Below are positions 1 to 45,705 of a stretch of DNA of 45,705 bases, piece by piece (the first letter of the stretch is position 1; each line of letters begins with the position of its first letter). The notes below the pieces were generated by a model. It saw nothing but the letters and a program-made list of their open reading frames with translations. It ran no database searches and was not told where the DNA came from. Made by a program: the position numbers and the translations under genes. Origin of the DNA: an uncultured Deferribacteres bacterium. Its GTDB lineage: Bacteria; Zhuqueibacterota; JdFR-76; DREG01. The stretch is from positions 1 to 45,705 of the forward strand of contig CAJVYQ010000039.1 of NCBI GenBank assembly GCA_913009825.1. The letters are read 5' to 3'.

Positions 1-147
1 TTTAACGCAGAGACGCGGAGGGCGCAGAGAAATTGAAAAAATCGTTTGCCTGTTCAGCCCGCGAATTACACGAAATCATACGAATAGGACAAAATAGTTA
101 ACGATTCGCGTTTTTTAGCGATATTAGAGGGCAACCTGAATAGTTAC
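1..147. mobile_element. Right end of a GTAAC-family miniature element (cut by window edge)
   Basis: CTGAATAGTTAC at 136-147 is the exact inverse complement of GTAACTATTCAG, the terminus of the four complete elements found elsewhere in this window. The left end would lie outside the window. The interior holds degenerate GCAGAGACGCGGAG-type and ACACGAAAT-type sequence, which recurs in other non-coding parts of the window. No coding potential is seen. The target duplication cannot be tested because the left flank is missing. Confidence 0.5.
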
Positions 148-453
148 AGTTTTTACATTTCAACCCACGAAAGACATGAAATACTTTGGGACGACAAATT
201 TCCCGATGGTTTTAATTCTAAAACAAGTAAACTTGGGAATCTTAAAAGGTGTAAAAGTTGTAAATATTCAGATCGTCTGAGGGTAAAATTATAAGCCTGT
301 TGAAAAAGCTTCTCCCCTTTATTAGAAATATAAAAAAATGGAGCGATGTAGGTCGGGTTTGCAACTCGATCAATAATCGCTCCATTCAGGTTCGTCTAAT
401 TCTTAAAGATTTACAGTTACAACTCGTTGAAATCCAACCGGCACAACTACCCG
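148..453. other. Non-coding stretch with one hairpin
   Basis: No credible gene is seen. The only clear structure is an inverted repeat, AATGGAGCGAT (337-347) and ATCGCTCCATT (376-386), 11 bp perfect with a 28-base loop. It lies about 70 bp beyond the stop codon of the leftward peptidase gene and could act as its terminator, but no strong T-run follows on the minus strand. Confidence 0.5.
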
Positions 454-3135
454 CTACTTTTCCACAATCACCCGGAAGCCGACGAAATCCGGATCCGGCG
501 CATGATACACAGATTTGGCATCTTGAGGGGTTACGGCCGAGAGTCCCAAAATTTTGCCGGAACCATCTTTAGCCACACACCATTCCGCAACATTACCACC
601 CAAATCATAAACCCCGTTTTCTCCCACAGGTTTAAAACTGCCTACCGGTTTAAGCAGCATTTCCGGCGGCAGCTTTTTCAATTTGGCTTGCAGCATGTCC
701 ACTTCATCCGGGGTAATTGAATAGCCGGCCCAGTAATCCAGATTGTTCTCATTGGCTAAATTGCCTTTTGCTTTGGCTTGCAGGGTTCGCATCTCTTTTT
801 CCGTGGGCAGGTGAAATTTCTTGCCGGACAGTTTGCCGGCCCATCGGCAATAGGCCCGGGCTTTGACAAAACTAATTTTGGTGACCGGATAGTTGCCGGT
901 GCCGGGGACAAACTTGTAGAATCGATTGTATTGTGCGTATTGCGCCCGGGTAATTTCGAAACGGCTGACGCAGAGATCGTCTGTTTTCACCATTTCCGGG
1001 AGTAAAATATGGTTAATCGTTTCACCAAAAACATGGTCGGATCTCTTGGCTCCGGCTATTTTCAGCGCCGCCGCCAGAGGAGAATCTTTTTTAAATGCTT
1101 CATTTGGCTTTTCGTAGGTTTCAAAAAAGTATTTGTCGAACCAGGCCAGTTCCTCTTCCATTTTCCGCCGCTGGTGACTGAGTTTGCGCAAACCATGGGG
1201 CTCGCCGGGAAACAGGATAAAACGCACCGGCGTTTTGCCAATCTGCTGCAGTGCACGGTAATGTTCCCAGCCCTGTTCGGTGGGCACATTGGTGTCCTCG
1301 GTGCCAAAAAACAGAATGGTCGGTGTGGTTACGCTTCTCATTTTAAACAACGGGGATTTCTTGATGTAATATTGGGGATTGTCCCACGGTGGGCCGCCGA
1401 AATAAGCGTTGTCAAATCCGGCGCCAAAAGCGCAATTACCGTAATCGGAGGTCCAGTTCACATCGCCGGCGCCGGGCGCTACTACCTTAAAACGATTGCT
1501 TTTCACCACACACTGAATTGCCAAAATAGCGCCGTTGCTCCACCCCATGATGCCCAATTGATCAGGATCAACCAGCCCTTTATTGATCAGATAATCGATT
1601 CCCTTCATGATGTCCGGCACTTCATATTCGTAATAATGGCCTTTAATGGATTCCATCCATTTCAAACCGTAATTACCGCTGCCGTGGTAGTTCACTTTCA
1701 ACACAAATACGCCGCGGCTCGATAATAGATTAGGATAGGTAGACCAGGCTTCCCGGAATGCATCGCGATCCACGCCCGCGGGGCCGCCGTGGATGGAGCT
1801 CATCAGCGGATATTTTTTCCCTTTTTCATAATTGTACGGATAGAAAAGAACGCCGTCCACCCGATCGCCGCGTGCACCCTTCCAGTGAATGATTTCCGAT
1901 TTCGCCAGGTACTTTTTCTCCATCCAGAGATTAAGTTGAATGATCTTTTTCTGATTTTGGATTTGATGATTCCGGATGGTGCCGGCTTTTACCCGGGGCG
2001 GCGTACCGGCGGTTGTGTAGGTAAAAACAACCGTTTCCCCGTTTTTGCTTACATCCTGAATGTAAATATTTTTTTCGTACGGATCGTTGAGCGGAGTGTT
2101 TTGCCATTTCCCGTTCACTTTTTTATAAAATGCCAGTTTATTCCATGGGCCGTTGGCCAGGGATGTGAGCAAACCTTCGCCGGTAACCTGATAGCCGTAG
2201 CTCAACTCCCATTTCCAGTCTAACGGTACCTGCTCCGGTTTCATGGTTGACAGGCTGAAAAAATAGAGTGTGGAAACGCTCACATAGTCGTTATCCGGAT
2301 CGTTGGCAAAGGGAACCGAGCAGAAGAATCCCTTGCTGTCTAAATTCCAGGCGAAACGGGAACTGCGTTTTTTGCCGGGGAAAATCCCGGTTCTTGTTTT
2401 TTCTTTCAGATTATATAGAAACTGGCGCGGCTTTATCTTGTAATCGTATGGGAAATGGATGCTTTGCGCTTCGTTAGTGACCACCCACCGGCCGTCCGGT
2501 GAAACGGCAAATTCGCCGATTTTCCCGGTGTTATCGGATAATCTGGTTACTTTTTTCCCTTTAATGCAAGTTTGAAACAGGCGTACCGGCAAAAAATGTT
2601 CCTGGTCACCTACCACGATGGCATTGTCTTTTTTCTTTTTTAGCTCCTGCTCCCGCAAATACGTATCCTCCCGCGCGGTAAAAATCAGATGTTTGGCATC
2701 CTGCCATTGAAACGAGTTGACGCCGTTTTTCATTTTGGTAACCTGCCAGGGCTCTCCGCCTTTCGGATTGATCAGCCAGATTTGATTTTTCTTTTCCTTA
2801 TCCTCTCCCCGTACGGAGGTAAAAGCAATCCATTTTCCGTCGGGAGACCATTGCGGGCTGCGGTCGTTGTATTTGCCGCGAGTGAGCTGGATTTTTGTAC
2901 TGTCTGTTAAACCGGTTATATAGAGATCTCCAACTGTCCGGTCCTGCTTTTTATCGGGACGTGTTTTTACCCAAACCACCCATTTACCATCCGGACTGAC
3001 ATCAAAACTGCCCGCGGATTCCTGTTTTAAAACATCGTCGATGGTCCATTTTTTAGGATCGTTTGTCTCTTTAGAAAATGAAACACCCCAGATCAGTAAT
3101 ATAAAACCGGTTAAGATGAACATAGTTTTTCGCAT
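454..3135 (-). CDS. S9 family prolyl-oligopeptidase-like protease fused to a C-terminal formylglycine-enzyme-like domain
   Basis: Secreted or periplasmic serine peptidase of about 893 aa. A signal peptide (MRKTMFILTGFILLIWGVSF) is followed by a TolB/WD40-like propeller (about 25-420) with repeated SPDGKW motifs. The alpha/beta-hydrolase S9 domain (about 420-670) has nucleophile Ser533 in GWSNGA, Asp614 in GTEDTN and His647 in GEPHG. After a linker, about 690-893 match the FGE-sulfatase (SUMF1-like) fold: FEITRAQYAQYN, LPTEKE, LGGNVAEWC, and a terminal VGFRVI. The start at 3135 is chosen over the upstream ATG at 3147 because GGAGG lies 4 bases before it. S9 enzymes normally end after the hydrolase domain, so this fusion is unusual. 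The domain calls are firm; the substrate is unknown. It appears monocistronic. Confidence 0.9.
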   Translation of the reverse strand: MRKTMFILTGFILLIWGVSFSKETNDPKKWTIDDVLKQESAGSFDVSPDGKWVVWVKTRPDKKQDRTVGDLYITGLTDSTKIQLTRGKYNDRSPQWSPDGKWIAFTSVRGEDKEKKNQIWLINPKGGEPWQVTKMKNGVNSFQWQDAKHLIFTAREDTYLREQELKKKKDNAIVVGDQEHFLPVRLFQTCIKGKKVTRLSDNTGKIGEFAVSPDGRWVVTNEAQSIHFPYDYKIKPRQFLYNLKEKTRTGIFPGKKRSSRFAWNLDSKGFFCSVPFANDPDNDYVSVSTLYFFSLSTMKPEQVPLDWKWELSYGYQVTGEGLLTSLANGPWNKLAFYKKVNGKWQNTPLNDPYEKNIYIQDVSKNGETVVFTYTTAGTPPRVKAGTIRNHQIQNQKKIIQLNLWMEKKYLAKSEIIHWKGARGDRVDGVLFYPYNYEKGKKYPLMSSIHGGPAGVDRDAFREAWSTYPNLLSSRGVFVLKVNYHGSGNYGLKWMESIKGHYYEYEVPDIMKGIDYLINKGLVDPDQLGIMGWSNGAILAIQCVVKSNRFKVVAPGAGDVNWTSDYGNCAFGAGFDNAYFGGPPWDNPQYYIKKSPLFKMRSVTTPTILFFGTEDTNVPTEQGWEHYRALQQIGKTPVRFILFPGEPHGLRKLSHQRRKMEEELAWFDKYFFETYEKPNEAFKKDSPLAAALKIAGAKRSDHVFGETINHILLPEMVKTDDLCVSRFEITRAQYAQYNRFYKFVPGTGNYPVTKISFVKARAYCRWAGKLSGKKFHLPTEKEMRTLQAKAKGNLANENNLDYWAGYSITPDEVDMLQAKLKKLPPEMLLKPVGSFKPVGENGVYDLGGNVAEWCVAKDGSGKILGLSAVTPQDAKSVYHAPDPDFVGFRVIVEK

Positions 3136-3178
3136 TTTTCCTCCCATTTGGTTGTTTGGTTACATGGTTACTTGTTGA

Positions 3179-3245
3179 GTGTCTGTCCGGAAACTATGAA
3201 AATAGTAAAAAACGTCATTCCTGCCGTGCCCGAGGCACAAGCAGC
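3179..3245. repeat. Dispersed repeat, copy 1 (GTCTGTCCGGAAACT / AGTAAAAAACGTCATTCC type)
   Basis: The segment 3192-3230 is closely similar to 16189-16228: both contain AAACT, GAAAA, AGTAAAAAAC, TCATTCC and GCCGTGCCC in the same order. It lies in the gap between exbD and the S9 peptidase gene and encodes nothing. The pair indicates a dispersed non-coding repeat family. Confidence 0.6.
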
Positions 3246-3284
3246 TGAGCAGTTACAAAGCAACAATAAAAAAGTGAATCCGGT

Positions 3285-3686
3285 TCATTTTTCCGGTTTT
3301 GTTGCCACAATCAGCCGTTTTATGCCAACCTGCCTGGCCAGATCCATTGCCGTCACCACCAAACCGTGAGGCACCGATTTATCCGCCTGTAACACCAGCG
3401 TCGGATTGTCATTTTTAGAAATCGCTTCCTCTAATTGTTTTTTCAGCCGGTCGATGGCCACGGGTTTGTCATTCAAAAAAACCTGATTATCGGCATCGAT
3501 GTAGATCACCAGGTTGTCTACTTTTTCCACGTTGGCCGACTTTGCTTTGGGCAATTCCAGTTTCATGCCCGGCTGCTCCAGAAAAGTGGATGATACCATG
3601 AAAAAAATCAGTAAAATAAATAAAACATCGATTAAAGATGTGATATTGATTTGACCTTTGCGCTTAGGTTTGTTGAGGATTCTCAT
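3285..3686 (-). CDS. exbD: ExbD/TolR-type biopolymer transport protein
   Basis: Inner-membrane partner of ExbB that couples the proton gradient to TonB. It is about 133 aa, the usual ExbD length. A short basic N-terminus (MRILNKPKRKG) precedes one transmembrane helix (about residues 14-38) with the conserved membrane Asp in SLIDVLFILLIFFMV. The periplasmic domain continues as usual (VIYIDADNQVFLND, VLQADKSVPHG). A TTG 21 bases upstream (3707) would add seven residues; the ATG at 3686 gives the canonical N-terminus. It is the last gene of the tonB-exbB-exbD set, separated from exbB by about 200 bp of repeat-like DNA. Confidence 0.93.
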   Translation of the reverse strand: MRILNKPKRKGQINITSLIDVLFILLIFFMVSSTFLEQPGMKLELPKAKSANVEKVDNLVIYIDADNQVFLNDKPVAIDRLKKQLEEAISKNDNPTLVLQADKSVPHGLVVTAMDLARQVGIKRLIVATKPEK

Positions 3687-3886
3687 AAGATAAGTTCGAC
3701 CTGTCAAAAATCATTTAAATGTACCGCCCCGATCATTCGGGAAAAGTTTTTTCTGTTTTAATCCTTCGCTTCGCAGTTCCCGCAAATGCGGGATCATTGA
3801 ATGACAGCGAATGACTATTAATGACGGCTCTGCCTGCGCAGGCAGGTGCAGCTATGTTCCTGACCTCTCTTTTAGCAAACTTGCGC
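3687..3886. repeat. exbB-exbD spacer with palindromic repeats
   Basis: Contains CCCGCAAATGCGGG and the palindrome TGCCTGCGCAGGCA near 3831, the same palindrome core seen near 44036. A gap this long between exbB and exbD is unusual and looks like later insertion of repeat DNA into an operon. No ORF is supported. Confidence 0.55.
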
Positions 3887-4516
3887 TTATTTCGATTTAA
3901 TTTGCTTCAATCTTTGCATTAAAACAACCAGTTGTTTTTCAATGTCCAGCACCAGGTCATCTGCTTTATGCAGGTAGTAATTGTAAGCAATGAGCGTGGG
4001 GATGCCGATGGAAAGCCCAACCACGGTGGTGATCAGGGCTTCCGAAATACCGCCGGAAAGGGCGCTGGCCTGGCCAACGCCTACTTTGGCGATCACATTA
4101 AACACTTTAATCATGCCGATGACCGTGCCCAACAGGCCCATCAAAGGCGCTGCTGCGGCGATCGTCTCCAGGGCGCCAAAACCTCTTTCCAAAGAACGAA
4201 CTTCCTGCCGGCTTTGATCTTCAATCAGCTCCTTCAATTCGTTGTGATTTAAATGCTGGTTGTCCAGACAGATTTTCAAAACATTTGGCAGCGTATCATT
4301 CGTTTGATTACAGATGGTACGCATCACATCCACATCTTTCGGCTCGCGCATGGCTTCGATCATTTTAAGTAAATTGGGGTTAAGCACCTTTTTCCGGCGC
4401 AATTGAAGCGCTCGTTCCAGAATAATTGCCAATGCAATAATAGAACTGAGAATCAGCGGAATCATCATTATCCCGCCTTTGCTTAAAAACAGATAAGTTT
4501 CCCGGGCGACTTGCAA
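3887..4516 (-). CDS. exbB: ExbB/TolQ/MotA-family proton channel
   Basis: Inner-membrane proton channel that energises TonB. Three transmembrane segments are visible: MMIPLILSSIIALAIILERA near the N-terminus, then APLMGLLGTVIGMIKVFNVI and ALITTVVGLSIGIPTLIAYN, typical of MotA/TolQ/ExbB. A longer frame opens at an ATG at 4582, but that ATG overlaps the end of tonB by 47 bases and lacks a ribosome site. The TTG at 4516 has AAGGAG at 4530-4525 with an 8-base spacer and lies just after the tonB stop, giving 209 aa. The family assignment is secure and the TTG start is well supported. Confidence 0.9.
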   Translation of the reverse strand: MQVARETYLFLSKGGIMMIPLILSSIIALAIILERALQLRRKKVLNPNLLKMIEAMREPKDVDVMRTICNQTNDTLPNVLKICLDNQHLNHNELKELIEDQSRQEVRSLERGFGALETIAAAAPLMGLLGTVIGMIKVFNVIAKVGVGQASALSGGISEALITTVVGLSIGIPTLIAYNYYLHKADDLVLDIEKQLVVLMQRLKQIKSK

Positions 4517-4524
4517 ATCGGTTT

Positions 4525-4530
4525 CTCCTT
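4525..4530 (-). promoter_or_regulatory. Shine-Dalgarno that fixes the exbB start
   Basis: On the minus strand AAGGAG lies 8 bases before TTG at 4516, and 5 bases after the tonB stop codon TGA (4538-4536). This is the best ribosome site in the region and argues that the in-frame ATG inside tonB is not used. Confidence 0.75.
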
Positions 4531-4535
4531 TTACT

Positions 4536-5429
4536 TCAATGGTAGGTTTTATAAACAAAAGTTCCGGTAACTTCCAACGCATCTTCGGGAAAATCCGCAG
4601 GCAGAGACCGAAACGGAGCGGAACCGTTAATTGCGTTCACGCTGGTTTCCATCAGGGAAGCGTGTCCTATGTAATTTAAAATTTTCAAATCAAGCAGCTT
4701 TCCGTTTTTGGCAATGAAAAAGCGCAGCACCGTTCGTCCATCGATGATGCCCATCTGCGTGAAAGCCGGCGGCGGAAATATGTGCCGTTGAATTCTCTTT
4801 TTCAAATATAATAAATACGGCGCCCAATTCCAATTGTAAGTATTGAAAGCGAAACCGCCCATGTCGTCCACACTGAATTCACGATTGTTATATTGAGGCT
4901 GTGGTTTCTCCGAACGGGCGGCCGGCTTTTTGCCCAACAGCAGATCGCGGCTAAAGCTTCGTTCTGGCGGATTTATGTAACTCATTTCATCGGTGGACGT
5001 TGTGGGTTCTTCCTGTTTTTTCGTTCTCTGTTTTTGACTCTCATCCGGTTTGAACCTTGCCGGCTCCGGCTGAGTCCGGGGTTTGGGAAGCGCCGGAATT
5101 TTTATATCGCCGGCGCTGAAAGGCGTATCTTTTGTTTTATCCGTAGTCTGTGGATTTTTTGCCCGCGTATTTTTATCGGAAAACAATTTTGCATTTTTCG
5201 GGCGTTCGTTTTTGGCTTTTTCCGGTGATTCGATTATTTCAAATACTATCCGTTTATCATCTTCTTTGGGCTGTTTCGGGACAGCCTGCAAAAACTGATA
5301 ATGAGAAACATATCCGTAGCCCAACAGGAAAAACAGATGTAGAAGAATGGAAATAGTAATGAACCATTTTAATTTACCGTCCCATTTGGACCGTCTGTTT
5401 TTAGAAACCGATTCCAATTCTATCTTCAC
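4536..5429 (-). CDS. tonB: TonB-like energy transducer
   Basis: Periplasm-spanning protein of about 297 aa that would transmit ExbBD energy to outer-membrane receptors. A cytoplasmic N-terminus is followed by one transmembrane helix (WFITISILLHLFFLLGYGYV, about 23-42), a long Lys/Pro/Glu-rich linker (about 50-170) and a TonB C-terminal domain (about 200-297): KKRIQRHIFPPP, TVLRFFIAKNGKLLDLKI, FPEDALEVTGTFVYK. The frame begins at GTG (5429) with only a weak upstream ribosome site. exbB follows after 20 bases. No receptor gene lies next to it, so the transported substrate cannot be inferred. Confidence 0.88.
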   Translation of the reverse strand: MKIELESVSKNRRSKWDGKLKWFITISILLHLFFLLGYGYVSHYQFLQAVPKQPKEDDKRIVFEIIESPEKAKNERPKNAKLFSDKNTRAKNPQTTDKTKDTPFSAGDIKIPALPKPRTQPEPARFKPDESQKQRTKKQEEPTTSTDEMSYINPPERSFSRDLLLGKKPAARSEKPQPQYNNREFSVDDMGGFAFNTYNWNWAPYLLYLKKRIQRHIFPPPAFTQMGIIDGRTVLRFFIAKNGKLLDLKILNYIGHASLMETSVNAINGSAPFRSLPADFPEDALEVTGTFVYKTYH

Positions 5430-5450
5430 TTTTGTTCAATCTAACTTTAT

Positions 5451-5530
5451 TTTAAATTGAGCGATTTTCCTGTTTTTGAGCATATCTCTGTTTCCGAACG
5501 GGCGAATCGATCTGCAATCGCTCAATTTAA
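5451..5530. mobile_element. Miniature element, TAAATTGAGCGATT family, copy 1
   Basis: A short element with inverted ends: TTAAATTGAGCGATT at 5452-5466 and its exact complement at 5516-5530. It is flanked by a direct TTTAT at 5446-5450 and 5531-5535, consistent with a 5-bp target duplication. The same terminal sequence bounds the element at 20142-20288. It lies about 20 bp upstream of the tonB start and so may affect tonB expression. It encodes no protein. Confidence 0.75.
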
Positions 5531-5602
5531 TTTATACAATCTTCAGCCGGAACGGTTCAATTTAAGGCAAAAAATCACCCAACGAGGTTGGGGTAATCAT
5601 AT

Positions 5603-6373
5603 CTAAATCTGAAAACGCATAAGGTCTTTACCTAAAATTACCGTCCCGTTAAATTTTTTTTGAACCGCTTGCACCGGATCCGTTTCTCCGAAAACGGGGT
5701 AAAGATGGACTAAAACCACCTTTTTGCATTTTGCTTCTCCGGCGATGTCGGCGGCTTCCTCCGGAGTGAGATGTCCGGCCATTTTCATGCTTTGCGGAAA
5801 CGAACACTCGGTCAGCAACAGGTCGGTCCCCGCAGCCAATTCAATCAGGGCAGGTGTGAAACCGGTGTCACCGGAATAGGTGACAGACCGGCCATCCGGG
5901 GCTGCGATTCGGTAAGCGACGGCGGCATGGGAATGAGCGACCGGCACGGAATTAATCTGCAGTGATGCCAAAGAGAGGGAATCGCGCGCTATTTCCCGTA
6001 ACTCAACCGGAAAGACGGATTTTTTTATCCAGTCCCCGTAAAGTTTCGCCAGGGAATGAAAGAAGTCACTCAGTCCGGGTGGGCCAAAAATCCGGAGTGG
6101 ATTGGTACGTTGAAAACCGGGCGTATATTGTGTAGCGAGAAAGAATGGTGCCAGATCGGATGTGTGATCCGGATGAAAATGAGTAAGGCAGATAGCATCG
6201 ATGGTTTTATAATCGATACCGGCTTCGGCCATGCGGCGTACTATTCCGGGACCGCAATCCAACAAAATGGTTTTTCCGGCAAAGCGGACAATGTAACCGG
6301 AAGCATAACTGTCCGTTTGCGGTACGCAGGTGCCCGAGCCCAGGAGAACCAATTCAAACGGTGAGCGGTTCAT
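5603..6373 (-). CDS. MBL-fold metal-dependent hydrolase (RNase Z-like)
   Basis: Cytoplasmic metallo-beta-lactamase-fold protein of about 256 aa. The metal site THFHPDHTSD (HxHxDH) lies near residue 70, with further ligand motifs VAHSHAAVAYRI, YSGDTGF and TECSF, and His in KVVLVHLYP near the C-terminus. The start GSGTCVPQ is typical of RNase Z/arylsulfatase-like members. Of three candidate starts, ATG 6373 is preferred because GAGG stands 4 bases upstream. It overlaps the cutA end by 20 bases, suggesting translational coupling. The family is certain; the substrate (tRNA 3' trailer, cyclic nucleotide or ester) is not, since the full RNase Z exosite is not evident. Confidence 0.88.
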   Translation of the reverse strand: MNRSPFELVLLGSGTCVPQTDSYASGYIVRFAGKTILLDCGPGIVRRMAEAGIDYKTIDAICLTHFHPDHTSDLAPFFLATQYTPGFQRTNPLRIFGPPGLSDFFHSLAKLYGDWIKKSVFPVELREIARDSLSLASLQINSVPVAHSHAAVAYRIAAPDGRSVTYSGDTGFTPALIELAAGTDLLLTECSFPQSMKMAGHLTPEEAADIAGEAKCKKVVLVHLYPVFGETDPVQAVQKKFNGTVILGKDLMRFQI

Positions 6374-6692
6374 TCGGCCTCGTGGATTCATAGACCCACT
6401 CAAAGTAGTTGCGATCTCCGGCTACAACCGGCAGAGCGATTATTTCCGGCACATCGTAACTGTGAATTTTTTTGATCTTCTGTTTCAGAGTTTCAAACCG
6501 GTCGGGCATTGTTTTGATCAGCAACAGGATTTCGTCCACTTCTGTGATTTTACCCTGCCAGGAAAAAATAGAGTAGAGATGGGGAATGATGTTCACACAC
6601 GCCGCTAATTTTTGTTCCACCAGTTTTTTACCGATACGTTCTCCTTCTTTTTGAGACGGGACGGTTACAAAAACCAGCAAAGGATTTTCCAT
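6354..6692 (-). CDS. cutA: CutA divalent-cation tolerance protein
   Basis: Small trimeric PII-like-fold protein of 112 aa, the normal length. Family signatures are visible: FVTVPSQKEGERIGKKLVEQKLAACVNI at the start, YSIFSWQGKI, DEILLLIKT, and HSYDVPEIIALPVVAGDRNYFEWV near the end. AAAGAGG lies 5 bases before the ATG. It is the fourth gene of a compact minus-strand run. CutA was named for copper tolerance, but its cellular role is not settled. Confidence 0.95.
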   Translation of the reverse strand: MENPLLVFVTVPSQKEGERIGKKLVEQKLAACVNIIPHLYSIFSWQGKITEVDEILLLIKTMPDRFETLKQKIKKIHSYDVPEIIALPVVAGDRNYFEWVYESTRPNEPLTV

Positions 6693-6716
6693 ATCAACCT
6701 CTTTTTTCGCTCTTTT

Positions 6717-6977
6717 TCAATTTGAATTGATCCGTTCCCGAATGATACGCTGGAAACGGGGTTTGTAAATCAGATCGAAAACATTCTCTTTCCCGGGGAA
6801 ATAAATTAAAACCTGTTTCCTGACTACTGCAACCAGGTTCAGCATTTCAGGCAGAGAAAAACCGGACTGTGCCAACATGGCGCACGTCAGGTCCACAAGT
6901 AACCGCGTGCGACGGATTTTTCTATTTTCTTCTTTGACGGCTGCGCTTAAAATATTTTTCGTAAATTGTTTGTTCAT
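6717..6977 (-). CDS. Small conserved-looking protein of unknown function
   Basis: 86 aa, predicted mostly helical, with a basic N-terminus (KEENRKIRRTRLLVDL) and C-terminus (RFQRIIRERINSN). I do not recognise a family. The context supports a real gene: its ATG overlaps the stop of the preceding frame in an ATGA arrangement, GGTGG stands 4 bases upstream, and cutA follows after 24 bases. No signal peptide, metal-binding Cys pair or transmembrane segment is seen. Confidence 0.6.
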   Translation of the reverse strand: MNKQFTKNILSAAVKEENRKIRRTRLLVDLTCAMLAQSGFSLPEMLNLVAVVRKQVLIYFPGKENVFDLIYKPRFQRIIRERINSN

Positions 6978-7198
6978 GAAACCACCCGGTCTAAAAATTC
7001 AAAAAAACGCCGAATATGGCTGCCCTGCCGATAAATACGTCTGCATGCGCGACAGCGGTAGAATTTGGCCGTATACTGAAGTGCATTGGGAGGGATTATT
7101 TTTATTTTAACCAACGATTTAAATCCTAAGCCGACATATTGGTACCAACTAAAACCTTTGGCAATTCGGGCGCTTTGATACGTTCTGTGATTGCCCAA
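6974..7198 (-). CDS. C-terminal stub of a Mut7-C-type RNase/zinc-ribbon protein
   Basis: 74 aa. Residues about 36-70 match the end of the Mut7-C domain: IPPNALQYTAKFYRCRACRR, then IYRQGSHIRRF, corresponding to the family's Pro-containing linker, CxxC knuckle and YWxGSH motif. A full Mut7-C protein is about 150 aa and begins with a PIN-like nuclease part; that part and the first CxxC are absent. The frame opens at TTG (7198) only 6 bases after the wbqC stop, with GAGGG overlapping that stop, and closes by ATGA overlap with the next gene. It could be a decayed gene or a real small zinc-binding protein. The similarity is good; functionality is doubtful. Confidence 0.5.
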   Translation of the reverse strand: MGNHRTYQSARIAKGFSWYQYVGLGFKSLVKIKIIPPNALQYTAKFYRCRACRRIYRQGSHIRRFFEFLDRVVS

Positions 7199-7204
7199 AT
7201 TCCC

Positions 7205-7903
7205 TCATTCTTCGTTCATGAGTTGCACCACATAAGGTCCTTCGTTGAAAAGGGTGTCCAAAATAGACAGGCCGGGAATAAAGCGGCCGAACTGTTGTTC
7301 GTATTCACTTGAATTCGGGCGAATCTCCTGCAGGAAATAACTTTTTTTCAGTAAAAAATCATCCCTAAAATAAGTGTCATGATTTGCTTCAATCACATAA
7401 GATTGACAATGGTGACGCTGCATCAATTCCATCACCCGGTTTTCCTTTTCTCCTTTTGTTGGCCATTGGGAATGAAACACAAAATTCAGATTCAACCGGA
7501 GCAGTTTTGCAACCAAACGTATACTTTTTAGACAGACTTCTGAAAAATTGCTTTCGGCACCGGCCCAGAAATTTACAAGGCAGGGGAAATAGTATTCAAA
7601 ATACGGGGAATTACTATAGTTGGATTGCATACCGGCACAGTGCACACGCCGCCAGTTTTTGGTCGTATCGATCTTCAATTGATTGATAACAGGGTATTCC
7701 TTTTTTGATCCGTGCACAGGGATGGTCAGTGCGTTTCTCCCTTCCGCCGATTTAACCTGGCAGCGATCGATGTGGCTTAATCTTGGTTTGGGCAGATCAT
7801 CCAACAGTACAACCACATCCGCTGCACCGGCTTTTTGCCACCAAAAAAGTGGCGGGAAATATGCGGGGAAAAGGGTGGTTAATTTCAAAGCGGACGCAAC
7901 CAT
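7205..7903 (-). CDS. WbqC-like family protein
   Basis: 232 aa, cytoplasmic. It has the WbqC signature at the N-terminus (FPAYFPPLFWWQKAGAADVV, LLDDLPKPRLSHIDRCQV) and later NWRRVHCAGMQSNYSNSPYFEYYFP. The C-terminus includes LSILDTLFNEGP, equivalent to the family's LSIIDLLFNEG motif. WbqC proteins occur in O-antigen or glycan loci, but the reaction is not firmly established. Here it heads a run with a Mut7-C remnant, an unknown gene, cutA and an MBL hydrolase rather than a glycan cluster. Confidence 0.88.
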   Translation of the reverse strand: MVASALKLTTLFPAYFPPLFWWQKAGAADVVVLLDDLPKPRLSHIDRCQVKSAEGRNALTIPVHGSKKEYPVINQLKIDTTKNWRRVHCAGMQSNYSNSPYFEYYFPCLVNFWAGAESNFSEVCLKSIRLVAKLLRLNLNFVFHSQWPTKGEKENRVMELMQRHHCQSYVIEANHDTYFRDDFLLKKSYFLQEIRPNSSEYEQQFGRFIPGLSILDTLFNEGPYVVQLMNEE

Positions 7904-8052
7904 TTTTTAGTGATTATTTTGTTTCCAAATTGATTTTCAATTGTTTGCCGGGAATTCAATTTGTTCAGGTGGATAATTCGGCGGTGTGGATTATTTATTG
8001 CGGGAGATGGGTGTGGAATGAAATGAGATCGTAATCCTTCCGGCAAGCATTT

Positions 8053-8085
8053 AAACCTTCCGGGTTTTTAAAACCTGGAAGGTTT
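8053..8085. repeat. AACCTTCC palindrome, copy 1
   Basis: AAACCTTCCGGGTTTT, two bases, then AAACCTGGAAGGTTT, a near-perfect inverted repeat. A sister copy lies at 8294-8326 and a related pair at 24094-24177. It follows the small lipoprotein ORF on the minus strand and could act as a terminator. Confidence 0.75.
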
Positions 8086-8093
8086 GATTTTGC

Positions 8094-8264
8094 TTATTTT
8101 TTTACACCGAACTGATCCGTATCGGAATCATCTTTATTTTGGTCGGGATCCGGATCGTTGGGAGCACGATGGCAGCCCAAAAGGCCGAAAATTCCCAGCG
8201 AAAACAATCCGGCAAGTTTAAGAAATTCAGCCCGTGAAATTTTGTGATTTTCTTCCTGTTTCAT
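8094..8264 (-). CDS. Small putative lipoprotein with a Tat-like N-terminus
   Basis: A 56-aa ORF. The N-terminus reads SRAEFLKLAGLFSLGIFG then LLGC, a lipobox with Cys31. SRAEFLKLAG resembles the twin-arginine pattern SRRxFLK but has only one Arg. After the Cys comes a short acidic tail rich in Asp and Asn (DPDPDQNKDDSDTD). Such N-termini are normally followed by a large redox or phosphatase domain, so this may be a remnant, or a genuine short secreted peptide. A weak AGGG site lies about 9 bases upstream. It is bracketed by two AACCTTCC palindromes and lies downstream of pntB. Confidence 0.5.
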   Translation of the reverse strand: MKQEENHKISRAEFLKLAGLFSLGIFGLLGCHRAPNDPDPDQNKDDSDTDQFGVKK

Positions 8265-8293
8265 GGTTTGTTTCCCTAACTTTCCAAATTGCT

Positions 8294-8326
8294 AAACCTT
8301 CCAGGTTTCCAAAACCCGGAAGGTTT
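8294..8326. repeat. AACCTTCC palindrome, copy 2
   Basis: AAACCTTCCAGGTTT and AAACCCGGAAGGTTT separated by a few bases. It lies 14 bp after the pntB stop on the minus strand, in a terminator-like position, and is a sister of the copy at 8053-8085. Confidence 0.75.
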
Positions 8327-8339
8327 CAGTTTTTTACCT

Positions 8340-9713
8340 TTATCCTTTTAACAAATTGGCAATATCTGTAACAATTTTCTTGGCATCGCCAAAGACCATC
8401 ATAGTTTTATCACCGTAAAACAGCTCATTGTCTTCTCCGGCAAAACCGGGATTTAAGCTGCGTTTTACAATGATAACGGTTCTGGCCTGATCCACATTGA
8501 GGATGGGCATCCCGTACAGTACACTGTCTTTTTTCGTGCGTGCGGCGGGATTAATCACATCGTTCGCGCCGATTACCAGCGCCACATCGGTGTTTTGAAA
8601 ATCCTCGTTGATGGCATCCATTTCCATCAGTTTATCGTATGGGACATTCGCTTCCGCCAGCAGTACATTCATGTGTCCGGGCATTCTGCCGGCCACGGGA
8701 TGGATGGCGTAATGCACTTCCGTGCCATTTTTTTCCAGCAGTGAAGCCATCTCCTGCAGGACGTGCTGCGCCTGCGCCACCGCCAAACCGTAACCGGGAA
8801 CAATGATTACCGAACCGGCATTCTCCAGCATCATCACAGCGTCATCCGGGGTGTAGCGGGTTACCTGCTTCCGTTCACCTTTTTCGCCGCCGCCGGCAGA
8901 CGCATCGAAACCGACTTTCCCGAAAAGTACGTTGATCAAGCTGCGGTTCATGGCAATACACATCAGGTTGCTGAGAATAATTCCCGATGCTCCCACCAAC
9001 GCGCCGCTGATAATCAAAATGTAATTATTCAGCACAAAACCGGTCATGGCTGCCGCCAAACCGGAATAGGAATTTAACAGTGCGATCACCACCGGCATAT
9101 CGGCGCCGCCAATGGGAATCACCAAAAGGAGCCCCAGCACAGCAGAGATGGCGATAACCAGGATCAATTCCAGGCCGGAAGAAGGCTGAATAACAAACAA
9201 AACACCAAGAACAACGATAGCAAGAAACAGAAGGATGTTAACAAACTGCTGCATTTTAAAAACCACCGGTGCGCTTTTCATCAATCCCTGCAATTTGGCA
9301 AAGGCGATGAAACTACCCGTAAAGGTTACGGTACCGATCAGCAGACTGAGGACAAGTGTGATGCTGACATTTACTTCCGGCGTGGTTGTGAACCGGTAGA
9401 ATTCGGCTAAGGCCACCAGGGTGGATGCGCCGCCGCCAAAACCGTTGAACACCGCCACCATTTGCGGCATGTCTGTCATTTTCACTTTCTTAGCCGCAAT
9501 GGCACCAATCGCGCTGCCAACAACGATGCCGGCGATAATGAAGGTGAAATCGATGATCTGTTTATCCAGTAAAGTCACTGCGATGGCAATGAGCATACCG
9601 ATGCCGGAAAGGATATTTCCCTGCCGGGCAGTTTTTGCAGAACTCAATTTTTTAAGGCCGAGAATGAAACAGACGGCCGAGATCAGATAAGCAATATACG
9701 TTATATTTTCCAT
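8340..9713 (-). CDS. pntB: Proton-translocating NAD(P) transhydrogenase, beta subunit
   Basis: 457 aa. Together with PntAA and PntAB it transfers hydride between NADH and NADP+ coupled to proton flow across the inner membrane. About eight transmembrane helices fill residues 1-270, including GGADMPVVIALLNSYSGLAA. The NADP-binding domain III follows, with VIIVPGYGLAVAQAQ, HPVAGRMPGHMNVLLAEA, and ALVIGANDVINPAA, all hallmarks of the family. The ATG has AGGAAG about 8 bases upstream. It is the last gene of the pnt operon, 12 bases after pntAB. Confidence 0.97.
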   Translation of the reverse strand: MENITYIAYLISAVCFILGLKKLSSAKTARQGNILSGIGMLIAIAVTLLDKQIIDFTFIIAGIVVGSAIGAIAAKKVKMTDMPQMVAVFNGFGGGASTLVALAEFYRFTTTPEVNVSITLVLSLLIGTVTFTGSFIAFAKLQGLMKSAPVVFKMQQFVNILLFLAIVVLGVLFVIQPSSGLELILVIAISAVLGLLLVIPIGGADMPVVIALLNSYSGLAAAMTGFVLNNYILIISGALVGASGIILSNLMCIAMNRSLINVLFGKVGFDASAGGGEKGERKQVTRYTPDDAVMMLENAGSVIIVPGYGLAVAQAQHVLQEMASLLEKNGTEVHYAIHPVAGRMPGHMNVLLAEANVPYDKLMEMDAINEDFQNTDVALVIGANDVINPAARTKKDSVLYGMPILNVDQARTVIIVKRSLNPGFAGEDNELFYGDKTMMVFGDAKKIVTDIANLLKG

Positions 9714-9725
9714 TTAATTCGCTTC

Positions 9726-10013
9726 CTACTTTTTACCTTTTTTAAACATTTCCAACATTCGATCCGTTACCAAAAATCCGCCCACAACATTTATGGTGGC
9801 AAAAATGACAGCGGTGAAGCCAAGAAAAGCGCTTACACCTGTGTGGCCGCTACCTGCACTGATGAGCGCGCCGACGATCGTGATGCCGGATATGGCATTG
9901 GACCCGGACATCAGAGGAGTGTGTAACAGAGGAGGCACTTTGGCGATTACCTCGAAGCCAATGAATATGGCTAACACAAAAACATACAAAGAAATAAGCA
10001 GTGGTCCGATCAT
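9726..10013 (-). CDS. pntAB: NAD(P) transhydrogenase, alpha-2 membrane subunit
   Basis: 95 aa with three transmembrane helices (LLISLYVFVLAIFIGFEVI, ITIVGALISAG, VIFATINVVGGFLV), matching the membrane part that in E. coli is fused to the end of PntA. The motif PPLLHTPLMSGSNAISGI is characteristic. Its ATG overlaps the end of pntAA by 4 bases. The split alpha subunit makes this a three-gene transhydrogenase, common outside the enterobacteria. Confidence 0.96.
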   Translation of the reverse strand: MIGPLLISLYVFVLAIFIGFEVIAKVPPLLHTPLMSGSNAISGITIVGALISAGSGHTGVSAFLGFTAVIFATINVVGGFLVTDRMLEMFKKGKK

Positions 10014-11158
10014 TCTCTTTCTCCTAATTTAGAAATCTGTTTTTTTACAAATTCGTTGATTAATTGGCCGTTGTGCGTGATGCAAGCTGAACCGGTGATC
10101 TCATCATCAAAATCTAACTTGTGATCTTCTGCCTGGTACAGATGTTTTACCAGATTCGCCACGTTTCTGGAATACATCTGGCTGGCGTGAGTAGGCATGG
10201 ATGCCGGTAAATTAACCGGGCCCAAAATAGTCACACCGTATTTTTTAACTACTTTCCCTGCTTCGGTTACTTCACAATTGCCACCCTGTTCTGCGGCCAA
10301 ATCAATAATGACGGCACCGATTGGCATGGTTTTCAACATCTCTTCTGTTAAGAGAATGGGCGCTTTCTTGCCGAAAACCTGGGCGGTGGAGATCACAATA
10401 TCCGTTTTGGCCAGCCGGCTGCCTATGGCTTCATGCTCTTTGCGAATGAATTCTTCGCCGGCTTCTTTTGCATAGCCGCCTTTTGTCTCCATATCTTCCG
10501 GCATCTCCATTTCTACGAACCGCGCGCCTAAACTTTCTATCTGTTCTTTAACGGCAGAACGGACGTCAAATGCTTCCACTTTAGCGCCCAATCTTTTGGC
10601 TGTAGCAATGGCTTGCAAACCGGCCACACCCGCGCCCAAAACGAATACACCGGCGGGAGGAACGGTTCCCGCTGCCGTCATGAGCAGCGGAAAAAATTTG
10701 GCAAAATATTCTGTTGCCATTAATACGGCTTTGTATCCGGTAACCGTGCTCATGGAACTGAGGGCGTCCATACTTTGTGCTCTGGTGATTCGGGGAATAA
10801 ATTCCATGGAAAAAGAGGTAACTTTTTTCGCCAGTAATTTCTCCACCAGGTTTTTATTTACGGTTGGCGCCAGAAATCCGATAATAGCGCTCCCGTTTTT
10901 CAATTTTTTCAGTTCACTGTCTGCCGGCGGTTGAACTTTTAAAATCAGATCCGCTTCATTGAAAAGCTCAGCCGCATTTGTCACGATCCGGGCGCCGGCT
11001 TTCTCGTATAGTTCGTCAGGGAAAAATGCTTCGCTGCCGGCGTTCTTTTCGATCAGAACTTCAGCATCTAATTTGTTCAGTTCCCCCACCATAGACGGAA
11101 CAAGAGCCACACGTGTTTCATTGTTTTGAATTTCAGAGGGAATCCCTATTTTCATCAT
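10010..11158 (-). CDS. pntAA: NAD(P) transhydrogenase, alpha-1 (NAD-binding) subunit
   Basis: 382 aa, soluble domain I that binds NAD(H). It belongs to the alanine dehydrogenase/PNT family: GIPSEIQNNETRVALVPS at the N-terminus, the PNT loop RAQSMDALSSMSTVTGYKAV, and Rossmann motif VLGAGVAGLQAIATAKRLGA with the acidic residue in VEAFDVR. AAAAGGTGA lies upstream. Two adjacent ATG codons (11158, 11155) could each serve as start. First gene of the pnt operon. Confidence 0.96.
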   Translation of the reverse strand: MMKIGIPSEIQNNETRVALVPSMVGELNKLDAEVLIEKNAGSEAFFPDELYEKAGARIVTNAAELFNEADLILKVQPPADSELKKLKNGSAIIGFLAPTVNKNLVEKLLAKKVTSFSMEFIPRITRAQSMDALSSMSTVTGYKAVLMATEYFAKFFPLLMTAAGTVPPAGVFVLGAGVAGLQAIATAKRLGAKVEAFDVRSAVKEQIESLGARFVEMEMPEDMETKGGYAKEAGEEFIRKEHEAIGSRLAKTDIVISTAQVFGKKAPILLTEEMLKTMPIGAVIIDLAAEQGGNCEVTEAGKVVKKYGVTILGPVNLPASMPTHASQMYSRNVANLVKHLYQAEDHKLDFDDEITGSACITHNGQLINEFVKKQISKLGERE

Positions 11159-11332
11159 GCACTCACCTTTTTTTAATGATTTTTACAGAATATTTATCTG
11201 AAATGATCAAAACGTTAAAAATCATTTCACTCAATTTTGTAATTTGTTCAAAACAATTTAATATAGAAAAACAGAATAACCAACGCAATTTTTTTTTATC
11301 TGTTTGGATGATAGTCGAATCATTTAATACTT

Positions 11333-11613
11333 GTAACTATTCAGGATACAATACAATTATATTAGAAGTTATTTTACATCCCCCGTACCCACTTCAAGCG
11401 GGGTGTCCCTTTAATCTACATGAATAGTGACAGAGATTCGCCCAAAATCAACGAAACTGATTGTATATGAGAAAAATAATGATTGGCCTTTTATCATCTA
11501 AAATGCTTCGAATATTACTAAAATAATTTAACACATAATAAAACTAAATTTATGGTTTTTTCTGTGGCATCTCTATTCCGCGGCCTAATTTTTTCAAGTT
11601 TCTTGAAAGTTAC
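11333..11613. mobile_element. GTAAC-family miniature element (IS66-like ends), copy A
   Basis: 281 bp. The left end is GTAACTATTCAGGA; the right end inverts to GTAACTTTCAAGA, the same terminus with a single-base gap. It is flanked by TAATACTT (11325-11332) and TAATACTC (11614-11621), an 8-bp target duplication with one change. It is roughly 80 percent identical by eye to 13275-13562 and carries no ORF. Ends starting GTAA with 8-bp duplications are typical of IS66, so it may be moved by an IS66 transposase in trans. It lies 17 bp beyond the dacB stop. The rest of the 11159-11630 gap is AT-rich leader DNA for pntAA. Confidence 0.85.
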
Positions 11614-11630
11614 TAATACTCATATAAAAC

Positions 11631-13127
11631 CTACCTCATTTCTGCCAGGGCAATCAGCAACTTTTCGTGCAACTTGTCGATGCCCCTCATCGCACCCGGG
11701 AAATCGTTGGCAATCATGGAAAAGCAAAGTAATTTTCCCGATTTTGTTTTCACGTAACCGGAATGGGCGCGGACACGATCGATGAATCCGGTTTTAACGC
11801 GAACATTATTTGCTGCCGCGGATCGCCGGCAAAAATAGGCTAAATTACCGTCATCGCTCCGGGAGCCGGCAATGGGCAACGAGCGATAGAACTCCTTAAA
11901 ATACGCACCCTGTGCCATTTTTTTTAATAATCGCGCCATCTGCATGGTTGTAATTCTGTTTTGAGGCGACAATCCGGAACCATCGATCAGGTTCGATCCA
12001 TCCAGTGAAATCCCCTGTTTGGTAAGAAACATTTTTAACGCTTTGAGGCCGCTCGCGAAATTCCCAATTTTGAACTCTGCCGCACCCAAGTGTTTCAGTA
12101 AAACTTCTGCGTACAGGTTAATACTCTTTTTGTTGAGCCAGTAGATAATTTCACTCAGAGGTGGTGATTGGTGATGAAATATCTCCTTATCAAAATGAAC
12201 CGCTTCCCGGCTGATTGAATCTTTACCGGCAACTTCAATTCCCAGTTGTAAAATCTGCTGTCGTAACAGGCGGACAAACAACAGTGCCGGGTTCGGAACA
12301 GAACCTTTAATAGAAAATTTTTTCACTCCGGCGGGAATGGTTCCTCTTAAAATTCTGATGTTGCCGCCGGCGCCGCCGTAAATATAGCCGTGATCACCGG
12401 AGCCCACAGGACCGGTTTTCATGAAATTGCGGAAAACAAGACCGGGAATTTTCGGTTCCGTGCCCACAACAGCAGCAGGACCACTCACAAATTTGGCCGG
12501 TTTGAAATAGAGATAGTACAGATTATCGTGGAAACAAAACGCAGAGGGCCCGGCGCCATAATAATTACCGATATCCACCCAAAGCCAGCCATCGGGAATT
12601 GCAAACGGATCAAAAAATGAAACACCCACTATAATTTTTCCATTGATTTTCCTGATTCCCGCCTGCCTAACTGCGCCGGCAAATTTTTGTAAAATTTGTT
12701 GGTATCCCGCGACCTTTTTAACCATCACCGAGCCCAGAGTTGGATCCCCGCCGCCAACGATGACGAGATTACCGGATAACACGCCGTTACTGATTTCACC
12801 GGAATAGCCCACGCGGGTTGAAAAACGGTAATCCTTGCCAAAATAAGTCAAGGCTGCAGCCGAGGTGAACAGCTTCAGATTGGATGCCGGCGCCATGCTT
12901 TTTTCGCTGTTAATCTTTAGCAGTGGTTTTTCCGCGGCAATATCCAGCACCGTACAGCTCCATTGCCCATGTTGCAATAATGGATCGGTTCGAATCTCCC
13001 GCGCCGTTTTTTCGATTCTGGAATGGATTGTCTGCGGTAGTTTTTCCGATTGGCCGAAACATTCCCCGGCAGTAAAAATCAGATTAACGGTAACCAGCAA
13101 GCTGAAAAATAAGAAGGTGGGTCTCAT
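11631..13127 (-). CDS. dacB: D-alanyl-D-alanine carboxypeptidase/endopeptidase (PBP4, S13 family)
   Basis: Periplasmic peptidoglycan hydrolase of 498 aa, within the family range. A signal peptide (about 1-25, LLVTVNLIFTAGECFGQ) precedes the S13 domain. The active-site SxxK is in MAPASNLKLFTSAAAL, the SxN motif corresponds to LNKKSINLYAEVLLKHL, and the KTG triad to VKTGFIDRVRAHSGYV. LDGSNLIDGSGLSPQNRIT is the usual GSGLS segment. It is flanked on both sides by independent miniature-element insertions but is itself intact and monocistronic. Confidence 0.94.
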   Translation of the reverse strand: MRPTFLFFSLLVTVNLIFTAGECFGQSEKLPQTIHSRIEKTAREIRTDPLLQHGQWSCTVLDIAAEKPLLKINSEKSMAPASNLKLFTSAAALTYFGKDYRFSTRVGYSGEISNGVLSGNLVIVGGGDPTLGSVMVKKVAGYQQILQKFAGAVRQAGIRKINGKIIVGVSFFDPFAIPDGWLWVDIGNYYGAGPSAFCFHDNLYYLYFKPAKFVSGPAAVVGTEPKIPGLVFRNFMKTGPVGSGDHGYIYGGAGGNIRILRGTIPAGVKKFSIKGSVPNPALLFVRLLRQQILQLGIEVAGKDSISREAVHFDKEIFHHQSPPLSEIIYWLNKKSINLYAEVLLKHLGAAEFKIGNFASGLKALKMFLTKQGISLDGSNLIDGSGLSPQNRITTMQMARLLKKMAQGAYFKEFYRSLPIAGSRSDDGNLAYFCRRSAAANNVRVKTGFIDRVRAHSGYVKTKSGKLLCFSMIANDFPGAMRGIDKLHEKLLIALAEMR

Positions 13128-13274
13128 CGGTGTATCCCTTTTCCATTGTTATTTCCGGTTGTCTTCTGCATATTCCTTTACTCCTGCTCACTCTATTATA
13201 ATCAAGTACCGAAACATTGCAACTTAAATTTGATTACAACTATTCAGAGTACTCACAAAATAAAAGAAAAGATC

Positions 13275-13562
13275 GTAACTATTCAAGATATAATACGATT
13301 TATATTGGAAGTTGTCTTACACCCCCCGTACCACCCCGGAGGGAGTACGGGGGGTGTCCCTTCAATTTACCTGAATAGCGCCGGAGATTCGTAAAAATAA
13401 TGAATCTAATTGTAGATGAAAAACTTAAAAATTGGCTTTTTATCATCTAAAATACGCCTACTGCCACTAAAATAATTTAACACAGAATGAAATTAAATTT
13501 ATGGTTTTTTCTGTGGAATTTCTATTCTGCGGCCCAATTTTTTCGAGTTTCTTGAAAGTTAC
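13275..13562. mobile_element. GTAAC-family miniature element (IS66-like ends), copy B
   Basis: 288 bp, in the same orientation as copy A. The left end is GTAACTATTCAAGA; the right end inverts to GTAACTTTCAAGA. A perfect 8-bp duplication, AAAAGATC, flanks it (13267-13274 and 13563-13570). An internal palindrome, CCCCCCGTACC...GGGAGTACGGGGGG, lies near 13323-13355. It occupies the gap between dacB and nadA, the remainder of which holds the dacB leader and the nadA promoter. The different target duplications of copies A and B show two separate insertions. Confidence 0.9.
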
Positions 13563-13690
13563 AAAAGATCATAAATTTCGCAGAACCTTGAACCTCTTTG
13601 TGTGTTTTGCGGCTGAACTGTACCCTTTTATTTTGTTTTTTGCACAGATTTTTTTGCCCCGGAATTTGTGTTCATTCCGGCTAAATTAAC

Positions 13691-13719
13691 TTGAAAGTCA
13701 GGCAATATTGTGCTATATT
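13691..13719 (+). promoter_or_regulatory. Sigma70-type promoter of nadA
   Basis: TTGAAA (13691-13696), a 17-base spacer and TATATT (13714-13719). It ends 44 bases before the nadA ATG and is the only good -35/-10 pair seen in the leader. Confidence 0.6.
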
Positions 13720-13763
13720 TCCGCCAGAGAATTCAAATATTTATTGTGAAAGGCAGGTAGAAA

Positions 13764-14708
13764 ATGACAGAGGAACAAAAATTAATCAGAATAGATCAAT
13801 TGCGCAAAGAAAAGAATGCCGTTATTCTGGCGCATAATTACCAGATCGCCCCCATTCAGGATGTGGCCGACTATGTGGGAGATTCTTTGGGACTGGCCAG
13901 GATGGCGCAAAAGACAGACAAAGATATTATCGTTTTCTGCGGCGTTTATTTTATGGCCGAAACCGCTAAAATACTCAACCCGGGAAAGACCATTCTCATC
14001 CCCGATCCCGATGCCGGCTGTTCGCTGGTGGATTCCATCACACTAACAGATGTGCAAAAGTGGAAGGCTGAGAATCCCGGTGCCGTAACAGTAGGTTATG
14101 TTAATTCCTCAGCCGAAATCAAGTCGGAGCTGGATTATTGCTGCACCAGTGGAAATGCGGCACAAATTGTGGCGAGTATTCCTGCGGAAACGCCCATTCT
14201 ATTTCTGCCCGACATGTTTTTAGGAATGTATGTCAAACGGAAAACCGGCCGGAAAAACATGCAAATCTGGGCGGGTGAATGCCACGTGCACGCTGCCATC
14301 GATTTAAAAAAGATAAATAAAGCCGTGGCTGCTCACCCCGGCGCCGATCTGATGGTGCATCCGGAATGCGGCTGCTCGACAACCTGTATGCTTCATGCCG
14401 CCGAAGGAGATATCACCGCGCCAACATATATCTACTCCACTGAAAAGATGGTGAATCACGCAATGGCTTCAGCCAATGATGATTTCCTGATTGCCACGGA
14501 AGTGGGTATTTTACACAGGTTGAAAAAGGAAGCTCCCGGCAAAACCTTTTTTCCCGTAAGTGAAAGCGCCGTTTGCGAATATATGAAAATGATCACCGTG
14601 GACAAATTGATCGATTCTCTGGAAAAGGAGATTCACCCGGTTGAAGTGGATGAGAATATCCGGCAAAAAGCGCTGCTGAGCATTGAAAGGATGATTGCGG
14701 TTGGGTGA
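13764..14708 (+). CDS. nadA: Quinolinate synthase A
   Basis: Cytoplasmic 4Fe-4S enzyme that condenses iminoaspartate with dihydroxyacetone phosphate in de novo NAD synthesis. 314 aa, normal for the family. Landmarks are AHNYQIAPIQDVADYVGDSL, the cluster cysteines in VFCGVYFMAETAK, HPECGCSTTC and AVCEYMK, and TEVGILHRLKKEAPGK. AGGTAGAA precedes the ATG. nadB and nadC are not in the window, so it is a stand-alone gene here. Confidence 0.96.
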   Translation: MTEEQKLIRIDQLRKEKNAVILAHNYQIAPIQDVADYVGDSLGLARMAQKTDKDIIVFCGVYFMAETAKILNPGKTILIPDPDAGCSLVDSITLTDVQKWKAENPGAVTVGYVNSSAEIKSELDYCCTSGNAAQIVASIPAETPILFLPDMFLGMYVKRKTGRKNMQIWAGECHVHAAIDLKKINKAVAAHPGADLMVHPECGCSTTCMLHAAEGDITAPTYIYSTEKMVNHAMASANDDFLIATEVGILHRLKKEAPGKTFFPVSESAVCEYMKMITVDKLIDSLEKEIHPVEVDENIRQKALLSIERMIAVG

Positions 14709-14722
14709 ATAATGTGAAAAGG

Positions 14723-14776
14723 AATGCCGGAATATTAGGTTTTTGCAAAGGACAACCGGCGTAATATTCCGGCATT
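14723..14776. terminator. Bidirectional hairpin between nadA and a convergent gene
   Basis: AATGCCGGAATATTA (14723-14737) and its exact complement (14762-14776), a 15-bp stem with a 24-base loop, ending in TTTT on the plus strand. It lies between the nadA stop and the convergent TSGG-repeat gene, so it can serve both. Confidence 0.65.
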
Positions 14777-14786
14777 TTAAACTGTT

Positions 14787-15806
14787 CTACAGCTTGCGCA
14801 AATAAATACTGCCGCCGGAGGTTCGTAACACTAATTCCGGTCCGCCGCCATTGATTTTTGCCCGTAACGAGCTCTTACTTATTCTTCCCTGAACCGTGAC
14901 GGGAAAATCCGTTTCCACATGGCCGCCGCTTGTTTTGGCATCCAGATTCACGGCAATACCTTCGGCAAGATACACTTTTACACTGCCGCCCGAGGTTTTA
15001 AGATAGCATCTCGCTTGCGGCTGGCGGGAGATATGTGCCGTCACGGTGCCGCCGGAAGTCGACGCTTCGATGGCGCCCATTACTTCCTCCACTTTGATAC
15101 TTCCACCCGAAGTTTTGGCCACAACTTCCCCCTTAGCACGCTCAATGGTGATGGGTCCGCCCGAGGTGTGCGCATCCACATTGCCATCTACATTACCGAT
15201 ATGAATGCTGCCGCCGGAGGTGCGCACGTCTGCTGTTCCCACACACCCTTCCAGCGAAATACTGCCGCCGGAGGTTCTGCCATATACAGGACCTTCAATT
15301 GCGCCAAAAGTTAAGCTGCCGCCGGAAGTTTTACTTCTCACTTTTCCTCGCAGATCATCTATAGAGATGCTGCCGCCGGATGTGTTTAGGTCAACATTAT
15401 ACTCTTTGGGGACGCTGATTACATATTTAATTTTCAACTTGCGTCTTATTTTGTCCCACCAGCTTCTGTTTTTAAACTCACCACGAATTCCCACATCGTC
15501 GCCATGTTGGTCAAAACTGATTTCGAAATTGTCAAGGATTTCATCTTTATCCCGATTGCTCCATGTGTTGACTTTACGAAAGACTTCCACTTTCACCCGG
15601 TTGTCCCCTATCGCTTTAATTTCGATGGTGCCGATATCTGTGTTCAGTGTCAGCGTTCCCCCGGGGGCAACTTTAAACGATTTCTTAATCGTATTTTGCA
15701 AACCCGCATCTTCGGTACCGCTGCGCACAACGGCGGAACAGTTTGTACCGGAGAGGGTTGACAGGGTGAACACAATCAATAAAAAGAATCGATGCATTGG
15801 CCGCAT
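14787..15806 (-). CDS. DUF4097-like TSGG-repeat beta-solenoid protein (short paralogue)
   Basis: About 339 aa, exported (signal peptide with LLIVFTLSTLSGTNCSA). An N-terminal domain (about 25-135) precedes a solenoid of ten TSGG motifs plus a degenerate NGGG. The first seven motifs are spaced exactly 18 residues apart, then spacing widens to 21. Start 15806 is chosen because AAAGGAG lies 5 bases before it. DUF4097/adhesin-like proteins often accompany ECF sigma/anti-sigma pairs, as here (genes at 16282-19203), suggesting an envelope-stress or surface role; this is inference. A 475-bp repeat-bearing gap separates it from the longer paralogue. Confidence 0.85.
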   Translation of the reverse strand: MRPMHRFFLLIVFTLSTLSGTNCSAVVRSGTEDAGLQNTIKKSFKVAPGGTLTLNTDIGTIEIKAIGDNRVKVEVFRKVNTWSNRDKDEILDNFEISFDQHGDDVGIRGEFKNRSWWDKIRRKLKIKYVISVPKEYNVDLNTSGGSISIDDLRGKVRSKTSGGSLTFGAIEGPVYGRTSGGSISLEGCVGTADVRTSGGSIHIGNVDGNVDAHTSGGPITIERAKGEVVAKTSGGSIKVEEVMGAIEASTSGGTVTAHISRQPQARCYLKTSGGSVKVYLAEGIAVNLDAKTSGGHVETDFPVTVQGRISKSSLRAKINGGGPELVLRTSGGSIYLRKL

Positions 15807-16281
15807 GGCAGCTCCTTTCAAGTTGGTTAGAGTTTAGTTGGTTTTGATTTTAATTTGAAAAAGTTTATTATCCAATTTTGATACTTTTTTAATTTAAGTT
15901 GAGGATTTCTGCTCCTCTCACGTAGAAATTTTAAAATGATATTAAGTGCGCAATCAGGCTAAAGCCTCAAAAATTATGTGCTGATTTTAAGCCGCAATCT
16001 AAAGATCGTGGCTATGAACTATTTTTTCCCTTCTCATTACCACGAGCTTTAGCCTGTGGTAGATTGATCATCGCTCTTCTCCGGGCTTTGGCCCAAAAAG
16101 CAGATTGTTTTTGCGCGTTCTCTTCAGTCAGCAACATTGCTTCCCTCCAGGAGAAGAGTAAAACTTACCTGAATAATTAACGCCTGACCGAAAACTCCGA
16201 AAAACAGTAAAAAACCTCATTCCCGCCGTGCCCAGGGCAAGCGGGAATGACGGAAAACCGGGTTTTTCGTTCAGGCACCAA
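15807..16281. repeat. Non-coding gap with several inverted repeats, incl. dispersed repeat copy 2
   Basis: No gene is supported. Seen here are CAGGCTAAAGCCT- and GAGCTTTAGCCTG-like palindromic units (15956-16055), GGGCTTTGGCCC near 16083, and an element at 16182-16276 whose ends GCCTGACCGAAAAC and GTTTTTCGTTCAGGC are inverted with one mismatch. Inside the latter, TCATTCCCGC and GCGGGAATGA form a hairpin. The stretch 16189-16228 resembles 3192-3230. It separates the two TSGG-repeat genes of one regulon. Confidence 0.6.
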
Positions 16282-17553
16282 TTACTTTTTCTTGATGTAG
16301 ATATTGCCGCCGGAAGTATGCAAACGGATTTCATCACCGCCACCGTTGATTTTGCCCGTGCTGCGGATCACTTTGCGTCCATTGTCTTCCGTCTGTTCTT
16401 TGGACAGTGGGAAATCACTGTAAATGTCATATCGTTTCCAGGAGCGCTCTCTACGGCCCAAATTGATTTCCGCAACAATTTTCGCCGGAATTTTTGCCGG
16501 CAGTTTCAATGTAATGTCGCCACCACTTGTACGTAAATTCACGGTGTGAGGTTGCGAAAAATCTTTTAATGTGATGTCCACATCCATATTGCCGCCGGAG
16601 GTTTTTGCGTTTACCGCCCCGTTCACGCCGGAAAGTTCCACATCGCCGCCGGAAGTTTTGACATCCAGAGGCGCATTGAATCCTCGGCCCTCAATGTCGC
16701 CGCCGCTTGTTGAACCGCTAAATTTTCCGCCGATGGCTTTGGCCCGAATATCACCGCCGGAAGTAGTAACATTCACCGAACCGCTGCAATCGCGCACGTC
16801 GATACTACCACCGGAAGTTTTACCGGTGAGGTTCCCGGAGATTTCCATGATTTTCAGATTGCCGCCGGAAGTGTGAACGGTAACATTTTTGTCGGCATTG
16901 ATCACAGAAATATTTCCGCCGGACGTCTTCACATCCGCATCTCCGGCGATATCCCGCATTTTTATATTGCCACCGGAAGTCTTTGCGCTGAGGGTTCCTT
17001 TGATACCGGAAAATTCAAGATTGCCGCCGGAAGTTTTTGCTTTTACCGGGCCGGTAATTTCCGCTAATTTGATATCCCCGCCGGAGGTTTTTAGTGTTAT
17101 TTCACCGGACAATTTTGTCACGGAGATATCTCCGCCGCTTACATGAATGTTCAGATTAAATTCCACCGGCACAAAAATATCAAAATTTTGCTGCAAATGA
17201 CGCTTGCCTTTGAATCCGGTTATGGAAACGGTATTACCTGTGTTCGTATAACGGCTTTTCGCCCGTTTTAAAATTTCTTCCGCTTCTCCCCGTGTGAACA
17301 CATCCATACGAAGCTGTTCTGTAATTCTAACACTGTTTTTATCCCAGGAGTTAATGATCACATCGCCGGATATGCTTTGCATTTCCAGATTCCCGCCGGG
17401 TTTTACGGTGAAATTCTTTTCAACTTTCACCTGATAGACGCCGTTTTTTTCCACAATTTTCTGAGCCGCCGCTGTGCCGGCAAGCACGATAACGGCCAGT
17501 CCGGTTAACATCCGGGAAAAAAAGGCAGCATGGGTAAATTGAATCTTTTTCAT
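16282..17553 (-). CDS. DUF4097-like TSGG-repeat beta-solenoid protein (long paralogue)
   Basis: 423 aa, exported (signal peptide about 1-30, LTGLAVIVLAGTAAAQ). An N-terminal domain (about 31-135) with KPGGNLEMQSISGDVIINSW leads into a solenoid. Eleven [T/V]SGG motifs from HVSGGD to KTSGGNMDV are each exactly 18 residues apart, a period expected for a beta-solenoid with one rung per repeat. Two further TSGG motifs lie in the irregular C-terminal part. AAAGGAG lies 5 bases before the ATG. The start overlaps the anti-sigma stop by 4 bases, so it is translationally coupled to the sigma/anti-sigma pair. Binding partner unknown. Confidence 0.88.
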   Translation of the reverse strand: MKKIQFTHAAFFSRMLTGLAVIVLAGTAAAQKIVEKNGVYQVKVEKNFTVKPGGNLEMQSISGDVIINSWDKNSVRITEQLRMDVFTRGEAEEILKRAKSRYTNTGNTVSITGFKGKRHLQQNFDIFVPVEFNLNIHVSGGDISVTKLSGEITLKTSGGDIKLAEITGPVKAKTSGGNLEFSGIKGTLSAKTSGGNIKMRDIAGDADVKTSGGNISVINADKNVTVHTSGGNLKIMEISGNLTGKTSGGSIDVRDCSGSVNVTTSGGDIRAKAIGGKFSGSTSGGDIEGRGFNAPLDVKTSGGDVELSGVNGAVNAKTSGGNMDVDITLKDFSQPHTVNLRTSGGDITLKLPAKIPAKIVAEINLGRRERSWKRYDIYSDFPLSKEQTEDNGRKVIRSTGKINGGGDEIRLHTSGGNIYIKKK

Positions 17554-18569
17554 GGTTTCTCCTTTCTCATAATTTTCACTTTTTGGGTTTGATCCTTGCT
17601 TTTTTCGGCTGCAGTTTTTTTTATGGCCAGGATTCTTTTCAATTGATATTTAAAATATCCGGAACTATCCTGATTTACGGTTGCCAGAATTTCACCCAGA
17701 TCCGGGACCGCCGGTTTCTGTGCCGTCAAATTTTCAAAAGCCTGAATACGCATGGCCGGTTCCGGGTCATTTAACAGAATCCTGATCAAAACATCTTTGA
17801 TAGCGCGAGTTGTCGGAATGTTTTTTAGTAACCGCAATACCTGCAACCGAATACCCAGATTTTTTTCCTTTTCCAGCAAGAGAGTCAGTGACCGGATCAG
17901 ATCAGAGCTCAGGATGCCGCCTGCCCGGGTGAACCGGTTTATCGCCTTCACAGCGTGGAGACGAACGGCGGGATTTTCTTTTTCCAGCATGGCATGGATC
18001 AGCATCTGCCGTACAGTGGCATCCTGCAGAGAACCGGTAAGCTGAATATCATTGACAGTTGTGTAATAGATTTCCACATCCCCGGTCTTCCGGTTGTACT
18101 TCACACACTCCACGCCGGCAAACAACGGATCGATTTTTCCGTTCTCTGTCCGAACCAACCGGTCGGCGGTAAGGATGTTGTTAAGCGCCGATTGTCCGGC
18201 ATTTTCCACGGGTGCGGATTGTCTGCCCAACAGAAAGCCAACGGCTAAAAGCAAAACAGCCAAACCGGCCTGAAAAAAAGGCGCCGGCGAAAAGAGAGGG
18301 AAATGCCGGATTTTTCTTTGCCGTTTTTCTCTATGCTGCGCTTTTATTTTTTGCGCTAAAAGGTTACGCATCCTCTGCAGAATTGCTTCATCCGGTTGCG
18401 CAACCGATTGGCGGGGAATCTTCTCACCCATCAATTGTAGCGTTCGTAACGCTTCACGGCAGCGGCGACAGGTTTGCAGATGTGCCTCCACGCCGACTCG
18501 TTCCTCGGCGTCCAATTCGTCATAAAAGAACAGAACTATTCTTTTTTCGTAAGGTTTACAAACGCTCAT
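17550..18569 (-). CDS. Zinc-finger anti-sigma factor with C-terminal HEAT-like repeats
   Basis: 339 aa, inner membrane. The N-terminus is a ZAS-type anti-sigma domain with the His-x3-Cys-x2-Cys motif in AHLQTCRRCREAL. A single transmembrane helix follows (FFQAGLAVLLLAVGFLLG, about 90-108). The outer part (about 190-310) contains HEAT-like helical repeats, for example NPAVRLHAVKAINRF, LGIRLQVLRLLKNIP and PAMRIQAFENLTA. AAGGA precedes the ATG. It should restrain the sigma factor encoded just upstream; the HEAT part could sense an envelope signal (inference). Confidence 0.88.
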   Translation of the reverse strand: MSVCKPYEKRIVLFFYDELDAEERVGVEAHLQTCRRCREALRTLQLMGEKIPRQSVAQPDEAILQRMRNLLAQKIKAQHREKRQRKIRHFPLFSPAPFFQAGLAVLLLAVGFLLGRQSAPVENAGQSALNNILTADRLVRTENGKIDPLFAGVECVKYNRKTGDVEIYYTTVNDIQLTGSLQDATVRQMLIHAMLEKENPAVRLHAVKAINRFTRAGGILSSDLIRSLTLLLEKEKNLGIRLQVLRLLKNIPTTRAIKDVLIRILLNDPEPAMRIQAFENLTAQKPAVPDLGEILATVNQDSSGYFKYQLKRILAIKKTAAEKSKDQTQKVKIMRKEKP

Positions 18570-18596
18570 GAGAATTCCTTTTATTTGTTGAGTGTT

Positions 18597-18635
18597 AAGA
18601 AGCTGACCTTCTGCAAAGAAGGTCAGCTTCTTTTT
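18597..18635. terminator. Strong hairpin between sigma and anti-sigma genes
   Basis: A 16-bp perfect stem (AAGAAGCTGACCTTCT and complement) with loop GCAA. On the plus strand it is followed by TTTTT. On the minus strand it abuts the sigma stop codon and would reduce read-through into the anti-sigma gene. The same stem recurs at 31585-31620 and partly at 40313-40331. Confidence 0.7.
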
Positions 18636-19203
18636 AACAGAATTCTTTCAATGATTTTCGTAATTTCCGCACCGCGCGAAACAGTTGATTTTTTATGGTT
18701 CCCGGCGCCATTTGTAAAGTTTCCGCAATCTCCGAAATTTTGTAACCGTGCAGATGTTTCATGACAAATACGGAACGCTGGCGGGGCGGTAAACAGGATA
18801 ATTGTTCCGTTACATTTGCGAAGAATTCCCTCGAAAGCAGCAATTGTTCCGGATCGTTTTGATCCTCTTGTTTTTCCGGGATGTCCCAATATTCCTCCGC
18901 TTCTTTTTTCTGTTCGATGGAAAAAAAGCGTTTCACTTTTCTCTGCCTTATCCGGTTGAGGGACATATTCATTACAATTCTGTTCAACCAGGTGCTGAAC
19001 TCGCTTTCAAAGCGAAAGGAAGTAATTTTCAGATATGCCCGCAAGAAAGATTCCTGGTAAACATCCTGGGCATCCTGCATGTTGCCCAACATGCTGAGGG
19101 CAAATTGCAAAACCCGTTGGTCATGGATGCGAACAAGTTCCGTAAAGGCTTCATCATCGCCGTTTTGAGCGAGATGAATCAGTTCTTTTTCTTTAAGCTC
19201 CAT
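18634..19203 (-). CDS. ECF-type RNA polymerase sigma factor
   Basis: 189 aa, cytoplasmic. Region 2 shows LVRIHDQRVLQFALSMLGN and AQDVYQESFLRAYLKITSFR then FSTWLNRIVMNMSLNRIRQR. Region 4 has LSCLPPRQRSVFVMKHLHGY and the helix-turn-helix KISEIAETLQMAPGTIKNQL. It heads the cluster sigma / anti-sigma-HEAT / TSGG protein(s), all on the minus strand, and probably transcribes them in response to an envelope signal. A promoter-like motif for its own control is listed separately. Confidence 0.94.
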   Translation of the reverse strand: MELKEKELIHLAQNGDDEAFTELVRIHDQRVLQFALSMLGNMQDAQDVYQESFLRAYLKITSFRFESEFSTWLNRIVMNMSLNRIRQRKVKRFFSIEQKKEAEEYWDIPEKQEDQNDPEQLLLSREFFANVTEQLSCLPPRQRSVFVMKHLHGYKISEIAETLQMAPGTIKNQLFRAVRKLRKSLKEFC

Positions 19204-19226
19204 AAATTCTCATCGCTTCTATATGT

Positions 19227-19256
19227 TAAGACAGGCCAAACTGAAAAAGGTTTGCA
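19227..19256 (-). promoter_or_regulatory. Candidate autoregulated ECF promoter of the sigma gene
   Basis: On the minus strand TGCAAACCTTTTT (19256-19244) is followed after 10 bases by TGTCTTA (19233-19227), about 24 bases before the sigma ATG. An AAC-rich -35 with a T-tract and a GTC-type -10 is the general ECF pattern, so self-activation is plausible. A further inverted repeat, TTTTTACAG / CTGTAAAAA (19268-19291), lies just upstream. Confidence 0.45.
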
Positions 19257-19295
19257 TTTTTTTCCGGTTTTTACAGTAAATCCTGTAAAAAAAAC

Positions 19296-19324
19296 TTGAC
19301 AAGCCAAAATATTACCAATATATT
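19296..19324 (+). promoter_or_regulatory. Sigma70-type promoter of the propeller-blaI-blaR1 unit
   Basis: TTGACA (19296-19301), 17 bases, TATATT (19319-19324). It points right, away from the sigma gene, and would transcribe the disrupted propeller gene and, before the insertions, blaI and the M56 gene. A BlaI-type operator begins at the next base. Confidence 0.65.
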
Positions 19325-19340
19325 TACTACGAGAGTAGGT
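19325..19340. promoter_or_regulatory. BlaI/MecI-type operator
   Basis: TACTAC, four bases, GTAGGT: 16 bp with the geometry of the known BlaI/MecI site TACTAC-N4-GTAGTA and one mismatch. It directly follows the -10 box, an ideal position for repression. A second TACTAC half-site lies at 19345-19350. A BlaI-family repressor is encoded at 20310-20696. Confidence 0.55.
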
Positions 19341-19407
19341 GTTCTACTACACATGCATCAATTGTATTAGTGTTAACCCTAAAAATGTATCTATTTAAGG
19401 TGAAAAG

Positions 19408-20141
19408 ATGCGCAATTTAAAATTTAATATTTGTAACTATTCAGCTTGGTTTCATTTTGCCACGAAAACACGAAGCCACAAAGTTTCACCAAGAAAACCA
19501 TTATTGTTTTTTATGTTATCCGATATATCATGTTTCATATTTTGTTACGAACCTGAATTGAAGGATTGTAGGGCGATTCGCTGAATCGCCAATCTAATCT
19601 ACATTAAAAATAAAAATCTGTTCAGTAACAAAAACAACTCAAAAACAAGAGGGTCGCTCAATTTAGGACGAAGTAAAATCCACCGCCGCGAGCAGTAATA
19701 ATTTGACTGATTTCTTTTTCTTTATGTCTCTTAGTGCCTTCCCTGCCCGATGCAGGCAGGGAGACTTTGTGGCTGAATAGTTACTAATATTTTTATATTG
19801 TTACTGTGTTTCATATCATCATGTTCAAAAAAAAATGTATCTCCAATCAGGACTGAAATAGTTGATGGTGTAAATGTAACAACCAATACAGATTATCCCC
19901 GGGATGGAATATTTAAATTTGACTTAAAAGAAGAACTTTCAATTGGAACTGAAAATGGTAATCAGAATTATATTTTGAATAGACCATCTGATATTAAAAT
20001 TGCACCTAATGGAACAATTTTCATTTTGGACTGGGTGATATAACTATAAAAGTGTACGACAAAAATGGAAAATATCTCCGTAATATTGGACGAAAAGGTA
20101 TGGGCCCCGGAGAATTTAATCGTCCGCCATTTATTCTAACC
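19408..20141 (+). pseudogene. 6-bladed beta-propeller lipoprotein gene, disrupted three ways
   Basis: The ATG at 19408 has a good AAGGTG site 5 bases upstream. The first nine codons are interrupted at 19433 by a 352-bp element. If that element and one 8-bp duplication are removed, the frame continues as MRNLKFNIFILLLCF then ISSCSKKN, a complete lipoprotein signal. Read through the insert, translation stops at TGA 19582-19584. Further on, one G appears lost in the GGG at 20033-20035: in frame the reading ends at 20043, while shifted by one base it continues as GDITIKVYDKNGKYLRNIG then GMGPGEF, matching the intact paralogues at 25741 and 26956. The gene then ends after about 110 codons of an expected 380, where a second element sits. 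AT-rich. Confidence 0.85.
19433..19784. mobile_element. GTAAC-family miniature element (IS66-like ends), copy C
   Basis: 352 bp with 13-bp perfect inverted ends (GTAACTATTCAGC and complement) and a perfect 8-bp duplication, TAATATTT, at 19425-19432 and 19785-19792. The interior is unrelated to copies A and B: it holds CACGAAAACACGAAG-type repeat, GGCGATTCGCTGAATCGCC, one end of the TAAATTGAGCG family (CGCTCAATTTAGG, 19654-19666) and CCTGCCCGATGCAGGCAGG. It encodes no transposase. Element plus duplication is 360 bp. Confidence 0.92.
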
Positions 20142-20288
20142 TAAATTGAGCGATTCTTATGTCATTCCGTAGGAATCTTGTTGTTTTTGTGCACAGAACT
20201 AACAAGATTCTTCCCCGCCTGCTGCGGGCAGGCAGAATGACAAATCTCTTTGGGTGGTTATTGCAAGCTAAGAATCGCTCAATTTAGG
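20142..20288. mobile_element. Miniature element, TAAATTGAGCGATT family, copy 2
   Basis: 147 bp with 20-bp perfect inverted ends (20142-20161 and 20269-20288, beginning CCTAAATTGAGCGATT) and a 5-bp duplication TCTAA (20137-20141, 20289-20293). The interior is itself largely palindromic (GTCATTCC...GAATGAC; AATCTTGTT...AACAAGATT; CCTGCTGCGGGCAGG). It sits 21 bp before the blaI start, leaving the ribosome site intact, and ends the propeller remnant. Confidence 0.88.
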
Positions 20289-20309
20289 TCTAACTAAAAA
20301 GGAGGTGTC

Positions 20310-20696
20310 ATGAAAAAAGTCAAGAAATTTTTTTCGGAAATGGAATGGTTAATCATGAAGTATATCTGGAAAAACGAAAAAGCCACGGTACGTGAAGTTT
20401 GGGACGGGCTTTTCCCTAACCGGGAGAAAGCCTACACAACGGTGCAGACTTACATGGACAGGCTTGTGTTAAAAGGGATTTTATCCAAGAAAAAGATTGG
20501 CCCGGTTAATGTTTTTAAACCGTTGATTACCGAACAAGCCGCCATGAAATTCGCCGCGGAAAATCTTGTCTCCCGGGCTTTCAACGGTTCATTCGGTTTG
20601 TTAGCCACATACCTGATCGATTCGCGCCATCTCTCCCGCGAAGATCTGGCGGAAATAAAGCAATTAATTGCCCAAAAAGAAAAGGAACTGTCATGA
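20310..20696 (+). CDS. blaI: BlaI/MecI/CopY-family transcriptional repressor
   Basis: 128 aa winged-helix repressor. Family landmarks: SEMEWLIMKYIWKNEKATVREVW at the N-terminus, AYTTVQTYMDRLVLKGIL for the recognition helix and wing, then a dimerisation helix pair ending in EDLAEIKQLIAQKEKELS. AAGGAGG lies 5 bases before the ATG. The stop overlaps the start of the M56 gene (ATGA), the classic blaI-blaR1 arrangement. Expected to be inactivated by cleavage upon BlaR1 signalling. The nearest operator-like sequence is at 19325-19340. Confidence 0.93.
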   Translation: MKKVKKFFSEMEWLIMKYIWKNEKATVREVWDGLFPNREKAYTTVQTYMDRLVLKGILSKKKIGPVNVFKPLITEQAAMKFAAENLVSRAFNGSFGLLATYLIDSRHLSREDLAEIKQLIAQKEKELS

Positions 20697-23600
20697 TTTC
20701 TTTTATCAACAGAATTTCGGAACAGTGGTTTTCTTTTATCGCAGATTCGTCCATTCAGTTGATTTTCTTTTTTCTCATTATTTTTGCGCTTGCCTTTCTT
20801 TTCAGAAACCGGTCGGCTAAATTTTTATTTGGCCTGTGGACATTGGTTCTGTTAAAAGCGATGATTCCTCCCTCTGTTCCGCTGCCATTCGAAAAACAGT
20901 TGGATTTAATGCCCCATTTTGCGCTGCCGGTTTATGCAGTCACAGCGCCGGGGCCCGCAGTTATGCTGCCACCGCCCCTGTTGGAACCGGTCGGCTATCT
21001 GTTCCTTCTCTGGCTGGGCACGATGATTTTTCTGGCCGGATTTGTAGTTTTTAAAAATATCGTTTTCCGGAAAAAATTGCAACATGCGCTTTTATTTGAT
21101 ACCAGCCGGTTACCCCGTAGCATCAAAGAACGGCTGCAGAATCGTTATCCGGTGAAAATTGTTCGTCTGAAAAATAGCTGCGCCCCTTTTTCCATCGGTC
21201 TGTTCCGCCCGAAAATCTACTTGCCGCCGGAGGCGTTACAATGGGATGAAAAAAAATTAGAAGCCATTTTAATGCATGAAATTGCCCATATTCAAAGAAA
21301 AGATTTGTGGTTTAATTTTATTCAGAATTTTCTGCAGATTTTCTATTTTTTTCATCCGGTCATCTGGCTTACCAACTTTCAGTTGAAAAATCACTGCGAA
21401 CGTGCATGCGACGATTATGCCATTCTTCACCTCAACGGATATTCGCTGGAATATTCAAAGTTTCTGCTTTCTCATCTGGATCAGTCGTTGCGTATCCGGG
21501 AGTGTCCGGCGCTGGTGCACTATTTTTTTACCAACAAAAACAACTTAATGAAGCGATTTGAATACCTCATGAAGAGGAAGGAGGACGTTATGTTACGTTT
21601 TCGCACTGTAGAAAAGATAGTGATCGCCCTGTTGGTGTTTACGGCTTTCGGCTTCACGCTCATCAACAGCGGTATCAAAGACACGTTATCCGCGCCCGTA
21701 AATTATTTTGATCAGTTTGGCAAAATCACCGGAAAAGTAATCGACGCCAAAACCGGCGATGCAATTCCGGGAGCAAATGTGGTCATCAACGGCACTACAT
21801 TGGGAGCGGTCACCGACATGATGGGGGAATTTGTCGTAGACAAGGTGCCGCCCGGTTTGTACCAATTTCGGGTTTCGATGGTTGGTTACGAGCCCGGAAT
21901 ACGGGGAGATATTGCCGTGAAGGCAAATTTATCCACTACCATCGATTTTGTGTTGAAAGCCCAATCCGCATCTGCACCGGCAAAGATAAAGCAGAATGAA
22001 GGGAAACGGATTTTCATAAATGCAAAACCAAGCATCTACGGTATCGTGTTGGGAAAAGTAACATCGGAAAAGAACGGAGAACCCATTTCCGGCGCAGAAG
22101 TACATATTCCCGGAACTTCCATGAGTGCATTTACCAATGTTTCGGGAGCGTACAGCATCACTAACGTGCCGCCGGGGAAATACTGGCTGCAAGTGGATTA
22201 TGACGGCTATAAAACGGTTCGCACCCAGAATGTAAGGGTTCAGTCCAATTATAAAACGGAAATAAACTTCCGCATTTCCGCCGATAATTTCTGGATCAAT
22301 TCCCACATGCCGGAAGCGATATCCGCGGATCAGAAGGGCACGGCGGTCATAACCGGAAAGGTGACCGACAAAGCAACCGGCAAAGGAATCGCCGGCGCCA
22401 ATGTGGTCATTTCCGGCACAAATTTAGGGTCGGCAACAGACCCGCAGGGAAGCTTCACCATAAAACACGCTCCGCCGGGTATGTTCTATTTGCGGGTTAC
22501 CAGATTAGGATATGATGAAAGATCGGCTTTTGTAATGATACAAACTGTCGAGTCTGAAATCACCAAATACAATATTGGCATTGAATTGGAACGCTCCGTT
22601 GTTGGAAGTCAGACGGTAAAATCGAAAAAAATTGTTATTGAACCGTACCCGCTCTACGATTTTCCGCCGCAACCCAAAAGCGATCTGAAAAAAATTGAGG
22701 ATGAACTGAATCGAAAAACCGCGAAAAAGAGGTACCAAAATTCAGGCGGTCTGGCTTACTGTTTCATCGATAAAAAGGGGCGGGTGAAAAAAACAGAAAT
22801 CAAAGATTTTTTTGGCGACAAAAACTTTCAGGAACCTCTTTTGGCTGCGCTGAAAAAAGCAGCCTGGAAACCGGCGTTAAAAAATGGCGAACCGGTTGAA
22901 ACCTGGATTTCCATTCCTTTCAGCTACACTGCGGGATTGAAAGACGGACATCCGGTGAGGCTGAGCAGTAATCCTGCGCCGCCGCCACCGCCGCCCAAAT
23001 CGAGAAACCGGCTGTTTGTTCCCTACGATGTGCCCCCCACGCCGGTGAACGGATTTGCCGCCATCCAGAAAAATCTGCACTATCCGGAAATTGCCCAACG
23101 GGCGGGGATCGAAGGAGTCGTGATTGTTCAGATTCAGGTGGGCACCGGCGGCAATGTAGTTGATTACCGGATCGCCAGATCGCTTGGTGAAAACAACGGC
23201 TGCGACGAAGCGGCAATCGCAGCAATCAGAAAGACCAAATGGAAACCGGCGTTACAGAAAAAGCGGCCGGTGAAAGTCTGGGTGAGTATTCCGGTCCGTT
23301 TTAATCTGACAGAAAAATCCGGACAGATGAAAAAAAAAGGAATTTCACCTTCTCCGCCGGGTGAAGGACCTGTTTTTGTGCCGTACGATCATCCGCCGGA
23401 ACCGATCGGTGGATTTGCCGCCATTCAGAAAAACCTGCGCTACCCGGAAATTGCCAAAAAAGCGGCGATTCAGGGAACCGTAATTATACAAGTACTAATC
23501 GATACCACCGGCCAGGTTGTGAAAACCAAGGTTGCTAAATCACTGGGAAACAATGGTTGTGATGAAGCGGCCATTGCATCCATTAAGCGAGCCAAATGGA

Positions 23601-24073
23601 AACCGGCGCTGCAGCGGGATAAACCGGTGAAAGTATGGGTCAACATTCCGGTCATTTTCAGATTAAAAGAGCAGGTTGCCGGATTGGCTCAGATCATGGG
23701 AACCGTTACAGATAAAGACGGCAATCCGGTTAAGGACGCGGTGGTTTTAATTCAGGGAACTGATATAAAACATTTTACCAAAGGGGATGGTAAATATACT
23801 TTGTTGAATGTGTCTCCCGGCAAATACAAGTTGATTATCGGTATTCCGGATTATGAGGCGATGAAGAAGATGGCGATTAAAATGGAAAGGAACAGACAGA
23901 ATTTGAAAATGGAATTGGAGTCTGCTAAAAATCCGGCGGAAAGAGAAAAATTGAAATCGGAATTTAAGCAGTTTGCCCAAAAAATGAGAGAACTGGAAAT
24001 GAAACGGCAGAAGACCTTTGCCGTTTCCCTGAAACCGAACGAAACGCTTGAAATGAATATTGTCTTAAAGTAG
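20693..24073 (+). CDS. BlaR1-like M56 metallopeptidase fused to carboxypeptidase-regulatory-like and TonB C-terminal domains
   Basis: A 1126-aa membrane sensor/protease. Residues 1-330 are the M56 part: N-terminal membrane helices, then zinc motif HEIAH (His195-His199) in the sequence AILMHEIAHIQRKDLW, HCERACDDYAI, and another helix near 305-325. Outside the membrane come three carboxypeptidase-regulatory-like domains (about 345-425, 455-535, 555-640; motifs GANVVING, PPGLYQFRV, VGY), a degenerate TonB C-terminal domain (about 665-750), two strong ones (about 785-875 and 905-990; YPEIA, GTVIIQVLIDTTG, WKPAL, KVWVSIPV), and a fourth regulatory-like domain (998-1126) interrupted by a Lys/Glu-rich coiled coil. 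No penicillin-binding sensor is seen. The many TonB-type domains suggest protein-protein contacts in the periplasm (inference). Confidence 0.9.
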   Translation: MISFINRISEQWFSFIADSSIQLIFFFLIIFALAFLFRNRSAKFLFGLWTLVLLKAMIPPSVPLPFEKQLDLMPHFALPVYAVTAPGPAVMLPPPLLEPVGYLFLLWLGTMIFLAGFVVFKNIVFRKKLQHALLFDTSRLPRSIKERLQNRYPVKIVRLKNSCAPFSIGLFRPKIYLPPEALQWDEKKLEAILMHEIAHIQRKDLWFNFIQNFLQIFYFFHPVIWLTNFQLKNHCERACDDYAILHLNGYSLEYSKFLLSHLDQSLRIRECPALVHYFFTNKNNLMKRFEYLMKRKEDVMLRFRTVEKIVIALLVFTAFGFTLINSGIKDTLSAPVNYFDQFGKITGKVIDAKTGDAIPGANVVINGTTLGAVTDMMGEFVVDKVPPGLYQFRVSMVGYEPGIRGDIAVKANLSTTIDFVLKAQSASAPAKIKQNEGKRIFINAKPSIYGIVLGKVTSEKNGEPISGAEVHIPGTSMSAFTNVSGAYSITNVPPGKYWLQVDYDGYKTVRTQNVRVQSNYKTEINFRISADNFWINSHMPEAISADQKGTAVITGKVTDKATGKGIAGANVVISGTNLGSATDPQGSFTIKHAPPGMFYLRVTRLGYDERSAFVMIQTVESEITKYNIGIELERSVVGSQTVKSKKIVIEPYPLYDFPPQPKSDLKKIEDELNRKTAKKRYQNSGGLAYCFIDKKGRVKKTEIKDFFGDKNFQEPLLAALKKAAWKPALKNGEPVETWISIPFSYTAGLKDGHPVRLSSNPAPPPPPPKSRNRLFVPYDVPPTPVNGFAAIQKNLHYPEIAQRAGIEGVVIVQIQVGTGGNVVDYRIARSLGENNGCDEAAIAAIRKTKWKPALQKKRPVKVWVSIPVRFNLTEKSGQMKKKGISPSPPGEGPVFVPYDHPPEPIGGFAAIQKNLRYPEIAKKAAIQGTVIIQVLIDTTGQVVKTKVAKSLGNNGCDEAAIASIKRAKWKPALQRDKPVKVWVNIPVIFRLKEQVAGLAQIMGTVTDKDGNPVKDAVVLIQGTDIKHFTKGDGKYTLLNVSPGKYKLIIGIPDYEAMKKMAIKMERNRQNLKMELESAKNPAEREKLKSEFKQFAQKMRELEMKRQKTFAVSLKPNETLEMNIVLK

Positions 24074-24093
24074 ATTTATGAGTTCACTCTAAA

Positions 24094-24177
24094 AAGACCT
24101 GGCAGGTTTAATCCTCGTATTACTCGAAAACATCGAATGTCTAAAATACTTTAGTCAGTGAAAACCTGCCAGGTCTT
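24094..24177. repeat. AAACCTGCCAGGTCTT inverted repeat
   Basis: AAGACCTGGCAGGTTT (24094-24109) and exact complement (24162-24177), 16-bp arms with a 52-base spacer. The sequence is related to the AACCTTCC palindromes at 8053 and 8294. It lies just after the M56 gene. Confidence 0.7.
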
Positions 24178-24202
24178 AAACCGGTAAAATTATGTTTTTA
24201 AC

Positions 24203-24246
24203 AACTGATTCCTTCGCTGACAGCGATGGAATCAGTTCCGTTTTTT
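24203..24246 (+). terminator. Rho-independent terminator of blaI-M56 operon
   Basis: AACTGATTCC (24203-24212) pairs with GGAATCAGTT (24228-24237), extended inward by TCGC/GCGA, and is followed by CCG and six T. Typical intrinsic terminator. Confidence 0.8.
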
Positions 24247-24282
24247 AGTTGAATGCACATCCTCAAACCGGGAACCGACTCT

Positions 24283-25587
24283 ATGCAAAGCACGCCTCCC
24301 GCTTCTGTTAAAGTTATGCCTGTTCTTTTATTCGTTACCGCCATCTCTTTTTTCCAATTTACATCGCCTTCAGCGCAGACCGCCATTCCGGACAGCGTTA
24401 ATCTGTTGATCATTGACGGGCAATACCGGGAAGCCATTCCCGAATTAAAACGGATTGCCGCGCGTGACTCAACCAATGCGGTGGCATTTGCCAAACTTGG
24501 TTTCTGCTATCAATCCCTTTTTCAACATGACAGCGCTTTGATTCCCCTCCAAATTGCTAATAAAATTGAACCGGAAAACCTGCGCACACTGATACTTCTG
24601 GCGCAAAGCTACAATTTTTTAGGCTCCGTCAACCAAGCGGAAACAGCCTATGAACAGGTGTTTTTGCAGGATTCCACCAACCGGCAGGCGGGCATCAGTT
24701 TAGGAAAAATATATCTGGAAAACGGCAACTACGAAAATGCAGATTCAGTCTATCATATTTTGATTGGACAGGATTCCACAAACAGTTATCTATACAAGCA
24801 GTTGGGCGTCTGCGCGTTGAAAAAAGACAGCACAGAGCTGGCCGCACACTATTTTCAGCGCTCTCTTTCTCTGAACCCCAAAGACATAAACGTGATATTA
24901 CAACTGAGTTTTCTCTATTATTTATGGAATGAATTGGATTCAGCCCTGCAAATCGTGGCACAAGGACTGGCAATCTTTCCCGGGAATTTCCACATGCTTA
25001 AGCAGGAAGCGGAAATTTTCTTCAAAAAAAAGGATTACAAGAAGGCAATTGCCTATTTTGAAAAAGTAGTAAAAATGGAAAACGCCTCCGCGCTGATCTA
25101 CAAAAAATTGGGCATCTGTTATTTTTTTGAAAAAGAAAAAACTTTTGCACTGCTGAATCTGCTGGAATCCTACAAAAGAGACAGCAGCGATGCGCTGACC
25201 TGTTATTACATCGGGCTGGCATACAAAGATCATAACCTGCATCAAAAAGCCATTTTATATTTGAACAAGGCGATCAAGCGGATCATTCCCGATTATTTGG
25301 CGGAGATCTACACGCAATTGGCATCCAGCCAGGATCACGAAAAACAGTTTTCCGCGGCCATTCATTCCTTTCGCAAGGCGCTGGCATATCAGCCCGGCAA
25401 AAAACTGCTCTCCTTCTATCTGGGTTCCGTTTACGATCAGTTCTATGCGGACCGGGAAATACCGCTGCTTTATTACCGGAAATTCCTGCGCGAAAACCCT
25501 GAAGCAGACGCCAAATTAATAAAATATGCCGATGAAAGAATCAGGGCTTTGAAACAGGAATTGCATTTTCATAAAAAGAACAGATGA
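24283..25587 (+). CDS. Exported TPR-repeat protein
   Basis: About 434 aa. A signal peptide (MPVLLFVTAISFFQFTSPSA region) is followed by at least nine tetratricopeptide repeats, recognisable from LAQSYNFLGSVNQAETAYEQ, LGKIYLENGNYENADSVYH, LGVCALKKDSTELAAHYFQR and IGLAYKDHNLHQKAILYLNKA. The frame is open from an ATG at 24253, but that codon lies only 7 bases after the terminator T-run; ATG 24283 (GGGA upstream) or 24316 are more credible starts. It probably acts as a periplasmic scaffold; no enzyme domain is seen. It stands downstream of the M56 gene and upstream of two propeller genes. Confidence 0.8.
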   Translation: MQSTPPASVKVMPVLLFVTAISFFQFTSPSAQTAIPDSVNLLIIDGQYREAIPELKRIAARDSTNAVAFAKLGFCYQSLFQHDSALIPLQIANKIEPENLRTLILLAQSYNFLGSVNQAETAYEQVFLQDSTNRQAGISLGKIYLENGNYENADSVYHILIGQDSTNSYLYKQLGVCALKKDSTELAAHYFQRSLSLNPKDINVILQLSFLYYLWNELDSALQIVAQGLAIFPGNFHMLKQEAEIFFKKKDYKKAIAYFEKVVKMENASALIYKKLGICYFFEKEKTFALLNLLESYKRDSSDALTCYYIGLAYKDHNLHQKAILYLNKAIKRIIPDYLAEIYTQLASSQDHEKQFSAAIHSFRKALAYQPGKKLLSFYLGSVYDQFYADREIPLLYYRKFLRENPEADAKLIKYADERIRALKQELHFHKKNR

Positions 25588-25740
25588 GAGCCATAACTTT
25601 GTTGGTTTACTGAAAGGAAACTGCCAAAATTTTTTTCTGTTTATTTGCATGGCGACGAGTCTCGCTGCCATAAAATATATTTCTGCAAAATGTATTAAAA
25701 AACCCCTGCAGTTTTTTAATAAGATTAACGGAGGCCTACC

Positions 25741-26892
25741 ATGAAAAAAACCATTCTTCTTTTCTTTTTAATCATTTTTTCTTTTTCGGCTTGTTCAAAA
25801 CAGGAATGGCACGGATCTGTGAAAAAGGAAAACGGAATTACCATCGTATCAAATCCCCAAACGGGCGCGTGGGAAGACAGGAAAGATCGGAACATAAAAT
25901 TTGTAAAAAAGGATTCTATCGGTAAACCGGACGGACCTGACGAATATTTGTTCGCTTATATCGTTGATATTGAGGTAAACAGGAAAGGGGAAATTTTTGT
26001 GGCGGACCGGCAGATGAACAATGTCAGAAAATTCGATCAGTCCGGTAAGTTTTTGTTGTCTATCGGTCAGAAGGGAAAGGGTCCCGGTGAATTTGAAAGC
26101 ATTAAAATCATTTCGCTGGACAACGCGGATAATTTACTTGTTTTTGATAACATGCTTGGCAGAGTTTCGGTATTTTCTGCAGACGGCGCTTTCCTAAAAT
26201 CCAAAGACAATCTAATCCCGAATTCCTGGATATCGCCGGCAGAGATTTTTGTAAAGGGTGAATACTACATTTTTTTCGCCAAAATCAGAAATAGATCCGG
26301 GCTTTTTCATGGGTTCGATAAGAATTGGCACTATTCCTTTTCATTCGGTAAATACGAGTTTATCGACAATAAAGAATTTGAGGAGTTCAATTTGGGGTTT
26401 TGGCCCGGTCAGTGTTATTCCGGAAATGACGGAAGCATTTTTTACACCAAATATTATTATGATAATCGGATTTTTGTTTATCAGGATACTGTACTGAAGA
26501 AAATAATCCGCCGGGATTCCGACATAAAAGTTCCCTATGAAGTTACGGTGATGCACGATGTGAAAAAAGCGATGGACATGCAAAAAGACCGGAAATACGA
26601 TTTCTATTCTTTTGGACAGGGAATCGCATTTGTCGGCTACTCTTTTCAGACTTCTGCGGGAATCTTTCAGTTGAATGACGGCAGGATTGTAAATTTCATC
26701 CATGTGCGTAAATCAAAACAAAAGAGGGAGTTTGGCGTGGAATTGTACGACAAGACGGGAAAATTTCTGCAATATGCCAAACTTGGTGAAAATACCTGGT
26801 ATACAATTTTCTGCAAAGATGCGAACGATGCTTTTTATACGGTCGACAGAAAAGGATTTCCGAAAGTATTAAAATTTGAGATAACCGATTAA
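25741..26892 (+). CDS. 6-bladed beta-propeller lipoprotein
   Basis: 383 aa. Lipoprotein signal MKKTILLFFLIIFSFSAC with lipobox FSAC, then an NHL/6-bladed-propeller fold: DIEVNRKGEIFVADRQMNNV, KFDQSGKFLLSIGQKGKGPG, VFDNMLGRVSVFSADGAFL. GGAGG lies 6 bases before the ATG. This class is common in Bacteroidetes-type genomes and mostly uncharacterised. Together with 26956-28086 and the remnant at 19408 it forms a local paralogue family around the BlaI/M56 system. Confidence 0.85.
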   Translation: MKKTILLFFLIIFSFSACSKQEWHGSVKKENGITIVSNPQTGAWEDRKDRNIKFVKKDSIGKPDGPDEYLFAYIVDIEVNRKGEIFVADRQMNNVRKFDQSGKFLLSIGQKGKGPGEFESIKIISLDNADNLLVFDNMLGRVSVFSADGAFLKSKDNLIPNSWISPAEIFVKGEYYIFFAKIRNRSGLFHGFDKNWHYSFSFGKYEFIDNKEFEEFNLGFWPGQCYSGNDGSIFYTKYYYDNRIFVYQDTVLKKIIRRDSDIKVPYEVTVMHDVKKAMDMQKDRKYDFYSFGQGIAFVGYSFQTSAGIFQLNDGRIVNFIHVRKSKQKREFGVELYDKTGKFLQYAKLGENTWYTIFCKDANDAFYTVDRKGFPKVLKFEITD

Positions 26893-26955
26893 AACAAAGG
26901 ACAATTCCGGGAAACCATTATCGGAAGCCTTCATTCAAAACAAGGAGGAGAAGTC

Positions 26956-28086
26956 ATGTTACAATCTGTTTTACTGAGAAAAACCCTGCCGGTTCTGCTG
27001 TTCTGTTTTGTTACACTGGGGGCAGCACATATTTTGTACGCACAATCCTTTTTGCCCGTTTACCAAAAAGGCAGCGGCGAACTCATAACCGATTTGACCA
27101 TTGGCGGAGATGTCGGCGGAGAGGAATATTTGTTGTCCGGCCCCGGCAGAATAGCGGTGGATGAAAATGGAAATATTTTTGTGTTGGATTCACGGGAAAA
27201 CCACATCAAAAAGTTTGACGCCGCCGGAAAATATATCAAAACCTTTGCCAAAAAAGGGAAGGGACCCGGAGAAATTTTACAAGCCTATCAGATGGGGATG
27301 GAGCCGGACGGCAATATTGTCACATGGGATCTGGGCAACCGGCGTTTCAGCTTTTTTGACAATGACGGCACATTTTTGCATTCCATTCCTTTTCAGGAAA
27401 TCATCTGGGGTTTTAAAATAAGTCCCGATGGAAATTTTATCGTCGAAACACACAAATGGGATTTTAAAAATAAAAAGGGCACGTTAATAAAAGTCACAAG
27501 GTTTTCACCGGATTTGAAAGAAAAAGTTCCGGTGGATTCTGCAAAAATCATCGACAACAAATTTATCACTGAACCGATGCGGACCAATATTCCCGTTCCT
27601 TTTCAAGCCCAACTTATCTGGGATATTGCGCCAAACGGCAACATTGTTGTCGCTCTCTCCGGAGACTACACGATAAAAATATTTTCCCCGGCGATTAAAC
27701 TGATCAAACAATTCCAACATAACGCCGCAAGAGAAAAAGTGACGTCCGCCGATAAAAAGGCGTACTTCGATTCAATGACCTCCTCCGTTGGCGGTCAGAT
27801 TAAAAAGGGAGCGCCGGATTTTATCAGGAAAAGTACGGATTTTCCAAAATACAAGCCGTATTTTACCGGTATAATCATTGATCATGAAGGAAATATTTTG
27901 GTGCGAACTTTCAAAACAGAAAAAGAGCGCTCGGTTTATGATATTTTTTCACCGGACGGAAATTTTATTTGCCGAACAAAATTGCCCCCGCAATTGAGCT
28001 TTGCTGTTTTCAAAAAAGGATTTATTTACGCGGTAAGAAGTTCCGCAGACGGGTTCCCCGCTGTTTGCCGCTACAAATTGAAATGA
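26956..28086 (+). CDS. Exported 6-bladed beta-propeller protein
   Basis: 376 aa. A signal peptide (LPVLLFCFVTLGAAHILYAQ) without lipobox Cys leads into propeller blades: RIAVDENGNIFVLDSRENHI, KFDAAGKYIKTFAKKGKGPG, TWDLGNRRFSFFDNDGTFL, WDIAPNGNIVVALSGDYTI. AAGGAGG stands before the ATG. It follows the other propeller gene by 63 bp, probably in the same transcript. Ligand unknown. Confidence 0.85.
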   Translation: MLQSVLLRKTLPVLLFCFVTLGAAHILYAQSFLPVYQKGSGELITDLTIGGDVGGEEYLLSGPGRIAVDENGNIFVLDSRENHIKKFDAAGKYIKTFAKKGKGPGEILQAYQMGMEPDGNIVTWDLGNRRFSFFDNDGTFLHSIPFQEIIWGFKISPDGNFIVETHKWDFKNKKGTLIKVTRFSPDLKEKVPVDSAKIIDNKFITEPMRTNIPVPFQAQLIWDIAPNGNIVVALSGDYTIKIFSPAIKLIKQFQHNAAREKVTSADKKAYFDSMTSSVGGQIKKGAPDFIRKSTDFPKYKPYFTGIIIDHEGNILVRTFKTEKERSVYDIFSPDGNFICRTKLPPQLSFAVFKKGFIYAVRSSADGFPAVCRYKLK

Positions 28087-28254
28087 AATAGATGTAGGGC
28101 GATTCGCCGAACTCTCCTTAGAATAAGCTTCCCCGAATCAGATATTCAAACAGGATGACGGTTTTACCGTGAGATCAAAATTCATCCTCTGCCAATGGCT
28201 GCCAAAGCAGTGAGTCCTGTAACTGTAACCAAGCCGCGCATACACTATTTTCCG

Positions 28255-28542
28255 TCAATCTGTGTTCATGAACAAACGTAACCGTTGTTTTCCGGGACTC
28301 AAAGCCGGCGGGCCGCTGCTGGGATTGGTGCCAAAACCGAATGCCGTTTGATGATCATGTTGCGAATCGATATAGAACCGGATGCGATCGGAATTATTCA
28401 GATTGTCCCGCCGGTTTAATTGACTCACAATTGGGGACGATTCCGTGTCAAAAGCCCATACGGCAATATAAAGCGCCTCTTTATCGTAAGCGATGCGCAG
28501 TTCTGTGGATTGAGTCGGTTTAACGCCCACCAATAATTTAAA
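28255..28542 (-). pseudogene. Relic of a DUF5916/CBM9-like outer-membrane protein
   Basis: The minus-strand reading KPTQSTELRIAYDKEALYIA, then VWAFDTESSPIVSQLNRRDN, SDRIRFYIDSQHDHQTAFGF and GTNPS is characteristic of the N-terminal carbohydrate-binding-like domain of DUF5916 proteins. Downstream of NPSS the frame leaves the family and stops at 28255; upstream it is cut by a miniature element at 28543. No C-terminal barrel is present. Only about 80 codons survive, so this is a gene fragment. Confidence 0.7.
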
Positions 28543-28636
28543 GTAACTACTCAGGCTGCGTACTAAATGCACGAAAAACACTAAAACATCTTTAATTATT
28601 ATTACCTTTCGTGTATTTCGTGGGCTGAATAGTTAC
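28543..28636. mobile_element. GTAAC-family miniature element (IS66-like ends), copy D
   Basis: 94 bp. Ends GTAACTACTCAG (28543-28554) and GCTGAATAGTTAC (28624-28636) are inverted with one mismatch. Flanks AATTTAAA (28535-28542) and CATTTAAA (28637-28644) form an 8-bp duplication with one change. The interior contains ACGAAAAACACTAAA and TTTCGTGTATTTCGTGG. It truncates the DUF5916-like relic. The 264 bp to its right (28637-28900) hold no supported gene. Confidence 0.82.
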
Positions 28637-28900
28637 CATTTAAAATGAATTCCAAACCTGATAGACAATCTTTCTCAAATACTTCTCATCACAAGCGCGT
28701 TAATATATTGCCGGGAATACACACCGATCCGGAAAAAGTTCAAAACGAAAAAAATCTTGATATTGTTTAAAAAAATACTGATTATTTGAATATCCGAACC
28801 AGCATTAATAATGCTTTGAGTTTGAATAAGAACTGCGGGAATTTAAAATACGGTTGTCGGTTTTACACAGTGTCTTTTTCCGGCAAAAAGAGTACGATAT

Positions 28901-29161
28901 ATGAGAACCCAATCTGAAGATACCGATCCCAAAGCGGAAAAAGTTTTAATCGCCCTGCTCAGAAAAGCAAGCATTGCGGAGAAATTCGCACAGGTTCGAT
29001 CTTTATCAAAAATGACCATGCAGCTCTCCCGGCGGGCCATTGCCAGAGTTCATCCGGAACTAAATGAAGAACAGATCGATCTTCTTTTCATCGAATATCA
29101 TTATGGGAAAGATTTAGCAGAACGCCTGGCAAAAAGTTTAGCAGGTAAAGATGCTCACTGA
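28901..29161 (+). CDS. Small helical protein paired with a nucleotidyltransferase
   Basis: 86 aa, all-helical by appearance, hydrophilic. Segments such as DTDPKAEKVLIALLRKASIA, EKFAQVRSLSKMTMQLSRRA and HPELNEEQIDLLFIEYHYGK recall short proteins that I associate with a downstream nucleotidyltransferase in cyanobacteria and Chloroflexi. Its last 11 bases overlap the start of the next gene, so the two are coupled. The ribosome site is weak. It may be the antitoxin-like partner of the pair (inference). Confidence 0.7.
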   Translation: MRTQSEDTDPKAEKVLIALLRKASIAEKFAQVRSLSKMTMQLSRRAIARVHPELNEEQIDLLFIEYHYGKDLAERLAKSLAGKDAH

Positions 29162-29771
29162 ATCCGATATTTTTATCGCACTGCAGAAGGTGATCGAAAC
29201 TTTTAACAAGCTGTTTATTCCCTATTATATAGGCGGTTCTGTTGCAAGTTCTGTTTACGGTATGGCTCGCTCTACATTAGATGTCGATTTGATTGCCGCG
29301 ATTAAGCCAAACCAGGTTCCGGCTTTAAGAAGTGAACTTGAAAATGAATATTATATCGACGAGGATATGATTTTAGATGCAATCGCGCGAAAGTATTCTT
29401 TCAATCTGGTACATTACAAATCAATGGTTAAAATTGATGTCTTTATTCGCAAGGATGAGCCGTTTGACAATGAAATTTTTAGCAGAAAACGAAAAGATAT
29501 ATTAGGGGGCTTCGAAAAAAATATTGAGTGCTTTTTTTCATCGCCGGAAGATATTATTATTCACAAATTAAAATGGTATCGAGATGGGAATAAAATTTCC
29601 GAACGCCAGTGGTTAGATGTTATCGGCGTGATTAAAGTACAGGCAAAAATTCTTAATACAGCATATCTTTTAAAATGGGCGCGTGATCTTGATTTGTTGA
29701 AATTGCTGAGAAAAGCGTTTGCGGAAGCGGGAATTTCCGGCTATTTAAATGGGAACTCTCTTATTCCTTAA
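29151..29771 (+). CDS. Nucleotidyltransferase-fold protein (AbiEii/MNT-like)
   Basis: 206 aa, cytoplasmic. The nucleotidyltransferase core is seen as YYIGGSVASSVYGMARSTLD then VDLIAAI (GGS plus DxD metal pair), with a third carboxylate in KSMVKIDVFIRKDEPF. SSPEDIIIHKLKWYRDG and ERQWLDVIGVIKVQ are typical of the family's C-terminal part. Related proteins form type IV or MNT/HEPN-type toxin-antitoxin pairs; the partner here is the overlapping 86-aa gene, which lacks a HEPN RxxxxH motif. Whether it is a defence or addiction system is not shown. Confidence 0.8.
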   Translation: MLTESDIFIALQKVIETFNKLFIPYYIGGSVASSVYGMARSTLDVDLIAAIKPNQVPALRSELENEYYIDEDMILDAIARKYSFNLVHYKSMVKIDVFIRKDEPFDNEIFSRKRKDILGGFEKNIECFFSSPEDIIIHKLKWYRDGNKISERQWLDVIGVIKVQAKILNTAYLLKWARDLDLLKLLRKAFAEAGISGYLNGNSLIP

Positions 29772-29861
29772 CTGCCGGAAAATCAAATGTAACATGATTT
29801 TCCGTATTTCTGTGTGCATCCCATTAGCGATCGAAATTAAAAAGACTTTTTGGAGGTTGTC

Positions 29862-30848
29862 ATGAAAAAATATATTTTACTTATCCTTACGATTATTTTA
29901 GCCGTTGCTGCTCTTTCGGCTCAACAGCGGCCTCTTCGTCCCGCGCACACCTTTTCTATTGTCGCCCGGGATTCTGTAACCGGAGAATTGGGCGTGGCGG
30001 TGCAATCCCATTGGTTTTCGGTAGGTTCTTCCGTCACCTGGGCGGAAGCCGGTGTCGGTGCGGTTGCAACACAATCTTTTATTGAACCATCTTACGGCCC
30101 GCTCGGTCTGGCATTGATGAAAGCCGGAAAAACCGCTGAAGAAGCCCTCTCCGCACTGCTCAGCGTCGATCCCGGTAAAGAAGTGCGCCAGGTGGCTATG
30201 GTGGATGCGCGCGGCAATGTGGCGGTTTATACCGGCAAAAAATGTATTATCGAAGCGGGTGATCAGAAAGGGAAACAGTTTTCCTGTCAGGCAAATTTGA
30301 TGGAAAAAAACACGGTTTGGGACGCCATGGCGAGAGCTTATGAAACATCCAAAGGGGATCTGACGGACAAACTGATGGCCGCACTGGAAGCCGCACAGGC
30401 GGAAGGCGGCGATATCCGCGGCCGGCAATCGGCCGCTATCTTAATTGTTCCGGGCAAGTCAGCAGGCGCTCCCTGGCGGGAAAAAGTGATCGATCTGCGC
30501 GTGGAAGACAACACAGAACCGTTGAAAGAGCTGAAACGGTTGATTAAGGTTCACCGCGCTTATCAACACATGAACAAAGGCGATGAATATTTTTCCGGCG
30601 GGAATACCAAAATGGCTGTGAAAGAATATTCTACCGCCATGAGTATCTATCCGGAAAATGTGGAAATAATCTACTGGGCGGCGGTGACCATGGCCGGAGC
30701 CGGTGAAGTTAATGAAGCGCTGCCGCTGTTCAAACAGGTATTCGGCAAAAACAAAAAGTGGATGGAATTAACCAAGCGGCTGCCCCATTCCGATTTGCTG
30801 CCTGATGATCCTGATTTAATCAAGAAGATTTTATCTGTTGGCAGATAA
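29862..30848 (+). CDS. DUF1028 (Ntn-hydrolase-like) exported protein with TPR-like tail
   Basis: 328 aa. A signal peptide (KYILLILTIILAVAALSAQ) is followed by the DUF1028 domain: HTFSIVARDSVTGELGVAVQ, AEAGVGAVATQSFIEPSYG, VAMVDARGNVAVYTG, GDIRGRQSAAILIVPG. DUF1028 belongs to the Ntn-hydrolase fold, but the substrate is unknown. The C-terminal part (about 225-310) looks like TPR-type helices (AYQHMNKGDEYFSGGNTKMA, VNEALPLFKQVF). Start 29862 is chosen because GGAGG lies 5 bases upstream. Confidence 0.88.
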   Translation: MKKYILLILTIILAVAALSAQQRPLRPAHTFSIVARDSVTGELGVAVQSHWFSVGSSVTWAEAGVGAVATQSFIEPSYGPLGLALMKAGKTAEEALSALLSVDPGKEVRQVAMVDARGNVAVYTGKKCIIEAGDQKGKQFSCQANLMEKNTVWDAMARAYETSKGDLTDKLMAALEAAQAEGGDIRGRQSAAILIVPGKSAGAPWREKVIDLRVEDNTEPLKELKRLIKVHRAYQHMNKGDEYFSGGNTKMAVKEYSTAMSIYPENVEIIYWAAVTMAGAGEVNEALPLFKQVFGKNKKWMELTKRLPHSDLLPDDPDLIKKILSVGR

Positions 30849-30938
30849 ATTATTGCCTGTAAAACCCGTAGAAGCATAAAAATTTTCGTGTCTTTTGTGT
30901 GTTTTGCGGGTAAAAAATAAAAATGGAAAGGAGTTGTT

Positions 30939-31244
30939 ATGGCACGCACTGTGAATCCTTATTACCACAAGGAAGATGAAACCGGCAAAGCCAGGGTTGG
31001 CACGGAAAAACGGCCGGCGCTGGTGCAGGTACAATCTGAACAACGCGCCGTAGAAATCCGTAAACTTTGCGAGAAACAAGGCTGGTTTGTGGAAATAGCC
31101 GTTCATGCGGATGAACCGGAGGAAGTTACGGCCATCGACCAGCTTCTTCATCCTCCGGCGCCGCTCACCGTGGAAAAAGTGGGTCGTAACGATCCCTGTC
31201 CCTGCGGCAGCGGCTTGAAATACAAGCAGTGCCACGGGAAATAA
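30939..31244 (+). CDS. SEC-C motif metal-binding protein (PBPRA1643-type)
   Basis: 101 aa, cytoplasmic. The C-terminal SEC-C zinc motif is [20 protein letters not shown], with CxC and C-H ligands. The N-terminal part ([40 protein letters not shown]) fits the short PBPRA1643-like SWIM/SEC-C proteins. AAAGGAG precedes the ATG. Role unknown. Confidence 0.88.
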
Positions 31245-31584
31245 ATGTTTTCTATATTGAGGGGATATTTGATTTGTTGGGGGAAAGATTTGCCATTTTA
31301 AATGAAAAATGGTGATTGATGAATGATAAATGATTCTGGCATCTCATTTCTGTGATCGTGTTTAATTTTGCAAGTGAATTCATTCTACTTTTAATACGAC
31401 TCAGATAGCCAAAGGAAGACACGAAAAAGGATGAAATTTTTTTCGCTATTCCCATCTGAAAGTTCCGGGTTTGAAAATCCAAAGTTCAAATCAAACATCT
31501 CTGCGTTCTTTGAGCCTCTGAGTTGTAAAAAAAAGCAAACTAACACAGATGCGCAGAAAGCGCGGAGATTTGCAGAAACAGACA

Positions 31585-31621
31585 GAAGCTGATCTTCTTG
31601 GAGAAGGTCAGCTTCTTTTTT
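31585..31621 (+). terminator. Hairpin terminator, GAAGCTGACCTTCT family
   Basis: GAAGCTGATCTTCT, loop TGG, AGAAGGTCAGCTTC followed by six T; the single T-G pair keeps the stem. It is nearly identical to the hairpin at 18597-18635. On the plus strand it would terminate transcription from the SEC-C gene. Confidence 0.7.
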
Positions 31622-31706
31622 AAGTGATGAACAGGAGATACCGATTTTAGAATCTCGAATATTCCCGACATATTTGGCAGATATTTACCATAAGGTTAAT
31701 TATCTC

Positions 31707-31735
31707 TTGACAAATCAATCATATCATATTATATT
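31707..31735 (+). promoter_or_regulatory. Sigma70-type promoter of the tetR-efflux operon
   Basis: TTGACA (31707-31712), 17-base spacer, TATATT (31730-31735). It lies between two ACCATAAGGTTAA sites and points to the TetR gene. Confidence 0.7.
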
Positions 31736-31746
31736 TTTTACCATCC

Positions 31747-31768
31747 GATTTAACCATAAGGTTAAATC
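31747..31768. promoter_or_regulatory. TetR-type operator
   Basis: A 22-bp palindrome with 9-bp perfect arms GATTTAACC and GGTTAAATC around ATAA, placed just after the -10 box and 21 bp before the tetR ATG. ACCATAAGGTTAA recurs at 31687-31699 upstream of the -35. The placement fits autorepression by the TetR protein. Confidence 0.65.
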
Positions 31769-31789
31769 GTCCGGTTAAAAGGACATGGA

Positions 31790-32416
31790 ATGAAAGAGCA
31801 AACCAGCACAGAAGAAAAAATCATCACCGCCGCTACCGGGATATTCCTGCAAAAAGGAAAAGACGGTGCTCGCATGCAGGAGATTGCCGACTATGCCGGG
31901 ATAAATAAAGCGTTGCTGCACTACTATTTTCGCAGCAAAGACCGGCTTTATGATGAAGTATTCAAACGTGAATTGAAAAAATTTTTTACCGGCATTTTTA
32001 CCTCCGTAAAAGATACCGAAGACGCCAAAATTTTTATCCGTTCTTTTATCAATTTATATACGGACAGAATTGCCAAAAACCAGAATCTGGTACATTTTAT
32101 TATCAGTGAAATCGAAAAAGGCGGGGCTTCAATCAGTTCTGTAATCGTTGAGTCCATGCAAAAAAATAAAATGCAGCCGCTGATCATCACCAATAAAATT
32201 CAGGACGCTATTGCAAAAAAACAGTTGCGCAATATCGATCCGGTCAATTTGATGATCAGTCTCATTGGTTTGTGTTTGTACCCTTTTCTGGCAAAACCGA
32301 TTTTGGAAAAAACCTTTTTAGGAGTAAATGTTACCTCACCGGAATTTTTGGCCAGACGGAAAAAGGAAGTTTTTGATCTGGTCTGGAATGGAATAAAATA
32401 TGAGAATGAAAAGTAA
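31790..32416 (+). CDS. TetR-family transcriptional regulator
   Basis: 208 aa. N-terminal helix-turn-helix: EEKIITAATGIFLQKGKDGA then RMQEIADYAGINKALLHYYF and RSKDRLYDEVF. The variable ligand-binding domain fills the rest. AGGA precedes the ATG. It sits first in a plus-strand run encoding an efflux pump and probably represses that run through the palindrome at 31747-31768. Ligand unknown. Confidence 0.92.
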   Translation: MKEQTSTEEKIITAATGIFLQKGKDGARMQEIADYAGINKALLHYYFRSKDRLYDEVFKRELKKFFTGIFTSVKDTEDAKIFIRSFINLYTDRIAKNQNLVHFIISEIEKGGASISSVIVESMQKNKMQPLIITNKIQDAIAKKQLRNIDPVNLMISLIGLCLYPFLAKPILEKTFLGVNVTSPEFLARRKKEVFDLVWNGIKYENEK

Positions 32417-32581
32417 AACCATTCACACTGTTTCATCACGGACGGAACAAAAATTTCATACGTCTGAGGTGCAATGCATTGCCATAATTCGGTCATTTAC
32501 TTCGTGTCATTCATTGTGATTGAATGACTTTGCATGCCAAACAAAGTTAAATTGAAAATTTGTAGAATGGAGAAAGCAACG

Positions 32582-33934
32582 ATGAAAAAGAAATTATCTC
32601 CTGCAATCCTTATCGTTTCCAAGCTGTTAATCCCGGTTCTGTTCTTCCCGCCTCACACGGTTCCGGCGCAGCAGAGTTCCGCTGCGCTCACTCTGAAGGA
32701 CGCCTTTGTGCTGGTTAAAAAAAACAATCTTAATCTGAAGCAGTTCAAAACGGCCATGCGCCAGGCACAATTGGAAACCGGCATGCAAAAAACCGGCTAT
32801 CTGCCGACGGTGGCCACCGCCGCATCCTACAATTACATTTCCGAGTTAGCAAAACTGGAAGTGCCGCTCAGCTTACCCGGCATCAGCATTCCGCCCATCG
32901 AAGCCGGCGTGAAGAACCAGTATGATTTTGCCATTCTGGTGAAACAGCCGTTGTTCACAGGCTTTCGCACCAAAAACCTGATCCGGTCGGCAGAAGCGAA
33001 GGAGATGGCAAATATCGGTGAAAAAGAGATTTTGCTAAACAAACTTTATCTGCAAACCGGCCGGCTTTTTTACAGTATTCAATTGAACCGGTATCAGCGT
33101 AAAGCCTTGCAGCAAAGCGTCCGGCGCGCGGATTTTCAGTTGGAAAAAGCACGCAATCTGCTACAGGCTCAGCAACTCACCCGGTTTGATACATTACAAG
33201 TGGCCAATCGAAAATTAATTCTGCAAACCCAGATTCTGCGTTTGCAGCATGTTGAAGAAATCCTGCTGTCAAAATTACGATTTTTATTGAACACGGACAC
33301 TCCCACGGAAATCCAACTGATTCGTCTGCAGCAGGTGAATCTTACTTTGGAGGATCTGTCAACCTACCTGCGCATCGCCCGGGAAAACCGGCCGGAGCTG
33401 CGAAAACTCCTGGCCTTAAAAGACGCCCGGAGTTTCAGCGCCAAAGCGGTTCGATCCATTCAATTTCCACAGATTTTTGCCAGCGCCACTTATCACTACG
33501 CCAGACCGGGGGTGAATTTTTTCAAAGATGAATGGATGAATTATTTCACCGCCGGCGTCAATTTGCAATGGGAAATCTGGAATTGGCGGCGAACAAAGCG
33601 GCAGACGGAACAGGTTAAATTGGGAATCCGGCAGATCGAGCTGCAGAATCAGCAGATGATGAAAAATATCGAACAGGAAATTGAAGAAGCCTGCAAATAT
33701 CTGATTGCGACAAAAGAACAGATTGTGCTGCAAAAAAAGATTGTGGCGCAGGAAAAGGAGCGATATTGCATGGTCAGCCAAAAATTTGAGCAGGGGATGG
33801 CAACGTCTCTGGATATCAGCGACGCCGAAAAGAAACTGACCGAAGCGGAACTGCTGCTGCAAAAGGATTATGTGGAGTGGCGTCGATATCAACTGCAATT
33901 AGATTATGCAACCGGATTAATCGGTAAAAAATAA
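32582..33934 (+). CDS. TolC-family outer-membrane efflux protein
   Basis: About 450 aa. A signal peptide ends near PPHTVPAQ. Two repeated TolC halves follow, starting LTLKDAFVLVKKNNLNLKQF and later RIARENRPELRKLLALKDAR, with long helical coiled-coil segments and the closing DYVEWRRYQLQLDYATG. The frame is open from 32534, but ATG 32582 is the first giving a proper signal peptide, with GGAG 9 bases upstream. It forms the exit duct for the ABC pump encoded downstream. Confidence 0.9.
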   Translation: MKKKLSPAILIVSKLLIPVLFFPPHTVPAQQSSAALTLKDAFVLVKKNNLNLKQFKTAMRQAQLETGMQKTGYLPTVATAASYNYISELAKLEVPLSLPGISIPPIEAGVKNQYDFAILVKQPLFTGFRTKNLIRSAEAKEMANIGEKEILLNKLYLQTGRLFYSIQLNRYQRKALQQSVRRADFQLEKARNLLQAQQLTRFDTLQVANRKLILQTQILRLQHVEEILLSKLRFLLNTDTPTEIQLIRLQQVNLTLEDLSTYLRIARENRPELRKLLALKDARSFSAKAVRSIQFPQIFASATYHYARPGVNFFKDEWMNYFTAGVNLQWEIWNWRRTKRQTEQVKLGIRQIELQNQQMMKNIEQEIEEACKYLIATKEQIVLQKKIVAQEKERYCMVSQKFEQGMATSLDISDAEKKLTEAELLLQKDYVEWRRYQLQLDYATGLIGKK

Positions 33935-33948
33935 CCATCGGAGGCAAC

Positions 33949-34830
33949 ATGAGTTTGAAAAGTATTTCTCTGTTTATCTTCTCTATTGTTTTAGCCGGCT
34001 GCGGCAACGGATCGGACAAGAATATTTATACCGGCGTAATTGAAGGCAAATCGATTCAGGTACCGGCCTTAATTCCGGGAAAACTGGTGCAATTAAATGC
34101 GGATACCGGTGACAGAGTGATCAGAGGCCAGGTGTTGGCCGTTGTCGATTCCATCGAATTGGTTTACCGAAGCCGGCAAATAAAAGCAGGACTGCAGGGA
34201 ATAACGGTTCAGAAAAAAATTGCTAAAACATCTCTGCAGCGCGCACAAGCCGATTTAGGCTACATGAAGGAAAAATATGAGCGAATGGAGAGATTAGTGG
34301 CCGGTCAGACCATGCCGCAGCAGCAAGCCGACGATGTAAAAGTTTTGCTGCAGCGCGCACAATCGGCCCGGAAAGTGGCGGCAGAAACAATGCAGAGCCT
34401 GGCGGCAAAACGGGAGCAGCTCCTTGCTCAATTACAAGCGGTAAAAAAAAAGATCAACGATTGCGTCGTCACGGCGCCGGATGACGGTATCATTGCCACT
34501 AAATTTTTTGAACGGGGCGAAGCAATTCCGCCGCTGAGCCCGGTTGTGGAGATCATTCATATCGATACGGTTGAAGTAAAAATTTACGTTGCGGAACGCA
34601 TGCTGCCGCAGATAAAATACGGACAGGAAGTCGCCATTCGCATCGACGGAATGGAGCGGAAATTAACCGGAAAAATCAATTGGATCAGTCCCAAAGCGGA
34701 ATTTACGCCCAAAATCATTTTAACTCCGGAAACCCGTTCTTCGCTGGTTTACGCCGTGAAAATAACCATCCCCAATCCGGACGGCCTGTTGAAACACGGC
34801 ATGCCGGTGGAGGTGGTTTTGGCCCACTAA
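33949..34830 (+). CDS. HlyD/MFP-type periplasmic adaptor lipoprotein
   Basis: 293 aa. Lipoprotein signal with lipobox LAGC (Cys about 18), then biotinyl-lipoyl-like half VPALIPGKLVQLNADTGDRV, a long coiled-coil hairpin (about 70-170), and the returning lipoyl half ITAPDDGI-like segment VVTAPDDGIIATKFFERGEA followed by the beta-barrel domain (VEVKIYVAERMLPQIKYGQE). GGAGG lies 4 bases before the ATG, 14 bp after tolC. Resembles YbhG/YhiI adaptors that work with YbhFSR-type ABC exporters. Confidence 0.92.
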   Translation: MSLKSISLFIFSIVLAGCGNGSDKNIYTGVIEGKSIQVPALIPGKLVQLNADTGDRVIRGQVLAVVDSIELVYRSRQIKAGLQGITVQKKIAKTSLQRAQADLGYMKEKYERMERLVAGQTMPQQQADDVKVLLQRAQSARKVAAETMQSLAAKREQLLAQLQAVKKKINDCVVTAPDDGIIATKFFERGEAIPPLSPVVEIIHIDTVEVKIYVAERMLPQIKYGQEVAIRIDGMERKLTGKINWISPKAEFTPKIILTPETRSSLVYAVKITIPNPDGLLKHGMPVEVVLAH

Positions 34831-35403
34831 CGCACGAAAGAATTTGTAACACTTTAGCTCTTTGAAAATATGGTATTCACCCTTTTTCTCCCTCCCTCTT
34901 CGGTAAGCCCGGGACAGTTCTCCTTAAAGGGTGATAATTATTACGCCCCTTCAGGGCGATGAGAAAATATGAGATAAATCAACCCCGGGTTCTTCCCGGG
35001 ACTGATTTATCTCACCCTTTCAGGGTGAAAAATTTGCAGAAATATGCTCTGAAAGAGCAAAATATATCAGCCCGGTGCGAAGCGCCGGGATTTGAAATAA
35101 CCAGAACCTGTATCAGCCCTGAAGGGGCGCTATAAATCCTACCTAAAAATAATGCCTTCACGCAGATGAGGGTAGAGCACTCCCTATTAAAGGTTGATAT
35201 TTTTCAAAGAATTAAAGTATGACAAGAATTTTATGTAGTCAGTGTGTTAACATTAATTTATCCGGAGGACAGCCACAAAGTTATATTTAGTATTTAAGTG
35301 AATTTTGGCCATTATCCGAAATTGGAATACAAACGTTAATATCATGATTTTTTGTGTATTTCGTGTGTTTCGCGGGCAATAAAAATGGCGGGCAGACAAA
35401 AAA
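34831..35403. repeat. Cluster of palindromic repeats within the efflux operon
   Basis: 573 bp without a gene. At least five hairpins share CTTCAGGG/CCCTGAAGG cores: GCCCCTTCAGGGC (34954-34967), a long one at 34971-35013 (GAGATAAATCA and TGATTTATCTC arms enclosing CCCGGG pairs), CACCCTTTCAGGGTG (35013-35027), TGCTCTGAAAGAGCA (35044-35058) and CCCGGTGC-GAA-GCGCCGGG (35071-35090). CCCTGAAGGGGC follows near 35116. The end (35345-35385) has TTTCGTGTGTTTCGCGGG-type repeat. It separates the adaptor from the ATPase genes of one transporter. Confidence 0.7.
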
Positions 35404-36321
35404 ATGAACGCAATTAAAATAACAAACTTTCACAAAAATTACAACTCGGTAGAGGCGGTAAAAGGGATCGATCTTGCCGTGAACTCCGGCGAACTGTTCG
35501 GCATCATCGGACCGGACGGCGCCGGCAAAACCACGCTCACCCGGGCCGTCTGCACCCTGTTGGTGCCGGATGATGGAACCATTTTTGTCGATGGTAAAGA
35601 TGTGGTACAAAACGTTGCCCGGATCCGTGCCATTCTTGGCTACATGCCGCAGCGTTTCTCCCTTTACCCCGATCTGTCCGTCGAGCAAAACTTGCGCTTT
35701 TTTGCCGATCTGTTTCAGGTACCGGCACAGGAACGGGAAGAAAGGTTGGCAAAGCTGTTCCGGTTTTCCCGGCTGGAACCGTTTAAAAAGCGCAAAGCAG
35801 AAGCGCTTTCCGGCGGTATGAAACAGAAACTGGCGCTCTCCTGCGCCCTGATTCACACCCCCAAAATCCTTGTTCTGGACGAACCCACATTGGGTGTGGA
35901 CCCGCTCTCCAGACAGGAATTCTGGCAGATTCTGCATAAAATCCGCGATGAGGGGTCGACCATCCTGGTAACCACTTCTTACATGGACGAGGCGGAACAG
36001 TGCGACCGCGTAGCGCTGTTTTTTAAAGGAGAAATTGTCGGGCTTGATACGCCTGAAAATCTGAAAAATCACTATCCGTTTCCCATCTACAAAATCTACG
36101 GCGGCGATCTGCGCGGATTAAAAAGTTTCTTCGATACCCTGAACACGGTGCACACCTCGCAACTGTTTGGCGATGCCCTTCACGTAAGTTTCGCAGAGGA
36201 ACCGTCTTTAACAGACTGGAAAGCGTGGCAGGCAAAGAGCGGCGGCAATCTGCAGCGGTGGGTTCATCATTCGCCGAGTATCGAAGACGTCTTTCTGGAA
36301 TTGCTGCGGGAGCAAACATGA
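35404..36321 (+). CDS. ABC transporter ATP-binding protein (first of two)
   Basis: 305 aa. Walker A GPDGAGKTTL (about 38-47), Q-loop in GYMPQRFSLYPDLSVEQN, signature LSGGMKQKLALSCAL, Walker B KILVLDEPTLGVDP and the switch region ILVTTSYMDEAEQCDRV. It is equivalent to the N-terminal half of E. coli YbhF, which carries two ATPase domains in one chain; here they are separate genes. The ribosome site is weak. The TGA stop overlaps the ATG of the second ATPase gene. Confidence 0.94.
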   Translation: MNAIKITNFHKNYNSVEAVKGIDLAVNSGELFGIIGPDGAGKTTLTRAVCTLLVPDDGTIFVDGKDVVQNVARIRAILGYMPQRFSLYPDLSVEQNLRFFADLFQVPAQEREERLAKLFRFSRLEPFKKRKAEALSGGMKQKLALSCALIHTPKILVLDEPTLGVDPLSRQEFWQILHKIRDEGSTILVTTSYMDEAEQCDRVALFFKGEIVGLDTPENLKNHYPFPIYKIYGGDLRGLKSFFDTLNTVHTSQLFGDALHVSFAEEPSLTDWKAWQAKSGGNLQRWVHHSPSIEDVFLELLREQT

Positions 36322-37067
36322 ATCGGCAAATATCGGTTTACACAGATCAATTAACGCGGCGGTTTGGTAAATTTGTGGCGGTGGACGGAGTGAGTATCTC
36401 TGTTTACCGGGGCGAAATATTCGGATTTTTGGGCGCAAACGGCGCCGGTAAAACCACGCTGATTCGCATGTTGTGCGGCCTGCTGAAGCCGTCGGGCGGC
36501 GAAGGCTCCGTAGCCGGATTTGACATCAAAGAAAAAAGCGAGCAGATAAAAAAACGGATCGGCTATATGAGTCAGCGATTTTCGCTGTACGCCGATTTGA
36601 CCGTGACTGAAAACATTCATTTTTACGGCGCCATTTACGGCTTAGCCAAAGAAGAGATCAGACAGCGGGAAGAAGAACTGGTGAGTCAGGTTGGTCTGGA
36701 TCCGTACATGAATCAAATGACCAAAGATCTGCCGCTGGGCATCAAACAGCGGTTGGCTTTGGGCTGCGCCATGCTGCACAACCCGCCCATTCTGTTTCTG
36801 GACGAGCCAACATCCGGCGTCGATCCGCAGGCGCGCCGGGGATTCTGGAACCTGCTGTACGAAACGGTTCAAACAGGGAAAACCATCTTTGTCACTACTC
36901 ATTATATGGACGAGGCGGAATACTGCCACCGTGTCTCCATCATGGATCAGGGAAAGATCATCGAAATGGGCTCGCCGTCCCAATTGAAGGAGAGCCACAA
37001 AAAATCCACCATACAGGATGTGTTCATCGCGCTGGTCGGCGGGGAAAAAACGGATCAAAAAGAGTGA
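36318..37067 (+). CDS. ABC transporter ATP-binding protein (second of two)
   Basis: 249 aa. Walker A GANGAGKTTLIRML, GYMSQRFSLYADLTVTEN, Walker B PILFLDEPTSGVDPQA and FVTTHYMDEAEYCHRV. The signature is the altered LPLGIKQRLALGCAM, as in the C-terminal half of YbhF-like proteins, in place of LSGG. The start at 36318 overlaps the previous stop (ATGA). The open frame extends to 36225, but that would overlap the first ATPase gene by nearly 100 bases. Confidence 0.93.
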   Translation: MNRQISVYTDQLTRRFGKFVAVDGVSISVYRGEIFGFLGANGAGKTTLIRMLCGLLKPSGGEGSVAGFDIKEKSEQIKKRIGYMSQRFSLYADLTVTENIHFYGAIYGLAKEEIRQREEELVSQVGLDPYMNQMTKDLPLGIKQRLALGCAMLHNPPILFLDEPTSGVDPQARRGFWNLLYETVQTGKTIFVTTHYMDEAEYCHRVSIMDQGKIIEMGSPSQLKESHKKSTIQDVFIALVGGEKTDQKE

Positions 37068-37128
37068 ACCGGTCAAATTTATGCAAGACGATTCACCCTA
37101 TCACCGAATAACAAAATACGGAAAAAGG

Positions 37129-38244
37129 ATGAAAAAACGACATAATCGGATTTTTGCCGTCGTGCGCAAAGAATATCTGCACATCATCCATGATTACCGC
37201 ACTCTTTTTATTGTTTTTTTGATGCCTGTGGCGCAATTGATCATATTCGGTTATGCATTGAATATGGAAATTCAGCGGGTGGATATGGCGGTGATTGACC
37301 GTGCAAGGTCGCCCAAAGCCCAAAAACTGATTGAGGAATTTGGCGGCAGCAGCTATTTTAACCTGTTTTATTACGATGGCCGCTACGCCGATATTGAAAC
37401 CCTGTTCAAAACGCGGCGGGCAAAAGTGATTATGACCATCCCACGGGATTTTGACCGCCGGCTTTTACGCCGGTCCATGGTACCGGTTCAATTTCTCATC
37501 GATGCATCCGATGCCAACGCGGCCACGCTGATCCGCAATTACTGCAATCAGATCATCACCAATTTCAACTTAAAAACGGGAAACCGGACGGCTCTGCCGT
37601 TCGATCTGCGCCGCACTATCTATTTTAACCCCAATATGAAAAGCGCCTATTTTTTTGTGCCCGGCCTGATCGCATTGATACTGATTATGATTTCCGCCCT
37701 GCTAACCAGCGTCACCATTGCACGGGAAAAGGAAACGGGCACCATGGAACAGATTTTGGTATCACCGGTGCGGCCGCGCGAGATTATCATCGGCAAAGTA
37801 CTGCCGTATATTCTCCTCTCTTTTATGGACGGCGCCGTTATCCTCGCCATTGCAAAATTTGTCTTCCAGGTACCGTTCACCGGCAGTCTTCTGCTATTGA
37901 TTTTGCTCTCCGTGCTTTACATCATCACCGCGCTGAGTATGGGCCTGATGATCTCAACCGTGGCGCCAACCCAACAGGTTGCCATGATGATGGCGCTAAC
38001 CGCCACGCTTCTACCCACCATCATGCTGTCCGGTTTGATTTTCCCCATCGCTTCCATGCCGGAAATTTTGCAGTATTTCACTTACATTGTGCCGGCAAGA
38101 TTTTACCTGTTAATTGTACGCGGGATTTTGCTGAAAGGAAGCGGTTTCGTACAGTTATTGGCGCCATCTGCCATATTGGCCTTCATGTCTTTTTTTCTGC
38201 TCAATGTGGCCGTACGTAAATTCAGCCTGAATCTGGAGAAGTAG
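37129..38244 (+). CDS. ABC-2 type permease (YbhS-like)
   Basis: About 371 aa. One N-terminal transmembrane helix (LFIVFLMPVAQLIIFGYALN), a large external loop (about 50-165), then five helices with the ABC-2 pattern VTIAREKETGTMEQILVSPV and VAPTQQVAMMMALTATLLPT. ATG 37129 gives the canonical short N-terminus KEYLHIIHDYRTL; an ATG at 37081 and an open frame from 37018 would give longer versions. Forms the export channel with the gene at 38246. Confidence 0.9.
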   Translation: MKKRHNRIFAVVRKEYLHIIHDYRTLFIVFLMPVAQLIIFGYALNMEIQRVDMAVIDRARSPKAQKLIEEFGGSSYFNLFYYDGRYADIETLFKTRRAKVIMTIPRDFDRRLLRRSMVPVQFLIDASDANAATLIRNYCNQIITNFNLKTGNRTALPFDLRRTIYFNPNMKSAYFFVPGLIALILIMISALLTSVTIAREKETGTMEQILVSPVRPREIIIGKVLPYILLSFMDGAVILAIAKFVFQVPFTGSLLLLILLSVLYIITALSMGLMISTVAPTQQVAMMMALTATLLPTIMLSGLIFPIASMPEILQYFTYIVPARFYLLIVRGILLKGSGFVQLLAPSAILAFMSFFLLNVAVRKFSLNLEK

Positions 38245-38245
38245 T

Positions 38246-39367
38246 ATGCAGCAAATCCTGGCTATGATCCGCAAAGAGTTCAAACAGATTTTTCGTGACA
38301 TTCCCATGATGGCCATTATTTTCATTGTGCCGATCATTCAATTGTTCGTTTTGGCATTTGCCATCACGGTGGATGTAAAACAGATCAAACTTTTGATCAG
38401 CGATTTTGACGACAGCCGGGCCAGCAGGGAGATTATCCGCGCCTTCGGCAACACCGATCGCTTTAAAATTGTGGGCTACACGCATGATCTGAATTGTGTC
38501 CGGGGGAATTTCCAGGAGTGGAAGGCGCAGATGGCGTTGATCATACCGCCCGATTTCAGCAAAAAAATGGCGCGCAATCTGCATCCGCAGGTGCAAATCA
38601 GCATAGACGGCGTGGACGGCAATACGGCCGGCGTGGCGCTGGGCTACGCGCAGGGAATTTTATCGCAATTCGGCACCGAATTTCTAATTCAACCCCAATA
38701 CCGTTCACGTTTGAAGGATGTGCATCTGGTAACCATGGTGGAACGGATGTGGTACAATCCGGATTTGAGCAGCGAGCAGTACATGGTGCCGGGGATTGCC
38801 GTTGTGTTATTGACTATTTTACCCATGATGCTCTCCGCCATGAGCCTGGTGCGGGAAAAAGAGATCGGCACACTGGAGCAATTGATGGTGACGCCGTTGA
38901 AAAAACATCAATTGCTGTTGGGAAAATTAATCCCTTTTCTGATCCTTTCTTTTATCGAGTTGGCCCTCCTGATTGCAATCGCTATGCCGGTTTTTAATAT
39001 CTCCATGAACGGGAGTTTTTTTCTGTTGGCCGTGCTGGCATTTTTTTATCTGTTCACTACACTTGGCCTGGGCATTTTCATTTCCACCGTAACCCAAACA
39101 CAGCAGCAGGCCATGTTTTTTGCCTGGTTTATCATGGTTTTCATGATTTTGATGAGCGGTTTTTTCATTCCCATCGAAAATATGCCCCAACTTTTGCAGA
39201 AGTTAACTTACCTCAATCCCATGCGATATTTCATGTATATTATGCGCGACATTTTCCAAAAAGGCTCCTCCATTCGTTTTCTTTACAAAGACGCAGTCCC
39301 GATGACCATTTACGGATTGTTGATTTTTTCATTCAGTGTGATTAAATTCCAAAAGCGAGTAGGATAA
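38246..39367 (+). CDS. ABC-2 type permease (YbhR-like)
   Basis: 373 aa, paralogous to the preceding gene. N-terminus MQQILAMIRKEFKQIFRDIP, first helix AIIFIVPIIQLFVLAFAIT, external domain, then MSLVREKEIGTLEQLMVTPL and TQTQQQAMFFAWFIMVFMIL with the closing helices. GGAG lies 9 bases before the ATG, and only 1 base separates it from the previous stop. Last gene of the efflux system. Confidence 0.92.
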   Translation: MQQILAMIRKEFKQIFRDIPMMAIIFIVPIIQLFVLAFAITVDVKQIKLLISDFDDSRASREIIRAFGNTDRFKIVGYTHDLNCVRGNFQEWKAQMALIIPPDFSKKMARNLHPQVQISIDGVDGNTAGVALGYAQGILSQFGTEFLIQPQYRSRLKDVHLVTMVERMWYNPDLSSEQYMVPGIAVVLLTILPMMLSAMSLVREKEIGTLEQLMVTPLKKHQLLLGKLIPFLILSFIELALLIAIAMPVFNISMNGSFFLLAVLAFFYLFTTLGLGIFISTVTQTQQQAMFFAWFIMVFMILMSGFFIPIENMPQLLQKLTYLNPMRYFMYIMRDIFQKGSSIRFLYKDAVPMTIYGLLIFSFSVIKFQKRVG

Positions 39368-39381
39368 AATCGGGAGAAAAA

Positions 39382-40314
39382 TTGCCGGCCGTTATTTACA
39401 GGTTCAAAGATTTTTTAAAAGACCGCTACCCGTTTCCGGTGCGTAAACTGCCCGTTCATACTCATCTGGGTTGTCCGCATCGCGAAAACCGCACCGGCCC
39501 CGGTGGCTGTGTGTATTGCTACAACTCCGGCTTCAGCGAGTTGCCGGATCATTTTATCGATGTGCACCGGCAGATGCGGGAAGGCATTTCCCGGGCGCGG
39601 CAAAAAGGTTTCAGCGGCAAGTTTATTGCTTATTTTCAAACGGACACCAACACCTACGCTTCCGTAAAAATCCTTGAACCGTGGTGGCGCTCCATCTACC
39701 AATTCCCGGACGATATCATCGGTTTGGCGGTCAGTACCCGCCCTGATTATCTCCCGGAAAAAACGCTGGAATTGCTTGCCGGAATTGGCCGGGACAGGAT
39801 GGTCTGGCTGGAATTGGGTTTGCAATCTGCTAATGACCGGACGCTTGAATGGATTAACCGGGGGCACAACTACCGCTGTTTTGCCGAGACCGTTATGCAG
39901 GTGAAAAGGTATGAAAATATTCTGCTTGCGGCGCACATCATTCTCGGTCTGCCCGGAGAGGACAGAGCGGATATGCTGCACACCGTCACAGAGATCAACC
40001 GTCTGGAATTGGACGGCGTTAAAATCCACCATTTGCAGGTGGTACAAAAAACCGTTCTGGCCGACCGGTATGCCGAAGGCAGAGTAAAAACGTTCACGGA
40101 GAAAGAATATATCCGTTTGCTTATCGATCTGCTGCCTCATCTTTCCCCGGATATTTCCATCCACCGTCTGGCGGGCGATACACGGGACGATCTGCTCATT
40201 GCGCCCCGCTGGAAACTGACCAAAACAACGATTATCCAACGGGTCGAATCCGGTTTGCGGGAGACGGGGAAATATCAGGGATGTTTGTGGCGGAAAGAAG
40301 TTCTTAGAAATTGA
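39382..40314 (+). CDS. Radical SAM protein, TIGR01212/YhcC family
   Basis: 310 aa. The 4Fe-4S site is the atypical C-x11-C-x2-C in GCPHRENRTGPGGCVYCYNS, the same spacing as YhcC-like proteins. Further landmarks: FIAYFQTDTNTYASV, STRPDYLPEKTLELLA, LELGLQSANDRTLEWINRGH, HIILGLPGEDRADML, IHRLAGD. Start TTG (39382) has GGGAG 5 bases upstream. Probably modifies tRNA or another macromolecule, reaction unproven. It follows the efflux operon by 14 bp and may be co-transcribed. Confidence 0.92.
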   Translation: MPAVIYRFKDFLKDRYPFPVRKLPVHTHLGCPHRENRTGPGGCVYCYNSGFSELPDHFIDVHRQMREGISRARQKGFSGKFIAYFQTDTNTYASVKILEPWWRSIYQFPDDIIGLAVSTRPDYLPEKTLELLAGIGRDRMVWLELGLQSANDRTLEWINRGHNYRCFAETVMQVKRYENILLAAHIILGLPGEDRADMLHTVTEINRLELDGVKIHHLQVVQKTVLADRYAEGRVKTFTEKEYIRLLIDLLPHLSPDISIHRLAGDTRDDLLIAPRWKLTKTTIIQRVESGLRETGKYQGCLWRKEVLRN

Positions 40315-40345
40315 CCTTCTTTGAGAAGGTCGGTTTCTTTCTCTT
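40313..40345 (+). terminator. Hairpin terminator after radical SAM gene
   Basis: GACCTTCT, loop TTG, AGAAGGTC, then a T-rich tract. It overlaps the stop codon. The stem equals the inner part of the GAAGCTGACCTTCT hairpins at 18597 and 31585. Confidence 0.65.
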
Positions 40346-40630
40346 TACCAATCGAAAAAGCTTGCTTACATGATTGAAATTGGTTTTATTATTTTTAATT
40401 ACTCAGTCCGCGAATAACACGGATGAAACGAATAGAGGTAAGATGGCGCTTTATGTGCTATTTTCTTACAGCAAAAACATAGAATCCTTTTCAGCAAGCT
40501 CTGAGATACAGTGAGTTACGGGACATTACAAAATTTAGTTTTAAAAATTAGAAAAAGATTTCGTTAGTAATGGGCTAAATGAATCGTTAGTATGTAACAC
40601 ATTTGGCCATTTACAATAGGAGAAAGTTTT
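40346..40630. other. AT-rich non-coding gap before the TPR gene
   Basis: Together with the terminator this makes a 316-bp gap. It holds one GCGAATAACACGGATGAAACGAATAG-type repeat fragment (40410-40436), similar to 60-88, and otherwise unremarkable AT-rich DNA. No clear promoter was found. Confidence 0.5.
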
Positions 40631-42136
40631 ATGAAAAGATGCTTATGCATATTTTTTTTGATTATTTTAAACTATTCTATCCTTTTTGCTCAAAATAGCA
40701 GAGTAGACGAATTGGTAAATCAGGGAATAGATTTGGTTTATAATATGAAATTTGAAGAAGCTGACATAAAATTCGATGAAATGATTCGAATAAACCCGGA
40801 AAATGCACAGGGATATTTTTTCAAATCCGGCAATTATTTTTGGTGGTTCAGCATAAATATTCAAAACGACGAGATAGGTGAAAAATTTAAGGAATTTTCA
40901 TTTCAAGCCGTTAAGATAGCGAAAAAAATGTTAGATAAAAACGAAAATGATATTGATGCACTGTTTTATTTAGGCGGCGCATATGGAAACCTTGGCCGTT
41001 ATTATGGCATGACAAATAGTTGGCTCAAAGCTTATTGGTATGGAAAGAAGGGTAAAAATTATTTAAAAAAAGTAATAAAAAGAAACAATGAATATTATGA
41101 TGCATATTTAGGGTTGGGAATTTATCATTATTATGCGGATATTATGCCAAAATTTGTAAAAGCCATATCATTTTTATTAGGTATTGAAGGGAATAGAGAT
41201 AAAGGTCTTAAGGAACTTCAATTAGCTGTGTCTAAAGGCAATTATACCAAAGCTGAAGCTATGATGTTTCTCGGGGATATTTATCTTGACTTTGAGAAAA
41301 ATTATAAAAAAGCTATTTCTTTATTCAAAGACTTGTCAAATAAATATCCCAATAATCCGAGTTTCAAATTGAGCTTAGGAAAATGCTACTTAAATCTAAA
41401 GAAACATGAACCAGCAATTGAGGTCTTTAAAAATGCTTTAAATTTGAAAGCCTGTAAAAAATACCCGTACTTTAAAAATTTTATTTACTATTATTTGGGT
41501 GCAGCCTATTTTGGACAAAATAATTTCGAAGAAGCCTTAGCAGCCTATTTGGAAATATTTTCAACTTCTAAGTTAAATGAAGAAAACAAATCCTGGGTTT
41601 ACCCATGGTCGATTTATAATGCAGGAGAATGCTATGCAATACTGGACTCTGTTAAAAAATCTCGTAATTGTTATCAAAGAATAAAAAAGAAAGATAGCAA
41701 AAATGCCTTTAAGGCAGCTCAGGAAAGACTCAAGCATCCATTAACAACAACACAAATAGGTTTGATTAAAGGCAGAAATTATTTCAGTTGCGGACAATAT
41801 AACAATGCTACTTTCTTATTTCATGATTTAATAAAAAAAGAAGAAAATAATCACAATTTTAAAAATGAGACTTTATTAGCGGAAATATATTATAATATGG
41901 GCAAGGTAGAATTCGAGATGAAAGAATATCAAAAAGCAATTCAAACCTTCAGTAAGGTATTCTCTTTTGATAATGTTAAGGAAGACTGGATAAAACCGTG
42001 GTCTCATTTCCGGTTAGGAAATTGTTACAAAGAATTGGGCGATATAAAAAATGCAGTAAAAGAATATGATTTAGCCTACTCTTATAAGGATTCAGGATTG
42101 CATTTTGAAATAGAAAAAGTAAAAAAGACTATATAA
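40631..42136 (+). CDS. Exported TPR-repeat protein, AT-rich
   Basis: 501 aa. A signal peptide (CLCIFFLIILNYSILFAQ) is followed by TPR-type repeats over the whole length, for example DIKFDEMIRINPENAQGYFF, AISLFKDLSNKYPNNPSFKL, ALAAYLEIFSTSKLNEENKS and AIQTFSKVFSFDNVKEDWIK. AGGAG lies 8 bases before the ATG. Its base composition and Lys/Asn/Ile-rich product differ visibly from the flanking genes, suggesting acquisition from elsewhere. It is similar in design, not in sequence, to the TPR protein at 24283. Confidence 0.85.
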   Translation: MKRCLCIFFLIILNYSILFAQNSRVDELVNQGIDLVYNMKFEEADIKFDEMIRINPENAQGYFFKSGNYFWWFSINIQNDEIGEKFKEFSFQAVKIAKKMLDKNENDIDALFYLGGAYGNLGRYYGMTNSWLKAYWYGKKGKNYLKKVIKRNNEYYDAYLGLGIYHYYADIMPKFVKAISFLLGIEGNRDKGLKELQLAVSKGNYTKAEAMMFLGDIYLDFEKNYKKAISLFKDLSNKYPNNPSFKLSLGKCYLNLKKHEPAIEVFKNALNLKACKKYPYFKNFIYYYLGAAYFGQNNFEEALAAYLEIFSTSKLNEENKSWVYPWSIYNAGECYAILDSVKKSRNCYQRIKKKDSKNAFKAAQERLKHPLTTTQIGLIKGRNYFSCGQYNNATFLFHDLIKKEENNHNFKNETLLAEIYYNMGKVEFEMKEYQKAIQTFSKVFSFDNVKEDWIKPWSHFRLGNCYKELGDIKNAVKEYDLAYSYKDSGLHFEIEKVKKTI

Positions 42137-42193
42137 AAATTTACAAGGATATGTTGAATAATTGATCCGCAATTTAACAGGAAGGGATGAAAA

Positions 42194-43573
42194 ATGAAAT
42201 CTTCACTCACAATCAAAATTGTTATTTTCAGTTTACTTGCCATGTTCAGCACAAATGCATTTGCGCAACTCCCGCAAGAGACGCCTCAGCAGAAAGCTCA
42301 AAGAATGAAATGGTGGACGGATGCGCGGTTCGGCATGTTCATTCATTGGGGATTGTACGCCTTGCCGGCCCGGCATGAATGGGTGAAAAAAAATGAACGG
42401 CTCACCAACGAAGAATATCAAAAATATTTTGAGATGTTCAATCCGGATCTGTTCAACCCCCGGCAATGGGCGAAAATGGCCAAAGAAGCCGGTATGAGAT
42501 ATGCCGTGATTACATCCAAACATCACGAGGGATTTTGTCTGTTCGACTCCAAATACACCGATTACAAGGCGCCCAACACACCCTGCGGCAAAGACCTGAT
42601 CAAAGAATGGGTGGAAGCATTCCGGGCCGAGGGATTGAAAGTGGGTTTCTATTACTCCCTGCTGGACTGGCACCATCCGGATTATACCATCGACCGGAAT
42701 CATCCCCGGAGCGCTTCTTCCGATGAAGAATATGCCCGGCTGAACAAAGGCAGGGACATGAACAAATACCGGAAATACATCAAAAACCAGGTGCGGGAAC
42801 TGCTGACCAATTACGGAAAAATTGATATCATCTGGCTGGATTACTCTTTTCCCGGCGGAAAGCACGGCAAGAGTCGAAAAGACTGGGATTCCATCAATCT
42901 GCTTAAAATGGTGCGGAAACTGCAGCCGCAAATCATCGTCAATGACCGGTTGGATCTGTTGGATGTGCCGGGCGGCTGGGATTTTACCACGCCGGAACAA
43001 TACAAAGTTTCCAAATGGCCGGAAAGGAACGGCAAGCGCATTCCGTGGGAAACCTGCCAGACTTTCTCCGGTTCCTGGGGTTACTACCGGGACGAAACCA
43101 CCTGGAAAGATACGAAACAACTGCTGGTTCTGCTTATCGAATCGGTGAGTAAAGGCGGCAATCTTCTGCTCAATGTGGGTCCCACCGCCAGGGGAACGTT
43201 CGATTACCGCGCCAAAGACAGACTGCACGCCATGGGAGAATGGATGAAGGTCAACAGCCGCTCTGTTTACGGCTGCACCCAGGCGCCGGATCAGTTTCCC
43301 AGGCCTGATAATTGCTTGCTGACTTACAATCCCAAAACCAACCGGTTGTACGTCCATTTACTGGATTACCCCATCAAGCGTTTCACGCTGAAAGGATTCG
43401 GCGGTAAAGTGAAATATGCGCAATTTCTGCACGACGCTTCGGAGCTTAAATTCGGCAAACCGAGATATAATGTTACCTACCAGGAGAAGAAAAGCCCCAA
43501 AGACGTAATTTTGATTCTGCCGGTGGTAAAACCGCCTGTTGAAATTCCGGTTATTGAGCTGTTTTTGAAGTGA
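42194..43573 (+). CDS. GH29 alpha-L-fucosidase
   Basis: 459 aa. A signal peptide (IVIFSLLAMFSTNAFAQ) precedes the GH29 catalytic barrel: WWTDARFGMFIHWGLYALPA, EAGMRYAVITSKHHEGFCLF, GLKVGFYYSLLDWHHPDY. The nucleophile is probably Asp216 in KIDIIWLDYSFPGG. ESVSKGGNLLLNVGPTARG is the usual late motif. It hydrolyses terminal alpha-L-fucose from glycans and is probably periplasmic. No transporter or other glycosidase lies beside it. The GC content is like most of the window, in contrast to the preceding gene. Confidence 0.95.
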   Translation: MKSSLTIKIVIFSLLAMFSTNAFAQLPQETPQQKAQRMKWWTDARFGMFIHWGLYALPARHEWVKKNERLTNEEYQKYFEMFNPDLFNPRQWAKMAKEAGMRYAVITSKHHEGFCLFDSKYTDYKAPNTPCGKDLIKEWVEAFRAEGLKVGFYYSLLDWHHPDYTIDRNHPRSASSDEEYARLNKGRDMNKYRKYIKNQVRELLTNYGKIDIIWLDYSFPGGKHGKSRKDWDSINLLKMVRKLQPQIIVNDRLDLLDVPGGWDFTTPEQYKVSKWPERNGKRIPWETCQTFSGSWGYYRDETTWKDTKQLLVLLIESVSKGGNLLLNVGPTARGTFDYRAKDRLHAMGEWMKVNSRSVYGCTQAPDQFPRPDNCLLTYNPKTNRLYVHLLDYPIKRFTLKGFGGKVKYAQFLHDASELKFGKPRYNVTYQEKKSPKDVILILPVVKPPVEIPVIELFLK

Positions 43574-43583
43574 TTACTTATGT

Positions 43584-43601
43584 TTACACCCCGGGGTGTA
43601 A
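43584..43601. terminator. Perfect 18-bp palindrome after the fucosidase gene
   Basis: TTACACCCC joined directly to GGGGTGTAA, 11 bp past the stop. The following GGGTGTAACATTACAC (43594-43609) is repeated at 44287-44302, next to the stop of the convergent permease gene, so the two gene ends share a sequence tag. Confidence 0.5.
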
Positions 43602-43794
43602 CATTACACAGCCGGTTGAATTTTGCATAAGTTTCTATCCGGGGTCTTTAATACCCAATGTTGTTGACTTAAGAGAGATTTTCATTAACAATTACCAATT
43701 GCAAATATTCAGATAGGATAAGTAATTTCCGGTTAGGTTTTTACAATTGGCAACATAGTCAAAAAAGAGAACAAAAACGGTGTTTGCTATTTCG

Positions 43795-43918
43795 CCCCGA
43801 AGAAAAACTTTGGGACTAAGAATGGAAAGGATCCGCTTGAGGCGGACTCTGCGTTGTGAGCGCTATTTATGGCGCTTTCTATTCTTAGTCCCGTAGTTTA
43901 CTTTGTAAATTACGGGGT
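43795..43918. ncRNA. Multi-hairpin structured module 1 (novel candidate)
   Basis: Four helices in order: CCCGAAG/CTTTGGG; an enclosing stem GGGACTAAGAAT (43812-43823) with ATTCTTAGTCCC (43880-43891); inside it TCCGC/GCGGA and AGCGCTA-TTTA-TGGCGCT-type arms; then CCCGTAGTTTAC/GTAAATTACGGG. The arrangement is repeated with different stem sequence at 44131-44240. Whether it acts as RNA or as a DNA repeat is not known. Confidence 0.5.
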
Positions 43919-44130
43919 TGCAAAAACCTAACCGGAAATCACTGAGATAGGATATAATTGTGTTGATATTTTTTATCACTCCCCGCTCCTACTTCAAGGT
44001 GGAGCTAAAAGTCCCCTCTTGAGAGGGGATTTAGGCCTGCCTGCGCAGGCAGGGGTGTGTTATCCAATACTATCGAATTTTTCATTATTTTCCGGAGATA
44101 TTGTTTTATGCTCAATCAGTTACAACGCTC

Positions 44131-44240
44131 GCCTGATGGTGAACCATCAGGCTAAGAATAGAAAGGACGCTGAAGCGTCCTATAGGGAGAGCGTCATTTA
44201 TGACGCTTGCTAATCTTAACCCCGTGATTTATCGTGGGGT
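44131..44240. ncRNA. Multi-hairpin structured module 2 (novel candidate)
   Basis: Starts with the perfect hairpin GCCTGATGGT-GA-ACCATCAGGC, then CTAAGAATAGAAAGGA as in module 1, GGACGC-TGAA-GCGTCC, AGCGTCA-TTTA-TGACGCT, a weaker closing segment CTAATCTTAA, and ACCCCGTGA-TTTA-TCGTGGGGT. Loops and linkers are conserved against module 1 while stem pairs change together. Confidence 0.5.
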
Positions 44241-44296
44241 GGATGTCGGAAATTCCTTAAGTCAACAACATTATCTCTAAGACCCAGGGTGTAACA

Positions 44297-44815
44297 TTAC
44301 ACTTCGTAACCCGCCATTTCAATCTTCTTTTTCACTTCCTGAATAACTTTTTCCGGGACGGGATCAAATTCAATATTTTCACCCTGTAAGTTGACAACCA
44401 CATGGGTAATACCGGGTACGGATTCCGCCGCTTTTTGCACCGTGCCGACGCAGTGCATGCAGGTCATTCCTTTTACCGGAAATGAAATGCGGTTTGTTTC
44501 TTTTTCCATAGGTTTTATTCTCCCTGATAATAGTTTTGCATGAACGTAGAACCAAATCAACATAGTCAGTAACGTAACCGATCCGACAAGCTTCAGCCAG
44601 GCGGGAAACAGTTCATGTTGATGGTGTGAAATGATATTGCCGATGCCGATGCGCGCGGAAACCGCGTTCAACAAGAAGCCCAGACCAAGGCTTACCAGGC
44701 TGATTGACGCGAGATAAACCGCAGTCGATTTTTTGCCGACGATTTTCACCACCGTCGATAAATTAGCTGCGTTGGTGGCCGGGCCGGTGAGCAAAAAAAC
44801 AAGAGCCGCGCCGGG
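44297..44815 (-). pseudogene. C-terminal part of SO_0444-type permease: membrane segment plus HMA domain
   Basis: Downstream of an in-frame TAG the same frame continues PGAALVFLLTGPATNAANLS, the conserved permease segment, then transmembrane helices and a C-terminal heavy-metal-associated domain with MTCMHCVGTVQKAAE (CxxC) and NIEFDPVPEKV. The first possible restart is TTG at 44794 without a ribosome site, giving 165 aa. It belongs with 44816-45532; together they make a normal protein of about 411 aa. Cu/Zn efflux is the role proposed for this family. Confidence 0.8.
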
Positions 44816-45532
44816 CTAAATGCCTTTCATGAGCAGAGATGCGGCAATGGGAGTGGAAGCGGAGGCACAGACATAAATGGGGATGCCGATTGCCAGCATG
44901 ATCATCATGGACAAAAACGGGCTGCCCAGATATTGGTCAAAGAAAGTATTGGGAATCAGTACGCCGATCACAGCAGCCACCACAATGCCGACCAACAAAG
45001 CATTGGCGATGGAACCAAGGAGTTCATATTCGATGTAACTGAAGATAGAACGCAACCGTTCTTTGTAGCTGCCGTTTAATTGATCCATTGATTTTGAGTC
45101 GGTTTCGCTTCCGTTGTCTTTTCTGTCGAACAGATTGATCACAATTCCTGCAATCAGGGCAGTAACGGCGGATGCTGCGATACGAAACAGGGCAAAAACC
45201 CAGCCGATCAGCGAATAGGTAACCATAAAACTATCTGCGCCGATCTGCGGTGTGGTTATCAGAAAAGAGACCACCGCCCCCTTCGAGGCGCCGCTTTTTC
45301 GCAGAGAAGTGGCCACCGGCACAACACTGCAGGAACAAAGAGGCAACGGGATGCCAAACAAGGTTGATTTAACTACCGAACCAAGCGAACTGCGTCCCAG
45401 ATGTTTGCGCACCAGGGATTCCGGAAACAAAACATGCAGAACGCCGGCAACTAAAAACCCGAAAATCAGATAGATGGATATTTCATTGAAGAAATAGACA
45501 ATCTCTTTTAAAAATACTGTGATCATATTCAA
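44816..45532 (-). pseudogene. N-terminal part of SO_0444-type (DUF318/YraQ) metal permease, ended by amber codon
   Basis: 238 aa to the TAG at 44818-44816. Features: first helix IYLIFGFLVAGVLHVLFP, the Cys motif GIPLPLCSCSVVPVATSLRK, GASKGAVVSFLITTPQIGAD, and a second half AIGIPIYVCASASTPIAASL then LMKGI where the stop falls. Relatives continue directly into PGAALVF, so only one codon separates an intact gene from this. Possible starts are TTG 45532 (GAGAG site upstream) and ATG 45526. Either a nonsense-mutated pseudogene or a sequencing error. Confidence 0.8.
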
Positions 45533-45684
45533 AACAAGTCTCTCTATTTTTTTTATTCAAATCCGGCGAATGAAAATACAGAACTCCTGACCCTGTATAG
45601 AAATAACAGTATGTTACAACCATTGCTTCGCAAATAAACATGTCATATATTTAGAGAAAAGCAACAAAAAAAGGGAATCAAAGA
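45533..45684. promoter_or_regulatory. Leader of the metal permease gene with a small palindrome
   Basis: TAACA-GTA-TGTTA at 45604-45616 is a perfect 5-bp-arm palindrome about 75 bp upstream of the permease start, suitable for an ArsR/MerR-type regulator, but no regulator gene is present in the window. No confident -35/-10 pair. Confidence 0.3.
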
Positions 45685-45705
45685 ATGCAGATGCAATTAC
45701 CAATA
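45685..45705 (+). CDS. Possible start of a gene running off the window
   Basis: ATGCAGATGCAATTACCAATA reads MQMQLPI and is preceded by AAGGGA at 45671-45676. The N-terminus recalls Bacteroidetes-type transposase-related proteins beginning MQLPIF, but seven codons are too few to decide. Confidence 0.25.

Follow-up and report, generated by a model that had tools for sequence, protein, structure and literature searches.

Four-hairpin modules in an uncultured Deferribacteres bacterium are probably REPIN-like DNA repeats partnered by a single-copy Y1 transposase

The window, a 45,705-nucleotide stretch of DNA from an uncultured Deferribacteres bacterium, contains two modules of four hairpins each that recur elsewhere in the genome. 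We conclude, with a probability of about 0.78, that the modules are REPIN-like non-autonomous DNA repeats and that their partner is a module-bracketed, single-copy HUH/Y1 transposase fitting TnpAY1 subclass 1.2. The pairing of a Y1 gene with modules is seen again in four related genomes and, there with modules that have diverged, in Cyanobacteria, Chloroflexi and other phyla.

Both modules sit between convergent genes, an ORF on the plus strand (42194–43573) and an ORF on the minus strand (44297–44794). The original prediction described two multi-hairpin modules here, and its loops and linkers are present; our covariance model sets the module limits at 43790–43916 and 44127–44247. Module 1 matches the model with 96.8 bits on the plus strand and consists of two inverted REP-like halves. 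Read along this strand, it contains the outer hairpin hp1 of the inverted half (43796–43814, assigned from sequence and model structure), the tetranucleotide CTAA (43816–43819), the inner hairpins hp2 (TCCGC/GCGGA, 43832–43846) and hp3 (loop TTTA, 43859–43876), a TTAG foot (43885–43888) recognized by its frequency across copies, and the outer hairpin hp4 (43890–43916). Module 2, scoring 122.6 bits on the plus and 95.1 bits on the minus strand, repeats this order on the plus strand with hp1 at 44131–44152, hp2 at 44165–44180, hp3 (loop TTTA) at 44190–44207, and hp4 with its foot, TTAA as a variant of TTAG, at 44216–44239; these hairpins, like hp2–hp4 of module 1, are assigned from sequence and fold. 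The paired stem changes first noted between the two copies, for instance TCCGC/GCGGA to GGACGC/GCGTCC, are correct in the sequence. The folding energies are −58.3 kcal/mol for module 1 (z −7.05) and −53.5 kcal/mol for module 2 (z −5.49), and 0/200 shuffles match either value.

Three features go beyond the first description: a pairing across the module, a near dyad symmetry, and two nested pairs of terminal inverted repeats (TIRs) around the modules. The segment CTAAGAAT, which follows hp1, pairs with ATTCTTAG, which precedes hp4, so that a central stem encloses hp2 and hp3 and leaves hp1 and hp4 outside. One REP-like unit reads, 5' to 3', inner hairpin, linker, TTAG and outer hairpin; the module's first half is this same unit on the opposite strand. 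Elsewhere in the window, a permease and a heavy-metal-binding domain are encoded by two minus-strand ORFs (44297–45532) that meet near 44800 and may be a single gene interrupted by a stop or frameshift. Repeats around GCCGCCGGAAGT at 14804–17091, spaced by multiples of 54 bp, are probably a repetitive coding region.

The covariance model was built from 25 copies of this genome, in which 86.9% of the cells are paired and 20 pairs carry a change on both sides; 0/500 shuffles reach this level, and pairing falls to 38–50% when the partner is slid by 1–3 columns. In an enlarged set, whose rows were aligned by the covariance model and whose alignment leans towards the model's own structure, pairing is 87.8% over 46 distinct rows from this genome and 91.1% over 27 rows from other genomes, none of them used in the model, with 34 two-sided changes and 0/300 shuffles as high. 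The covariation once read from two copies thus extends to the wider family. The original prediction had made its claim depend on further homologues that covary significantly; both are found, at about 112 sites or more in this genome and in other genomes.

The model matches both strands at identical sites, as two REP-like units in inverted orientation. TTAG precedes hp4 in 34/47 copies from this genome and 21/27 from others, where GTAG occupies this place in only 2/27; the GT[AG]G that stands directly at the 5' foot of the hairpin in canonical REPIN/REPtron repeats was looked for and is not the rule here. The non-Watson-Crick cells are polarized by half, with a G·T:A·C ratio of 32:77 in hp1 and hp2 (first half) and 68:13 in hp3 and hp4 (second half). 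Since A·C on one strand is G·T on the other, it looks as though the hairpins of each half have been shaped on a different strand, which is predicted by two inverted REP units and not by one folded RNA. The same direction appears in a separate alignment; in other genomes it is weaker (p 0.018), and because the copies share ancestry, p values of this kind overstate the strength. A wobble conserved at equivalent positions of hp2 and hp3 contributes to the signal, as would follow from an origin of both halves in a single unit.

In a DNA search, the window's genome yielded 90 pieces; the covariance model gave at least 149 matches at no fewer than about 112 distinct sites, many of which match on both strands owing to the near dyad symmetry of the element. 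The modules are mostly intergenic: 2/42 sites lie within an ORF of at least 150 aa, versus 40% of random windows from the same loci. The first reading knew no named family with this layout; a search of 4227 Rfam families across the window agrees, none reaching its gathering score, and yet mobile DNA repeats of the REPIN kind are relatives. In a related genome (G035, contig C12; locus L098, 1350–2600), duplicated modules seem to carry between them a degenerate copy of the 3' end of the neighboring gene, and arrays there may grow by tandem duplication.

The candidate partner is encoded on contig C28 by a 156-aa ORF with one module directly in front of it and a 154-bp tandem module array after it; a complete module stands on each side in direct orientation. 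The protein is a Y1 transposase (PF01797, 85.1 bits; NCBIfam NF033573, IS200/IS605 transposase, 75.9 bits against a cut-off of 55), and its best solved relatives are IS200/IS605-type transposases. Its tyrosine motif is YALNQKEHH, which conforms to the signature Y---Q--HH, and about 30 residues follow the core. By its motifs (Y---Q--HH, H-hydrophobic-H, WQ), its length of ~150 aa and its low copy number, it fits TnpAY1 subclass 1.2. The gene is single copy in this genome, and one close copy each occurs in G035 and G053.

The survey of the phylum covered 59 genomes at first and 82 in the end. In G035, G053, G072 and G081, homologues with ≥54% identity each adjoin modules that the model found independently, and in G060 a partial homologue (57%) is followed by a weaker module-like match (L145, L239). 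Of the six genomes that have a homologue at this level (≥54%), five belong to the seven module-rich genomes among the 82 (p 4.5e-6). G005 has many modules, but no close homologue of the C28 enzyme was found there; the gene is perhaps lost or missed in the assembly. The window's genome has two more Y1 genes with the Y---Q--HH motif, on contigs C82 and C1, each bracketed in direct orientation by hairpin clusters of its own. The C82 cluster, 96–97% alike on the two sides of its gene, is also present on several other contigs; the C1 cluster is confined to the two flanks, which are 99% alike. The covariance model (R1) was run on both loci and on two other Y1 loci and gives no match at any of the four, which indicates that the pairing of module and transposase is specific.

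A scan of genome contigs with the protein only yielded 80 loci from Cyanobacteria, Chloroflexi, Acidobacteria, Planctomycetes, Verrucomicrobia and others, 74 of which encode the Y---Q--HH motif. The model finds 28 sites in these loci (E ≤0.01), 26 of them no farther than 600 nt from the transposase gene (17% expected, p 1.4e-18). In a Spirulinaceae locus (L141), modules flank the gene on both sides and keep CTAA...TTAG on differing stems. More diverged relatives (G050, G019) show by eye four hairpins in the same order with other sequences. No universal foot tetranucleotide stands out beside all 80 relatives, and the claim of a TTAG foot is limited to the family detected by the model. Repeats common to both flanks of one gene are direct in 39 and inverted in 58 of 77 loci, versus 4–6% when flanks of different loci are paired; dyad symmetry by itself would produce the inverted ones. 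Hairpin density is 5.5 versus 1.8 per kb (72/80 loci), and because the control regions may be more often coding, the main case rests on repeat identity and model matches.

The modules also travel inside other transposons. Module 1 lies within a 225-bp element of TIR family A (43720–43944), whose arms at about 43720–43746 and 43918–43944 form a 92% inverted repeat. A comparison of filled and empty sites identifies the 9-bp target duplication AGATAGGAT on its left (43711–43719) and right (43945–43953); the empty site is in a paralogue on contig C3 (L011), and 9-bp duplications also surround other copies of this element. Target duplication is the mark of a transposase kind other than Y1, and module 1 of the window arrived as cargo of another transposon. 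An outer element of TIR family B (43657–44272) contains module 2 and the nested family A element between 17-nt arms (43657–43673 and 44256–44272) that are 100% complementary; L011 has a shorter, insert-free copy. Family B elements are flanked by imperfect direct repeats of about 11–14 bp (L018, L021, L022), longer than the 8–9 bp of the other two families. Just outside the outer element, on both sides, is a 32-nt direct repeat (81%) with GGGTGTAACATTACAC (43578–43609 and 44271–44302). A third TIR family, C, has 8-bp duplications and about 18 near-identical modules of equal score, and also occurs with unrelated cargo. Among 56 sites examined, both ends of one of the three families are present at 23, one end at 14 and no trace at 19; TIR ends at so many sites imply that the modules owe part of their spread to being carried by other transposons. 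The only empty site seen is that of the TIR element with its target duplication; for bare modules none was found. A very abundant TIR family, GTAACTATTCAGGT, gives 139 + 151 matches genome-wide at ≤1 mismatch (in the window at 134–148, 11322–11344 and 19422–19445), with 8-bp target duplications and very different palindromic cargo among its copies. Locus L232 (309–616) is onion-like, with several inverted repeats nested by eye and a module at the center, as would arise from repeats inserting centrally into other palindromes.

The hairpins could accordingly be ordinary MITEs, the passive cargo of TIR elements moved by other (DDE-type) transposases, with the Y1 gene having merely picked up copies. 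The target duplication and empty-site paralogue of module 1, the 23 sites with both TIR ends and the near-identical modules of family C point this way, and some modules do resemble MITEs in lying inside short TIR elements with 8–9 bp duplications. However, modules occur in three unrelated TIR contexts and, at the 19 sites devoid of these TIRs, in none of them; family C carries unrelated cargo as well; and the bracketing of Y1 genes by modules, seen in several genomes and phyla, is not explained by cargo alone. We regard this explanation as unlikely. A little less probable still is an IS200/IS605 insertion sequence of the TnpAY1 subclass 1.1 type, with the modules as its ends and as decayed or internally deleted copies, comparable to PATEs. 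The C28 protein does exceed the NCBIfam cut-off for this family, its best solved relatives are of this type, and hairpins flank the gene, as they do in IS200/IS605 and its PATE derivatives with their related Y1 transposases. IS200 genes have several near-identical copies on average (PMC6006769), whereas here there is one gene copy in the genome, flanked on either side by a complete, symmetric module in direct orientation, with far more gene-less copies, and a Y---Q--HH motif in place of that of subclass 1.1.

The original prediction hinted at a structured transcript, and strong covariation and a location between convergent genes would suit a non-coding RNA or transcript-end element selected as RNA. 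Against this stand the near dyad symmetry with both strands matching, the wobble pairs that favor opposite strands in the two halves, the lack of any Rfam match, the absence of a T run after hp4 in the window, and a tandem array beside a transposase gene. We consider RNA-level selection very improbable; the symmetry, the wobble polarity and the bracketing of the transposase redirect that suggestion to a mobile DNA repeat of the REPIN kind. A self-cleaving ribozyme, attC-like sites and a retron, brought to mind by the hairpin order and the tandem array, were dropped because the modules surround a Y1 transposase.

The closest known systems to such REPIN-like repeats are REPINs/BIMEs with TnpAREP (RAYT), the REPtrons, which share inverted pairs of hairpin units, intergenic location, many copies, tandem runs, repeat copies on both sides of a single-copy Y1 gene, and one repeat family per gene (PMC6006769, PMC8266576). 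The modules differ from them in a TTAG foot where REPs have GT[AG]G, in two hairpins per half with cross-paired linkers, and in a partner enzyme of class 1, not class 2. Because the canonical GTAG foot is lacking, we describe a variant of the REPIN/REPtron system rather than a canonical member. GTAG and CGTC families have been described by Di Nocera et al. 2013 (PMC3733652). TnpAY1 subclass 1.2 was defined by Quentin et al. 2018 through Y---Q--HH, low copy number and a C-terminal domain; its members, mostly from Cyanobacteria and Bacteroidetes, are generally without IS200 terminal structures, and no REP is listed for them (PMC6006769). The genes here share the motifs, size and copy number of the subclass as published, but they are bracketed by repeats and come from many more phyla. 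The automatic REP search of that study required GTAG or GTGG (PMC6006769), so that TTAG modules would be missed. Our literature search, with subscription papers and ISfinder outside its reach, found no link of subclass 1.2 with repeats. The modules look like the missing REP partner of this subclass. We also favor, with less assurance than the main reading, the broader proposal that subclass 1.2 generally comprises REPtron-type enzymes whose partners are distinct composite REPs (two hairpins per half, cross-paired halves), in many phyla and with an own repeat family for each gene.

From the association of modules and gene we infer mobilization by the Y1 enzyme. Single-stranded DNA, for example on the lagging strand, would let a module half fold; the enzyme would bind the hairpin with the TTAG foot as a guide, cleave next to it through a 5'-phosphotyrosine link, and rejoin it elsewhere. 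For TnpAREP, there is evidence that the final two letters of GTAG matter in the choice of the CT cleavage site (PMC8266576). TTAG keeps these two letters, thought to guide CT cleavage in REPs, and this yields a direct prediction for an in vitro assay.

The modules offer a concrete candidate substrate for an orphan HUH/Y1 subclass that adjoins the IS200 transposases, and bear on how insertion-sequence enzymes became REP-associated genes. In phyla that have received little study, this reading would account for a conspicuous group of hairpin repeats, which also hitch-hike in unrelated TIR elements.
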